In this document: positions 1-64,000 of the stretch, one piece after another
Numbering within the stretch: the stretch's first letter is position 1
How the letters are laid out: every line of letters begins with the position of its first letter
Assembly: GCA_020848545.1 (NCBI GenBank)
Contig: JADLHZ010000098.1
Coordinates: forward strand, 1 to 64,000
Direction: 5' to 3'
Length of the DNA stretch: 64,000 nucleotides
DNA from: Deltaproteobacteria bacterium
GTDB lineage: Bacteria > Myxococcota > JADLHZ01
Notes under the pieces: generated by a model
The model's input: only the letters and a program-made list of their open reading frames with translations
Told to the model about the DNA's origin: nothing
The model's database searches: none
Made by a program: the position numbers and the translations under genes

Positions 1-2
1 AG

Positions 3-275
3 ATCGCGCTCGCGCTCGAAAGCGTCGATGAGCGGATCGGAGGTGAGCGTGGAGCGGCGTACAAGACCTTCCTCGCCTACTACCACGTCCTCAACACGCT
101 CGGGCTCGACGCGATGATCGCGCCGATTAACGAGTTCTTCACGCCTGTGAAGAAGCCGAAAGCAAAGGAAGCGCCCAGCGAAGACGGGCCGGCGCCAAAG
201 GTGGCGAACGCCGACGTCGAAGAGCCGAAGGACACTCCGACGAAAGTCGAGACGCCGGTGAAAGTGCCTGCGTAG
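3..275 (+). CDS. C-terminal end of a protein of unknown function (partial)
   Basis: The frame is open from the left edge to a TAG stop, so only about 90 codons are visible and the start lies outside the window. The first half looks folded and helical (for example AYKTFLAYYHVLNTLGLDAM). The last 40 residues are a Pro/Lys/Glu/Ala-rich low-complexity tail, as in many envelope or scaffold proteins. I do not recognise the family. The gene converges on the lipoprotein gene to its right, with a strong hairpin between them. Confidence 0.7.
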   Translation: MALALESVDERIGGERGAAYKTFLAYYHVLNTLGLDAMIAPINEFFTPVKKPKAKEAPSEDGPAPKVANADVEEPKDTPTKVETPVKVPA

Positions 276-294
276 TCCGCCGGCGGCAGCGAAG

Positions 295-332
295 CGATCG
301 GCCGGGAGTCCACCTCCGCTCCCGGCCGATCG
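295..332. terminator. Long perfect hairpin between two convergent genes
   Basis: A 14-bp perfect stem (295-308 with 319-332; arm CGATCGGCCGGGAG) closes a 10-base loop. It lies between the converging ends of the partial gene and the MopE-type lipoprotein. Neither side has a T-tract, so it is not a classical intrinsic terminator. A bidirectional terminator or mRNA-end stabiliser is the likeliest role, inferred from position only. Confidence 0.55.
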
Positions 333-369
333 ACTTCGCGTATCGGTTCCGGGCCTGGCGCGCGGCGAA

Positions 370-2058
370 TCAGAGCTGGCAGTTCTTCGTGCCGCTGTCG
401 TCGCAGATGCGCAGCGAGTAGTAGTTCCCGCTCGCCGGCGCCTGGAAGTTTCCGGAGATCCACTTCACGCGCGCATAGTACGTGCCGTCGTCCCAGCCCC
501 ACTCGTCGTCGAGCAAGCCGGTCCACACACGGTTGCCGCCGTAGGCGCAGCAGCACATGCCGCTGCACCACCAGTTCGGGTTGGTCGGTGGACGGGCGCC
601 GCAGCTCGCGTCCATGTTGCCCGGCGCGTCTTCGTCCTTGCTCAAGCACACTTCGTACAAGTTCCCGGCCGGCAAGAAGCTGACGTCGAGGCGGGTCGCG
701 AGGCGAAGGTCGGCGCCGGCGCGATCGATCGCGTAGACCTTGTACCAGTCGAGCGCGTTGGTCGTGCCTTGCGGCGCGCTGCGCGCGGTCGGCGCCGTCT
801 CGTGCGTCTTGTTGTCGGCGAGGAAGTAGCCGGTGTACGAGCAGTAGTTGTTGTTGTTGTCGTCGACGTCGCACACGACAGCCGGCGCTTGGGCGTGGGC
901 GTCGTCGCGGTTGTAGTTGTTCTCGACCGCTTCGCAGCCGTCGGCGGGGTTGTTGTTGTTGTCGTAGTAGTGGTCGTACCACTGCCAGCCGCCCGCGTTT
1001 TGGCTGACGCTCTTGCACACCTGCGCGCCGCAAACGAAGCTGTTGCCTTGGGCGACGCACGAACGCGCGGTGCCGGCGTTGCTCGGGCCGGGGCACACGT
1101 TGCCGCAGGTGCCGCAGGAGTCGACCGACGAGAGCAAGCCCTCGTCGACGGTGCCGTCGCAGTTGTCGTCTTTGCCGTTGCAGGTCTCGGTCGTCGGTTG
1201 CGGAGCGCTGCAGGCACCCCACGCGCCGGCGGTGCAGGTCTGGGTGCCGACGCATTGGCCGACGCCGCTGCCGCACGGCTGGACGAGCGCGAGACCGTCG
1301 GCGCCTTCGTCCTTCTTGCCGTCGCAGTCGTTGTCTTTGCCGTCGCAGACCTCGGCGGAGGGGACGCACGCCGAGCCGCTCGGGCCGGTCGTGCCCGTGG
1401 TGCCGCTCGTGCCCGTGGATCCGGTGCTGCCGCTGGGGCCCACGTTGCTGCCGCAGCCCGCGCCCGAGCACGTCGGTACGGGCGCGACGGTCTTACACGC
1501 CCCGGCGTTCGGGATGCATTGGCGCGAGAGCTCGGTGCCCTCAGCGTCGCGGAGCGGGATGCACATCGTGCCCTTCGGGCAAACCCCGTCGCCGGCGGCG
1601 GTGCAGTCGATGCCGCACAGCTTGCCGTCTGGGCTCTGCACGCACGCGTTACCGATGTCGCCGCACTGCGAGTCGCTGGTGCACGCTTGGCAGGAGCGGA
1701 CGTCGTTGGTCACGCAAACGAGGGGGGAGTCGGTCTTGCGCGGATCCTTCTTCTTGCACGCGAGGCCGTTCTTGCACGGGATGTCCTCGGCGCAGCGGTC
1801 GGCGCAGGTCTTTTGGCCATTCGCGGAAACGCAGGCGCCGGTGACACAATCGCTGTCTTCGGCGCAGGCGCCGGCGACCTCGACCTGGCCGGTGCCTTCG
1901 CTCGCCGTCGTCGACTCGCCGCGCAGCTTGGTGTTCGTCCTATACGTCGTCTGACCGCCGCAACCGGCGAACAGAAGCGTGCCTAAAAACAGGAAAATCG
2001 AAAAGACACGGGTCGCTTCGCGCGTCCCGGCAGACGTGTGCAGGCGTGGTTCGGTCAC
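370..2058 (-). CDS. Secreted lipoprotein with MopE-type metal-binding motifs
   Basis: Predicted lipoprotein of 562 residues. A hydrophobic segment ends in the lipobox LFAGC (Cys about residue 33). A Cys-rich region with CxxDSxC-type repeats follows, then a Gly/Ser/Thr-Pro linker (about 205-230), then two putative metal-binding motifs of the MopE type (EVCDGKDNDCDGKKDEG and ETCNGKDDNCDGTVDEG). The C-terminal half has short Asn runs and no family I recognise. The start is GTG, chosen because GGAGGG lies 6 bases upstream. Such proteins are exported to the cell surface in Myxococcota; the role is unknown. The nearby gene at 30316-34044 carries the same motif family. Confidence 0.85.
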   Translation of the reverse strand: MTEPRLHTSAGTREATRVFSIFLFLGTLLFAGCGGQTTYRTNTKLRGESTTASEGTGQVEVAGACAEDSDCVTGACVSANGQKTCADRCAEDIPCKNGLACKKKDPRKTDSPLVCVTNDVRSCQACTSDSQCGDIGNACVQSPDGKLCGIDCTAAGDGVCPKGTMCIPLRDAEGTELSRQCIPNAGACKTVAPVPTCSGAGCGSNVGPSGSTGSTGTSGTTGTTGPSGSACVPSAEVCDGKDNDCDGKKDEGADGLALVQPCGSGVGQCVGTQTCTAGAWGACSAPQPTTETCNGKDDNCDGTVDEGLLSSVDSCGTCGNVCPGPSNAGTARSCVAQGNSFVCGAQVCKSVSQNAGGWQWYDHYYDNNNNPADGCEAVENNYNRDDAHAQAPAVVCDVDDNNNNYCSYTGYFLADNKTHETAPTARSAPQGTTNALDWYKVYAIDRAGADLRLATRLDVSFLPAGNLYEVCLSKDEDAPGNMDASCGARPPTNPNWWCSGMCCCAYGGNRVWTGLLDDEWGWDDGTYYARVKWISGNFQAPASGNYYSLRICDDSGTKNCQL

Positions 2059-2319
2059 GGCAGCCCTCCATGAACATTGTCGGAGGTGGGTACGTGTCGG
2101 TTGCGCTATTCAGAACGCTGTACAATTTTTGGACAGTGATGGGGCAGGATGGTCGCCTTGCTTATATCTTTGCTTGACACTTGCAAATGGCGTGTGAGCA
2201 GTGTCTACCCAGTTTGGGGGGGGACACCCCCGGCAGGCCGCGATTGGCCGGTTGGAGAGGTCCCCATAAGTCGCGCCACACATCAGAAAAGCGCGAAAAG
2301 CAGCAAGGAGTAGCAGCAC

Positions 2320-2523
2320 ATGGCACAGGGCAGAGTGAAGTGGTTCAACGATGCGAAGGGTTTCGGATTCATCGAGCAAGACGGCGGCGAGGACGTGTTC
2401 GTCCACTACACCGCGATCGTCCAGGAGGGCTTCAAGAGCCTCGCCGAAGGACAAATCGTCGAGTTCGAAATCAAGCAAGGTCCGAAGGGCCTCCAGGCGC
2501 AGAACGTCAGCCTGGTTCGTTGA
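2320..2523 (+). CDS. csp: Cold-shock domain protein (CspA family)
   Basis: A 67-residue single cold-shock domain, the usual size for the family. RNP1 (KGFGFI) and RNP2 (VFVHY) are both present, so it should bind single-stranded RNA or DNA and melt mRNA structure. AAGGAG lies about 10 bases before the ATG. The upstream region is long and structured: a TTGACA at 2174-2179 (no convincing -10), a G-run/C-run hairpin near 2215-2232 and a GGCC...GGCC hairpin near 2237-2250. This fits the long thermosensing leaders of csp genes. A strong intrinsic terminator follows. Confidence 0.95.
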
Positions 2524-2597
2524 TCCCAAAGCAAGGGGGGAAGTTCTGTCCCCGGTGCCCGGGCCGTTCTCCGTAACGACATGAGGCACAAACGAAG

Positions 2598-2630
2598 AAG
2601 GGCTCGAGGCGACTCGGGCCCTTTTTTTTT
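2598..2630 (+). terminator. Intrinsic terminator of the cold-shock gene
   Basis: An 11-bp stem (2598-2608 with 2613-2623, one G-U pair) with a GCGA tetraloop runs directly into nine T residues. It lies 75 bases after the cold-shock gene stop and just short of the convergent rdgB end. Confidence 0.9.
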
Positions 2631-2638
2631 GCCCGCGT

Positions 2639-3241
2639 TCAGGGCGCCAGGGCCGCGAGCCAAGCGGCGACGGCCTTGCCGCGGTGGCTGTTCCTATTCT
2701 TCGTCCGATCGTCGAGCTCGGCGAAGGTCTTTCCGTACTCCGGAAGCAAGAGCAGCGGATCGTAGCCGAAGCCGTTCGTGCCGCGTTCTTTGGCGATGAC
2801 GATCCCGGCCGCTTCGCCGCGAAAGACCCGGGTCGCCTGGCCGGGCACGGCGTACGCCAACGCGCAGACGAACTTCGCGTGCCACTCCTGCTCCGGCGCG
2901 CCGCTCCGGCGCAGCTCGACGAGGAGCTTCCTCCGGTTGGCGACGTCCTGCGGCTCTCCTGGGAGACGCGTGTCGTCGGCGTAGCGCGCGGAGTACAGCC
3001 CGGGTCGATTGCCGAGCGGCGCGACCTCGAGGCCGGAGTCGTCGCCGAGCGAGGGGAGCCCCGTGGCTTTTGCGGCGGCCTCGGCCTTGAGCACGGCGTT
3101 TTGCTCGTAGGTCGTGCCGGTCTCTTCCGGCAGCGTCACGCCCTCGTGCGCATCGAGCCCTTCGACGCGCATCTCGGGCGGCAAGAGCTCGACGAACTCG
3201 CGCAGCTTTCCCTTGTTGGAGGTGGCGACGACGATGCGCAT
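2639..3241 (-). CDS. rdgB: XTP/dITP diphosphatase (non-canonical purine NTP pyrophosphatase)
   Basis: A 200-residue Ham1/RdgB enzyme that hydrolyses dITP, XTP and ITP to monophosphates, keeping deaminated purines out of DNA. Family motifs are clear: ATSNKGKLREF at the N-terminus (substrate loop), GDDSGLEV, GFGYDPLL and the terminal SHRGKA. The start at MRIVVATSN gives the normal family length; an ATG one codon upstream is also possible. The upstream acetyltransferase stop overlaps the start as TGATG, so the pair is translationally coupled. Confidence 0.96.
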   Translation of the reverse strand: MRIVVATSNKGKLREFVELLPPEMRVEGLDAHEGVTLPEETGTTYEQNAVLKAEAAAKATGLPSLGDDSGLEVAPLGNRPGLYSARYADDTRLPGEPQDVANRRKLLVELRRSGAPEQEWHAKFVCALAYAVPGQATRVFRGEAAGIVIAKERGTNGFGYDPLLLLPEYGKTFAELDDRTKNRNSHRGKAVAAWLAALAP

Positions 3242-3735
3242 CATCGCCGAACGATCCCCATGCGCACCATGTCGAAGTAGCGCTCGCCGACCTTGTACTC
3301 GTCGCGCAGCACGCCCTCGAACTCGAAGCCACACTTCAGGTTGCGCGCTTGGCTCGACAGGTTGTCGCGGCGTACGATCACCCACAGCTTATGCAAGTCG
3401 AGCGGCGGCGCGAACGCCAGGCGCACGAGGTCGAGCAACGCCTCGCTGCCGTAGCCCTTCTTCTGCTCTTCGCGCACAATCGCCATGAACACGCGGCCAT
3501 TTCGCGCCGGCCAGTAGATCTGGTTGATGCTGCACTGGCCGATGTAGCGATCGTCGACGAACATCGACCACGCACGATCGTTCTTCGACGCGATGAGCTG
3601 CTCCAAGTACTTCTTCTCTTCGTCTTCGCTGATCGTCGTCTGGCGATTGGCGAAGTACTGCATCACTTCGCGATCGTTCACCCACTTCATGACGTGGGGG
3701 AGATGCTCGATCTTCAGAGCCTCAAAGCGGATCAT
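3241..3735 (-). CDS. GNAT family N-acetyltransferase (RimJ/RimL type)
   Basis: 164 residues with the Acetyltransf_3 pattern: an N-terminal MIRFEALKIEHLPHV strand-helix, the acetyl-CoA pyrophosphate loop EEQKKGYGSEAL (Q/RxxGxG type), and the LSSQARNLKCGFEFEGVLRDEY segment typical of RimJ/RimL-like enzymes acting on protein N-termini or small amines. AGGAGG precedes the ATG. It forms a two-gene unit with rdgB, about 205 bases downstream of ftsZ. The substrate cannot be told from sequence. Confidence 0.88.
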   Translation of the reverse strand: MIRFEALKIEHLPHVMKWVNDREVMQYFANRQTTISEDEEKKYLEQLIASKNDRAWSMFVDDRYIGQCSINQIYWPARNGRVFMAIVREEQKKGYGSEALLDLVRLAFAPPLDLHKLWVIVRRDNLSSQARNLKCGFEFEGVLRDEYKVGERYFDMVRMGIVRR

Positions 3736-3765
3736 CCCCGCCTCCTACCAAGTGCGTGCGCAGCA

Positions 3766-3940
3766 CGCGAGGGCGCCAGCCCGACGCTCGCAGATCCCAT
3801 TGTCGGCGACCAGCCGACGAAACCACAGGCCCCCGCAGGGGGCAGGAGCGAGCGTAGCGAGCGGGAGGGGGGGCTCAACAGGTAGTTCGAGCGAAGCGAC
3901 GAACGAGCGAAGCAGAACGCGGAGACCGAGCGGAGCGAGG
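3766..3940. repeat. Dispersed GC-rich element, copy 1 (downstream of ftsZ)
   Basis: This gene-free stretch shares an ordered set of blocks with 43301-43482: CGCAGATCC, then CCCCGC-x-GGGG, then AGGAGCGA, then a GGGAGGGGG run, then several GAGCGnAGCGA words. Both copies lie just past the stop codon of a minus-strand gene (ftsZ here, the sigma factor gene there) and run in the same orientation. It is probably a dispersed extragenic repeat or a transcript-end element; no coding potential was seen. Confidence 0.6.
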
Positions 3941-5161
3941 TCAGTCCGCGTGCTTGCGGAGAAAGGTAGGGATGTCGAACTCGTCGTCGCCCATCGCGGT
4001 GAGGCCCACCGCGTCACGCCCGACGCGCACGGTCTGCAGCTTCTCCACCTTCTCGACGACCGGCTTCTCCTCCGCCCACTTGTTGCGCAGGTGGGTCGGG
4101 ATGTCTTTCTCGTCGCGGGAGAGCGGGAGCGATTGCTGCACGAGCTGCTGCACCGGGAGCTGCGTGATCTTGTCGTTGCGCGGCGTCTGCTTCGCCTGCA
4201 CCTTGTCGAAGCCCGTGGCGATCACGGTGATCTTGATCATGTCGCCCATCGTGTCGTCGATGACGGTGCCGAAGATGATGTTCGCGTCTTCGTGCGCGGC
4301 TTCTTGAATCAGCGACGACGCGGCGTTCACTTCGTGCAGCGACAGGTTCGAGCTGCCGGTGATGTTGATCAAGATGCCGGTGGCGCCGTCGATGCTCACT
4401 TCTTCGAGCAGCGGGCTGGCGACGGCCATGCTCGCCGCTTCGATGGCGCGGCGTTCGCCGGCGGCGCGGCCGGTGCCCATCAGCGCCAGGCCTTGCTCCT
4501 TCATGATCGTGCGCACGTCGGCGAAGTCGACGTTGATGAGGCCGCCGATCGTGATGAGATCGCTGATGCCTTGGACGGCGTTCAACAGCACCTCGTCGGC
4601 GCGCTTGAACGAGTCGAGCATCGAGGTGTTCTCGCCGGCGAGCGCGAGCAGGCGCTGGTTCGGGATCGTGATCAGCGTGTCGACGACCGCCTTCAAGTTG
4701 GCGATGCCTTCGTCGGCTTGCCGCCGCCGGCGCGAGCCTTCGAAGCTGAAGGGCTTCGTGACCACGCCAACGGTGAGGATCCCGAGCGAGCGTGCGATCT
4801 CGGCGATCACCGGCGCGGCGCCCGTTCCGGTTCCGCCGCCCATGCCCGCCGTGACGAACACCATGTCGGCGCCGTCCAAGTGCTCGGCGATGCGCTCGCG
4901 ATCTTCGAGCGCGGACGCGCGGCCCATCTCGGGGTTGGCGCCGGCGCCGAGGCCCTTCGTCGAGTCGTTGCCGATCTGCAGCTTCACCGGCGCCGGGTTC
5001 ATCTGCAGCGCTTGCATGTCGGTGTTCGCCGCCATGAACTCGACGCCCTTCAGGCCCGAGGCCATCATGGTGCGGATGGCGTTGCCGCCGCCGCCGCCGA
5101 CGCCGATCACCTTCAGCTTCGCGGCCTCGTTCCCGTTGTCGATGTCGTCAAAGTCGATCAT
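3941..5161 (-). CDS. ftsZ: Cell division protein FtsZ
   Basis: 406-residue tubulin-like GTPase that polymerises into the Z ring. The nucleotide site is intact: [13 protein letters not shown], and the tubulin signature [11 protein letters not shown]. The T7 loop (NVDFADVR) carries the catalytic Asp. The conserved C-terminal peptide [12 protein letters not shown], which binds FtsA and ZipA-type partners, ends the protein. A second very similar motif, DIPTHLR, lies 43 residues upstream in the linker (residues 353-359 versus 396-402), which is unusual. GGAGGG lies 5 bases before the ATG. It is the last gene of the dcw cluster. Confidence 0.98.
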
Positions 5162-5267
5162 TGCTTCCCTCCGCCGAGCACGCCGCCGCGCAACGTGCTT
5201 CGCTTTCCTTTAAGGCCGCGCGTGGTGCGAGGCCAATTTTCTACGCCTGAAAACGACGAAACACTTC

Positions 5268-6494
5268 TCAAAACATGTCGCTGAACCACTCGCGCATGCG
5301 CGTGCGGACCTTGCTGTAAACGTTTTCACCCGGCATGCGCAGGTTCGACGCGTCGATGTTTCGCGCGCCAAAGAGCACGAGCCCGACGGCGGTCGCGTAC
5401 ATGGGGCTGCGCACGACATCGGCGAGGCCGCCGACGCCTTGCGGTTGTCCCAGGCGGATCGGCAAGCCGAGCACGTCTTCGGCGAGCTCGAGCACGCCCG
5501 GCATGATCGCCGAGCCGCCGGTGACGACGACGCCGCTCGCGAGCAGCTCTTCGTGGCCGGTCTTGTGGATCTCTTTCTTGACCAGCGTGAAGATCTCTTC
5601 GATCCGCGGCTCGATGATCTCGGCGAGGATCTGCTTCGAGAGCTGGCGGTTCTTTCGGCCGCCCACGCTCGCCACCTCGATCGCGTCGTCCTTGTGCACC
5701 ATCGAGGCGAGCGCCACGCCGTGCTTCTGCTTGATGTTCTCGGCTTCGTCGGTCGGCGTGCGCAGGCCCACGGCGATGTCGTTCGTCACGTGGTTGCCGC
5801 CGATCGGCAAGACGCTCGTGTGGACGATCGATCCGCCGCTCCAGATCGCGAGGTCGGTAGTGCCGCCGCCGATGTCGACGAGGCCGACGCCCAAGTCCTT
5901 CTCGTCTTCGTTCAAGACGGCGTGGCTCGAGGCGAGCTGTTGCAGCACGATGTCGCTCACGTTGAGGCCGGTCTTGTTCGCGCACTTGATGATGTTCTGC
6001 GCGCTGGTCACGGCGCCGCTCACGATGTGCACCCGCGCCTCCAAGCGCACGCCGCTCATCCCGAGGGGCTCCTTGATGCCGTCTTGATCGTCGACGACGA
6101 ACTCTTGCGGCAAGACGTGGATGATCTCGCGGTCCAAAGGAATCGCCACCGCTTTGGCCGACTCGATGACGCGCGCGATGTCGCTCTCGGTCACTTCACC
6201 GTCCTTCACCGCGACGGTGCCGTGCGAGTTGAAACCCTTGATGTGCCCGCCGGAGATGCCGGCGTACACCTGGCCGATGTCGACGCCGGCCATGAGCTCG
6301 GCCTCTTCGACCGCGCGGCGGATCGCCGAGACGGTCGCCTCGATGTTGATGACGACGCCCTTCTTCAGCCCCTTCGACGGCGCCGTGCCGATGCCGATGA
6401 CGTCGAGCCCGTTCTCGGTCGCCTCGCCGACGATGCAGCAGATCTTCGTAGTGCCGATGTCGAGCCCGACGACGATGCCTTCACGTTTTGCCAT
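5268..6494 (-). CDS. ftsA: Cell division protein FtsA
   Basis: 408-residue actin-like ATPase that tethers FtsZ to the membrane and recruits late divisome proteins. Actin-fold motifs are visible: phosphate 1 (GLDIGTTKICC), phosphate 2 (GLVDIGGGTTDLAIW) and adenosine (VVTGGSAIMPG). The SHS2/1C region lies at about residues 85-165. The end, RMREWFSDMF, is amphipathic and fits the membrane-targeting helix. A GGTGAGG site precedes the ATG. It lies 106 bases before ftsZ. Confidence 0.97.
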   Translation of the reverse strand: MAKREGIVVGLDIGTTKICCIVGEATENGLDVIGIGTAPSKGLKKGVVINIEATVSAIRRAVEEAELMAGVDIGQVYAGISGGHIKGFNSHGTVAVKDGEVTESDIARVIESAKAVAIPLDREIIHVLPQEFVVDDQDGIKEPLGMSGVRLEARVHIVSGAVTSAQNIIKCANKTGLNVSDIVLQQLASSHAVLNEDEKDLGVGLVDIGGGTTDLAIWSGGSIVHTSVLPIGGNHVTNDIAVGLRTPTDEAENIKQKHGVALASMVHKDDAIEVASVGGRKNRQLSKQILAEIIEPRIEEIFTLVKKEIHKTGHEELLASGVVVTGGSAIMPGVLELAEDVLGLPIRLGQPQGVGGLADVVRSPMYATAVGLVLFGARNIDASNLRMPGENVYSKVRTRMREWFSDMF

Positions 6495-6537
6495 GCTTCA
6501 CCTCACCCCATTCCATGCACGCGTTTCGTGAGACGGC

Positions 6538-7461
6538 TCAGCGAGCGCTCACGATCAACGGCGACTTCTGCGCCTTCTGCCCCGAGAGCCGCGCCACGAC
6601 GGCGTCCGGCCGGCGCGGGTTGTCGAGCAAGTAACTGTCTGCGCTCTGCCCGCGCTGCGCGAGCAACGCGCGCACGTCCTTGAGCCGCTGCACCTTCGCG
6701 GCGAAGTCGCCGGTGCCGAAGCTCGCCGTCGTGCCGCTCGGCAGCAAGTGCGCGACGACGCCGAGCGCGGGATCGAGCTGGATCTCGCCGACCGCGAGCG
6801 TGCCCTTCTTGGCCGCTTCTGCGAAGGCGACGCCGAGCTTGATGAAGCGCGCCCAGGTCACACGATCCTCTTCGTAGAGCGCGGCGTCGAGCCCGCTGAG
6901 CACCGGCAGGTCGCCGATCTCTTGCACGCTCGCTCGCGAAAACGGCTCGCCGTCTTCGTCGACGTAGTAGAGGGCGCCGAGCGCGACGACGGCGCGCGCT
7001 TCGTGCTCGACGATGCGGACCGCGAGCGTCCCCGGCACGATGCGCTGCACCTCGGCGTCCTTCACCCACGGATGGCGCAAGATGCTCGCGCGCAGCATGT
7101 CGATGTCGATGGTGAAGATGTTCTCGCCGGCGCTCGCGCCCGCAGCCGCGTAGTTGGGACTCATGTAGCGCACGATCTCTTCGTGCGACGTGCGCTTGTG
7201 GCCTTCGCTCTCGATCGCTTGCAGCTCGAAGAGCGCGCTCTGCCGCATGAAGTGCCAGGCGATGTAGCTCGTCACGGCGCCGATGAGCATCACCGACGCG
7301 CAGAGCACCGTCGTCCACATCGCGCGCGTGTCTCGCTCTACGACTGGCTCTCCGCGATCTCGCACTGTCAACCTTCGTCTCACGAGCGCGGCGACTTTGA
7401 CAAAATTTCTGCCGGTGCTTCTCTCCGCGTCGCTCATGGCGTCCCCCGCAGTCGCGCTCAT
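6538..7461 (-). CDS. ftsQ: Cell division protein FtsQ (DivIB)
   Basis: 307-residue bitopic divisome protein: a basic cytoplasmic N-terminus (1-46), one membrane helix (about 49-69), a POTRA domain (about 76-145) and the FtsQ beta domain. It links early and late divisome proteins through FtsB and FtsL. The frame stays open far upstream as an antisense-like artefact through murC; the start was set by the ATGA overlap with the murC stop and by domain length. In most Gram-negative bacteria murB and ddl lie between murC and ftsQ, but not here. Confidence 0.93.
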
Positions 7462-8846
7462 TGCGCGCCTCGCAATAGCTCGAGCAGCTTGTCGCCGGCC
7501 TTGTAGATGTCGCCGGCGCCGAGCGTCAGCACGAGGTCGCCTTCCTGCACGCGATCCTTCAGCACATCGGCGACGAGCGACTTGTGCTCCACGTAGACGA
7601 CGTCCTTGTGCGCGCGCGCCGAGACCGCGTCGAAGATCGAGCGGCCGGACACGCCGGGGATCGGCTCCTCGCCGGCGGCGTAAACGTCGGTGAGGACGAG
7701 CACGTCGGCGTCGTCGAAGCAGGTGGCGAACTCGCCGAGCAAGTCGCGCGTGCGGGTGTAGCGATGCGGCTGGAAGACGACGACGAGGCGCCGGCTGAAT
7801 GATCGCTTGGCGCCGCGTAGCGTGGCCAGCACCTCGGCCGGATGGTGACCGTAGTCGTCGTAGACGGCGACGCCGCGCGCTTCTCCTTTCAGCTCGAAGC
7901 GGCGGCCGACCCCTTGGAAGCTTTGCAGCGCCTCTTGGTAATCGGCGTAGGGCACGCCGAGATCGTCGGCGAGCGCGAGCACGCCGAGCGCGTTTTGCGC
8001 GTGGTGGGCGCCGATCATCGCGAAGGTGACGCGCGGCAAGGGCACGCCGCGGCGCACCGGCACGAACGACACGCCGTTCGGCAGGGTCTCCAGATCGCGC
8101 AGCGTGTAGTCGCCGCCGGTGAGGCCGTAGGTGACGTAGCGCTTCTTGATCGAAGGCAAGAGCGCACGCACGTTCGGGTGATCCACGCAGAGGATCGCCA
8201 GGCCGTAGAAGGGCAGGTTGTTGATGAAGGTCTTGAACGCCGCGAGCAGCTGCGGAAAGCCGTCGGGGTAGTGCTCCAAGTGCTCGGGATCGATGTTCGT
8301 CACGATCGCGATCGTCGGAAAGAGCTGCAGGAACGATCCGTCGCTCTCGTCCGCTTCGGCCACCAAGTAGTCGCCGAGCCCCTGCTTGGCGTTGCTGCCG
8401 AAGTTCTTCACCACCCCGCCGACGACAGCGGTCGGATCGAGCTTCGCCGTCTGCAGCACGTGCGCGACGAGGCTGGTCGTCGTCGTCTTGCCGTGGCTGC
8501 CGGCGATCGCGATGCCCATGTTCAGGCGCATGAGCTCCGCGAGCATCTCGCCACGGTGGACGATCGGGATCTTGGAGGTGCGGGCGGCGATGAGCTCCGG
8601 GTTCGCCTCTTGGATCGCGGTCGATACGACGACGATCTCGGCGCTGCCGACGTTCTCCGCGGCATGGCCGATGTGCACCTGCGCGCCAAGCTTGATGAGG
8701 CGCTCCGTCACCGGGCTCGGGGTGAGATCGGAGCCGCTGACGACGTAGCCGTAGCCGAGCAGGATCTCGGCGATGCCGCTCATGCCGATGCCGCCGATGC
8801 CGATGAAGTGGAGCTTCGGTGTGCGTCCGCGAAAGAGTCGTTTCAT
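7458..8846 (-). CDS. murC: UDP-N-acetylmuramate--L-alanine ligase
   Basis: 462-residue Mur ligase that adds L-Ala to UDP-MurNAc with ATP, the first peptide step of peptidoglycan synthesis in the cytoplasm. It has the N-terminal dinucleotide-like fold ([14 protein letters not shown]), the ATP P-loop ([15 protein letters not shown]), the central motif [10 protein letters not shown] and the C-terminal ligase domain with [11 protein letters not shown]. Length is normal. Its start overlaps the murG stop (ATGA) and its stop overlaps the ftsQ start (ATGA). Confidence 0.98.
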
Positions 8847-9916
8847 GGGCAGCTCTCAGCCAGGTTGATGCACATGTCCGCAAGACGTGACGCCGCGTCC
8901 GGATCACCGAGCTTCTTGGCGGCGTCGGCCATCGCCATCAACTTGGTCACATCGCCGAGCAGCTCGCGCACGGTGGTGTCGAGGCGCTCGGGCGTCAGCT
9001 CGCTCTGGCGCAAGAGCACACCCGCGCCCGCGTCGGCGAAGGCCTGCGCGTTCTTGGTCTGGTGATCGTCGGCGGCGGTCGGCAGCGGGATGAGCACCGC
9101 CGGCTTGCCGCACAGCGCGAGCTCCGCCAGCGACGACGCGCCGGCGCGGCACACCACGAGATCGCACGCCGCGTACTCTGCGGCCATGTCATGGATGAAA
9201 TCTCTGACGTCGATGCCCATGCCCGCGTACGCTGCCTCGACGCGCGCACGATCCGCCGGCCCGGTCTGGTGCACGACGCGCACGCCGCTTTGCGCCCACC
9301 TTGGCGCTGCCTGCATCACAGCGTCGTTGATCGCCTTGGCGCCTTGCGAGCCGCCGAACACGAGCACCCCCCGCCGCGCCTGCGCCGTCGCGGCCGCCGT
9401 CTTCAGTGCGTTGGCGATCTGCGGCCGCACCGGAATGCCGGCCTTCACGAGCTTCTTGCCGAAGTACGCCGCGGCGCGCTCGTACGGCGAGATGGCGACG
9501 CGCGCGATCTTCGCGAGGATGCGGTTCGTCAGCCCCGGCACCGCGTTCGGCTCCAAGATCAAAGTCGGGACGCGCAGCAGCCACGCCGCGAGGATCGCCG
9601 GGCCCGCTGCGTAGCCGCCGACGCCCACCGCGACCGCGGGCTTCTCTCGCCGCACGATGCGCATCGATTGCAAGATGCTCTTCGGCAGCATGAAGAGGCC
9701 CTTCAGCGTCTGCACGAGCCCGCGGCGCTTGATGCCCACCTGATCGATGAGCTCCAAGCGATAGCCCGCCGCCGGCACGATCTTCACCTCGAGCCCGCGC
9801 TCGGTGCCGACGAAGAACACTTCGCCCTTTGGCGCACGCTCGACCCACGCGCCGGCGAGCGCGATGCCTGGGAACAAGTGCCCGCCGGTGCCGCCGCCTG
9901 CGATCATCAGCTTCAT
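8843..9916 (-). CDS. murG: UDP-GlcNAc:undecaprenyl-PP-MurNAc-pentapeptide GlcNAc transferase
   Basis: 357-residue GT28 glycosyltransferase that converts lipid I to lipid II on the inner face of the membrane. The Gly-rich acceptor loop ([16 protein letters not shown]), the second Gly loop ([12 protein letters not shown]) and the UDP-GlcNAc site ([20 protein letters not shown], with [14 protein letters not shown]) are all present. The ATG at MKLMIAGGG was chosen because it gives family length and the usual ATGA overlap with ftsW; the longer open frame upstream is spurious. Confidence 0.98.
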
Positions 9917-11061
9917 GGCGCGGCCTCGGCTTCGTCGCCGCGCTTGGCGAGCGAGTAGAGGATGCCGACGGCGACGCAGCAGGTGATGAGCGAGCTGCCG
10001 CCGTACGAGATGAACGGCAGCGTCAAGCCCTTCGTCGGCAAGAGGCCGGTGGCGACGCACATGTTCACGCCGGCTTGCAGCACGATCCACGCGCCGATGC
10101 CGAGCGCCAAGAAGCGCCCGAAGGTGGTCTTCTGCCGCCGGGCGATGGCGGCGCTCAGGAGCAAGAACGCCGTGAACAGCGTGATCAGCACGATCGTGCC
10201 GAGGAAGCCGAGCTCTTCGCCGACGACCGCGAAGATGAAGTCGGTGTGGGCCTCGGGCAGGAAGTAGAGCTTCTGCCTGCCGTCGCCGAGGCCGAGGCCG
10301 AACCAGCCGCCCGATCCCAAGCTGATCAACGCTTCGCTCAGCTGGTAGCCGGCGCCTTGGCGATCGGTGAAGGGATCGATGAAGGCGGTCACGCGCCGCA
10401 CGCGATAGGGCTCGATGAAGATCAGCGCTGCGAGCACGGGCACCGCGGCGACAGCGGCGACGAGCATCGGACCGATCTTGGCGCCGGCGATGAACAACAT
10501 CACGAGCGACACGAGCTCGATGACGAAGGCAGTGCCGAGATCGCGCTCGAGCAGCACCAGCACGGCGAACGCCTGGATGAAGCCGAACGCCACCCACATG
10601 CTCGACTTGTTCTCGCCGTCGGCGCGACGGGCGAGGGCGTGCGCCATGAACAGGACGACGAGCAGCTTCGCGAGCTCGGCAGGCTGCACCAGCACGAAGC
10701 CGAGCGGCAACCACCGGCGCGCGCCGCCGCTCACCTTGCCGACGCCGGGCAGCAAGACGGCGACGAGCAAGACGATCCCGATCGCCAAGATCCAGCGCAG
10801 GTTCTTTCTGACCCACACCGCCGGGATCTGCGCGACGATCGCCATGCCAGCGAGACCCATGGCGGCGAACTTGAGCTGGCGCAGGAAGAAGAAGGCGTCG
10901 TCCTTGTAGCGGCCGGCGGCGAAGACGGCGCTCGAGGAGTAGACCATCGTCAGCCCGAGCACGATCAACGCGAGCACCACCAAGAGCAGCGCGTCGTGGA
11001 GCCGCAGATCGCGCGGGACGAAGCGAGACCACCGCGAGCGTTGAAGCGCGAGGCTGCTCAT
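9913..11061 (-). CDS. ftsW: Peptidoglycan glycosyltransferase FtsW (SEDS family)
   Basis: 382-residue polytopic SEDS protein with about ten membrane helices. It polymerises lipid II at the septum together with FtsI. The SEDS signature PFISYGGSSLITC is near the C-terminus, and the periplasmic loop with conserved charged residues (about 230-290) is present. The first visible hydrophobic segment follows the basic start region RSRWSRFVPRDLR. The start is MSSLALQRSRW, overlapping the murD stop as ATGA. I call FtsW rather than RodA from the dcw context. Confidence 0.96.
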   Translation of the reverse strand: MSSLALQRSRWSRFVPRDLRLHDALLLVVLALIVLGLTMVYSSSAVFAAGRYKDDAFFFLRQLKFAAMGLAGMAIVAQIPAVWVRKNLRWILAIGIVLLVAVLLPGVGKVSGGARRWLPLGFVLVQPAELAKLLVVLFMAHALARRADGENKSSMWVAFGFIQAFAVLVLLERDLGTAFVIELVSLVMLFIAGAKIGPMLVAAVAAVPVLAALIFIEPYRVRRVTAFIDPFTDRQGAGYQLSEALISLGSGGWFGLGLGDGRQKLYFLPEAHTDFIFAVVGEELGFLGTIVLITLFTAFLLLSAAIARRQKTTFGRFLALGIGAWIVLQAGVNMCVATGLLPTKGLTLPFISYGGSSLITCCVAVGILYSLAKRGDEAEAAP

Positions 11062-12383
11062 GTGCTTCCTCCGAGCGCTTGCACGAGCGCCTTGAACGCG
11101 CGGCCGCGCTCTTCGTAGTTCTTGAATTGATCGAAGCTCGAGCACGCCGGCGAGAGCAGCACGGTGTCGCCGCTCGCCGCCGATCCGGCTGCGCGCGCCA
11201 CGGCTTCGTCGATGTTGTCGACCCGCGCGATCGTGCAGACGCCCTGCATCGCGCGCTCGATGAGCGGCGCCGCTTCACCAAAGACGATCGCGAGCTTCAC
11301 GCGCTTCGTGGCGGCGGCGCGGCTGAGCGCATAACCGCCGCCCTTGTCGCGGCCGCCGGCGAGCCAGATGATCGGCGTCGGCACCGCAGCGAGCGCCTTG
11401 GCGGCTGCGTCGTCGTTCGTCGCCTTCGAGTCGTTGAACCAGGTGACGCCCTTCACCGTCGCCACGCGCTCGATGCGGTGCTCGACGCCTTGGAACGAGT
11501 CGAGGCCGCGTTGGATCGACGCCTCGTCGATGCCGAGCGCTTGGCACGCCGCGATCGCCGCCATCATGTTCTCGCGGTTGTGCCGGCCGAGCAGCGGCGA
11601 CTTCGCGAAGGAGAAGCGCGGCTTGTCGTCGGCGGAGAACCAAACGATGCGCGAGTGCAGCTTCATGCCGAGCGCTTTGGCGTAGCGATCGTCCTTGTTG
11701 AGGACGCTGGTGCCGTCGACGCGCTGCTTCTCGAAGAGGCGTGCCTTCGCCGCGGCGTACGCGTCGACCGAGGTGTAGCGCTCCAAGTGATCGGGGGTCA
11801 CGTTCAAGAGCACCGCCACCGCTGCACTGAAACTGTGCAGGCCTTCACATTGGTACGACGACAGCTCGAGCACCGCGATGTCGGGCAGGGCGTTGCCAGC
11901 AAGAACGCCGGCGGCGAGGTTGCACAAAGGATCGCCGATGTTGCCGCCAACGAAGACGCGGCGTCCAGAGGTGCTCACGATGTGGCCGATCAACGCCGTC
12001 GTCGTCGTCTTGCCGTTGGTGCCGGTGATGCCGCAGTAGGGGAGCGCCTTCGGCAGCGCGCAGTAGCCGAGCTCCACTTCCGCGCAAGACGGGATGCCGC
12101 GCTTGGTCGCTTCGACGAGCACCGGGTGCGTCGGCTTCACGCCGGGCGAGAGCACGAGCAGCTCGCGGCCGAGCAACGCATCCGTGTGGCCGTCGAACTC
12201 GAACGCGCAGGGCAGCGCGAGCAAGTCGGCGCGCGCCTTCTCCCGCGGGCCCGAGTCGCTCAGCAAGACGTCAGCGCCCATCGCGACGAGCAAGCGGGCC
12301 GCCGCCAGTCCGGACACACCGCCGCCGACGACGCCGACGCGCCGCCCTTTCACCGAGGCGATGATCTCAGAAGGCGTTGGCAT
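11058..12383 (-). CDS. murD: UDP-N-acetylmuramoylalanine--D-glutamate ligase
   Basis: 441-residue Mur ligase that adds D-Glu to UDP-MurNAc-L-Ala in the cytoplasm. It has the N-terminal nucleotide-binding fold (VGVVGGGVSGLAAARLL), the ATP loop (GITGTNGKTTTTALIGH), NVTPDHLERY, the WFNDSKATNDDA segment and the terminal LLSPACSSFDQFKNYEERG motif typical of MurD. Length is normal. The start lies 6 bases after the mraY stop. Confidence 0.98.
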   Translation of the reverse strand: MPTPSEIIASVKGRRVGVVGGGVSGLAAARLLVAMGADVLLSDSGPREKARADLLALPCAFEFDGHTDALLGRELLVLSPGVKPTHPVLVEATKRGIPSCAEVELGYCALPKALPYCGITGTNGKTTTTALIGHIVSTSGRRVFVGGNIGDPLCNLAAGVLAGNALPDIAVLELSSYQCEGLHSFSAAVAVLLNVTPDHLERYTSVDAYAAAKARLFEKQRVDGTSVLNKDDRYAKALGMKLHSRIVWFSADDKPRFSFAKSPLLGRHNRENMMAAIAACQALGIDEASIQRGLDSFQGVEHRIERVATVKGVTWFNDSKATNDDAAAKALAAVPTPIIWLAGGRDKGGGYALSRAAATKRVKLAIVFGEAAPLIERAMQGVCTIARVDNIDEAVARAAGSAASGDTVLLSPACSSFDQFKNYEERGRAFKALVQALGGST

Positions 12384-12389
12384 GAGGGC

Positions 12390-13484
12390 TTACCTGAGCT
12401 TCAACGTGGAGAGCGCCACCATCGCGAACATGATCGACACGAGCCAAAAGCGAACGACGACCTTCTGCTCCGCCCAACCGCTGAGCTCGAAGTGATGGTG
12501 CAGCGGCGCCATCTTGAAGATGCGCTTCTTGTTGCGCCACTTGTACGAGCCGACTTGCAGCATCACGCTCAAGGTCTCGGCGAGGAAGAGGCCGTGGATG
12601 ATCGCCGAGAGGAACTCGTTCTTCGTCAGCACCGCCACCGTGCCGAGGCCGCCGCCGATCGCGAGCGCGCCGACGTCGCCCATGAACACCTCGGCGGGGT
12701 AGGCGTTGAACCAGAGAAAGCCCATGCCGGCGCCGGCGAGCGCGGCGCAGTAGACGGCGAGCTCGTTGGTGCCTTCGATGTGCGGGATCTTCAGGTATCC
12801 GGCGAGGTTGAAGTCGTGCAGCACCGATCCTGCCGCGTACGCGAGCACGCCGAACACCGCCGCCGACACGATCGAAGGGCCGATCGCCAAGCCGTCGAGG
12901 CCGTCGGTCAAGTTGACGCCGTGCGAGGTGCCCATGACGACGATGAACGCGAAGGGCACGTACCAGAGGCCGATGTCCGGGTTGAACTTCTCGAGCGCGA
13001 CGAAGGGCAGCGACAGGTGGGTGTCGATCTCGTGGCGCAAGAAGAACGCGCCGGCCGAGAGCAGCAGGATCTGCAGCACGAGCTTCTTCTTGCCGGCGAG
13101 GCCCTTCGAGTTCTTCATCTTCTTCTTCAGGTAGTCGTCGATGAAGCCGATGCCGCCGAAGCCGAGCGTCATCGCCATCGTCGTCCACATGAAGTGGTTC
13201 ATCGGATCGGCCCAGAGCAGCGTCGACGCGGTCAGCGCGAGCAGGATCATGATCCCGCCCATCGACGGCGTGCCGCTCTTCTTCTTGTGCTGCTCCGGCG
13301 TGTCCTCGCGCACGTTCGAGACGCCGTGCTGCCAGACCTTGAGCCAGGCGATGATCTTCTTGCCGAAGATCAGGCAGATGAGCAGCGACGTCATCGCCGC
13401 GCCGATGATGCGGAACGAGGGATAGCGGATGACGTTGAAGACGCCGAGCTCGTCGCGCAACGGAAAGAGCAGCCAGTACAACAT
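12390..13484 (-). CDS. mraY: Phospho-N-acetylmuramoyl-pentapeptide transferase
   Basis: 364-residue polytopic membrane enzyme that transfers phospho-MurNAc-pentapeptide to undecaprenyl phosphate, forming lipid I. Conserved cytoplasmic motifs are visible: GTPSMGGIMI, FIDDYLKKK (the Asp pair), NLTDGLDGLAIG and the His-rich loop PLHHHFEL. About ten membrane helices fit the hydropathy. The start overlaps the murF stop (TAATG). Confidence 0.98.
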   Translation of the reverse strand: MLYWLLFPLRDELGVFNVIRYPSFRIIGAAMTSLLICLIFGKKIIAWLKVWQHGVSNVREDTPEQHKKKSGTPSMGGIMILLALTASTLLWADPMNHFMWTTMAMTLGFGGIGFIDDYLKKKMKNSKGLAGKKKLVLQILLLSAGAFFLRHEIDTHLSLPFVALEKFNPDIGLWYVPFAFIVVMGTSHGVNLTDGLDGLAIGPSIVSAAVFGVLAYAAGSVLHDFNLAGYLKIPHIEGTNELAVYCAALAGAGMGFLWFNAYPAEVFMGDVGALAIGGGLGTVAVLTKNEFLSAIIHGLFLAETLSVMLQVGSYKWRNKKRIFKMAPLHHHFELSGWAEQKVVVRFWLVSIMFAMVALSTLKLR

Positions 13485-14905
13485 TAGTGCGATCCCCCTT
13501 CCGCTTGCACGCCGAGCGCCGCGATCAGCCGCTCCATCTTCATGCCGCGCGATCCCTTCACGAGCACGACGTCGCCTTGCTGCACCGCGCTCTTCGCGAA
13601 CGCGATCAAGGCCGCCATGTCTTCGCTGGCGAAGGTGTTCTTCTGGCCGCCGGCCTCTGCTGCGCGAATGACGGTCTTCGCGAACGGTCCGAAGGCGCCG
13701 AGGGCATGCACGCCGGTCTTCGCCGCGAGCGCGCCGAGCTTCTCGTGCTCATGCGGCGCGGCGTCGCCGAGCTCGAGCATGTCGCCCAGGAACGCGAGGA
13801 TGCGCCGCTCCTTGCCGCCGGGCGTCGTGCGGAACGCGCCGAGCACTTCGAGCGCGGCGCCCATGCTGCCCGGGTTCGCGTTGTAGCAATCGTCGAGCAC
13901 GACGAGCGCGCCGGTCTTGTGGATGCGCATGCGCCGATCGACGAGCGGCGTCGACTCCAGACCGCGCACGATCTGATCGTTCGTCAGGCCGAGCTCGACG
14001 CCTACGCACACCGCCGCGGCAGCGTTCACCGCGTTGTGCTTGCCGAGGTGGGGGAGACGCGCTTTCAACGTCCCGTTCTTGGTGGCGTACTCGACGCGGG
14101 TGCCGCCATCGTCGCTCAACGACCACGACACGAGGCGTACGTCGGCGCTCGCGCTCTCGCCGAACCAGCGCAGCGCGAGGTCCGAACGATCCTTCGGCAG
14201 TGCGTGCGACTTCGCGAGCGGCTCGTCGGCGGGCAGGATCGCCACGCCCTTCGGCCGGACTCTTTCGAGCAGCTCGCCCTCCGCTTTGGCCACATTTTCG
14301 ATCGTGCCGAGGCCTTCCAGGTGCTCGGCCTGGATCGTCGTCATCACCGCGATCTCGGGCTCCAAAATCACGCCGAGCTCGCGCAATTCGCCGGGGTGGT
14401 TCATCCCGGTCTCGAGCACGCCGAAGGCTTGCGAGCTGTCCATGCGCAGGAGCGAGAGCGGCAGGCCGATGTGGTTGTTCAAGTTGCCGGTCGTGCGGTG
14501 CGTGCGGCCAGCCTGTGCGACGACGCTCGCGATCATCTCCTTCGTCGTCGTCTTGCCGTTCGAGCCGCAGACGCCGATCATCCGCGCGTTCAGCCGGCGA
14601 CGGTGCGCGTTCGCGAGCGCTTGCAGCGCCTTCAAGGTGTCGTCGACGACGAGCAGCGGCAGATCGAAGCCTGTGGCGCGGACGTCCGCGAGCTTCGCCC
14701 GCGCGATCATCGCGGCGACGGCGCCGTGCTCCTTCGCGCTCGCGCAGAACTTGTGGCCGTCGTGCACCTCGCCGATCAACGCGACGTAGAGCGCGCCCTG
14801 GGGGAGCGTGCGCGAGTCGATCGAGATGTCGTCGGTCGCGGCGGCGAGGCCGCGATCCCACGCGCCGCCGGTCGCCGTCTGCAAGAACGTGCCGTCGAAC
14901 CTCAA
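13484..14905 (-). CDS. murF: UDP-N-acetylmuramoyl-tripeptide--D-alanyl-D-alanine ligase
   Basis: 473-residue Mur ligase that adds D-Ala-D-Ala to the tripeptide precursor in the cytoplasm. The ATP loop is GVCGSNGKTTTKEMIAS; the central HPGELRELG and AEHLEGLG segments and the C-terminal DCYNANPGSM motif are characteristic of MurF. The start codon is TTG, overlapping the murE stop as TTGA, with GGAGTG a few bases upstream. No ddl gene lies in the cluster, so D-Ala-D-Ala must be made by a gene elsewhere. Confidence 0.97.
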   Translation of the reverse strand: MRFDGTFLQTATGGAWDRGLAAATDDISIDSRTLPQGALYVALIGEVHDGHKFCASAKEHGAVAAMIARAKLADVRATGFDLPLLVVDDTLKALQALANAHRRRLNARMIGVCGSNGKTTTKEMIASVVAQAGRTHRTTGNLNNHIGLPLSLLRMDSSQAFGVLETGMNHPGELRELGVILEPEIAVMTTIQAEHLEGLGTIENVAKAEGELLERVRPKGVAILPADEPLAKSHALPKDRSDLALRWFGESASADVRLVSWSLSDDGGTRVEYATKNGTLKARLPHLGKHNAVNAAAAVCVGVELGLTNDQIVRGLESTPLVDRRMRIHKTGALVVLDDCYNANPGSMGAALEVLGAFRTTPGGKERRILAFLGDMLELGDAAPHEHEKLGALAAKTGVHALGAFGPFAKTVIRAAEAGGQKNTFASEDMAALIAFAKSAVQQGDVVLVKGSRGMKMERLIAALGVQAEGGSH

Positions 14906-16362
14906 GCGCTCACTCCAAGCGCAAACGCCGCGCGCAGCTCTTCCCGATCGTCGAAGTGGTGCTTTTCCGTGCCGATGATCTGATAGTCCTCGTGGCCTTT
15001 GCCGGCGACGAGCAGGATGTCGTTCCTGCCGGTCCGTGCGGCCGCCGCGCGGATCGCTTGGCGCCGGTCGGCGATCACCTCGTATCCGCGGCCGGCGGGA
15101 AAGCCCGGCAGGATGTCGCGAATGATCGCTTGCGGGTCTTCCGTACGTGGATTGTCAGAGGTGACGATCGCAATATCCGCGAGCTTCGCCACGGCGGCGC
15201 CCATCAACGGCCGCTTCGTGCGATCGCGATCGCCGCCGCAGCCAAAGACGCAGAGCACGCCCTCGTGTGGCAGCGCTCGTAGCGTCGCCAGCACACGCTC
15301 CAAAGCATCCGGCGTATGCGCGTAGTCGACGAAGCCGACGCGGCCGTCGTCGGCGAGCACGCGCTCCAAGCGGCCGGGCACGCCGGCAAGCCCTTCGATG
15401 CCGCGGCGGATCGCCGCGAGATCGAAGCCCGCGCCGAGCGCCATCGTCACGGCGAGCGCCACGTTCTCGACGTTGAAGCTGCCGATCAGCGGACTGCGAA
15501 GCGCGAGCTCGCCGGCCGGCGTGCGCAGCAGCAGCTCGGTCGCGCGCAGGCCGTGGGTGACTTGCGATACATAGACGTCGGCGTCGGCGCGCGTCGCCGA
15601 GCAGCCGAGCACGCGTGAACGCCCCAAGGCCGTGCACTTCGCGAGGAGCTCGGGCCCCATCGCGCCGTCGAGGTTCACGGCCGCCGCACCGTCTTGGCGG
15701 ACGAGCGCGCTGAACAAGCGCAGCTTGGCCGCAAAGTACGCGTCCATGCTTCCGTGGTAGTCCAGATGATCCGGCGTCAGGTTCGTGAAGCCGGCGACGT
15801 CGAACGCGAGGGCGTCGGCGCGGTGCTGATCGAGCCCGTGCGAGCTCACTTCCATCACCGTCCAGTCGGCGCCGAGCTTCTCCGCTTCGACGATGCGTTC
15901 GCACAGCGCGATCGCGTCCGGGGTCGTGTGCGACGACGGCCAACGCTTGTCACCCAAGCGATGCTCGACGGTGCCGATGACGAGCGCACGCTTGCCCGCC
16001 GCCTGCGCGATCGCTTCGAGCAAGTAGGTGAGCGTGGTCTTGCCGTTCGTCCCAGTGACGCCGGCGTACTTCATCGGCGACTCGTCGCGGCCGAAGAACA
16101 CGCGCGCCGCCTCTGCCAAGCTCACGCGCGCGTCCGGCACTTGCACCCACGGCACGCTCGCCAAGGTCGGCGCCGCCGCGCTGACGACCCCGATCGCACC
16201 TTGCGCGACCGCGGCCGCCGCAAATGCGGCACCGTCCACCTTCGTGCCCGGCAGGGCAAAGAACAATGCGCCCGGCGCAGCCTTGCGCGAGTCGATGCAC
16301 AGCGCTCGCACGTCGCGATCGCCGAGCGCCCTCAGGGTCGCGATGCGTTCACCGAGCCGCAC
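14902..16362 (-). CDS. murE: UDP-MurNAc-tripeptide synthetase (meso-diaminopimelate adding)
   Basis: 486-residue Mur ligase. It has the ATP loop GVTGTNGKTTLTYLLE, the EVSSHGLDQHR motif, NLTPDHLDYHGSMD and the specificity motif DNPR (in TSDNPRTEDP). DNPR marks addition of meso-diaminopimelate rather than lysine, so the wall should be the A1-gamma type usual in Gram-negatives. The start is GTG, with AGGGAG upstream, inside the last 14 bases of ftsI. Confidence 0.97.
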   Translation of the reverse strand: MRLGERIATLRALGDRDVRALCIDSRKAAPGALFFALPGTKVDGAAFAAAAVAQGAIGVVSAAAPTLASVPWVQVPDARVSLAEAARVFFGRDESPMKYAGVTGTNGKTTLTYLLEAIAQAAGKRALVIGTVEHRLGDKRWPSSHTTPDAIALCERIVEAEKLGADWTVMEVSSHGLDQHRADALAFDVAGFTNLTPDHLDYHGSMDAYFAAKLRLFSALVRQDGAAAVNLDGAMGPELLAKCTALGRSRVLGCSATRADADVYVSQVTHGLRATELLLRTPAGELALRSPLIGSFNVENVALAVTMALGAGFDLAAIRRGIEGLAGVPGRLERVLADDGRVGFVDYAHTPDALERVLATLRALPHEGVLCVFGCGGDRDRTKRPLMGAAVAKLADIAIVTSDNPRTEDPQAIIRDILPGFPAGRGYEVIADRRQAIRAAAARTGRNDILLVAGKGHEDYQIIGTEKHHFDDREELRAAFALGVSA

Positions 16363-18445
16363 GCCGCTCTCCCTTCACTGCATGCGCCAGTCGAGACGAG
16401 GCCAAGATCCATTTCAGCTTGTGCGCACGCGCCGATTTCGTACCAGGCGCCGGCTCTTGGCTCACGATTTTGCCGCTCCCTTGCACCTCGGGCTCGAGCG
16501 GCAGCTTGCTCTTCTTCAAGGCGTCGAGCGCTTCCTTCAAGGTCAGGCCGCGAAAGTCCGGGACGACGCCGCTCGGATCGCTGGCGGGAGGCAGCTCGCC
16601 GTCGCCCGAGATCGTGCTCTCTTCTTCCTCGGGCAGCGCCACGTCGGCGAGCGTCGTCTCGATCGGCAACGGCGCCGCGGCGATGGAGCCCGCCGGCAAC
16701 AGTCCGAGCACGCTCAACGCGCCGCTCGCGACCTTTTGGAACACCGGCGCCGCCGCGACGCCGCCGAGGTGCTTTCCCTTCTCCGGCTCGTCGATCATCA
16801 CGGCGACGACCAACGCAGGCGCGTCGGCCGGGGCAAAGCCGACGAAGTTCGAGACGTACTTGTCGGGCGCGTAGCCGCCCGCGCTCGCGGCCTTCTGCGC
16901 GGTGCCCGTCTTCCCCGCGGTGAGCACTCCTGGGATCTGCGCCTTTGGACCGGTGCCGCCCTCATCGCTGACCACGGCCTGCAACATCGCGTTCAAGATC
17001 TTCGCGGTCTCAGGCGACAGCACGCGCTCTCCGGGCGGTCGCGGGAACAAACGCGCGCTCCCGTCCGGCGCCTTCAGCATGCGCACGAGCCGCGGCTTGT
17101 GCAGCACGCCGCCGTTGGCGACAGCGCCGTACGCCGACGCGAGCTGCAGCGCGCTCACCGAGATGCCTTGGCCGAAGGCGATCGTCGCCAGCTGGATGAG
17201 CGGCCACTTCTTGGCCGGCCGCACGATGCCGGGTGATTCGCCGGGCAGCTCGAGGCCGGTCTTCTGGCCGAAGCCGAACGCGCGGATGTACTCGGCGAAG
17301 CGCTCGCGCCCGAGCTGAACGGCGATCTTGGCGACCCCGATGTTCGACGACGATGCGATGATCTTCTTCGCCGAGAGCACGCCGTGCGGGTGCGTGTCGT
17401 GAATGGTCTCGCCGCCGATGCGGAAGGTGCCGTTCTCGCAGAAGACTTGGTCGGTCGGCCGCACGAGGCCTTCTTCGAGCGCCGCGGCCATCAGGATCGT
17501 CTTGAAGGTGGAGCCCGGCTCGAAGGCGTCGGTGACGGCGCGGTTGCGGCGAACTTCCATCGGCGTCTTGTCGATGCTGTTCGGGTTGAACTCGGGATAG
17601 CTCGCGAGCGCGAGGACATCGCCGGTCTTCGGATCGAGCACGATCGCCGAGCCCGAGCGTGCCTTGACCGCCTGCACACCTTCGGCGAGCGCGGCTTCCG
17701 TCAGGCTCTGGATCTCGCGATCCACCGTCAGGTGCACGTCGCTGCCCTGCATGCCTTCTGAACCTGCGCCTACATCGAAAATCACGGTGTGGCCGCGGGC
17801 GTCGCGCAAGCCGACGGCGGCCATGGGCGTGCCGGCGAGCTCGGTCTCGAAGACGCGCTCCAAGCCTTCGACGCCGTGGCCATCGACGTCGACGGCGCCG
17901 AGCACGTGGCTGAACAGCGCGCGGTTCGGATAGTAACGGCGCGTCTCCGGCACGATGCCGACGAAGCCGAAGCCGAGCTTGCGCACGTCGTCGCCCATCG
18001 CCGGATCTACCCGCCGCTTCAGCCAGACGAACAAGCGATCCGACGCGAGCTTCTTCTCGATCTCCTGCGGCTTCATCGCGAGCTTCTTCGCCAGCGCCGC
18101 CGCTGCCGCCTTCGGATCGTCGACCTTCTGCGGCTGCGCGAAGACGCTCTCGACTTGGTTCGACACGGCCAGCGCGTTGCCGGCGCGATCGTAGACGGCG
18201 CCGCGGCGCGCCGGGATCTCGATCTCCTTCAAGTACTGCTCTTCCGCCATCTTCTTCAGCGGCTCGTTCCTGCGCACTTGCAGCACGAACGCGCGCACGA
18301 CGACGGCGAGCAGCACGAGCGCCAGCGCGAAGAACACCACGTGTGCCCGCGACGGGCCCCGGCGCGCGGGCTTCTTGGCGCCTGCCTTGGCGACAGGCTT
18401 CTTCGCCACAGGCCGCCGAACACTCGAGCTCGTGCGCGGGCTCAT
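16349..18445 (-). CDS. ftsI: Septal peptidoglycan transpeptidase FtsI (class B PBP with PASTA domain)
   Basis: 698-residue penicillin-binding protein: a basic Pro/Lys-rich cytoplasmic tail, one membrane helix (about 36-56), a dimerisation/pedestal domain, a transpeptidase domain with Ser312 in STFK, the SSN motif (SSSNIGVAK) and KTG (TAGKTGTAQ), then a C-terminal PASTA domain (about 625-680, starting VPDFRGLTLKEAL). It cross-links septal peptidoglycan as FtsW's partner. The PASTA domain is absent from E. coli FtsI but common in Myxococcota. The start overlaps the ftsL stop (ATGA). Confidence 0.96.
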   Translation of the reverse strand: MSPRTSSSVRRPVAKKPVAKAGAKKPARRGPSRAHVVFFALALVLLAVVVRAFVLQVRRNEPLKKMAEEQYLKEIEIPARRGAVYDRAGNALAVSNQVESVFAQPQKVDDPKAAAAALAKKLAMKPQEIEKKLASDRLFVWLKRRVDPAMGDDVRKLGFGFVGIVPETRRYYPNRALFSHVLGAVDVDGHGVEGLERVFETELAGTPMAAVGLRDARGHTVIFDVGAGSEGMQGSDVHLTVDREIQSLTEAALAEGVQAVKARSGSAIVLDPKTGDVLALASYPEFNPNSIDKTPMEVRRNRAVTDAFEPGSTFKTILMAAALEEGLVRPTDQVFCENGTFRIGGETIHDTHPHGVLSAKKIIASSSNIGVAKIAVQLGRERFAEYIRAFGFGQKTGLELPGESPGIVRPAKKWPLIQLATIAFGQGISVSALQLASAYGAVANGGVLHKPRLVRMLKAPDGSARLFPRPPGERVLSPETAKILNAMLQAVVSDEGGTGPKAQIPGVLTAGKTGTAQKAASAGGYAPDKYVSNFVGFAPADAPALVVAVMIDEPEKGKHLGGVAAAPVFQKVASGALSVLGLLPAGSIAAAPLPIETTLADVALPEEEESTISGDGELPPASDPSGVVPDFRGLTLKEALDALKKSKLPLEPEVQGSGKIVSQEPAPGTKSARAHKLKWILASSRLAHAVKGERRAAR

Positions 18446-18753
18446 CGCGGCGCTCGCGGTGCTGTCGTCACGGTGACGATCTGCTCGGCCTTCGGCGCGT
18501 CGAGCAAGAAGCGCCCGCGGGCCTCCTTGGCGAGAGCATCCGGCGCGCGGCGGGCCGCGAGCTCGGTGCGCAGCGCGTTCAGCTCTTGCGCGAGCGACTG
18601 GTTCTGCTGCTGTAGCGTGCTCAGGGTGTAGCCCAAGCGCACGACCGTCGTTCGCGCCATGACGCGACCGACGAGCGCCGACAAGACGGTGGCCGCGCAC
18701 AGCACGAGCAGCACCGGCGTCGACGTGAAGAACGCACGCAAGCTATGCCACAC
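18442..18753 (-). CDS. ftsL: FtsL-like divisome protein
   Basis: 103 residues: a short cytoplasmic N-terminus, one membrane helix (about 12-32), then a periplasmic coiled coil (LSTLQQQNQSLAQELNALRTEL). Primary sequence is weakly conserved in this family, so the call rests on topology, size and position between rsmH and ftsI. FtsL pairs with FtsB/DivIC and FtsQ to activate FtsWI. The start is GTG with AGGAGGG 6 bases upstream; it overlaps the rsmH end by 11 bases. Confidence 0.85.
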   Translation of the reverse strand: MWHSLRAFFTSTPVLLVLCAATVLSALVGRVMARTTVVRLGYTLSTLQQQNQSLAQELNALRTELAARRAPDALAKEARGRFLLDAPKAEQIVTVTTAPRAPR

Positions 18754-19690
18754 GTGCGGCCCTCCTCGCGACGCGCAGCTTCGCCGAGCGCGCGCGCGGG
18801 TTCGTGTCGTTCTCCGCGTCGCTCGCGATGATCGGCTTCTTGGTCACGACCTGCAGGATCGGCTTCTTGCCGCACACGCACTGCGGCAGCTTCGGCGGGC
18901 AAGTGCAGCCCTTCGACGCCGCGCGAAACGCGTCCTTCACCGCGCGATCTTCCAGCGAATGAAACGAGATGATCATCGCGACGCCGCCGTCTTCGAGCAG
19001 CTCGGGGATAAGCGCGAGCATCTGCTCGAGCTCCTTCAGCTCGTCGTTGACGGCGATGCGCAGCGCTTGAAAGGTGCGCGTCGCCGGATCGATGCGGTGC
19101 TCCGTCCGCGGCATCACCTTGCGGATCACGTTCGCGAGCTCGGTCGTCGTGTGCAGCGTTCCTTTGCTCTCGACGATCGCGTGGGCGACGCGCCCGGCGA
19201 AGCGCTCCTCGCCGTAGGTGCGGATGACGCGCGCGAGCTCGGCTTCGCTCACGCTCTCCAAGTAGTCCGCGAGCGAGGGCCCGTCGCCCATGCGCATGTC
19301 GAGCGGCCCTTCGCGCATGAACGAGAAGCCGCGCGCCGCATCGTCGAGCTGCGGCGACGAGACGCCGAGATCGGCGAGCAGGCCGTCGACGCGCGCGATG
19401 CCGAGCGAGCCGAGCACGCTCTTCACCTCGGCGAAGCGCGAGCGGACGACGCGCAGGCGATCGCTGTGCGCGCTCAGCCGTGCCGTGGCGGCAGCGATCG
19501 CCTGCGGGTCGCGATCGAGACCCACGTAGAGCGAGAGGTCCGGCCGCGCCGCGAAGATCGCCGCCGCATGGCCGCCGCCCCCGAGCGTGAGATCGCAGAA
19601 CACGAACGCGCGCCGCTCCGGCAGGTGCGCGACGACTTCGCGCTCGAGCACCGGCGTATGAGAGAACGGATGCGAGAATGGCGTGCTCAT
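18743..19690 (-). CDS. rsmH: 16S rRNA (cytosine1402-N4)-methyltransferase RsmH
   Basis: 315-residue SAM-dependent enzyme (MraW) that N4-methylates C1402 in the 16S rRNA decoding centre. SAM motif DLTLGGGGHAAAI, LLADLGVSSPQLDD, RGFSFMREGPLDMRM and the terminal FHSLEDRAVK are all intact. The region after residue 265 has four Cys (CTCPPKLPQCVC), which is common in this family. The ATG was set by the ATGA overlap with mraZ; the longer frame upstream is spurious. Confidence 0.97.
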   Translation of the reverse strand: MSTPFSHPFSHTPVLEREVVAHLPERRAFVFCDLTLGGGGHAAAIFAARPDLSLYVGLDRDPQAIAAATARLSAHSDRLRVVRSRFAEVKSVLGSLGIARVDGLLADLGVSSPQLDDAARGFSFMREGPLDMRMGDGPSLADYLESVSEAELARVIRTYGEERFAGRVAHAIVESKGTLHTTTELANVIRKVMPRTEHRIDPATRTFQALRIAVNDELKELEQMLALIPELLEDGGVAMIISFHSLEDRAVKDAFRAASKGCTCPPKLPQCVCGKKPILQVVTKKPIIASDAENDTNPRARSAKLRVARRAARVA

Positions 19691-20130
19691 AGTCCCAGGC
19701 TCGCGAGGGCTCTGGCGACGTCGGCGGCCTCGGCCCGGGCGACGTCGCGCGTTTGTTGCCAGCGGTCCTTCGACCAGATCTCCAAGGTCTTCACCATGCC
19801 GGCAAAGATCACGTCCTTTTCGAGGCCGGCGTAGGCGCGCAATTCTTGGGGGATCATCAGTCGGCCGAGCTTGTCCACGGGACACTCGGTGGCGCCGGCC
19901 ACATAGAGACGCTTCAGCTTCAAGACGTTCGGATCGAACTGCGGCAGTCTCGAGAGGCGATCCTCGAACGCCTGCCACTCGGCGAGCGGGTAGGCGACGA
20001 GGCACGGATCGATCGAGGTCGTGATGATCAAGCGCTCGTCGTTTTGCGCCGCGAGCAGCTCACGAAAGCGAACGGGCAGGCTGACGCGCCCCTTCTGATC
20101 GATCGTGTATTCGTGGAGCCCGCGGAACAT
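19687..20130 (-). CDS. mraZ: Transcriptional regulator MraZ
   Basis: 147-residue DNA-binding protein with two SpoVT/AbrB-like domains, each carrying the expected Asp/Gly/Arg/Pro core (YTIDQKGRVSLP and CPVDKLGRLMIP). MraZ forms a ring and represses its own promoter, and with it the dcw cluster. I chose the ATG at MFRGLHEYTID, which matches family N-termini. A longer frame from a GTG at 20193 would put coding sequence across the MraZ boxes. No good Shine-Dalgarno site precedes the ATG. Confidence 0.95.
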   Translation of the reverse strand: MFRGLHEYTIDQKGRVSLPVRFRELLAAQNDERLIITTSIDPCLVAYPLAEWQAFEDRLSRLPQFDPNVLKLKRLYVAGATECPVDKLGRLMIPQELRAYAGLEKDVIFAGMVKTLEIWSKDRWQQTRDVARAEAADVARALASLGL

Positions 20131-20168
20131 ATATAATAGACAACCCGTCGTGGACGTTGGGCGCTTTT

Positions 20169-20219
20169 CCCACCACTTTCCACTTTTTGCCACTATGCCA
20201 CGGGAAAACGCTCCGTCAA
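20169..20219 (-). promoter_or_regulatory. mraZ promoter with three MraZ-binding boxes
   Basis: On the minus strand, TTGACG (20219-20214) and CATAGT (20197-20192) are 16 bases apart and make a plausible sigma-70 promoter. Three GTGG boxes, GTGGC, GTGGA and GTGGG (20193-20189, 20183-20179, 20173-20169), repeat with exact 10-base spacing from the -10 into the start of the transcript. This is the known MraZ operator form (GTGG-type repeats with 5-base spacers). Repression by blocking the promoter is the natural reading. Confidence 0.7.
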
Positions 20220-20380
20220 GGCGATTTTTCCGAGGAAAATCGGTCGTCTAGGTGCCAAGAGGCCTGCTCTTTTGTTCAGCATTCGTGGCAATAACGGCAC
20301 AGGCGACGCGAAAATATTTTGACGGATCGAGGGTTTCGCTGCTACGTCGGCCGGCCGGCTGATGCTCCGGCGGTTGATCG

Positions 20381-21016
20381 ATGGTTGAGCTCGCTTTGTT
20401 TCCCAGTTTGTTCGAGGTGCGAACCCGGCTCGCCGAAGAAGAGCTGGTTTGTCCTCCGGCGGTCGCGCTGTGCATCGCGCGCGAGCTCTCGAAGTCGGTC
20501 GAACAATGTTTCGAGCACGGCCTTTGCCCCGAAGTCTTGCCGTTGACCTCGATCACGATCTCTCCGCGCGGCGAGATCGTGGTGCGACCGTCGAGCGGCG
20601 TCGCCAAGTCCGAGCGCGACGCGATCGTCGCGATGGCCCACGCGCTCACGGCCTTCGCCAGCCCGTCGCCGGCCATCGATCCCTTGTGCCGCGCGCTCTA
20701 CGGCATCACGACCTTCCAGGCGGCCCGCGAACGGATCGAGATCGAGGCGGATCGCTCAGGCTTCGTCGTCGAGACCCACGCCCTCGTCCGCATGCTCGAG
20801 TATCTGGCGTCGCAGCCCAAGCGCACGCTGTCCGAGCTGCCGCTCTTCGAACGCGCGCCGGCGCTGTCGTCGGACGATCTCATCGCCGTCCACGAGCCCG
20901 CGCGGATCGATCGCCGTCCGAACCCGCAGAACGACGAGGTCGATCCGAACCAGTGGTTTCTGCGCGTGGTGCCGAAGAAGCTTCGCTACACGCCGACGCG
21001 CACGAACGACAGGTGA
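20381..21016 (+). CDS. Conserved-looking protein of unknown function
   Basis: 211 residues, no signal peptide and no membrane helix, so probably cytoplasmic. It reads as alpha/beta in the first 180 residues with a polar tail. One stretch (LTSITISPRGEIVV) resembles a short beta hairpin. I do not recognise a family. It diverges from mraZ and converges on pgeF, overlapping its end by 31 bases. No clear ribosome site precedes the ATG, so the start is uncertain. Codon use matches the neighbours, and the frame is intact. Confidence 0.7.
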   Translation: MVELALFPSLFEVRTRLAEEELVCPPAVALCIARELSKSVEQCFEHGLCPEVLPLTSITISPRGEIVVRPSSGVAKSERDAIVAMAHALTAFASPSPAIDPLCRALYGITTFQAARERIEIEADRSGFVVETHALVRMLEYLASQPKRTLSELPLFERAPALSSDDLIAVHEPARIDRRPNPQNDEVDPNQWFLRVVPKKLRYTPTRTNDR

Positions 21017-21738
21017 CCGCCGGTCGTTCCTTTGTCGCGGCGGAACGAATAGAAACGATCGGGCTCGCACATCGTGCAGGGCGGCGCGCCGTCGACGCGA
21101 TCCGCGGAGACGCCCACTTGATCGAGCGCGAGGCGATGCGCGAGCTGCAAGTCTACGTGCGGCTTCGCTCCGAGATCGCGGCGCACGACGCCGGCGCCCG
21201 CTTCTGCGAACTCGCGCGCGACTTCCTCACCGACCTCGAAGCAGCCCACGCAGATCGACGGTCCGAGCGCCACGTGTAGCTCGCGAGGAGCCGCGCCTAG
21301 ATCGTCGAGCGCGGCGACCGTTTTCGCCACGACGCCTTGCACCGTGCCGCGCCAGCCGGCGTGCGCCGCGCCGACGATCGTCCCCGTCGCGTTCGCGAAC
21401 AGCAAAGGCACGCAGTCGGCGGTCGAGATCGCGAGCACGGCGCCCGCGACGTTCGTGACGAGCGCGTCGGCTTCGACGCTGGCGACCTCGGCGGGCGTTT
21501 GTGCCGCGCCGACTTCGATGACGGCGACGCCGTGCACTTGTTTGGCGACGAACAAACGCTCGAGGGAAAAGCCGCCGGCCGCGGCGAACAAGCGGCGATT
21601 CTCGGCAACGGCCGCCGGATCGTCGCCCCACTTTCCTACGAGATTCATAGACGTGTAGGCGCCGCGCGAAACACCGCCGACGCGCGTGGCGAAGCCGTGG
21701 CGCGCGTGAGCCGCCAACAAGGAGCTCTGCAAGATCAT
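20986..21738 (-). CDS. pgeF: Laccase-domain peptidoglycan editing factor PgeF (YfiH family)
   Basis: 250 residues of the multicopper-like YfiH/PgeF fold. The metal-binding triad is visible: His69 (AKQVHG), Cys109 (ISTADCVPLL) and His126 (GAAHAGWRG). Homologues prevent or remove mis-incorporated L-Ser in place of L-Ala in peptidoglycan precursors, and purine nucleoside activity has also been reported. The start at MILQSSLLAA gives the family length; a longer frame exists. It is divergent from the haem lipoprotein gene. Confidence 0.93.
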   Translation of the reverse strand: MILQSSLLAAHARHGFATRVGGVSRGAYTSMNLVGKWGDDPAAVAENRRLFAAAGGFSLERLFVAKQVHGVAVIEVGAAQTPAEVASVEADALVTNVAGAVLAISTADCVPLLFANATGTIVGAAHAGWRGTVQGVVAKTVAALDDLGAAPRELHVALGPSICVGCFEVGEEVAREFAEAGAGVVRRDLGAKPHVDLQLAHRLALDQVGVSADRVDGAPPCTMCEPDRFYSFRRDKGTTGGHLSFVRVGV

Positions 21739-21867
21739 CGTGCGTTTTCTGCGCTTGCTTAGGCCGAAAATCAATTTGACGTGCAGATCTAGCACTCCCG
21801 GTTACGCTTCGTGGGCGCTCGTTTCCGGAGGCTCATGAGCTGCGGCGCGAGCGACAAGGAGGCGTCG

Positions 21868-24317
21868 ATGAGAAGTGCCCCCCGTGCCTGGACGATCGCT
21901 TTGCCAGCGGCCGCGCTCGCACTATCCCTGAGCAGCGGCTGCGCGAAGAAAGAGTGCGTCAGCGACCAAGCATTCTTCGAGAACAACGTGCTGCCGGTTC
22001 TGCAGAAGAACTGCCAAGCCTGCCACAACCCGACGGGCGACGCGCTCGAAACCGAGTTCGTGCTGCGGCCGGCGTCGCAGCCGGACTACATCGAGGCGAA
22101 CCTCGAGGTCTTTCGGCGCAACTCGACGCGCATCGAGAAGGGCAAGGGTCCGCTCGTCTTGATCAAGCCGACGCGGCAGATCCCGCATCAAGGCGAGAAG
22201 CGCTTCGACATCGGCAGCGCGCAGTACAAGGCGTTCGAAGAGATGCTGCAGCGCTTCGACAAGCCGACCGCGAGCTGCCCGGGCGAAGTGCGCGTCGACG
22301 CGCTCAGCGACGTCAAGCAGCTGAGCCCGACCGAGGCGTATCGTAAGCGACGATCGCGCTCGCCGGTCGCATCCCGACCGACGACGAAGTCGCCACGCTC
22401 GACGCCGATCCGAGCGCGCTCGACGCGATGCTCGACACGGTGATGGACGAGCCCGCGTTCTACGATCGCCTGCGCGAGTGGACGAACGATCTCTTGCTCA
22501 CCGCCAACTTCCGCGAGCGCGGCTTCAACACCGCGGCGCAACGCCTGATGAGCTTCCGTGACCAGACGCCGCAGAACGCGCCGCGCGATTATCCGAACGC
22601 GTACTTCTGGCAGAACCAAGCGAACAACCAAGACACGAACAACGCCGCCGCGTTCGGCAACGACGCGATCGCGCGAGAGCCGCTCGAGCTCGTCGTTCAC
22701 GTCGTCAAAGAGAACCGGCCGTTCACCGAGATCCTCACCGCCGACTACATCATGGTCAACGGCTACTCGGCGGCGAGCTACGGCATCAACCTCGGCGTCT
22801 CGCCGGGCTCACAGAACGTCGTCAAGTTCCGCGCGCTCTCGGAGAACCCGTACTTCTCGCGCCGCCCGAATCAAACGGAGCCCGACCCGACCGACTTCAA
22901 GGAAGGGCGCATCACGAACTACCCGCACGCCGGCATCCTGAGCTCGCCGATGTTCGTCGGCACCTACGGCACGACCGACACCAACGTGAACCGAAAGCGC
23001 GCGCGCTTCGTCTACAAGTACTTCTTGGCGACGGACGTGCTGCGCGACACCGAGCGTCCGGTCGACATCGTCAACGTCGCCACGACGAACCCGACGATGA
23101 ACGACGCAAACTGCAAGTCGTGCCACGGCATCGTCGATCCGGTGGCCGGCGCGTTCCAAGACTTCAGCGACACCGGTCGCTTCAAGATCGTCGACAAGAA
23201 GCCCTTCGAGTTCATGCGCCCGCCAGGCTTCCGCGACGAAGCCATACCGGCCGAAGAGCGGGCGACGTCGATCAAGTGGATGGCGCAGCGGATCACCTCG
23301 GATCCGCGCTTCGTCACGTCGGCGATCCGCTTCGCATACACCGGCCTCACCGGGCAAAAAGCGGTCGAAGTGCCGACCGACCAGCAGAACCCGACCTTCG
23401 ACGCGCAGATGAAGGCGTTCCGCATCCAGACCGAGATCTTCAAGAAGATCGGCAAGAACTTCTCCGACAACGGCTACAACTTCAAGGTCGCGCTGAAGTC
23501 GATCATCAATTCGCAGATGTTCCGCGCCGTCAGCACCTACGGCACGCCCACGTCGTCACGCGAGCAAGAGCTCTTCGAGATCGGCACGGCCAACCTGTCG
23601 ACGCCCGAGAACCTCGCGCGCAAGATCCGTGCGGTCACCGGCTATCCGTGGTCCGAGGTCGGCTCGCAGCCGAACGAGATCGCTGATCGCCGGGACGTGC
23701 AGTTCGACCTCTTGATGCAGAGGGACGACTATCGCCTCATGTACGGCGGCATCGACTCCTTCGACGTCATCCAACGCTTGAAGGCGCCGAACGGCATCAT
23801 GGCGAACATCGCCAAGCGCATGGCCAACGACATGAGCTGCCTCGCCGTGCCGCAGGACTTCGCCAAGCCCGTCGCGCAACGCGATCTCTTCCGCTACGTG
23901 GAGGCGAGCTACACGCCCGAAGACAGTAACGGCTTCCTCGTCGCCGGCTCGGTCGACAAGATCAAACAGAACATCAAGTACCTGCACTGGCGCTTCCTCG
24001 GCGAGCGCCTGGAGGACGGCGATCCCGAGATCGATCGCACGTACCAGCTCTTCTTGGAGACCTGGCGTGAGGGCAAAGCGCTGCAGAAGCAACGCCAGCG
24101 CATGAACCAGGGCGACCCGCTGAACTGCCAGGCCGATCGCACCTACTACACGAACGACGTCATCCCGAACTTGAACGACAACAACTTCACCGACGACGCG
24201 ACCCCACTCGGTCAAGCGGGCTACAACCGCGTCACGAGCGATCCGAACTACACCGTTCGCGCTTGGATGTCCGTGACCGCTTACCTGCTGAGCGATCACG
24301 GCTTCATCTACGAATAA
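21868..24317 (+). CDS. c-type haem-binding lipoprotein, DUF1549/DUF1588-like (frameshifted)
   Basis: Predicted lipoprotein (lipobox SSGC, Cys25) with two haem c motifs: CQACH (residues 49-53) and CKSCH (coded near 23110). The region TIALAGRIPTDDEV and the CKSCHGIVDP segment resemble the DUF1549/DUF1588-type cytochrome-like proteins of Planctomycetes and Myxococcota. The reading frame changes near 22344-22350: frame 1 runs into a nonsense Arg-rich tail, while the next frame continues sensibly after a TAA. One missing G would restore a single ORF of about 816 codons. AAGGAGG precedes the ATG. It is followed by a DUF1501 gene, as is usual for such pairs. Confidence 0.8.
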
Positions 24318-24343
24318 CGCGAACCAAGGACTGGAGGACTGCC

Positions 24344-25771
24344 ATGGATAGACGTGACTTCATGAAGGCGGCGGCGTTGACGGGTTTGGCCCTCGCGAGC
24401 CCGCTCGCGGTGCGCAAGGCCAAAGCGGCCGACGATCCCTACAACGGTCTCTTCATCATCACCGTGCACGCCGGCGGCGGTTGGGATCCGACGAGCCTCT
24501 GCGATCCGAAGGGCTACGAAGGCTCGGTCGTGCCCGATGCGGCGAATACGACGGCGATGAACAAGAGCTACCCGGCGGCGCAGATCGCGTCGGCGGGGAA
24601 CATCAAGTACGCGCCGCTCTTCGACGCCGCGAACAACAACAACGGCAACTTGACGGTGGTCGTGCCAGGCCGCGGCGTCACCCAGATTCCGGCCGGCGTC
24701 GCCGCGACGGCGCGCAACGGACAAAACTTCTTCGCCAAGCACTCGAGCCGGCTCCTCGTCATCAACGGCATCGACGTGCAGACGAACGATCACGACGGCG
24801 GCACGCGGAATATCTGGAGCGGCAAGCTCGCCGAAGGCTACCCGGCCTTCGCCGCGATGTTCTCGAGCGCGGTCGCCAAAGACAAGCCGCTCGCTTACAT
24901 CACAGCCGGCGGCTATGACTTCACCGCCGGCACCGTCGCCGCCACGCGCGCGAGCCGCACCAATCGCTTGATCGCGATCGCCGAGCCGAACGTGCGCTAC
25001 CGGAACGCGAACAACAATGAATATTATCACACGCCGGACACTTACGATCGCATCGCGCGCTTTCAACGCGAGCGCACGCAAGGGGCGATCGACGCGCAAC
25101 GCTTGCCGCGCTGGCGCAACGCGCTCAGCACGCTGTTCACCGTGCGCGAAGGCAACAACGAGCTCTTGCGCGTGATGGACGTGCTGAACGGCAACTTGCC
25201 GGGGACGCAGACGAAGCTCAGCGACACCTTGAACAACGGCTCGTTGCAGAGCGACTTCGAGCGGCAGGTGCGCCTCGGCGTCGGCGCATATCGCGCGGGC
25301 ATCGCGGCGTCGTTGAGCCTCAACTCCGGCGCCGGTGGCTTCGACACGCACCAGAACCACGACAATCTGCAGATCCCGAGCCTGCGCACGCTGCTCTGGA
25401 ACGTCGACTTCATCGTCGAGGAGCTCAACGTGCAGCAGGTGCCGTTGAACAAGGTGATGATCATCGTCGGCTCGGACTTCGGCCGGACGCCGGGCTACAA
25501 CAGCGGCAATGGCAAGGACCACTGGTCGACGACGAGCATGATGTTCCTCGGCGGCTCAGTGCCCGGCAATCGCGTGGTCGGCGCCAGCGACGAACGCCAC
25601 AGGATGCTCGCGGTCGATCCGGGCTCGCTCGCGCCGAGCACGGACGGCGTCCGCATCACCCCGGGCTCGATCAACCTCGCTCTTCGCCGCCTCACCGGCA
25701 TCAGCGAAGCCGACGTCGCCCGCGAGTTCCCGACCGCGAGCCTCGCCGACGATCTACCGATCTTTGGATAG
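24344..25771 (+). CDS. Tat-exported DUF1501 protein
   Basis: 475 residues with a twin-arginine signal (RRDFMKAAALTGLALASPL, cleavage after KAKA). The rest is a sulfatase-like fold of the DUF1501 type: an early Gly-rich strand (FIITVHAGGGWDPT), HDGGTRNIWSG, a GGFDTHQNH motif and SDFGRTPGYN. The family often follows cytochrome-like DUF1549/DUF1592 genes and is thought to act in the periplasm; its substrate is unknown. GGAGG lies 6 bases before the ATG, 26 bases after the haem lipoprotein stop. Confidence 0.9.
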   Translation: MDRRDFMKAAALTGLALASPLAVRKAKAADDPYNGLFIITVHAGGGWDPTSLCDPKGYEGSVVPDAANTTAMNKSYPAAQIASAGNIKYAPLFDAANNNNGNLTVVVPGRGVTQIPAGVAATARNGQNFFAKHSSRLLVINGIDVQTNDHDGGTRNIWSGKLAEGYPAFAAMFSSAVAKDKPLAYITAGGYDFTAGTVAATRASRTNRLIAIAEPNVRYRNANNNEYYHTPDTYDRIARFQRERTQGAIDAQRLPRWRNALSTLFTVREGNNELLRVMDVLNGNLPGTQTKLSDTLNNGSLQSDFERQVRLGVGAYRAGIAASLSLNSGAGGFDTHQNHDNLQIPSLRTLLWNVDFIVEELNVQQVPLNKVMIIVGSDFGRTPGYNSGNGKDHWSTTSMMFLGGSVPGNRVVGASDERHRMLAVDPGSLAPSTDGVRITPGSINLALRRLTGISEADVAREFPTASLADDLPIFG

Positions 25772-25965
25772 AGCGCTTCGCTTTCTCCTATCCCTCTACA
25801 CTCGCCGTTTCAGCCGAGCGCTTCTTGGGTCGTCCGAGCGCGCGGCAGCCGTTGTCCGCGATAACGATGTCACTCACAAATCAAGAAAAAAAACGGGATC
25901 CGAACCGAGTTCAATGGCGCAGAGCACACCGCTAGGTCATCCTTCATATGGCCAGGAGGTGCGCT

Positions 25966-34043
<8,078 letters not shown>

Positions 34044-34044
<1 letters not shown>

Positions 34045-35249
34045 TGAGAGGCCTGCAATCGGTGATGATGCGTCTCGCTTTGTTTCGCGCCTTATTCATC
34101 CCTGTGCTGCTCGTTGCTGCCCCGGCGCTTGCGGGGCCAGACGCGCGTATCACGCCGGTCATTCGGCACACGGCTCCGAGCGAGATCGAGGCCATGAAGG
34201 GCGTACTCTTGCGTTTCGAGATCAGGGGCCTGCGCGTCGATGATCGGGTCAAGCTGATGTATCGGCTCGGCGAGGAGCTCTTGTTCTACTCGCTCGATCT
34301 GTCGATTCCGCCCGGCGAGACCACGCACGTCGGCAAGCTGCCACCGAGCTTGTTTCCGCTGAGCGGCCGCTACACCTTCGACTACTACCTCGTCATCACC
34401 GACGCCCGCGGCGCCGAGGTTGCCGCGCTGCGCAGCCCGGACGATCCGATCTCCCTCCCGGTGACGCTGCCGCCCGCAAACGTCATCGCCTACGAGAAGG
34501 CTTCCGACCTGTACAAGTCGGCGCGCTTCTTCGAGGCGCTGCGCGCAGCCGAAGCGCTGCGGCAGTCACAGCTTCCGCCTGAGTTGGCCGCGCGAACACA
34601 GCTGCTGATCGCCATGATCTACGTCGCGATGGGCGACAACGACAATGCGACCCGCGCGTTTCAGGGCCTGCTCGACCTCGATCCGAACTTGGAGCTGCCG
34701 GAGTATACGACGCCTTCGGTGCGCTCGTTGTTCGACAAAGTGAAGCGCGAATACCGCAAGGCGCTCGTCATCAAGCACCAGCCGCCAAGCGGCGTCGAAG
34801 CGATCAACGGGCTCGTGCTCGGTTTCGACGTCGGAAACACGCAGCCTGGCGATCGGGTCAAGCTGATGTACCGCATCGGTGAGGAGCTCCTCTTCTACAC
34901 GATGGAGCTGAGCAAGCCGGCCGACGCGGCGTCGCCGCAAGCGTACATCGCGAGCTTGCCGACGAGCATGTTCCCGGCGACCGGGCGCTATACTTTCGAC
35001 TACTACCTGCAAGTGACCGACGCCAAGGGCGGCGAGGTCGGCGGGCTGCGCGGGCCAGACGACCCGTTCTCGGTGCCGGTGTCCGCGCCGCCCCCGGTGG
35101 TGACGCAGCCGCTGCACAAGAAATGGTGGTTCTGGACCTTGATCGTCGGAGCGGCCGCCGCGAGCGCTGTGGGCGTCGGTGTCGGCGTCGGTGTCGGCGG
35201 CCGGCCGGCGACCCTCACGCGCGGAAGCGCGACGGTGGTGTTCGAATGA
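34044..35249 (+). CDS. Membrane-anchored protein with duplicated beta-sandwich domain
   Basis: 401 residues: signal peptide (to about residue 31), beta domain 1, a helical TPR-like middle (about 155-245, LARRTQ-type helices with AMGDNDNATRAFQGLLDLDP), beta domain 2, and a C-terminal membrane helix (WWFWTLIVGAAAASAVGVGV). The two beta domains are clear duplicates: both contain RVKLMYR(L/I)GEELLFY and GRYTFDYYL, and both end in PDDP. This resembles the Ig-like domains with a YYI/YYL-x-TDA signature common in Deltaproteobacteria. The start overlaps the preceding stop (TGATG); an ATG at 34065 is an alternative. Role unknown, probably with its operon partners. Confidence 0.82.
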
Positions 35250-35692
35250 GGTCGACAGTGCTCGTCGGCGCGTTGCTCTGCGCCTGCGGAGCGACCGAGG
35301 TTCACGAGGTCATCGTGCCCGTCCACAGGCTGGCGCAAGTCGATGCCTCACAGCTCGTCGGCTTCGAGCTGTGGATCCTCGATCAGGTCGGCCGCGACGA
35401 CGCACCGATCGACTGTGCGCGCCTGCTCTCCCGCGCGCTGAGCCCGCTCGACGACAACGTCGTGCGCCTGCGCGATCCGATCGTCGGCGCGATCGGCGGC
35501 GAGGTGAAGATCGGGGACATCCTCGCGGGAGCACAGAACCGCATCTTCTACGTCGACGTGTTTGCGAACGACGAGCTGCTCGGCGCGCGCGTCGCCGCGG
35601 GATGCACGCAATCCGTGACGATCGTTGGCGGCAAGGATACGCGCGTGGCGATCAGCTTGGTGCCGCCGCCGCCCCCAAGTCTTTCGCGGTGA
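35246..35692 (+). CDS. Small lipoprotein of unknown function
   Basis: 148 residues. The N-terminus MRSTVLVGALLCACGA has a lipobox-like LCAC, giving a predicted lipid-anchored Cys. The mature part is one compact beta-rich domain (FELWILDQVGRD, then NRIFYVDVFANDELLGARV) with a Pro-rich end. I do not recognise the family. Its ATG overlaps the preceding TGA (ATGA), so it is the last gene of the coupled surface-protein operon. Confidence 0.78.
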   Translation: MRSTVLVGALLCACGATEVHEVIVPVHRLAQVDASQLVGFELWILDQVGRDDAPIDCARLLSRALSPLDDNVVRLRDPIVGAIGGEVKIGDILAGAQNRIFYVDVFANDELLGARVAAGCTQSVTIVGGKDTRVAISLVPPPPPSLSR

Positions 35693-35820
35693 AATAAACC
35701 GCCTGTCACGTGTGACCTATTCCTGAAATACGAGGGTTCTTCGGGAGGGTCCTTGGGGCGAAAGTAGAGATTCTGCCGAACATGCACTATTCTACTGATG
35801 AGTAGTCGAGGAGGTGCTGC

Positions 35821-36762
35821 ATGCTTCCCTACGGCATGTTCGATATTTCCCGGAGCGCGGACGAAGCGCGGCGCGCCGAGAAGCTGGCCAGCATCTATCA
35901 CAAGGGCCAACAGCAGGCGTGGGAAGGTCGCCACGTGCTGAAGGAGCTCATCGAGAAGCACGGTGGCCTGCACCTCGACCCGGCGCATCGCGGGCCGATT
36001 CGCCGCATCTTCTCCGTGCTCATGTGGGGCGAGCTGGCGGCCTGGAAGATCAGCGCGCAGCTGGCCGACGCGCTCGTGCCGCTCGAGGCGAAGATGGCGG
36101 CGACGAGCCAGGTGTTCGACGAGGCGCGCCATTTCTACGTGCTGCACGACTATCTGCAGGCGCTGAACAATGTGCCGGCGAAGCCCGACAAGCACACAGA
36201 GACGGCGTTGAACCTGGTGCTGGAGACGCCGAACCTCGTGCAAAAACTGCTCGGCATGCAAATGCTCTTCGAGCCCACGGCGCTCACGATCTTCAAGATC
36301 GTGCGCGAGCTGAACGTCGAGCCGGTGCTGAGCGATCTGCTCACCTACTTCGAGAAGGACGAGGCGCGGCACGTCGGCCTCGGCATTCAGGCGCTGCCCG
36401 AGCTCATCAACGAGCAGGGCCTGCGCGACGCGACGAGCACGATACTCTTTCAGCTCCGCGTCGTCGGCCATGTGCTGCGCGCGCTGCGCGTGCTCGAGGA
36501 CGACTTTCAGACGCTCGGCATGTCGAGCCGCGACGTGCTCGAGCGTGGAATCTTGAAGTTTCAGCTCTCGAACGACGTGCTCCTGTCGCAGCTCGATCTC
36601 GATCTGCGCCCGGTGCAAGAGGTGGCCAAGCGTTCGATCGTCGCCGTCTGCGAGCTGATGTTCCCGCGCGAAGGCTCGAGCGGCACCGTCGACCGGCTCT
36701 TTGCCGCCGCGCGGACGCTCCGGCACGGCGCCGACTTCAAGGTCGACGCCGCCGCGGCGTAA
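35821..36762 (+). CDS. Ferritin-like diiron protein of unknown function
   Basis: 313 residues, all helical, with the full diiron carboxylate ligand set: Glu71, Glu101-x-x-His104 (DEARHF), Glu151 and Glu181-x-x-His184 (DEARHVG). This spacing fits the four-helix bundles of the ribonucleotide reductase R2/AurF/ferritin-like superfamily, so an oxygen-using oxidase or oxygenase is likely. The substrate cannot be inferred. GAGGAGG lies 7 bases before the ATG. It is a single gene with a short inverted repeat (GTCAC-gt-GTGAC, 35705-35716) upstream that might be an operator. Confidence 0.85.
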   Translation: MLPYGMFDISRSADEARRAEKLASIYHKGQQQAWEGRHVLKELIEKHGGLHLDPAHRGPIRRIFSVLMWGELAAWKISAQLADALVPLEAKMAATSQVFDEARHFYVLHDYLQALNNVPAKPDKHTETALNLVLETPNLVQKLLGMQMLFEPTALTIFKIVRELNVEPVLSDLLTYFEKDEARHVGLGIQALPELINEQGLRDATSTILFQLRVVGHVLRALRVLEDDFQTLGMSSRDVLERGILKFQLSNDVLLSQLDLDLRPVQEVAKRSIVAVCELMFPREGSSGTVDRLFAAARTLRHGADFKVDAAAA

Positions 36763-36830
36763 CCGGAGCCCGACAAGAAATATCCGCCAGGGTGTGACGG
36801 AGCGCACATGGGCGCACGACGTTGCGTCCT

Positions 36831-37304
36831 ATGGCAGCGGTCCAAATGCGCTTCGTCGACCAACTGCTCAACGATCGGGCGGCGCTCGCTGTCTTGGCCG
36901 CTGAGCTGCGGATCGTCGCGCTGCCCGGGAGCTCGCCGCGGCCGGAGAGCGCCCGCCTTTGGTACCGCGCGCGCGAGCCGTACTACGAGCTGTTCATCGA
37001 CGTGCAGAAAGGCGGCATTCATTGGTGGCAGCTCACGCTCAGGGGCTACGCGTGGACGTGGTCGCGCACGACCGGGCGCGTGACCTGCGAAACCACGACC
37101 GAGACCGAGATCACCGATCGCGGCATCTCGGCGTCGGCGCTCCTCGGCCGCGTGCCGCCACGCGATCGGCGCCGCGCGCTGCTCTTTTGCGCCGAGCTGC
37201 TCTCGCTGCGCGACGAGCCGTTCATTCACCGCTGTGGCTCCATCGCGCGCGATGCGTTGGCGGCGATCGACGCGCCCCCGATCGAGCTGCGGCCCGGGCC
37301 TTAG
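36831..37304 (+). CDS. Protein of unknown function (157 aa)
   Basis: 157 residues, no signal peptide or membrane helix. The middle has a Trp-rich beta hairpin ([19 protein letters not shown]), and the end has a helical segment with two Cys. I do not recognise it. The first ATG that gives a sensible N-terminus ([16 protein letters not shown]) was chosen over an upstream TTG. A terminator hairpin spans its stop codon, and it overlaps the convergent uvrA by 4 bases. Confidence 0.65.
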
Positions 37305-37316
37305 CTCGCCTTTTTT
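37283..37316 (+). terminator. Intrinsic terminator spanning the end of the 157-aa gene
   Basis: An outer stem CGAGCT/AGCTCG (37283-37288 with 37303-37308) and an inner GGCC/GGCC stem are followed by CC and six T residues. It includes the TAG stop codon and overlaps the last codons of convergent uvrA. Confidence 0.75.
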
Positions 37317-40150
37317 CGCTTCGCATCTCGCGCGAACAGCTCGGCCAAAAACGCACCGGTGTGGCTCTTTGAATTCTTCGCGAGCTGCTCCGGCGTACCG
37401 ACGCCGATGATGATCCCGCCTTTGGCGCCGCCCTCCGGACCGAGATCGATCAGCCAATCGGCGCACTTCACGACATCGAGATTGTGCTCGATGACGAGGA
37501 CGGTGTTGCCGGCGTCGACGAGCAGCTGCAGCACGTCGAGCAGCTTCTGCACGTCGGCGAAGTGCAGGCCCGTCGTCGGCTCGTCCAAGATGTAGAGCGT
37601 GCGGCCCGTCGAGCGCTTGGCCAATTCGCGCGCGAGCTTGATGCGTTGCGCTTCGCCGCCGGAGAGCGTCGTCGCCGCCTGGCCCAAGTGAATGTACGTG
37701 AGGCCGACGTCGAAGAGCACGTCGAGCTTCTTCTTGATGTACGGCACCGCCGACAGAAACTCGCGTGCTTCGGCCACCGTCATGTCGAGCACGTCGGCGA
37801 TCGACTTGCCGCGGTAGAGCACCTCGAGCGTCCCTGCGTTGTAGCGTTTGCCCGCGCAGACTTCGCACGTGACGAACATGTCGGGCAGAAACTGCATGTC
37901 GATGCGCAGGATGCCGTCGCCTTCGCACGACTCGCAGCGGCCGCCCTTCACGTTGAACGAGAAGCGGCCGGGGCCGAAGCCGCGTGCTTTGGCCTCGGGC
38001 AACTCCGCGAAGAGATCGCGGATGTGCGCGAAGAGGCCGGTGTACGTCGCCGGGTTCGAGCGCGGCGTTCTGCCGATCGGCGATTGATCGATGTCGATGA
38101 CGGAGTCGATGTGCTCGAGGCCCTTGATCGCGCCGTGCGGCTCCGGCTTTTGCGCCATGAGCTCGAGCTTCGCCGCCAACGCGCGGTACAAGGTGTCGAG
38201 GATGAGCGTCGATTTGCCGCTGCCGCTGACGCCCGTGACGCAGGTGAGGGTGCCGAGCGGGATCTCAGCGCTCACGTTCTTCAAGTTGTTGCCGCGCGCG
38301 CCCTCGATCGCGATCGCCTTGCCGTTGCCTCTGCGTCTTTCTGCCGGCACGTCGATGCGCCGCACGCCGCGAAGATATTGGCCGGTCACCGACTTGCCGT
38401 CGGCTTGAATGTGCGCCGGCGTCCCCGCCGAGACGACTTCGCCGCCGGTCTTACCTGCGCCCGGGCCCATGTCGATCACGTGATCGGCGGCGAGGATGGT
38501 GTCTTCGTCGTGCTCGACGACGAGCACGGTGTTGCCGAGATCGCGCAGGCGCTCGAGCATGCGAATCAGCTTCTGGTTGTCGCGTTGGTGCAGGCCGATC
38601 GACGGCTCGTCCAGGACGTAGAGCACGCCCATCAGCGCCGAGCCGATCTGCGTGGCGAGCCGGATGCGCTGGCCCTCGCCGCCGGACAACGTCGCCGACG
38701 CGCGATCGAGGCTCAGGTAGTCGAGCCCGACCGAGACGAGGAAGCCGAGGCGATCGACGATCTCTTTCAGGATCTTCTGCGCGATCGCTTTGTCGCGGCC
38801 GTCGAGCGCCACCTTGCTGAACCATTGCAACGCATCGCCGATCGACAACGCGCAGAGCTCGCTCACCGGCTTCTTGTCGACGAGCACGCTCAACGACTCG
38901 GGCTTCAAGCGCGCGCCTTTGCACGCTTCGCACGGCGTGCGCGACATGTACTTCTCCGCTTCTTCGCGGATGTTGTCGCTCTCGCTCTCTTTGTAGCGGC
39001 GCTCGAGCGTGTTCATCACGCCTTCGAAGGGCTTCTTGAATTTGTAGGTGCTGTCGTCGCCTTGAAACTGAAACGCGATCTCTTCTTCGCCGGTGCCGTG
39101 GAGGAGCTTCTTCCGGAAACTCTCGGGCAGCTTTTGCCACGGCACGTTCATCTTCTGCTTGTAGTGCTTGGCCACGCCCTCGACGAGGCCCATGTAGTAC
39201 GCGGAGAAGCCCTTCGACCACGGCAGGATCGCGCCGTCGGCGAGCGTCTTCGTCGGATCTGGAATCACCAGCGCCACGTCGAAGAACATGCGCTCGCCGA
39301 GGCCGGTGCACGTCGGGCACGCTCCGGCCGGGTTGTTGAACGAGAACATGCGCGGCTCGATGTCCGGAAACGAGAAGCCGCACTGCAAGCACGCGAACTT
39401 CTCCGAGAGCAGCTTCTCCTCGCCGCCTTGCGCGAAGAGCAAACGCACGAAGCCTTGGCCGCGCTTCAGCGCCGTTTCGACCGAGTCGGTGACGCGCTTC
39501 TGCAAGCCCGCCTTGATGACGAGGCGATCGACGTAGACGTCGATGTCGTGCTTCTTCTGCTTGTCGAGCGTCACTTCGTCTTCGCCGAGCTCGTAGTCGT
39601 CGCCGTCGATGCGCGCGCGCACGAAGCCGTCTTTCTTCAGCTCGAGGAGCTCGCGCTTGTATTCGCCTTTTCTCCCGCGCACGATCGGTGCGAGCAGCGA
39701 GAGCTTCGTGCCTTCGGGCAGCGAGAGGATTTGCTCGACGATCTGCTGCGCCGTTTGGCCAGCGATCGGGATCGCGCAGTTCGGGCAATGCGGCTTGCCG
39801 ATGCGCGCGTACAAAAGTCTCAGATAGTCGTAAACTTCGGTGACGGTGCCGACGGTCGAGCGCGGGTTCTTCGACGTCGTCTTCTGTTCGATCGAGATCG
39901 CCGGCGACAGCCCTTCGATCGCGTCGACGTCGGGCTTGCCCGACAGCTCCAGAAACTGCCGCGCGTAGGCCGACAGCGACTCGACGTAACGCCGCTGGCC
40001 CTCGGCGTAAATCGTGTCGAAGGCGAGCGAGGACTTACCGGAGCCAGAGAGCCCAGTGATGACCGTGAGGGTCTCGCGCGGGATCTCGACGTCGATGTTC
40101 TTCAGGTTGTGCTCGCGGGCGCCTTTGACCACGATGTACTGTGCTGCCAT
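37301..40150 (-). CDS. uvrA: Excinuclease ABC subunit A
   Basis: 949-residue ABC-type DNA damage sensor of nucleotide excision repair; it loads UvrB at lesions. Both ATPase modules are complete: Walker [14 protein letters not shown] and [11 protein letters not shown], and ABC signatures LSGGEGQRI and LSGGEAQRI. Zinc-binding Cys pairs are visible (CLQC...CPTC and CESC...CEVC). Normal full length. AAGGA lies about 8 bases before the ATG. Confidence 0.98.
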
Positions 40151-40316
40151 GCGTCATTTCCTTACTGGGCGCCCCCGCCAGAACGCAACGCCGCAGCCGC
40201 TTCGGCGATAACATCGATGCTGGGTGCGGTGCGTTCGTGGCGTTGCTCATCAACGCGATGGTGGCGATGGCGTCGACCCGGCGCTTCGGCATAGGATGCC
40301 GACCCGGAGTGTGCGG

Positions 40317-42437
40317 ATGACGTTGGGCGAGAAAAACCAATTGCGGGTCGTGAAGGTGGTCATCGCGCTCGGCGTGATGTTCGCCGCGTTTGAAGGTTGC
40401 AACTGTCCGTCGACGCGGTTGGATCCGCCGCCGCCGGGCGTCTGCGCGAAGGACACCCAGTGCACGGGCAAGGGCCAATCGTACCGCAAGGGCGTGTGCC
40501 TCACCGATCGCTGCGACAGCCGCGGCCACGGCGACGGCGACTGCTGCCCGGGCCAATTTTGCACGGTCGACGGCCGCTGCGTCAGCAAGCACGAGCAGAG
40601 CATCTGCACCCAAGACGCCGACTGCGGCGCGCGCGAAGCCGGCCGTATTTGTCTAAAACGCCCGGAGCTCAACGAGACACAGAACGTCTGCTCGTTTCCG
40701 ATCCCGTCCGACACCGGTGCATGCCCGGTCACCTATCGCCTGTTCAACAAACGCTGCATCCGTGAGCTGCCGTGCAACGGCGGCTGCGCCGACACCGAGC
40801 TCTGCAACATCGAGACGAACGAGTGCGAAGCGATTCCGCTCATCCCCACCTCGAACCACGGCTGCGACAAGAGCTGCGACGCCGGCACGATCAAGACGCT
40901 CGCCGATCCGGACGGCATGATCTTCTCGCAGTGCTGTGCGCTCGCATGCTTGTGTGAAGCGCTGCCGCCGCTCTTCGAAGGCGTCTATGGCCGCTACGCC
41001 GACGCGACGGTGACCGGAAACGAGATCGTCGCGTCGAGCTACAACGCGACCTACGGCGATCTCGTCGTCTCGCATCACGACAAGATCACCGGCCAGCGCA
41101 CGAAGCTCGAGTTCGTCGACGGCTTCCCGACCGGCGGCAAGCTCGGCGGCGATCCCACCGGCCCGCGCGCCGGCAAGAGCGATCCGGGCCCGGACGTCGG
41201 CTTCTTCACGAGCATCGTCGTCGGCGCCGATGGACAACCGCGGGTCGCGTACTACGACGTGGACAATAAGGATCTGAAGTACGCCGAGCGCACGGCCGAC
41301 GGATCGTGGGCGATCCACGCGGTCGACACCGCCGGAGACGTCGGTCTGTATACGACGATGGAGTTCACGGCGAATCGGCTGCGCATCGCGTACTTCGCGA
41401 AGGCCGTGCCCGGCGCGATGGGCGACACGACCAACCTGAAGTACGCCGAAGCGAAGGTGGCGAGCCCGCGCGCGGCATCGGACTGGACGATCGTCAACGC
41501 GACGCCGCCGCTGCCGGTGCGTAAGCCCTGCGGCGGCTCGTGCGTGACCGGCGACCTGTGCCTCTACGTCGACACGCCGGCGCCGGCCACGTTTCAATGC
41601 GGCAAGACCGACACCGGCTGCGCAGGCACGGCGCCCGCCGGCAAGATCTGCGCGACGCCGAACGGCGGCATGAAGGGCTACTTCGCGCAGGATCCGATCC
41701 CGCAGATCGAAGAGCTCGCGAACGGCGTCGGCTTGTTCCCGACGATGTTGCAGAAGGATGACAAGCTGCTCATCGCGTACATGGACAACTACACGGGCCC
41801 GGCGACGGCGCCGCCCTTCGTGTTCAACAACGCGAAGTTGCGTGGGGTCACGGCTGTCTTGGCCGCGGGAGTCGCGGGCGCGTTCGCGGCCCCGGTGACG
41901 CTCGACAACGGCAGCACCTGCGGCACCGAGAAGCGCAGCGTCGGCGCGTTCGCGTCGATCAGCCAAGCGAGCGACGGGCGCATCGGTGTCGCCTACGCCG
42001 ACGTGACCGATCGCGAGCTGCGCTACTACGGGCCGCCGCCCGGCGAGCTCTTCACCGATGACACCGGCTGCTTCGACACGACGCAGTTGAAGCACGCGAA
42101 CAACCGCATCTTCATCGTCGACACTGGCGTCGACACGCTGAGCGCCGGCGTCACCTTCGTCGGCGCCGACGCGTCGCTCTACTTCACGCCGGCGAGCAAG
42201 CCGTACATCGCGTATCAGGACCAGACGCACTTGGACGTTCGCGTCGCCGGCCTCAAGAGCGACGCGACGTGGAAGCTCGACTACCTGAGCCAGGAAAAGG
42301 GCGACGCGTTCGAGACGCAGATCTTGAGCGAAGGCAACGTGACGTGGCTAATGAGCGTCCAAGTCGGCCGCGACGCCCTCGGCAATCCCACCGACAAGCT
42401 CGTCATTCGCCCGGTCATCTTACCGGCAGCCCCGTAA
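40317..42437 (+). CDS. Cys-rich secreted lipoprotein, function unknown
   Basis: 706-residue predicted lipoprotein (lipobox FEGC). The first 230 residues are Cys-rich with repeated CxxDxxC-like units (CAKDTQC, CTQDADC, CPGQFC), as in MopE-associated lipoproteins. The remainder shows spaced YYDVDNKDLKYAE-like and IAYMDN-like motifs that suggest a beta-propeller. GGAG lies 8 bases before the chosen ATG; the open frame extends further upstream without support. Probably surface exposed. It converges on the repeat-rich island. Confidence 0.78.
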   Translation: MTLGEKNQLRVVKVVIALGVMFAAFEGCNCPSTRLDPPPPGVCAKDTQCTGKGQSYRKGVCLTDRCDSRGHGDGDCCPGQFCTVDGRCVSKHEQSICTQDADCGAREAGRICLKRPELNETQNVCSFPIPSDTGACPVTYRLFNKRCIRELPCNGGCADTELCNIETNECEAIPLIPTSNHGCDKSCDAGTIKTLADPDGMIFSQCCALACLCEALPPLFEGVYGRYADATVTGNEIVASSYNATYGDLVVSHHDKITGQRTKLEFVDGFPTGGKLGGDPTGPRAGKSDPGPDVGFFTSIVVGADGQPRVAYYDVDNKDLKYAERTADGSWAIHAVDTAGDVGLYTTMEFTANRLRIAYFAKAVPGAMGDTTNLKYAEAKVASPRAASDWTIVNATPPLPVRKPCGGSCVTGDLCLYVDTPAPATFQCGKTDTGCAGTAPAGKICATPNGGMKGYFAQDPIPQIEELANGVGLFPTMLQKDDKLLIAYMDNYTGPATAPPFVFNNAKLRGVTAVLAAGVAGAFAAPVTLDNGSTCGTEKRSVGAFASISQASDGRIGVAYADVTDRELRYYGPPPGELFTDDTGCFDTTQLKHANNRIFIVDTGVDTLSAGVTFVGADASLYFTPASKPYIAYQDQTHLDVRVAGLKSDATWKLDYLSQEKGDAFETQILSEGNVTWLMSVQVGRDALGNPTDKLVIRPVILPAAP

Positions 42438-42466
42438 TATCCTGCTCCGTTTCGTTCCCGGGGATC

Positions 42467-42510
42467 GTGTACGTTCCCGAGCAGGAGCACGAGCACGTCG
42501 ATGAGCACGT
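42467..42510 (+). repeat. GTACGTTCCCG/GAGCAC repeat, copy A
   Basis: A unit of the form GTGTACGTTCCCG followed by GAGCAGGAGCACGAGCACG words. It lies in inverted orientation to copy B, with about 33 bases between them, so A and B can fold into a long hairpin just downstream of the Cys-rich lipoprotein gene. Confidence 0.75.
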
Positions 42511-42543
42511 GAAGGGAAAAGCGTAGACGCTTGCGGGCTCGAT

Positions 42544-42602
42544 CCTCCTGCTCGTGCTCGGATGCGTGCTCCTGCTCGTGCTCCTGCACGGGAACGTACA
42601 CG
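42544..42602 (-). repeat. GTACGTTCCCG/GAGCAC repeat, copy B
   Basis: On the minus strand it reads GTGTACGTTCCCGTGCAGG followed by alternating GAGCACGAGCAGGAG words. It is inverted relative to copy A and direct relative to copy C. Together with C it brackets the transposase remnant. Confidence 0.75.
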
Positions 42603-42647
42603 CTTCTCCCCGGTCCTTTCTCCCCTGGTGTCGTGCCGGCGTGGTAT

Positions 42648-43085
42648 CTGCACAAATCCATCGCTCCCTTTCATGATGCGGCTTTCTAGTTCGGTGAAAT
42701 TTCTTTGCGCTCGATCTTCCGGAACCCCTTTCGATCGCTTGCGCTTGGGCCCACGCCTCGGTGGCTCTGGATCTTCATCGGGTCCGTCTTTTTTGCGCTG
42801 TTCAGCTTCGAGCGCGGCCTTGGCTTGCTTCATCTTCTCAAGCCGTCGCTGCTTGGTCTCCACCCAATCGGGCAGCTCATCACCGCGCTTGTCGCTGCCG
42901 TGCTTATCGTCGTCGCTACGATCCTCAGTTTCTGCACGATCGAACCACGCTTTGCTCTCCAATTCGAGCTGCGGAATTTTCTCTTTCATCCGGCCATAGC
43001 TCATGGCGCTGTGCTTGGATGCGCTTGCTTTGACCTTCGTGCCGTCGAGCGCCACGTGTCCGAGCTTGGTCAAGCCGGCCTTCTT
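42648..43085 (-). pseudogene. IS1182-type transposase remnant
   Basis: An internal fragment (about 146 codons) of an IS1182-family transposase. KKAGLTKLGHVALDGTKVKA, KHSAMSYGRMKEKIPQLE and the end RNFTELESRIMKGSDGFVQ match the central part of that family. The N-terminal domain, most of the catalytic region and the C-terminus are missing. No terminal inverted repeats were found. The fragment is bordered on both sides by the GAGCAC repeats, whose sequence runs on in the same frame as spurious EHEHEQ-rich peptides. Confidence 0.75.
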
Positions 43086-43110
43086 CGGCACGAGTTCATC
43101 CACGTCCACG

Positions 43111-43174
43111 ACTTCCTCCTGCTCGTGCTCGCAAACGTGCTCGTGCTCGTTGCCGTGCACCGGAACGTCCACGG
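43111..43174 (-). repeat. GTACGTTCCCG/GAGCAC repeat, copy C
   Basis: On the minus strand it reads GTGGACGTTCCGGTGCACGG followed by GAGCACGAGCACG words. It is a direct copy of B (about 570 bases apart) on the other side of the transposase remnant. Confidence 0.75.
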
Positions 43175-43300
43175 ATTTTTCCGGCGGGCGGGGGTGGGTT
43201 GGTGGGCCGTGAGCGCAGTGGTGCATTAGCCCGCGGGCCGTTACTGGTTACATGGACGGTCCGCTAGGCTCCCGCTCGTTCCCGTTCCCGTTCCCATCTG

Positions 43301-43482
43301 ATCGCGAGCGTCAGCGAGCCAGGCGCTTGCGCCGGCGTTCGCAGATCCAGGCGCGAATGCGCCCAACGTCCCCGCTTGCGGGGAAGGAGCGACGCGAAGC
43401 GGCGCGGGAGGGGGCAAGACAAAAAGCGTGGAGCGCAGCGACAGGCGAGCCTGAGAACGGAGCGAAGCGAGCGTTCGAAGCG
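43301..43482. repeat. Dispersed GC-rich element, copy 2 (downstream of the sigma factor gene)
   Basis: It shares the ordered blocks of 3766-3940: CGCAGATCC, CCCCGC-x-GGGG, AGGAGCGA, GGGAGGGGG and repeated GAGCGnAGCGA words, in the same orientation relative to an upstream minus-strand gene. The neighbouring bases 43268-43285 hold three tandem CGTTCC units. No coding potential was seen in 43175-43482 on either strand. Confidence 0.6.
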
Positions 43483-43512
43483 AAGATAGGAACGCTACCG
43501 CGTTCCTATCTT
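43483..43512 (-). terminator. Perfect 13-bp hairpin centred on the sigma factor stop codon
   Basis: AAGATAGGAACGC (43483-43495) and its exact complement (43500-43512) flank a 4-base loop; the TAG stop lies in the loop and the adjoining stem. No T-tract follows, so efficient intrinsic termination is uncertain. An mRNA-stabilising or attenuating role is possible. Confidence 0.5.
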
Positions 43513-45018
43513 GCGGCGCTCGCACATTCTGCGCATCTTCATCAGCCCTTGCGTCTGAATCTGGCGCACGCGCTCGCGCGAAAGATTGTAGTGCTTGCCG
43601 ATCTCGTCGAGCGTCTGATCCTGCCCGTCGTGCATGCCGAAGCGGCGCTTGATGATGTCCTTCTCGATCGGTGAGAGTAGCGTCAACAGCTCACGGATGC
43701 GCTGGCGCGTGTTCTCGCGGATGAGCGACTCGTCGAGCGCCGGCTGGTTCTCGTCGCGCACCATGTCCAAATAATTGCGCGGGTCGTCGCTCGAGATCGG
43801 ATCGTCGAGCGACACCGGATCCTGGTGCACGCCGGCGAGGATCTGATCGAGCTTCACCTGGCTCATGTGCAGCGTCTTCGACAATTCCGCCGTCGACGGC
43901 GCCCGCCCGAGCTTCTGCGTCAGCTTGTTCGCTGCGCGCGAGATCTGGCGGCGCGAGTCGATGACGTGCACTGGCAAGCGCACCGCCGAGCCCTTGTTGA
44001 TGATCGCGCGCTCGATCGCTTGGCGGATCCACCAGATCGCGTACGTCGAAAAGCGAAACCCACGGCGGTGATCGTAGCGGTGCACCGCCTTCATCAGGCC
44101 GACGTTGCCCTCTTGAATGAGATCGATGAGCGGCAAGCGCACGTGATGAAACGATCGCGCGACGCTGACGACGAGGCGCAGGTTGGCGCGGACGAAGTCA
44201 TTGCGCGCGCGCAGCGACTCACCGCGCTGGCGCTCGATCGCGAGCATCTCTTTGAATGGCACCTTCAGCGGATCGCTCTTCGACTTGGCGCCCCACGCCG
44301 AGCGGCGCAGGCGGGCGACGACGAGCTCCATCGCCTCCTTGTCGTTGTCGATGTAGCGCAGCTTGACGGCCATGTCGTCGACGGCCTTTTGCAGCTTGCT
44401 CGCCCGGTCGCTCAGCGTGGCGAGGCGCTTGGCGTTCTTGCGCAGCTCGAAGATCTCTTCTTGCACGTCGCGCTCGAGCGTCTGGGCGACGTCGCCGAGC
44501 ACTTCGTACGAGAGCGGTTGATGCAGGAGCTTCTTCCACAGGTCGACCTCGAGATCGACGAGCTTCTCGGCGGCCTTGCGCTCGCTGTCCGGCGTGAACA
44601 GCGGAATGTGTGAGAGCTGCTCCATGTAGCCGGAGAGCACGTCTTTGGCGCCAGCCGGCAGGTTCTTCTTCTTCTTCGCGTCCGCTTCCTGCTCGGCGAG
44701 CTCCTTCTCTACGGTCGCGAGCTCTTCGGCGGTCGGTTCGTCGCTGCTCTTTTCCGCAGACTCTTTCTCTTCTTCTGCGCCGTCTTCCTCTTCTTCGCTC
44801 TCTTCGTTCGACTCCGGCTCTTCGCTGTCTTCGAAGTCGACCTCTTCTTCGTTCGCAGCTTGCGCCTTCAAACGCCGCGGCCCCTTGGCGGCAGCCGGTT
44901 TCGGTGCCGTTTTCGTCGGAACGGCCTTCGGTGTTGCCTTCACTGCCGCTAGCTTCTTCGCCGGTTTCGCCATGCTTGCCTTGCCCTTCTTGGAAAGCTG
45001 CTTCACGCGTTTCGCCAC
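43495..45018 (-). CDS. RNA polymerase sigma-70 family factor (RpoD/RpoS-like)
   Basis: 507-residue sigma factor. An N-terminal Lys/Ala-rich then strongly acidic stretch (about 50-110, EEEEDGAEEEKE) is followed by region 1.2 (LSGYMEQLSHIPLFTPDSE), an inserted non-conserved region, region 2 (FVRANLRLVVSVARS; DLIQEGNVGLMKAVHRYD; FRFSTYAIWWIRQAIERAI), region 3 and region 4 (LDEIGKHYNLSRERVRQIQ). All core- and promoter-contact regions are intact. It could be the housekeeping or a group 2 factor; the window does not settle which. The start is GTG with GGGAG 8 bases upstream; an internal ATG is possible. Confidence 0.9.
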   Translation of the reverse strand: MAKRVKQLSKKGKASMAKPAKKLAAVKATPKAVPTKTAPKPAAAKGPRRLKAQAANEEEVDFEDSEEPESNEESEEEEDGAEEEKESAEKSSDEPTAEELATVEKELAEQEADAKKKKNLPAGAKDVLSGYMEQLSHIPLFTPDSERKAAEKLVDLEVDLWKKLLHQPLSYEVLGDVAQTLERDVQEEIFELRKNAKRLATLSDRASKLQKAVDDMAVKLRYIDNDKEAMELVVARLRRSAWGAKSKSDPLKVPFKEMLAIERQRGESLRARNDFVRANLRLVVSVARSFHHVRLPLIDLIQEGNVGLMKAVHRYDHRRGFRFSTYAIWWIRQAIERAIINKGSAVRLPVHVIDSRRQISRAANKLTQKLGRAPSTAELSKTLHMSQVKLDQILAGVHQDPVSLDDPISSDDPRNYLDMVRDENQPALDESLIRENTRQRIRELLTLLSPIEKDIIKRRFGMHDGQDQTLDEIGKHYNLSRERVRQIQTQGLMKMRRMCERRKIGTR

Positions 45019-45182
45019 GCTGACCACTCCCGCTTGCTGTTCGATTTGCGAAGTCCTACCAGGCCACAAAAGGCGAGGCGCGTGCAAGTTTTTCCGCCCG
45101 CCCCGCTCTGTCTACCTGCCCCCACACGCCGCGCCGAATGAACCTGCCTGCTTGATGTCGTTCGAGTCGGACTGTCTTTAAG

Positions 45183-45211
45183 TTGGGCGCCGTCACCGCC
45201 TCGGTTATAAT
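45183..45211 (+). promoter_or_regulatory. Sigma-70-type promoter giving a leaderless transcript
   Basis: TTGGGC (45183-45188), a 17-base spacer and a perfect TATAAT (45206-45211). Transcription would begin about 7 bases on, at the GTG start of the next gene. Confidence 0.65.
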
Positions 45212-45218
45212 GCGCGGC

Positions 45219-45419
45219 GTGGAATTGACGGGTGATCCAGACGGCATCGCTGCGCTGAAGGCGATTCACACGAAGAATCGCGACTACTTGAAGTTCTTGC
45301 TCGGCGAGATCCGCTCGAACACCGATCTGCGCGCGGCGTTCAAAGGCGAAGACGGCAGCCAGTGGCAAATCACGCTGGATCCGAAGTCGAACAACCTCGC
45401 CATCGAGAAGAAGCCCTAA
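45219..45419 (+). CDS. Small protein of unknown function (66 aa), probably leaderless
   Basis: 66 residues, with a helix followed by a short beta hairpin (GSQWQITLDPKSNNLAIEKKP); no signal or membrane helix. An ATG lies in frame at 45210, but it falls inside the TATAAT, so the GTG at 45219, placed where transcription should start, is preferred. No Shine-Dalgarno site is present. The stop codon lies in the loop of a terminator hairpin. Family not recognised. Confidence 0.7.
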   Translation: MELTGDPDGIAALKAIHTKNRDYLKFLLGEIRSNTDLRAAFKGEDGSQWQITLDPKSNNLAIEKKP

Positions 45420-45432
45420 CGGGCATTTTTTT
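45413..45432 (+). terminator. Compact terminator overlapping the next promoter
   Basis: GCCC/GGGC stem with the TAA stop in a 4-base loop, followed by A and seven T residues. The last two T bases are also the first bases of the TTGACC -35 box of the next gene. The stem is short, so strength is uncertain. Confidence 0.6.
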
Positions 45433-45459
45433 GACCGCGTTTCAGCGCGGCTTTATTCT
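45431..45459 (+). promoter_or_regulatory. Sigma-70-type promoter of the SPOR gene, leaderless
   Basis: TTGACC (45431-45436), a 17-base spacer and TATTCT (45454-45459). The ATG of the SPOR gene begins 9 bases after the -10 and has no ribosome-binding site, so the transcript should start at or within 1-2 bases of the start codon. Confidence 0.7.
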
Positions 45460-45467
45460 GCGAGCCT

Positions 45468-46238
45468 ATGCGGGACACGAAGAATCAAGCGTCGCCAAAG
45501 TCGATCGTCACGCTCGATCGCGCGCAGCTCGTCGGGCTCGGCTTCTTCGCGGTCTTGAGCGGCGGGCTGATGTTCGGGCTCGGTTACTCCGCAGGGAAGA
45601 ACCGGCCTGTGCAAACTGCGGTGCTCGAACCGAGCGACAAAGCGCGAACCGTGCTCTCGCGCATCGATCAGAAGGCCGACCTCCACGACGAGATCAAGCA
45701 GGACGTCGATCTGACGTTCTACAAGGCGCTCGTCGAGAAAGAAGAGAAGCAGAAGGCGCCGAAGGCGGAAAAGGTCGAGACGGCGCGGCTCGATCCGGTG
45801 CCGCCGAAGGTCGAGGCGCCGAAGGTCGACGCGATCAAAAAGACCAAGCCCGACGCGCTGGCGCCAGTTGCGGCGCCGCCAGCCGAAGAAGCGGCGCTGA
45901 CGAACGTCGTCGTCGAGGACGATCCGCCGGAGCCGCGCGCGTTGCCGGCGGCGGCCAAAGAGCCGGTCAAAGACGCGAAGGCGAAAGAGGTCGCCAAGCC
46001 GGCCGGCGCCTTCACGATTCAAGTGAGCGCGTTCAAGACGCAGCCGGAAGCCGCGAGCTACGTGAAGCTGCTGACCGCGAAGGGCTTCAACGCGCACATC
46101 ACGCCGGCGACCGTCGAAGGCAAGGGCACGTGGTATCGCGTGCGCGTCGGCAGCTTCAGCTCGAGCGCGGCGGCGACCGTATATAAGGACAAGCTCTCGC
46201 GCGAAAACCTGCCGGCGTGGATTGTGAAAGCAGACTAG
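45468..46238 (+). CDS. SPOR-domain membrane protein
   Basis: 256 residues: short cytoplasmic N-terminus, one membrane helix (about 21-42, LVGLGFFAVLSGGLMFGLGYSAG), a long Lys/Glu/Pro/Ala-rich linker and a C-terminal SPOR domain (about 182-254, starting FTIQVSAF). SPOR domains bind denuded glycan strands at the septum, so a division or daughter-cell-separation role is likely, as for FtsN and DedD. The lack of a longer cytoplasmic part argues against a classical FtsN, but that cannot be excluded. Confidence 0.88.
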   Translation: MRDTKNQASPKSIVTLDRAQLVGLGFFAVLSGGLMFGLGYSAGKNRPVQTAVLEPSDKARTVLSRIDQKADLHDEIKQDVDLTFYKALVEKEEKQKAPKAEKVETARLDPVPPKVEAPKVDAIKKTKPDALAPVAAPPAEEAALTNVVVEDDPPEPRALPAAAKEPVKDAKAKEVAKPAGAFTIQVSAFKTQPEAASYVKLLTAKGFNAHITPATVEGKGTWYRVRVGSFSSSAAATVYKDKLSRENLPAWIVKAD

Positions 46239-46392
46239 AGACCCGCCAACCCTTGACGGGGTCCTCCCGCTGTTTAGCTTCTTGACGCGCTGACGAACGA
46301 CTGTTCGCCAAGCACCTGAACATCGTCAACGCCGCGCGAAAAACGCGTCGGCACAGAGCGCACCGGCACACGTGTGCGCACGGGAGGCATCC

Positions 46393-46863
46393 ATGTTTTC
46401 GCGCTTCGCTCAGAGAAATCAGTGGAACGATTGGGAAGACTTCTCCGACACCTTCGCCGCGCTCAATGCGTTTCGGCACCAGGTCGATCGCTTGTTTCGC
46501 GAGACCGAAAACGGCGACGCGCTCAGCCAAGGCGCGACGAGCGAGCTGTTGGCGCAGGTGAAGGACACTGGTGAAGGGTACGTGCTGAAAGCGTTCGTGC
46601 CGGGGCTCGGCGAAAAAGATCTGAAGCTGACGATCACCGAGGACGTGCTCAGTCTCAGCGGCGAGCGCAGCGACGACACGCCTGCCGGCCACGCGACGCA
46701 CCGTCGCGAGCGCAGCGGCTACACCTTCGCGCGCAGCTTCTCGTTCCCGGCGAAGGTCGATCCCGAGCAAGTGAGCGCCGAGCTCAAGGACGGCGTGCTC
46801 AGCGTGAAGGTGCAGAAGGCCGCCGAGGCCAAGCCACGCCAAATCACCATCAAATCGAACTGA
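46393..46863 (+). CDS. Small heat shock protein (Hsp20/alpha-crystallin family)
   Basis: 156 residues with an N-terminal amphipathic arm (MFSRFAQRNQWNDWEDFSD) and an alpha-crystallin domain (about 50-150; GYVLKAFVPGLGEKDLKLT, then the conserved AELKDGVLSVKV). Small heat-shock proteins hold unfolding proteins as ATP-independent chaperones. GGGAGG lies about 7 bases before the ATG. It is followed 31 bases later by a second Hsp20 gene, so both are probably induced together. Confidence 0.93.
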   Translation: MFSRFAQRNQWNDWEDFSDTFAALNAFRHQVDRLFRETENGDALSQGATSELLAQVKDTGEGYVLKAFVPGLGEKDLKLTITEDVLSLSGERSDDTPAGHATHRRERSGYTFARSFSFPAKVDPEQVSAELKDGVLSVKVQKAAEAKPRQITIKSN

Positions 46864-46894
46864 GCGTTGAACGAACAGGAAAAGGAGAACCACC

Positions 46895-47275
46895 ATGTCG
46901 AATGCACAACCGTCGAAGTCACAAGAAGTCGCTCGCCAAGCGCAAAACGAGGCGCTCGATCAACGCAGAACGATCACGCCGCGCGTAGACATCTTCGAGA
47001 ACGACGAAGCACTCACGCTGCTCGCTGATCTGCCGGGGGTCACCAAGGACGCGCTCGTCGTGCGCATCGAGAAAGACGAGCTGCGCCTCGAGGGCGCCGT
47101 CGAGCCGGACGCGCACGCGATGTACGGCGCGTTTGTCTATCGCCGCGTCTTCGCGCTGCCGAGCGGCATCGACGCCGAAAAGGTGAACGCCGAGCTGAAG
47201 AACGGCGTCTTGCGGCTGCAGCTACCGAAGTCTGCCGCCAAGCGCACCCGCGTCGTGCCGATCAAAGCGGCGTAG
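46895..47275 (+). CDS. Small heat shock protein (Hsp20 family), second copy
   Basis: 126 residues, shorter and more divergent than its neighbour: a Gln/Arg-rich arm, then an alpha-crystallin domain (PRVDIFENDEALTLLADLPG, then AELKNGVLRLQLPK). AAAGGAG lies 8 bases before the ATG. A hetero-oligomer with the upstream Hsp20 is plausible, since paired Hsp20 genes often encode such partners; this is inference from adjacency. Confidence 0.92.
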   Translation: MSNAQPSKSQEVARQAQNEALDQRRTITPRVDIFENDEALTLLADLPGVTKDALVVRIEKDELRLEGAVEPDAHAMYGAFVYRRVFALPSGIDAEKVNAELKNGVLRLQLPKSAAKRTRVVPIKAA

Positions 47276-47330
47276 TCAGAACACTTGCTCGCCGGACTCC
47301 GGGTCGACCCCGACGAGGCCGCCGGCGATC

Positions 47331-47549
47331 TCACCGCCAAAACCAGCCGTTGCTCGGCAGCGGGTTCACCGCGGCCGCGTCGAAGATCACGAAGCGAAAA
47401 GGCGTCGCGCCGTAGTTGATCCTCGGCGGCGGCCGATAGACCGCGAGCCGCACCGTCGCGCTCGTGGTGCCGCTGCCGTTGCTCGCGGTGATCGTATAGT
47501 CCGCCGGCGCGCTCGCGGCCCGATCCGAAACAGCGACGGACTCATGGGC
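47331..47549 (-). pseudogene. Remnant of an Ig-like-domain gene
   Basis: Within the 339-base gap between the Hsp20 and SirB1-like genes, a 73-codon frame without a start codon encodes an Ig-like domain fold (PADYTITASNGSGTTSATVR), then an aromatic-rich end and a TGA. A TAA stop lies just upstream. It looks like the C-terminal tail of a decayed surface-protein gene. Nothing else was found in the gap. Confidence 0.55.
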
Positions 47550-47614
47550 TTACGGTTGTCTAACAGAGTCCTGAATCCGGCGCGGGCTTCCTGTCACACG
47601 GGGCTCAGGCCAGC

Positions 47615-48445
47615 TCAGTTTACGCGCGCGGCCTTGGCGCCGACGTTGACCAGGCGCTCTCGGATGAGCGGGACATCTTCGTTGGTCGGCGCGAGATCGA
47701 GATAGGTCTCGTAGTCTTTTTGCGCAGCCCCGAAGCACTCGAGGCGCTCGAAGAGCAGGCCGCGGTCCCTGTGCTCCTCCGGATCCTCGGGCAGCAAGAA
47801 GACGATGCGATCGGTGGCGTCGAGCGCCGCTTGGAAGTTGTTCTCGCGCAGGTAAATGAGCTTCAAGTTGCGCTGCATGCGGGCGAGAGTTCCGCGCGGC
47901 GAGAGCGCTTGCAGGTGGCTCGGCGAGAGCTGCGCCTGGGCGCCACAATATTGATGCAAGAGCGCTTCGGTCGACGCCCGATCGAGCACGCGCCCGAGCC
48001 CGAACGGATCGGCGAGGATGCCTTTTCGCTCATCGCCGATGCGCAGCAGGAAATGGCCGGGAAAACCGATGCCCGCCATCGGCGTCTGTAGGCGGTGGCC
48101 GATGCCGAGATAGATGAGCGAAAGCGAGATGGGGATGCCGAGCCGGCGCTCGACGACCTGGCTCAAATGGCTGTTGGCCGGCTGGTAGTAAGCCTCGCGG
48201 TTCGGGCGAAAACCGAGCTCGTTGAACAAGAATGACGAGATCGTTTCGGCGAGGGCCACCGGTGCCCGGGCTCCGCCGAGGCGGCGATCGATGGTATCGG
48301 CCCAGCGCGCGAGCTCGTTCAAGGTCTTGTCGACGAGGATCGCGGGGCGTTCTTCCTTTTCGAGCAGGAGCGCTGCGTGAACGACGTCGGCGCCGTCCCT
48401 GCCGCCCTTCGCCAGCAACCCCTCGAGCTCGGCCCGCAGCAACAT
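47615..48445 (-). CDS. SirB1/transglutaminase-like protein with TPR end
   Basis: 276 residues. The middle matches the SirB1 family of transglutaminase-like proteins (NELGFRPNREAYYQPANSHL, then VVERRLGIPISLSLIYLGIGHRL). The C-terminus holds TPR-like helices (LKLIYLRENNFQAALDATDR, then a DRGLLFERLECFGAAQKDYE pair). The biochemical activity of this family is not established. The ATG at MLLRAELEG was chosen because the upstream extension has no support. Confidence 0.82.
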   Translation of the reverse strand: MLLRAELEGLLAKGGRDGADVVHAALLLEKEERPAILVDKTLNELARWADTIDRRLGGARAPVALAETISSFLFNELGFRPNREAYYQPANSHLSQVVERRLGIPISLSLIYLGIGHRLQTPMAGIGFPGHFLLRIGDERKGILADPFGLGRVLDRASTEALLHQYCGAQAQLSPSHLQALSPRGTLARMQRNLKLIYLRENNFQAALDATDRIVFLLPEDPEEHRDRGLLFERLECFGAAQKDYETYLDLAPTNEDVPLIRERLVNVGAKAARVN

Positions 48446-48874
48446 CCTAGTGGAAAGAATTAACGCGTTTTTCCCCCTCCGGCCACCAGAAAGGGGGAGC
48501 TTCCGTATTGTCCGTGCATGTCGGATAACGCCCTGCACCACCCATGGCCGATTGACACATCGCGTCTAGATGGCAGCAGGCCCCGAAGCACTGCCGCTTA
48601 CATACAAAATAATGATGAATGGCAGGCCGACTCTCAGAACGGCGCGATAATGTACGCAGCTAGCCCCCATGTAGGGAAAGGGCGTTCATTCGTGAAAGCT
48701 GAGTTGCCACAGGCCTCTGGGCAAAATCTTGTTGACAGCCTTATGACGCGGTGCTACGCCGCGCGGCTCTGTATGTGTGGGGTCTTGTCGGACGATCGGC
48801 CAGTTTATCTGACTTCGTCTGACAGGGCAAAAAAATCGTTGGTTCGCGGAGACGCGCTCCAACAGCGAGGCAAC
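48446..48874. other. Gene-free 429-base region upstream of the beta-barrel gene
   Basis: No gene was found. Reading frames through it have no codon bias and no homology that I recognise. It is visibly richer in A and T than the rest of the window. TTGACA occurs at 48552 and 48732, each without a convincing -10, and a CCCCCT/AGGGGG inverted repeat lies at 48474-48498. It may hold the promoter and a long leader of the following gene, or regulatory RNA. Confidence 0.5.
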
Positions 48875-50494
48875 ATGCGTCGTTCCGTTGGCCACTTGTT
48901 TCTCAGCGTTTTCGTCGCGACGGCTCTCACACTCAGCGCTTCCCATGCGCGCGCCTCCGATGACGACGAGCTCGAGAAGATTCTCCAACAAGGGTTGAAG
49001 GAGATCGATTCCCAAAAACCGGCGGAGAAGAAGGCCGAGCCGAAGAAAGACAAGAAGGCCGAGGCCAAGAAAGAAGAGCCGAAGAAGGAAGAGGCTCCCG
49101 CTCCGGTCAAGAAGGAAGAGCCGAAGAAGGAAGCGGTCAAGAAGGACGCTCAGAAGGCGCAAGACGACCTGAAGAAGGCCGAAGCCGCCAAAAAAGAAGA
49201 AGCGAAGAAAGACGAACCGCGCCGCGCGCCGATCGGAGCCGCGAAAGAGGCCGCCAAAGATCCGGCGCCCGCGCCCGTCGAGCCGCTCGAAGAGCCGAAG
49301 CCCGCGCCGGCGCCCGTCGCCAAGCCGACGAAGCCGGTGGTGCCGGTCGCTGCGCCCGCGCCGGTCAAGCAAGAGCCCGTCAAAGAAGTGACCGCGGCGC
49401 CGTCGAAGCCGCTCGAAGTCGGTCCGGATCCGAAAGCCGCGGCCAAGCCGGCGGCTGCGGCGACCGCGAGCAAAGACGGCAAGGATGAGCCGAAGGCCAA
49501 GCGCACCGTGTCGATGGCCGTCAACGCTGATCAAGCGGCGCTCTCGGGCGCGTCGGCCAAGGCATGGTCGGTCAACCTGTCGCTGAACACGAGCGTCGGC
49601 TCGGGCGCGATGCTCACGCCGGGCTCGAGCGCCTACGCGTATAACCCGGAAGTCACGCAGTCGTTGACGATCAACCCGGGCTACACCTTCTCGCTGACCA
49701 AAGAGCTGAAGCTGCGTGTGACTTTGCGCGAGTCGTTCTCGTGGGAGTTCACCAAGCCGGACAACGCGCAGTACTTCACCTGGTCGGATCTGACCGTTGG
49801 CGCGTCGTCGCGGCTCTACCAGATCCCGGTGATCGGCGTGGACATCTTCGCCTCGCTCAACATGGTCGCGCCGATCTCGCGCGAGAGCCGCTTCGCCACC
49901 TTGGCGACGTCACTCTCGTCGGGCCTCGGCCTCGCCAAGAACTGGGACATCCCGGTGAAGGGCGACTGGCACATGGGCATCAACCTGCGCTACGACCTCG
50001 GCTTTCGTAAGAACTTCCACACCTCGGTCATGCCGCTCATCACCTCGGATGCGCGCGAAGATGGTCTGCCACTCGCGATCCGCGCGTCGACCGATCCGTA
50101 CATTCCGGGCTCGCTCACCCGTGGTGGTGGCATCAACGTCAGCCACACGCTGTCGAACGCGCTGACGCTCTCGTGGTCGATCCACGACATGGTCAGCCTC
50201 TCGTTCTTCGCCTCGGTCACGAACGGCTGGAAGTACGCCGGCCAAGGTCAGCTGGTGCAAGACGAGTTCACCTCGTCCTATGCGCGCCTCGGCCCCGGCC
50301 GCACGGAGAGCATGCGCACGAACATCGACCTCACCATTCAACCGTGGTCGTGGCTGTCGTTCTCGGTCGGCATCTTCACGGCGCAGCCGATCTTCGCGCC
50401 GGACAACAAGACCTTCAACAACCCGATTTGGAACAGCCAATCGGCGGCCAACAATTATTCGTCCATCTACTTGTCGCTCGGCGGTCAGATTTAA
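48875..50494 (+). CDS. Outer-membrane beta-barrel protein with a Lys/Pro/Ala-rich linker
   Basis: 539 residues: a signal peptide (to about ASHARA), a short Glu/Asp helix (DDDELEKILQQGLKEIDSQ), about 150 residues of Lys/Glu/Pro/Ala-rich low-complexity linker, and a C-terminal half of alternating aromatic strands with the WSWLSFSVGIFTA pattern of a beta-barrel. The linker may span the periplasm or bind peptidoglycan. The family is not recognised. A weak GAGG site precedes the ATG. The gene lies 75 bases before the giant metalloprotease and probably forms an operon with it. Confidence 0.8.
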   Translation: MRRSVGHLFLSVFVATALTLSASHARASDDDELEKILQQGLKEIDSQKPAEKKAEPKKDKKAEAKKEEPKKEEAPAPVKKEEPKKEAVKKDAQKAQDDLKKAEAAKKEEAKKDEPRRAPIGAAKEAAKDPAPAPVEPLEEPKPAPAPVAKPTKPVVPVAAPAPVKQEPVKEVTAAPSKPLEVGPDPKAAAKPAAAATASKDGKDEPKAKRTVSMAVNADQAALSGASAKAWSVNLSLNTSVGSGAMLTPGSSAYAYNPEVTQSLTINPGYTFSLTKELKLRVTLRESFSWEFTKPDNAQYFTWSDLTVGASSRLYQIPVIGVDIFASLNMVAPISRESRFATLATSLSSGLGLAKNWDIPVKGDWHMGINLRYDLGFRKNFHTSVMPLITSDAREDGLPLAIRASTDPYIPGSLTRGGGINVSHTLSNALTLSWSIHDMVSLSFFASVTNGWKYAGQGQLVQDEFTSSYARLGPGRTESMRTNIDLTIQPWSWLSFSVGIFTAQPIFAPDNKTFNNPIWNSQSAANNYSSIYLSLGGQI

Positions 50495-50569
50495 CGCGCG
50501 ACGAAGCGCGAAGAGGAGATTCCAGTGTCGTTTCGTCGTTCGTTTGAAATTGCAGAAGGAGAAAAGCGC

Positions 50570-53500
50570 ATGAGGCTCTCGGGATTCTTGAAGTCAGGCA
50601 TCGGGGCCGTCATGGCTCTCGCCCTCCTCGCGGGTGGTTGCGCCCAGACGGTCGGCGACATCAACCGCGTCGTTCCGGGCTACGTCAAAAAGTCGGCGTT
50701 CTCGCCCGAGAACAAGTGGTATCTGCAAGAGACGGTCACGCGCGTTGACAACAACGTGTCGGGCTCGATCTTCGACGGCTACGTGCTCAACAACGACAAG
50801 ATTCGTTGGCAGATCGACGGCAACTGGTTGAAGGCGTACCGCACCTACGAGAACATCCCGGGTGAGACCTTCGGCGGCAACAAGGACATGCAGATCGACG
50901 ATCTGTATTATGGCAGCCCGATCGCCATCTACGAGATCTCGAGCCACTTCGACATCCGCCGCGAGTACAACACCTCGACGGGCGAGCAATCGAACGTGAT
51001 CTCCGAGAACACCGATCGCCCGCCGTTCGAGCGCGAGTACATGCGCGTGAACTTCTCGGCGAACCTGGTGCCGTCGTTCTCCTCGACGGACTCGGTCATG
51101 TCGTCGGTCACCTTGACCTCGTCGGCCGTCCAGTTCTTCCCAGACACGGCCGAGCACGCCTCGGACCCGCGCCGCTTCCGCTTGACGGACGATTTGATCC
51201 AGATCCCGACGCGCTGGGTGGTCAGCCCTGACCTCTACTACTGCTACACGATCGGCTTCTTCTACGACTCCGGTAACTGCGCGCCCGGCAGCATCGACGC
51301 GATGGCGTCGTTCGTCCGTATCGATCAGGACAAAGAGTACGACTACGCGCCGGTCTACTATCCGGACACCATCCCGGTGCGTGACAAGGACAACAACCGC
51401 GTCCTCGTCGACCAGTTCGGCAACGCCTGCGACAAGACCAGCGGTGGCGTCACCGAGTGCAAAGAGTTCCGCTTGGACCTCTTCCAGCGCTTCGGTTACT
51501 TCCGCACGCAACGCATCGCCATCGACCGTAAGGCCGACTACGTCGAGTCGGGCCGCATCCCGCTCGCGAACACGTGGCCCATCTGGCAGCAGTACTACCA
51601 GCGCAAAGACTACGATGAGTCGACCGGTCTCTACTCCGGCGAGTTCATCGTCGACAGCAAGGGCAACCGCGTCGAGATCCCGCTCGAGAAGCGCAAGGTT
51701 CGCACCCACACGTTCTGGACGAACACCGAGTGGCCGGACTACCAGATGGAGATCGCCAAGCGCCTGATGGACGACTGGAACAAGCTGTTCCAAGACTCGA
51801 TCAAGGCGGCGTACGCCGTCGAAGCAGAGCGCTCGGACGGCGACCGCAAAGCGAAGCTCCTGGCCCTGTCGAAGCTGCAAGGCTGCAAGGGCGACGAGAC
51901 GAGCTGCCTCCCGGCCGTGTTCCAATGGCAACGCAACAGCTGTAACTTCGAGAACGTTCCGAAGCTGCTCGAAGGCAAGACCGGCGATCTGCAGGTCGCG
52001 ATCAGCAGCGACAAGGCGATGAAGCTCCGCGACGTCGTCAACGAGTACGTCGGCGCCCAAGGCATCGTCGCCGGCAACCTCGAGAACGTGTGCTCGCTCA
52101 TGGAGTTCTACACGGACAAGAGCCATCCGGAGCGCCTCGCGCAGAAGAACGGCAAGCCCGTCACCGAGCTCTCGGACGACATGGTGTTCACGTGGCAAAT
52201 GGTCGGCGACATGCGCTTCCCGATCATGAACTGGGTCTCGCGCGATCAGCTCTCGGGCCCGCTCGGCTACGGCCCGTCGTTCGCCGATCCCGAGACCGGC
52301 CGCATCGTTCACGCTGGCGCCAACGTCTACGGCCACAGCCTCGAGACCTACGCCTTCACGGCGCAGCAATGGCTCGACGTTTACAACGACCCGAACGCCG
52401 CTGCGAACACCGTCCTCGGCCAAGACATGGCGAAGTACTTCGACGCCATCACCAAGCAATCGAAGGCCCGCCGCGCCGAAGTCGGCCTGCGTCCGGATCA
52501 ACGGGCAGCGCTCAACCAGCGCTTCCAGAAGGTCGCCGTCGGCGATAACCGCCAAGCGATCTTGAAGGATCAAGGCTTCAACAGCGGCGGCGACGCCAAG
52601 CTCGAGGCGATCAAAGGCACGCCGTTCGAGAAGCAATTCCTGATCAACGACGACCTCCTCGACTTCTGGAGCAACGGCCGATACAGCCGTGAAAAGACCC
52701 AGATGTCGACCGAAGAGATCGATCGGCTCTACGCGCAAGCGTCGCCGTCGAACTGGGCGACCAGTAAGTCGCGCAACGGCTTCCTGCAAGCGTTCCGCAC
52801 GTTGGGCACGTCCAAGCACCCGATCACCCACTCGGACAAGGCGCACTGTATCTATCCATCGATCGCGCTCGACGACGTGCTCGTGCCGCAGGCGTTGAAG
52901 TACAAGAACGTCAAGGACCGCGAGAAGGTCTGGCAGAGCATCTCGAAGGACATCAACTGGGCCGTCATGCTCCACGAAGTCGGCCACAACATGGGTCTGC
53001 GCCACAACTACCGTGGCTCGTCAGACGCGCTCAACTACTTCGACGAGTTCTGGAAGCTCAACGAAGAGAACGCCGACAACCCGAAGAAGCTCGAGTACGA
53101 GTACACCTCGATCATGGATTACGGCGCCAACTTCAACACGGACTTCGCCGGCCTCGGCAAGTACGACCGCGCCGCGATCCAGTTCGCGTACACCGGCCTC
53201 ATCCAAGTCTTCGACTTGCCGCAACGCTCGGCCGTGGCCTACCCGCCGCTGCCGGAAGAAGTGGCCTCGCAGAACTGCGAGCCGACCGACCCGGCCAAGT
53301 TCCTCTCGATCGGCCAATGGTGCGGTGAAGCCGCGACCAGCGACACCTTCCCGAGCAAGGACAACGAGGGTGACGGCTGGCTCATGGACTACAAGAAGCT
53401 GCCGACCCTGCTCGGTGGCGTGAAGGCCATCAAGGACGGCCGCAAGTGGATCAAGTTCTCGGACTATGTCGAGAACTGGCGCGCCAAGCTCACCAACGGC

Positions 53501-55276
53501 AACTTGCCGAAGACCCTGCCGGACGTCGATGGCCTCTCGAAGAAGCCGTTCGACATCAAGCTCGGCGGCGACGCCCCGATGTATTCGGTGCCCTACGGCT
53601 TCTGTTCGGACGAGTTCGTCGGCAACGTCTTCGGCGGTGCCTGCAACGTGTTCGACATCGGCGCCAGCGTCGAGGAGCAGATCCAAAACACCGTCGACAT
53701 GTACGAGTTCCGGTACATCTTCGGCGCCTTCAAGCGCGATCGCTTCGGCTGGGATCCGTCGGGCTGGCTCCGCAACCTGCAGGGCCGCTACTTCGCGAAC
53801 TACACGACCGCGTTCCGCTACTTCTACTTCGCGGACCGCTTCTATCCGGACTTCTACAAGTCGATGGACTTCTACAGCGACTTCGCGAAGGCGTCGCTCG
53901 TCGGTCTGAACAGCTTGTCGCAAACGATGACGCGTCCGGAGACCGGCCTCCACTGCTTGTTCCCGTGGGGCCCGAAGGTCGGCAACATGTACGTCCACGC
54001 GTCTGACTACGGCATCACGGACTGCGCGCAGTACCGGGTGCAATCGGTCAACGTTCCCGTCGGCGTCGGACGCCCGGCGTTCCTGAACTACACGCAGGAC
54101 TACTACTACGAGATCTCGTCGATCGGCTCGGTCTACGAGAAGCTCGTCGCCCTGCAAGCGCTCGCCGATACGGAAGGCTCGTTCATCCGCTTCGACAACG
54201 GCGCCAACTATCGCTTCTCGAACATCGGCTACTACCGCTTGTTCCAAGACGACATGCTCAAGTTCATCACCGGCATGCTGTCGAAGGAATACCGGACCAC
54301 GGCCGGCGTCGTCGACAAGAACGGCGAGTACGTGGGCCGTCCGATCGCGATGGAAGGCGCCTCGGTGCAGAACCAAGCGCTGCTCAACGACGCGACGCTC
54401 GATCCGGTCGATCCGCAGCTCTTCGACTTGCACAAGCAGTACGCGTTGCTCTTCGGCATGGCGCTGATGAGCACCACGTCTGACTGGAAGATGGACTTCG
54501 CCAAGTACGCCCGCGTGTCTGTCAAGGGTTCGTCGGACGACTTCCAGTGGGGCAACGTGCCGGATCTCGTCCCGGCGGAAGCTCCGCGCAAGACGACCTG
54601 CGATCCGAACCAACAGTTCCAATGCACGTACCCGGACGTTTGCGCCGAGACGGCGGACGCGGCCGGCAATCCGAGCGGCCAGTTCATCTGCGCCGTGCGG
54701 ACGAAGATCGAGATCCAGAACCCGGTCAGCGGTCAGATCTACCGCGCCGTTGCCAACGCGGACATGGGCGGCACGACCCGGCCGGCGATCTCGCTCGGCT
54801 GGCGCTTGCTCGCCGACGTCGAGGAGTTCCAAGGTCAAGTCGGCTCGCTCACCCGTTACGCGACGGGCGCGGCGCTGCAGATGCCGGACGACTACTACGT
54901 CGCGATCGGCGAGCTCGACAACATCATCCAATCGATGGGCGGCTCGGGCATCCCGCCCGAGTACTTCGAAGAGGACAACATCCCGGCCTTGATCGCGGCG
55001 CTCGATGCCTTGAGCCAAGCGATGAAGGTGCTGCGTGAGGGTGGCGATGTTTCGACGGCGCCGGGCGCGAACGACCTCGCGGCCATGCTGTCGAACCTCA
55101 CCGGTTCGACCATCACGCCCGCGGATCCTGACTACGCATCGTTCGTCGCTTTCTTGGCGCAGCAGATCGAAAGCGATCTGACGCGCATCAACTACGACTA
55201 CGTCGAGTCGCTCGAGTGGGTGGACACCCTCCGCGCGTACTACAACGAGTTCCACTACCAATACGGCTTGCCGTAA
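50570..55276 (+). CDS. Giant lipoprotein zinc metalloprotease (DUF5117/DUF4953-like), paralogue 1
   Basis: 1,568-residue predicted lipoprotein (lipobox LAGGC). A large N-terminal beta-rich region (about 30-400) precedes the protease motif HEVGHNMGLRH (802-812; zinc ligands His802, His806 and His812, catalytic Glu803) and a Met-turn-like SIMDYG (847-852), the metzincin arrangement. The long C-terminus has one Cys-rich patch (CDPNQQFQCTYPDVC). It shares overall design with the gene at 56273. Probably surface-exposed or periplasmic; the substrate is unknown. AAGGAG precedes the ATG. Confidence 0.85.
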   Translation: MRLSGFLKSGIGAVMALALLAGGCAQTVGDINRVVPGYVKKSAFSPENKWYLQETVTRVDNNVSGSIFDGYVLNNDKIRWQIDGNWLKAYRTYENIPGETFGGNKDMQIDDLYYGSPIAIYEISSHFDIRREYNTSTGEQSNVISENTDRPPFEREYMRVNFSANLVPSFSSTDSVMSSVTLTSSAVQFFPDTAEHASDPRRFRLTDDLIQIPTRWVVSPDLYYCYTIGFFYDSGNCAPGSIDAMASFVRIDQDKEYDYAPVYYPDTIPVRDKDNNRVLVDQFGNACDKTSGGVTECKEFRLDLFQRFGYFRTQRIAIDRKADYVESGRIPLANTWPIWQQYYQRKDYDESTGLYSGEFIVDSKGNRVEIPLEKRKVRTHTFWTNTEWPDYQMEIAKRLMDDWNKLFQDSIKAAYAVEAERSDGDRKAKLLALSKLQGCKGDETSCLPAVFQWQRNSCNFENVPKLLEGKTGDLQVAISSDKAMKLRDVVNEYVGAQGIVAGNLENVCSLMEFYTDKSHPERLAQKNGKPVTELSDDMVFTWQMVGDMRFPIMNWVSRDQLSGPLGYGPSFADPETGRIVHAGANVYGHSLETYAFTAQQWLDVYNDPNAAANTVLGQDMAKYFDAITKQSKARRAEVGLRPDQRAALNQRFQKVAVGDNRQAILKDQGFNSGGDAKLEAIKGTPFEKQFLINDDLLDFWSNGRYSREKTQMSTEEIDRLYAQASPSNWATSKSRNGFLQAFRTLGTSKHPITHSDKAHCIYPSIALDDVLVPQALKYKNVKDREKVWQSISKDINWAVMLHEVGHNMGLRHNYRGSSDALNYFDEFWKLNEENADNPKKLEYEYTSIMDYGANFNTDFAGLGKYDRAAIQFAYTGLIQVFDLPQRSAVAYPPLPEEVASQNCEPTDPAKFLSIGQWCGEAATSDTFPSKDNEGDGWLMDYKKLPTLLGGVKAIKDGRKWIKFSDYVENWRAKLTNGNLPKTLPDVDGLSKKPFDIKLGGDAPMYSVPYGFCSDEFVGNVFGGACNVFDIGASVEEQIQNTVDMYEFRYIFGAFKRDRFGWDPSGWLRNLQGRYFANYTTAFRYFYFADRFYPDFYKSMDFYSDFAKASLVGLNSLSQTMTRPETGLHCLFPWGPKVGNMYVHASDYGITDCAQYRVQSVNVPVGVGRPAFLNYTQDYYYEISSIGSVYEKLVALQALADTEGSFIRFDNGANYRFSNIGYYRLFQDDMLKFITGMLSKEYRTTAGVVDKNGEYVGRPIAMEGASVQNQALLNDATLDPVDPQLFDLHKQYALLFGMALMSTTSDWKMDFAKYARVSVKGSSDDFQWGNVPDLVPAEAPRKTTCDPNQQFQCTYPDVCAETADAAGNPSGQFICAVRTKIEIQNPVSGQIYRAVANADMGGTTRPAISLGWRLLADVEEFQGQVGSLTRYATGAALQMPDDYYVAIGELDNIIQSMGGSGIPPEYFEEDNIPALIAALDALSQAMKVLREGGDVSTAPGANDLAAMLSNLTGSTITPADPDYASFVAFLAQQIESDLTRINYDYVESLEWVDTLRAYYNEFHYQYGLP

Positions 55277-55291
55277 GCGTAGCGGGCCTCA

Positions 55292-55419
55292 GCGAGAAAT
55301 CGCGATACGGGCCCGTCTGCTTCGTTGCTTCAGTCCTTGCGGTGCTCGACGTAGCTCCGCTACGCCTCCGCTCCTCAGTCCTTCACGCCTCGCATACGAA
55401 CCCGTCTCGCGATTCTCGC
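55292..55419. repeat. Imperfect inverted repeat between convergent genes
   Basis: Arms 55292-55316 and 55396-55419 are near-perfect complements (GCGAGAAATCGCGA against TCGCGATTCTCGC, then an ACGGG/CCCGT continuation). The interior holds two CAGTCCTT direct repeats and a CGTAGC-tcc-GCTACG hairpin. It lies between the ends of the first metalloprotease gene and the small lipoprotein gene, so it could end or protect both transcripts. Confidence 0.6.
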
Positions 55420-55453
55420 GAGGCGGTGTTCGTGGGCGATGGAACCCGAAAAA

Positions 55454-56017
55454 CTACCGGAACGACTTCGCAGTCACCGGAACGGCGCGTTCCGGATTCG
55501 TCGGCATGTCGGTGAGCACACTGATCGTGCCTGAGACGGTGCTCGTCGTGGCCGGGTAGAACGTGATCTCGATCTCGGTCGACTCACCGGGCCCGAGTGA
55601 ATCCTTCGCGGGCAGCTTGGTGATGTCGAAGAGCGCGGTGCCGGACTCGCTGAGCACGCTGGCGACGCCGTCCTTGATGCTGATGCTGCGCAGGCGCACC
55701 CGCTCGGTGCCTCGGTTGTGGATGATGAGCGTCTCTTTCTTCGGCCCGACCGTGCCCGGCATGGCGAGGATGAACAAGCGCGACGGCTCGAAGGTCATCC
55801 AATATGGCGGGATGAAATGCGGGCTGGTGTCCGGCGCTTCGGTGAGCTCGAGGCCGTCGAGATCGCGAAAGTCCGTGCGCGGCGCGCTCTCGTCGGCGAT
55901 GACGTCGGGTTGGCTCGGCTGCGGGTTCGTCGGTGTGCTGACGACGACGTGGCCATCATCGCCACAGGCAACGAGCAACGACAGGCAAAAACTCGAGACT
56001 GCAAAACACCTGACCAT
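55454..56017 (-). CDS. Small lipoprotein with an ASPM-SPD-2-Hydin-like domain
   Basis: 187-residue predicted lipoprotein (lipobox LLVAC). The C-terminal domain (about 85-185) looks like the ASH/MSP beta-sandwich: ETLIIHNRGTERVRLRSISI followed by LGPGESTEIEITFYPA. Such domains usually mediate protein-protein contact. It is convergent with the first metalloprotease and divergent from the second, suggesting a related envelope role (inference). Confidence 0.8.
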   Translation of the reverse strand: MVRCFAVSSFCLSLLVACGDDGHVVVSTPTNPQPSQPDVIADESAPRTDFRDLDGLELTEAPDTSPHFIPPYWMTFEPSRLFILAMPGTVGPKKETLIIHNRGTERVRLRSISIKDGVASVLSESGTALFDITKLPAKDSLGPGESTEIEITFYPATTSTVSGTISVLTDMPTNPERAVPVTAKSFR

Positions 56018-56237
56018 AGGCAACCTCGTGTCCGTGCATCGGGCTTTACCGACGATTAGGACCTTGGCTTTCCACCCCATCACTTTCGTCGATGGGTCGG
56101 CAATTTTACTGCTGGTCAAAACACATTCTCACTTTAGCGAGGCTACGCTCGCTCGCAACAAAATTGCTGGTGCGAATGCGCCAGAGATCGCTTCCTAGAT
56201 CGAAGGTAGGTCGCTGTACGCGCTGCGGCAATCGTCT

Positions 56238-56266
56238 TTGAGACAGCTCCGCTTTGCTGCTAAATT
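56238..56266 (+). promoter_or_regulatory. Sigma-70-type promoter of the second metalloprotease, leaderless
   Basis: TTGAGA (56238-56243), a 17-base spacer and TAAATT (56261-56266). The ATG begins 7 bases after the -10, at the expected transcription start, and there is no Shine-Dalgarno sequence. Confidence 0.7.
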
Positions 56267-56272
56267 GCGCGG

Positions 56273-59200
56273 ATGGTGAGGCGTCCCCGCTTAGGCGTGC
56301 CGTTGTTGTTCTGCTCGTTGGTGATTGCGGCCGCGGGCTGCGCGCAGCGTGTTCCCGATCTCGATCGCACGCAACCGAACAAGATCCAGAAGACCGTCTT
56401 CGACGGCGAGTGGTACTACCGCCAGACCATCGTCGACGTTCCCTACGACGCTGGCTTCACCTTCGTCGGCGAAACGAGCCGCATGGAGCGCATTCGCTTC
56501 GAAGTGTCGGAGAAGTTCCTCACCGCGTACCGCACCTACGAATACGTGCGCGACGCCGAGCGGCCGTACATGCTGCCGGGGACGAAGTATCAGGGTGCGC
56601 CGATCGCGCAGTTTCGCATTCAAGCGCACTTCGACGTGCAGCGTGGCTACAACGCGGCGACCGGCGAGCAGACGAACGTGCTCGAAGAAAACTCGAGCGA
56701 CCGGCCGTGGAACGAGCGCAAGTTCATGCGCGTCGATTGGTCTGAGAACCTGCTGACCAACTTCGACTTCATGGCCGATGGCATTCGCCAGTCGTCCTCA
56801 CCTTATTATGTGAACGATCCGGTCGACCCTGATCGCTGGTTCCTCGGCACGCGCGATCCGGCGACTGGCGGCTGGAAGGAGGTGCGCGACGAGCGCACGC
56901 TGGCGACCATGACGAGCGCCGATTACTTCGACGTCGTCACGAAGATCTTCGCCACGCCGTCGCTCGTCGACTACTACGGCGACGGCACCTACATGCTGCC
57001 GGCCTGCTGGTTCTTCTCCGCCAGGGACTGCGCGCCGGGCGACGTGAAGGTGCGCCACTCGTTCATGCGCGTGCCGGCGGAGCAGGGCTACGAGCCGCTC
57101 GAGTACCCGGACAACTATCCGAAGCGCGATTCCACGGGCGCGCTCCAAGGCAACACGCAGGGCGAGGTCGTGCGCGTACCAATGTTCGACAAGTTCGGCT
57201 TCTTCCGGGTCGAGCGCGACGCCTACGATCGCGATCGCGGCGTCACCGAGTCCGGGCGCATCTATTTGATCAACCGCTGGAACATCTGGGATCGCACGAC
57301 CTTCAAGGACGGGACGACTGTGCCGTTCAACCAGCGTACGGTGCGGCCGATCGTCTACCACTTGTCGCCGAACTTTCCGGAGACGCTGAAGCCGGCGGCG
57401 CAGGCGCTGGTCGCCGACTGGAACGGGCCGTTGCAAGAGACCGTGGCAAAGCTGCGCGCGCAGCCGTCGACGAGCGACACGGTGTTCGAGCTGCGCGACA
57501 ACACTTACACGGTGGGCGACGACGGCCGCGTCGCCAACTACGGCGAGCGCGTGGGCGACTTGCGCTACTCGATGATCTACTGGGTCGACCAGGCGTCGTC
57601 CGCCACGCCGCTCGGGTACGGTCCGAGCTCGAGCGATCCGCTGACCGGTGAGATCATCTCTGCAAACGCGTACATCTACGGCGGCGCCATCGACGCCTAC
57701 GCGCAGCACGGCAAGGACGTGATCGACTTGCTCAACGGCGCCGTCTCGGAGGCGCGCTTGTACTCCGGCGAGCTGTCGGCGGCGGAGATCGCAGCGCGCG
57801 TGCAGAACCGCGGCTACGACGCCCGCATCAGCTCGCCCGAGGGCCTGCACGACAAGCTGTCGCGCAGCGGCCTGCACGCGCGCATCCAAGCGCTGCACAC
57901 GAAGGGCAAGGACGCGATCTTGAAGGACCCGGCGCAGATCCTGGGCCGCGCGCGCGCGATCGACACGCGGCCGGATCTGCTCGCGAAGATGCTCGACAGC
58001 GAGATCCTGTTCGCGTTGCGCGAGGACAACAAGAACACCTCGCCGCCGACGGCCGAGGAGCTGAAGAAGCTCTCGCCGGCCTCGTGGTTGAGCCGCGCCG
58101 CGCTCGACAGGGAGCAAAAGCGCCTCGACAGGTTGAGCCGCAACTGCGTCTATCTCGCCGAGTTCGCCGACGACGCGGTGCTCGGTCTCGCGCGCGAGCT
58201 GAAGGCGAAGAAACAGGCGGATCCCAGCTTCGACGTCAAAGGCTGGATCCGCGCGGCGATCTTCCAGTCGGTGACGGCGCACGAGGTCGGCCACACGCTC
58301 GGCCTGCGCCACAACTTCGAGGGCTCGTACGACGCGCTGAACTTTCCGCGGCGCTACTGGGAGCTGAAGGGCGACAACGCGACGCCGCTCTCCACCGCGC
58401 AGACGCAGGCGCAGATCGACGGCAAGATGCGCGAGTTTCAGACCTCGTCGATCATGGACTACGGTGCGCGCGCCAACAGCGACATCCACGGCATCGGCCG
58501 CTACGACAAGGCGGCGATCCGCTTCGGCTATGGCCAGCTCGTCGAGGTGCTGAAGCAGCCGATCTTCATCAACGACTACAACCAGCGGTTGCCGCTGATG
58601 CCGGGCGGCCTCGACGCGAACTTCATGCGCCGCTACATCAACCACACCGAGATCCCCAAATTCTTCGGCGGGATCGACAAGATCGATCAGCGCGCGATCG
58701 TGCCCTACGACAAGATCATCCAGCAGCAGCTCGAAGGCGGCGATCTCGTCGAGGTGCCCTACATGTTCTGCTCGGACGAGTACGCGGGCGGCACCCCGAC
58801 TTGCGATCGCTGGGACCAGGGCGCCGATCCGCATGAAATCGCCGTCAACGCGGCCGACTCGTACGAGCGCTACTACTTCTTCAACAGCTTCAAGCGCGAT
58901 CGCCGCTACTTCTCGCCGCGCACGTACATGGGCCGCATCTACTCGCGCTACTTGCGGCCGATGCAGTCGATGTACCAGCACTGGGTCTTCCGCCAGTTCA
59001 ACGACAGCGATCTGTGGGAAGATCTCGGCCAGATTCAGCAGTGCTACAACGCGAACCCGACGAACCCCGAGGTGGCGTGCTCGGACGTGCGCTCGCCGAA
59101 CTTCTGGTCAGGGTTGAAGCAGGTGCTCGGGTTGACGCCGGCAAAGCAGCTGAAGCTCGTGCACAACGGCGATTGGAACTTGGATCCGAACGGCGGCGGG

Positions 59201-60346
59201 GCGTTTGCGGCGGCGACGCTCGAGGGCATGAACGCGATGTTCCGGATCCTGCAGACGCCCGAGCCCGGCAGCTTCGTCGATCTCAACGACTTCAAGGCGA
59301 ACCCGCCGCCGCCGTCGCCGGATCCGTTCTCGAACGACTATCGCGCCGAGAATAAGGTGACGATCGCCTCGAGTGATCCGAAGGCGTTCAAGGCCTGCAC
59401 GACGAACCCGAGCATTCGCGCGACCGACGGGCGCCTCATGTGCAGCAAGCTCAGCCTCGATCTCGGCACTGCGCGTTTTCCGTATACGAACTATCAGACC
59501 GAGACCGGCTACTACTACTTCGACCGCATTGCGTGGATCGGCAGCTTCTACGACAAGATCGTCGCCATTTTGGCGCTGACCGATCCGTCGACGAGCTTCA
59601 TCGGCGTCGACACGGCGAGCGACATTCGCCGCTTCGCGATCGGCTACAACCTGTTGTTCCCCGATCTCATGCACCACTTCTTCTCGTCGCTCTTCGCGGA
59701 GCAGCTCGGCGAGTACGCGCCGCGGGTGAAGGACGGACAGCTCTTTGAACGGCCGCCGTTCGCGTCGGCGATCGGCACGTCGCCGGAGGACTTCATCACG
59801 CTGCCGCCCGCGTGCGAGAACAGCATGAGCTGCGGGACGCCGCTCGACGTATCGAACAACTTCACCGTGCGCATCTACGCGCTCTTCTACGGCATGGCGT
59901 ACTTCACCTCGGTGTTCAGCCCGGCGTTCACCGACGCGGCGCAAATCTGCGTGCGCGGCAACGGCGAGTGCTCGATCCCGCAGGGGCAAGCGTGCGACGA
60001 CGCCAACACCCCGAGCGCCACCGCGAACCCGTGCTGGGAGTTCCAGAGCCCGACGAACAACAAAACCTACGTCGCGTGGAAGAACGACACGAGCTCGGGG
60101 CCGGCGCCCGCGCTCGGCTTCGAAGGGGTAGCGCCGCAGCTCCTCAAGCGGACCGCCGCGCTGAAGGAGGCGTACGTCAACGCGAAGGCCGACTACAACG
60201 CGCTCTACAACATGCCGAGCACGACCGCGGATCAGAAGCAAAAGCTCGAGGATCGCCTGCGGTATACGACAAGCTCGCTCACCAACGCGGTCGAGGACGT
60301 CGAGCTCGTGCGCGGCTTCTACGCGCTCTTCGGCTACATCCGCTGA
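56273..60346 (+). CDS. Giant lipoprotein zinc metalloprotease (DUF5117/DUF4953-like), paralogue 2
   Basis: 1,357-residue predicted lipoprotein (lipobox AAAGC). It has HEVGHTLGLRH (670-680; His670, His674, His680, Glu671) and SIMDYG (726-731) in the same order as its paralogue at 50570. Shared segments include the AYRTYE stretch and the GYNAATGEQTNVLEEN/NTSTGEQSNVISEN pair, so the two are duplicates. A coiled-coil-like end (LKRTAALKEAYVNAKADYN) is unique to this copy. The last codon overlaps the plsB start (TGATG). Substrate unknown. Confidence 0.85.
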   Translation: MVRRPRLGVPLLFCSLVIAAAGCAQRVPDLDRTQPNKIQKTVFDGEWYYRQTIVDVPYDAGFTFVGETSRMERIRFEVSEKFLTAYRTYEYVRDAERPYMLPGTKYQGAPIAQFRIQAHFDVQRGYNAATGEQTNVLEENSSDRPWNERKFMRVDWSENLLTNFDFMADGIRQSSSPYYVNDPVDPDRWFLGTRDPATGGWKEVRDERTLATMTSADYFDVVTKIFATPSLVDYYGDGTYMLPACWFFSARDCAPGDVKVRHSFMRVPAEQGYEPLEYPDNYPKRDSTGALQGNTQGEVVRVPMFDKFGFFRVERDAYDRDRGVTESGRIYLINRWNIWDRTTFKDGTTVPFNQRTVRPIVYHLSPNFPETLKPAAQALVADWNGPLQETVAKLRAQPSTSDTVFELRDNTYTVGDDGRVANYGERVGDLRYSMIYWVDQASSATPLGYGPSSSDPLTGEIISANAYIYGGAIDAYAQHGKDVIDLLNGAVSEARLYSGELSAAEIAARVQNRGYDARISSPEGLHDKLSRSGLHARIQALHTKGKDAILKDPAQILGRARAIDTRPDLLAKMLDSEILFALREDNKNTSPPTAEELKKLSPASWLSRAALDREQKRLDRLSRNCVYLAEFADDAVLGLARELKAKKQADPSFDVKGWIRAAIFQSVTAHEVGHTLGLRHNFEGSYDALNFPRRYWELKGDNATPLSTAQTQAQIDGKMREFQTSSIMDYGARANSDIHGIGRYDKAAIRFGYGQLVEVLKQPIFINDYNQRLPLMPGGLDANFMRRYINHTEIPKFFGGIDKIDQRAIVPYDKIIQQQLEGGDLVEVPYMFCSDEYAGGTPTCDRWDQGADPHEIAVNAADSYERYYFFNSFKRDRRYFSPRTYMGRIYSRYLRPMQSMYQHWVFRQFNDSDLWEDLGQIQQCYNANPTNPEVACSDVRSPNFWSGLKQVLGLTPAKQLKLVHNGDWNLDPNGGGAFAAATLEGMNAMFRILQTPEPGSFVDLNDFKANPPPPSPDPFSNDYRAENKVTIASSDPKAFKACTTNPSIRATDGRLMCSKLSLDLGTARFPYTNYQTETGYYYFDRIAWIGSFYDKIVAILALTDPSTSFIGVDTASDIRRFAIGYNLLFPDLMHHFFSSLFAEQLGEYAPRVKDGQLFERPPFASAIGTSPEDFITLPPACENSMSCGTPLDVSNNFTVRIYALFYGMAYFTSVFSPAFTDAAQICVRGNGECSIPQGQACDDANTPSATANPCWEFQSPTNNKTYVAWKNDTSSGPAPALGFEGVAPQLLKRTAALKEAYVNAKADYNALYNMPSTTADQKQKLEDRLRYTTSSLTNAVEDVELVRGFYALFGYIR

Positions 60347-63117
60347 TGTCCATTCTTCCGTCTACGCTGCGGGTCGACGTCGCGCCGGCGAAGGGGCTGC
60401 TCTGCCGCTTCTTCGACTGGGCGTTCTTGCCGGTGCAGTTTTCGCCGGAGGCAAAAGCACGGCTCGAGCACGTGGCGGCGAAGGGACGCGTGGTCTACGT
60501 CTTGCGGTCGAGCAGCTTTCTGTCGGCGCTCTTGCTGGCGACGCTCGTGCGGACGAGTGGGCTGCCCGTGATCCGCTATGTGTCGCACCTGACCGTCGTC
60601 TGGTGGCAGTCGCTCGGCTTCCTCTTGCGGGCCTTGTTCGCGCGCGATCGCTCGCAGCCCTCGATCGCCACGCTCATCCTGCGCCGGCGCGAAGCCGAGG
60701 AGCAGCGTTGGCTCGGGGACGCGTTGAAGGAAGGGCACTCGGCGTTGCTGTTCCTGTTTCGCCCGCGCAGCAGCACGACCGGGCGCATCAAGGCCGGCGA
60801 GCAAGCGTTGCTCCGCTTGTTGCGTGCGTCGCGAGAGGCCGGCGTTCCGGTGCAAATCGTCGCTGTTTCCTTCTTCTACGATCAGGCGCGCGAGCACCTG
60901 CGCCGGTCGCTCGTCGACTTCATGTTCGGGCCGCGCTCGGGGCCGGGGCGCCTGCGCGAGCTCGGCAGCTTCTTGCTCCACCGCTACGAGACGATCGTCA
61001 GCGTCGGCGAGCCGATCGCGATCGCCGCCTTGGACGAAGCGTGCGCGTCGGAAGACGTGCGCACCGTCGACGCGATGCGTACGGAGCTTCTGAAGAGCCT
61101 GCAGCAGCACGCGCGCATCGTCCGCGGTCCACGCTTGCGCCCGCGCGGTCACGTGCTCGCGAGCGTGCTGCGCGATCCGGATCTGCAGGCGGAGATGGCC
61201 GAGGAGACGAAGAAGACCGGCAAGCCGCTCGCCGAGCTCAGGGCGACGGCGTACCGCTACGTCAACGAGATCGCCGCCGACTACCGCGAGCACTACATCC
61301 GCGTGTTTCGCCACCTGCTCGACTGGGTGTTCAATCGCATCTACGACGGCGTCGTCGTCGATGAGACCGGCTTCGATCGCCTGCGTGAAGCCGTGAAGGA
61401 CACGACTGTCGTCATCACGCCGTGCCACAAGAGCCACTCGGACTATTTGATCTTGTCGTACGTGTTTCGCGTGCGCGGCCTGCAGTGCCCGCACATCGTC
61501 GCCGGCATCAACCTCTCGTTTTGGCCGCTCGGGCGCATGTTCCGCGGCGCCGGCGCGTTCTTCGTGCGCCGCACCTTCAAGGGCAACGCGCTCTACGGCG
61601 CCACGTTCAAGGCGTACGTGAAGCGCTTGCTGCACGACGGAACGACGATGGAGTTCTTCCCCGAGGGCGGCCGCAGTCGCACGGGCCGCCTGTTGCTGCC
61701 GAAGATCGGCATGTTCAAGTACGTCGTCGAAGCCTGGCGCAGCCCGGGCGCGCCGGAGATCACCTTCGTGCCGGTGTCGATCGACTACGAAAAGATCATC
61801 GAGCACGCGTCGTATCAGGCGGAGCTGCAGGGTAAGGAGAAGAAGCGCGAGGACTTCTCGGCGCTCCTGCGGACACGCAAGATCCTGCGCTCCCGCTACG
61901 GGCGCGTGCACGTGAGCTTCGGCGCGCCCATCAAGCTGAGCCAGTTCGCGGCCCGGCGCGGCGTCGACTTGCCGGATCGCGAGGCGACTAAAAGCGGTCG
62001 ACCGAAGTGCAGCGACGAAGAGAGCACGATGCTCGCGCGCGCGCTGAGCTACCAAGTGATGCACGACATCGGCCGCGTGGCGACGGTGACGCCGTCGGCG
62101 GTGACGGCAGCGGTGCTCTTGAACCCGCGGCGCGGCTCGGTGTCGCGGCAGCAGCTTTTCGAGCAATCGGCGCGCCTGCTCGCCGAGCTCAAGTGGCTCT
62201 CGGCGCCGATCTCGCGCGCGCTGCACCCGGCCGAGCCTGCGCTCGACGAGGCCTTGAAGCGCTTCGAGGACGAGAAGCGTATCCGCATCGAGCACAAGAC
62301 GCCGAACGAGACGATGAGCGGTGGCTACGACGCCTTGCTCAGCGTGCCGAGCGAGAACCGCCTCGGCCTCGTCTACTACCAGAACCAGATCACGCAGCAC
62401 GTGCTCTCGCATGCGATCGTCGCGGTGGCGGCCCTCGCGCTCGGCTCGTGCAAGGTCGAGGAGCTGCGCGTCGCGTCGCTCGAGCTCTCGCGCATGATGA
62501 AGCACGAGTTCAGCTTCCGCGCCGATCGGCCCTTCGAGTCGTTGTTCGCTTTGATCGTGACCGAGCTCGTGGCGCAGGGGCTACTCGTGCTCGAAGCGCC
62601 GCCGAGCGCTCGCGCAGAGGCCGACCCTCAGGGTCGCGCGAACAACGACGCGCTGCAGGACACGATCTTGCTCGGCCGCATCGCGGGCTTGGAAGCGCTC
62701 GCCGGCTTCTTGGACGCGACGATCGGCGCCTATGTGGCCACGCTCGATGCCCTCGACGAGCTCACCCAGTTTCCGCTGTGGGAAAAAGAGCTCGCGATCC
62801 GCGCCGTCGACCGCGTGCGGGCGTGGCTGCTCGACGGCCGCATCAAGACTTCGGAGAGCTTGCAGAAGCCGCTCGTGCAGAGCGCGCTCGCCTGGTTGCG
62901 TGATCTCGGCGTGGTTGCGGAGCGGCCGGACAAGACCTTGGCGTTGACCGAGAAGTTCAATGATCCCGAGAACTTGCGCCTGGTGAGGGAGCACTTCGGG
63001 CGCTTCTTGTTCTCCTACGGAAATGCCGAGCGCACCTCAGGGACACCCCCGCCGATAATGGCTGGGGATTCGTCTGTCACAGGAGCGGCACATGGGCATC
63101 GGGAACATCGCCTCTAG
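60346..63117 (+). CDS. plsB: Glycerol-3-phosphate 1-O-acyltransferase (PlsB-like)
   Basis: 923 residues. The acyltransferase core has the catalytic HX4D motif H361-KSHS-D366, the GP-binding FFPEGGRSRTG (FPEG at 438-441) and a FVPVSIDYEKI block. It transfers an acyl chain to sn-1 of glycerol-3-phosphate at the inner membrane, the first step of phospholipid synthesis. It is somewhat longer than E. coli PlsB (807 residues). Translational coupling (TGATG) to the metalloprotease upstream is odd. AGGAG of the next gene lies inside its last codons. Confidence 0.92.
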   Translation: MSILPSTLRVDVAPAKGLLCRFFDWAFLPVQFSPEAKARLEHVAAKGRVVYVLRSSSFLSALLLATLVRTSGLPVIRYVSHLTVVWWQSLGFLLRALFARDRSQPSIATLILRRREAEEQRWLGDALKEGHSALLFLFRPRSSTTGRIKAGEQALLRLLRASREAGVPVQIVAVSFFYDQAREHLRRSLVDFMFGPRSGPGRLRELGSFLLHRYETIVSVGEPIAIAALDEACASEDVRTVDAMRTELLKSLQQHARIVRGPRLRPRGHVLASVLRDPDLQAEMAEETKKTGKPLAELRATAYRYVNEIAADYREHYIRVFRHLLDWVFNRIYDGVVVDETGFDRLREAVKDTTVVITPCHKSHSDYLILSYVFRVRGLQCPHIVAGINLSFWPLGRMFRGAGAFFVRRTFKGNALYGATFKAYVKRLLHDGTTMEFFPEGGRSRTGRLLLPKIGMFKYVVEAWRSPGAPEITFVPVSIDYEKIIEHASYQAELQGKEKKREDFSALLRTRKILRSRYGRVHVSFGAPIKLSQFAARRGVDLPDREATKSGRPKCSDEESTMLARALSYQVMHDIGRVATVTPSAVTAAVLLNPRRGSVSRQQLFEQSARLLAELKWLSAPISRALHPAEPALDEALKRFEDEKRIRIEHKTPNETMSGGYDALLSVPSENRLGLVYYQNQITQHVLSHAIVAVAALALGSCKVEELRVASLELSRMMKHEFSFRADRPFESLFALIVTELVAQGLLVLEAPPSARAEADPQGRANNDALQDTILLGRIAGLEALAGFLDATIGAYVATLDALDELTQFPLWEKELAIRAVDRVRAWLLDGRIKTSESLQKPLVQSALAWLRDLGVVAERPDKTLALTEKFNDPENLRLVREHFGRFLFSYGNAERTSGTPPPIMAGDSSVTGAAHGHREHRL

Positions 63118-64000
63118 ATCTGCAGCACCGAAATTCGACGCCGCCGCCTTCGCCGAGCGCCTGATCAAGGGCCTCGATGCGAAGCTGACGACGCCTGAGA
63201 CCGTGGGCGATGTGCTCGATCTGTCGGCGCTGAAGCCGGCGCAGCAGAAGGCCGTCTTCAAAGAGATCGACAAGCGCGTCGCCCAAGAGGACGCGAAGAA
63301 ATACTACGACGCGCTCGACAGCATCTGCAGCTCGGCGCGGATCGATCCCGCGTTCCTCTCAGGCATGGTGATGGGCGCGGGCATGTCGATGCCGGTCGCG
63401 CCGGCGGAAGGTCAGAGCAAGCAGCGCGATCTGCACGCGACCGAAGTGGCGGGAGCAACGGCGAAGAAGCCGGTCGCAGCGGCGCCCGAAGGCCAGGACC
63501 CGATGGATGGGATCGAAGGCATCCGCCGGGCTCTCGACGCGCAGGAAGCCGCGCTGCGCGCGACGAAGATGCCTGCCGCGCAAAAGAAGAAGATGGAGAA
63601 GACGCTCGAAGCCACGCGCGAGATCCTCAACGTCGCGCTCGCGAACGCCGCGGGCAGCGTGGGGATGATGCAAGATCGCCTCGCGTCGAAGGTGGATCGC
63701 GCGACGGCGGCGGGCGGCGCGAAGGCCGTCACCGCACAGGCGCAGGCCGCGGCGGTCGATCAGCAGGTCCGCAAAGACTTGAAAGACATCTTGATGGCGA
63801 ACCCGCAGGTCGCGGCCGCTGTGAACGCTCAGGCTGCTGCCGCTGCTGCTGCGCCCGCGGGCGTCCCGGTGCCTGCAGCGGGCGCAAGCGCTGCGGCGTT
63901 GCTTGGGGCCGGCATGGTCCCAGGCATGAACCCGAAGATCAAAGGCCAGCTCGAGAAAGCATCGAGCGAGCTCCGCAACATCTCTCGCTCGCAGCAGATC
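63092..64000 (+). CDS. Ala-rich protein of unknown function (partial, 5' part)
   Basis: The frame starts at an ATG with AGGAG 6 bases upstream and runs off the right edge; 303 codons are visible. The first 95 residues form a helical, soluble-looking domain (KFDAAAFAERLIKGLDAKL). The rest is Ala/Lys/Gln-rich, probably coiled or disordered (AVNAQAAAAAAAPAGVPV). No signal peptide. The start overlaps plsB by 26 bases, implying coupled expression. I do not recognise it. Confidence 0.75.
   Translation, partial: MGIGNIASRSAAPKFDAAAFAERLIKGLDAKLTTPETVGDVLDLSALKPAQQKAVFKEIDKRVAQEDAKKYYDALDSICSSARIDPAFLSGMVMGAGMSMPVAPAEGQSKQRDLHATEVAGATAKKPVAAAPEGQDPMDGIEGIRRALDAQEAALRATKMPAAQKKKMEKTLEATREILNVALANAAGSVGMMQDRLASKVDRATAAGGAKAVTAQAQAAAVDQQVRKDLKDILMANPQVAAAVNAQAAAAAAAPAGVPVPAAGASAAALLGAGMVPGMNPKIKGQLEKASSELRNISRSQQI

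Follow-up and report, generated by a model that had tools for sequence, protein, structure and literature searches.

In bacteria that lack the known routes, the way in which very large lipoproteins get to the cell surface is an open question. The 64,000-nt stretch of contig JADLHZ010000098.1 analysed here (the window) encodes two giant predicted lipoprotein metalloproteases, which we call A and B, with a gene for a barrel-like protein just before A (Table 1). An initial annotation had noted these genes and a small lipoprotein gene between A and B, and had read the locus as a surface-processing system with the barrel or other local surface proteins as possible substrates. The question is which of these genes belong together, and what they might do.

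Table 1 Features of the locus, with positions in the window.
Feature	Position	Strand	Remarks
Outer-membrane barrel-like protein	48875..50494	+	Likely start Met at 48875, signal-peptide-like N-terminus; ORF opens 48518
Protease A, 1,568-aa predicted lipoprotein metzincin	50570..55276	+	ATG at 50570
Small gene, lipobox and HYDIN/choice-of-anchor-D-type domain	55454..56119	-	Between A and B
Protease B, 1,357-aa predicted lipoprotein metzincin	56273..60346	+	Reading frame, lipobox, zinc motif

The two metzincin-like proteins are as first described: each has its reading frame, a lipobox Cys, an HEVGHxxGLRH zinc motif and a SIMDYG Met-turn, the lipid anchor being a prediction from sequence. In A the motif HEVGHNMGLRH starts at residue 802, which makes the catalytic Glu residue 803 (counting from the ATG at 50570), and SIMDY lies at 847; the equivalent motifs of B are HEVGHTLGLRH from residue 670 and SIMDY at 726. 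Protease A starts 75 bp past the barrel stop codon and has a Shine-Dalgarno-like GAAGGAG upstream. The likeness of A to B by blastp is far beyond chance both in the catalytic and C-terminal part (5e-60) and in the N-terminal part (1e-47), and the two proteins are thus paralogous over nearly their full length, which exceeds the common N-terminal blocks that had been noticed at the outset.

Both proteins match PF16313 (DUF4953, metzincin), with 26.5 bits for A and 48.5 bits for B, above the Pfam gathering cut-off of 24.2, and the same model is matched by all 33 members of the giant-protease family (E ≤ 0.01). DUF4953 was one of two families named in the initial annotation; the other, DUF5117, appears neither in the Pfam results for A and B (up to E = 1) nor among the 10 Pfam families listed for the 33 members (E ≤ 0.01). 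An identity as Peptidase M66 is not supported: A scores 13.1 bits against a cut-off of 20.6, B has no listed match, and E ≤ 0.01 is reached by two of 33 relatives. The catalytic Glu, whose conservation had been singled out as a check, is kept together with the Met-turn Met in all 83 sequences that cover the motif; HExxHxx[G/N]xxH fits 82 of these, the remaining one having Ser at the G/N position. A lipobox Cys is present in 33 of 33 proteases, and the +2 residue is not Asp in 32 of them. Complete giant protease frames in homologous loci span 1,185–1,682 codons. A sequence search of the PDB with A gave no match up to E = 5, the family profile gave marginal metzincin matches (best E 0.016), and the predicted structure of B is a low-confidence model with a mean pLDDT of 33. 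No mention of DUF4953 under Pfam, DUF or InterPro names was found in the literature searched, and among papers on myxobacterial or metzincin outer-membrane lipoproteins, judged by their titles, none concerned a barrel-protease module. The FP0506-type lipoprotein elastase was also considered and set aside; its authors report that metzincin residues are absent and that the enzyme may be a gluzincin (PMC6414381).

The gene just before A is real, as had been proposed, and its product is predicted to be an outer-membrane β-barrel. The protein consists of a Lys/Glu/Ala/Pro-rich linker, a barrel-like domain of ~340 residues and an amphipathic C-terminal stretch, and Pfam yields nothing for it up to E = 1. 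Column hydropathy of the barrel family shows a period of 2 (−0.20, 0.20, −0.12, 0.20, −0.10 and 0.16 at lags 1–6; shuffle s.d. ~0.06). Among 25 barrels, the last residue is hydrophobic or aromatic in 24; strand-like alternation at z ≥ 2 is seen in the single sequences of only nine, and TIGR04565 (OMP_myx_plus) is matched by one, at 3e-4. Many barrels carry N-terminal linker-type tails that are of low complexity and vary in length, and most matches of the barrel profile to the PDB fall on this linker. One weak match (E 0.0038) is to 10aw_A, a '50 kDa outer membrane protein' of solved structure, and its alignment starts at the signal, crosses the linker and reaches the first strands; the barrel domain of the window's protein alone has no match in the PDB, and the structure predicted for the barrel is of low confidence (mean pLDDT 29).

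Comparison of loci and genomes indicates that the barrel and the proteases constitute a conserved gene unit in one phylum that includes myxobacteria-like organisms, a conclusion we regard as well supported. Of 42 homologous loci, 29, the window's among them, have a barrel-family gene next to a protease gene, and in 28 of these the two genes share a strand; in 26 the barrel gene comes immediately before the protease gene on that strand, the gap ranging from −151 to 67 bp. The barrel model has 24 rows, five of the 29 adjacent loci lying outside it, and the 350 bits scored by the window's barrel are circular because this protein is one of the rows. No recognised barrel lies next door in the other 13 protease loci, and eight of 25 further barrel-holding loci, some near contig ends, show no protease; these loci were selected for matching the protease or, in the second set, the barrel. 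In a search of 174 genomes of the phylum, which include relatives and are not independent samples, the protease was found in 67 and the barrel in 63; all 63 barrel genomes have the protease, four have the protease without the barrel, and none of the 107 genomes lacking a protease match yielded a barrel. Up to 10 barrel and three protease candidates were scored per genome, so that absence is weaker than presence in these searches. In a larger set of 111 barrel matches, no fewer than 75 lie within 3 kb of a protease match among those listed, and for at least 70 of these the barrel is upstream and shares the strand of the protease. A hand-made table of copy numbers in 32 genomes holds 62 protease units and 51 barrels (Spearman 0.83); the counts are equal in 23 genomes, barrels never exceed units, and a barrel-less protease unit is present in seven of seven genomes with an unlinked barrel as against eight of the 25 others.

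Genomic pairing of the proteases, which had been put forward as a check, is conserved: two copies are present in 22 of the 42 loci, and in the tree the first of the tandem proteases (P1; 19 of 21 rows) and the second (P2; 20 of 22 rows) fall into two old clades that are separate from each other. At the 19 loci with P1 and P2, the barrel is directly upstream in 16, directly downstream in one and not adjacent in two. The window's two copies are not a standard pair of this kind. The tree test rejects A and B as sisters or a recent tandem duplicate (AU p = 4.6e-9) and rejects placement of B in the P2 clade (p = 1.2e-5); A is compatible with either the P1 or the P2 clade (p = 0.58 each), and B falls in a different, usually solo, clade. 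The genome of the window has a second, unlinked barrel, and its two barrels are mutual nearest relatives (100*). Since A and B are not, partners in this genome are mismatched by descent. Elsewhere, the unlinked barrels of genomes G039, G043, G054 and G052 cluster with a linked barrel, that of G022:C20 (93), the unlinked barrel of G056 is most like them, and the barrel-less proteases of all five genomes cluster with the protease of G022:C20 (100*). The genomes of L035 and L036, both Myxococcales MAGs, have barrels that are not nearest to those beside B-like proteases.

The small antisense gene between A and B did not keep the role first given to it. The gene and its lipobox are real; the ASH domain is not borne out, with 14.5 bits for PF15780 against a cut-off of 27, and the domain instead passes the HYDIN model PF22544 (26.5 bits against 25.5), while NCBIfam choice_anch_D gives 31.5 bits against 45. 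No homologue was called in the 41 other loci, so we rejected the gene as a part of the module; within the proposed barrel-protease-ASH order, the barrel-protease step stands and the ASH-like step does not. A link of B to plsB was likewise dropped, being seen in the window alone, with no GPAT match in the 41 other loci. Greedy gene calling in this neighbour search overlooked some proteases, which have since been recovered. Only two other protein groups, setting aside the proteases and barrels, recur in four or more of the 42 loci, in four loci each: one looks like frames antisense to the proteases, and the other is a cysteine-rich protein of ~208 aa.

Our preferred reading, to which we assign a probability of about one half, is that the barrel and the giant lipoprotein metzincins form a dedicated unit at the outer membrane: the barrel would anchor the proteases or help to export them, and the proteases would cut envelope or surface proteins. 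After export and lipidation the metzincins would travel to the outer membrane, where the product of the adjacent gene, a barrel with a periplasmic N-terminal tail, would serve as their dedicated partner, holding them in place and most likely helping to display them outside; once displayed, they would cleave extracellular proteins or those of the envelope. The module in its widespread form encodes two old, distinct proteases, P1 followed by P2, with one barrel, and the three would probably make up one complex. In the window's own locus, the barrel would serve A, and B, a solo-type relative next door, may use the second, unlinked barrel of the genome. More tentatively, and less likely than not, the barrel might be a new kind of outer-membrane translocon, distinct from Slam, or a new assembly platform, dedicated to these proteases, which in many carriers would act as an obligate P1/P2 pair on one barrel. 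A barrel family that accompanies giant proteases throughout one phylum is a clear, testable candidate for a surface route for large lipoproteins, and the paired proteases stay distinct across many families of that phylum.

SusCD and RagAB couple a barrel to an outer-membrane lipoprotein encoded together with it. The module similarly pairs a barrel with a lipoprotein gene, the lipoprotein here being a protease, and it might accordingly be a feeding unit like these Bacteroidota systems, the proteases digesting outside protein and the barrel acting as the pore for peptide uptake. The linkage of barrel and protease also fits this, and in Segatella copri 83 bp separate the end of the gene for a related, shorter metalloprotease from the SusC/RagA barrel gene that follows. 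We nevertheless consider a feeding role fairly unlikely, given that the Pfam matches of 25 barrels (E ≤ 0.1) include no TonB-dependent receptor or plug and that so few other protein groups recur beside the module. The linker-type tails of many barrels, and the LysM domain (Pfam) of one barrel in 25, fit a periplasmic docking end, as expected if lipoproteins on the inner leaflet of the outer membrane cut misassembled envelope proteins and the barrel were their dock; this kind of quality control is unlikely, because giant size (about 1,200–1,700 residues) and patchy presence (67 of 174 genomes) would both be unusual for a housekeeping function.

The adjacency and similar copy numbers could also mean that the barrel is the substrate rather than the partner, matured or trimmed by the proteases, perhaps at its linkers, whose variable length and low complexity could mark cut sites. 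That seems quite improbable: two separate giant proteases for each small barrel would be hard to explain, and by eye no invariant linker stretch stands out among the 25 aligned barrels. Highly improbable, in our judgement, is that the genes are ordinary operon neighbours whose products act alone. The loci in which the partner is missing next door point that way, whereas the confinement of the barrel to genomes with a protease match, and the barrel-less proteases in every genome with an unlinked barrel, argue against it.

The dedicated unit that we favour resembles the Slam (DUF560) translocons in that an outer-membrane barrel is encoded next to the lipoprotein or lipoproteins it serves; 185 of 353 Slam homologues lie beside lipobox genes (PMC5449769). 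Unlike Slam, the 25 barrels have no DUF560 or TPR match (Pfam, E ≤ 0.1), and the cargo differs: Slam-dependent cargo is predicted in that study to have an 8-stranded barrel domain (PMC5449769), whereas here giant proteases would be the cargo of a putative export barrel. On Vibrio parahaemolyticus plasmid NZ_CP141289.1, a 1,372-aa 'M66 family metalloprotease' with a lipobox-like LAGC at its N-terminus matches positions 442–1033 of the family model, the first third of which it barely matches, and no barrel gene is named among the seven annotated features around it. To judge from the literature searched, the module gives DUF4953 a first genomic context. PF16313 proteins have the catalytic zinc motif and Met-turn region in common with the giants, and for the short Segatella copri zinc-dependent metalloprotease the match extends to part of the stretch that precedes the zinc helix. 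That protease is 829 aa long and a second PF16313-type frame in the window's genome has 761 codons; unlike such short DUF4953 proteases, the giants have conserved N-terminal and long C-terminal regions, P1/P2 pairs and a different barrel.

A profile of the barrel-like protein encoded upstream of protease A, built from 24 upstream genes, gave a single match per locus at 29 of 42 loci (5 of the 29 lying outside the profile), and every one of these barrels adjoins the protease gene or genes; the 42 loci are the window and stretches taken around many of the matches to A's family. The barrel gene is directly upstream on the same strand in 26 cases, directly downstream on the same strand in 2 and divergent in 1. 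At the 19 loci that contain both a first-position (P1) and a second-position (P2) protease, it lies directly upstream in 16, directly downstream in 1, and is non-adjacent in the genomes G002 and G018, both of which have an unlinked barrel instead. Across 174 genomes of the phylum, all 63 that encode the barrel are among the 67 that encode the protease (Fisher p ~4e-43, a value inflated by kinship), and at least 75 of 111 barrel matches have a protease match from the list no more than 3 kb away. A further 25 barrel-holding loci include 17 with a protease too and 8 with none.

The family of A is present in 36 of 58 genomes, which were chosen as relatives, and the 42 loci contain 64 family frames with the window counted, two of them at each of 22 loci. 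Both A and B pass the Pfam cut-off for DUF4953 (annotated Met-zincin), and they align over most of both lengths in two blocks (5e-60 and 1e-47). Neither A nor the family profile retrieved a third giant protease among matches in the window's genome; elsewhere that genome has a shorter open frame of 761 codons that carries DUF4953. An alignment of 33 sequences shows no variation at the lipobox Cys, at any zinc ligand, at the catalytic Glu, or at the Met and Tyr of the Met-turn; in a broader set, 83/83 sequences spanning the Glu and the Met retain both, and Ser replaces Gly of the zinc motif in one sequence. Given this conservation, family members in either pair position are predicted to be active enzymes.

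Phylogenetic analysis of 63 proteases placed 19 of 21 first-position copies in one clade (SH-aLRT 100), 20 of 22 second-position copies in another (support 99), and 19 of 20 solo copies, each the single protease of its locus, in a third group (support 93). The first and second clades were recovered again in a larger tree of 84 proteases; P1 and P2 appear to be two old, distinct partners. Two cases depart from this pattern, the window pair and locus L059. A is placed firmly in neither the first nor the second clade (p = 0.58 with either), and topology tests excluded B as a member of the second clade and ruled out A and B as sisters. By these placements the window is unusual, holding a barrel-A unit and a solo-type protease next to it in place of the standard P1-P2 pair.

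Features of the window and its genome
Feature	Position	Strand	Basis
Barrel-like gene	ORF 48518-50494, likely start 48875	+	sequence
Protease A (1,568 aa)	50570-55276	+	sequence, DUF4953
Small gene between A and B	55454-56119	antisense (-)	sequence
Protease B (1,357 aa)	56273-60346	+	sequence, DUF4953
Open frame (2,698 aa)	25948-34044	+	reading frame
Second barrel, window's genome	L085:8386-9582 (G000:C67)		same barrel family

In a 32-genome table assembled by hand, barrel number tracks protease-unit number (Spearman 0.83), and all 7 genomes with an unlinked barrel hold a barrel-less protease unit, versus 8 of 25 others (p = 0.002). In G039, G043 and G054 the unlinked barrels make up one clade (99), which groups with the unlinked barrel of G052 and with G022:C20's linked barrel (93); the unlinked barrel of G056, where barrel and protease are on short contigs, is most like this group. 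The barrel-less proteases of the same five genomes cluster with the G022:C20 protease (100). Unlinked barrels mostly fit barrel-less proteases. The second barrel of the window's genome is sister to the window barrel (100; 44% identity), so matching of barrel to protease by descent fails there; no family protease was found in the 20-kb stretch around it. The proteases of L035 and L036, from Myxococcales MAGs, have no recognised adjoining barrel, and both genomes nonetheless carry barrels. The two barrels examined from these genomes are not nearest to those of B-like proteases, so clade matching gains no support from them.

No Pfam family fits the window barrel, and single-sequence structure prediction gave no usable model. 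In an alignment of 25 barrels, column hydropathy shows a period-2 alternation up to lag 6, and the last residue is hydrophobic or aromatic in 24; in single sequences the alternation is less clear, reaching z >= 2 in 9. One of the 25 scores 3e-4 against TIGR04565, a model of outer-membrane barrels; the barrel profile gives a weak match, over signal, linker and first strands, to a 50-kDa outer membrane protein of solved structure (E 0.0038). The partner protein is described here as barrel-like, on support that is good but not final. One of the 25 barrels has a LysM domain (E 3.9e-10), hinting that a barrel's tail can reach the cell wall; the likely owner of this match, judged from a LysM-like stretch in its letters, is the partner barrel L037:256-1842.

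In enteric bacteria, a lipobox without Asp at +2 directs sorting to the outer membrane. Asp is not at this position in 32 of 33 proteases, which fits such sorting. Two membrane-tied proteases, joined by a partner barrel, would act at the envelope; the barrel may be exporter, anchor or pore, three roles that sequence does not separate. The working analogy that comes closest is Slam, a barrel translocon encoded beside the lipoproteins it serves, as described in PMC5449769. Neither DUF560 nor TPR domains were found among Pfam matches of the 25 barrels, which rules out the barrel being a Slam. Segatella copri has a gene for a related zinc-dependent metalloprotease (L118:3320-5809) whose end lies 83 bp ahead of a SusC/RagA barrel gene; barrel-protease pairing may also occur in Bacteroidota, with a different barrel.

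Literature searches found no paper on DUF5117, DUF4953, PF16313, DUF5118, IPR032534, PF17148 or PF17162, and none joining Myxococcota with metalloprotease, lipoprotein, operon and outer membrane protein. This silence is not proof of absence, because subscription literature was mostly outside the search.

The stop codon of B overlaps the ATG of a plsB-like acyltransferase gene (GPAT_C) as TGATG (window 60344-60348), which suggests coupled translation; no such arrangement turned up in the 41 other loci. A promoter-like TTGAGA-17-TAAATT (56238-56273) ends six bases 5' of the B ATG and would yield an almost leaderless message; 3 such sites were found in the region against 1.4 expected (sd 1.2). 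An intergenic element of ~120 bp 3' of A (55297-55417) recurs through the genome and looks like a dispersed repeat, with 37 matching stretches among the matches listed, the window's own counted, several of which share 80-88% identity across ~118 bases.
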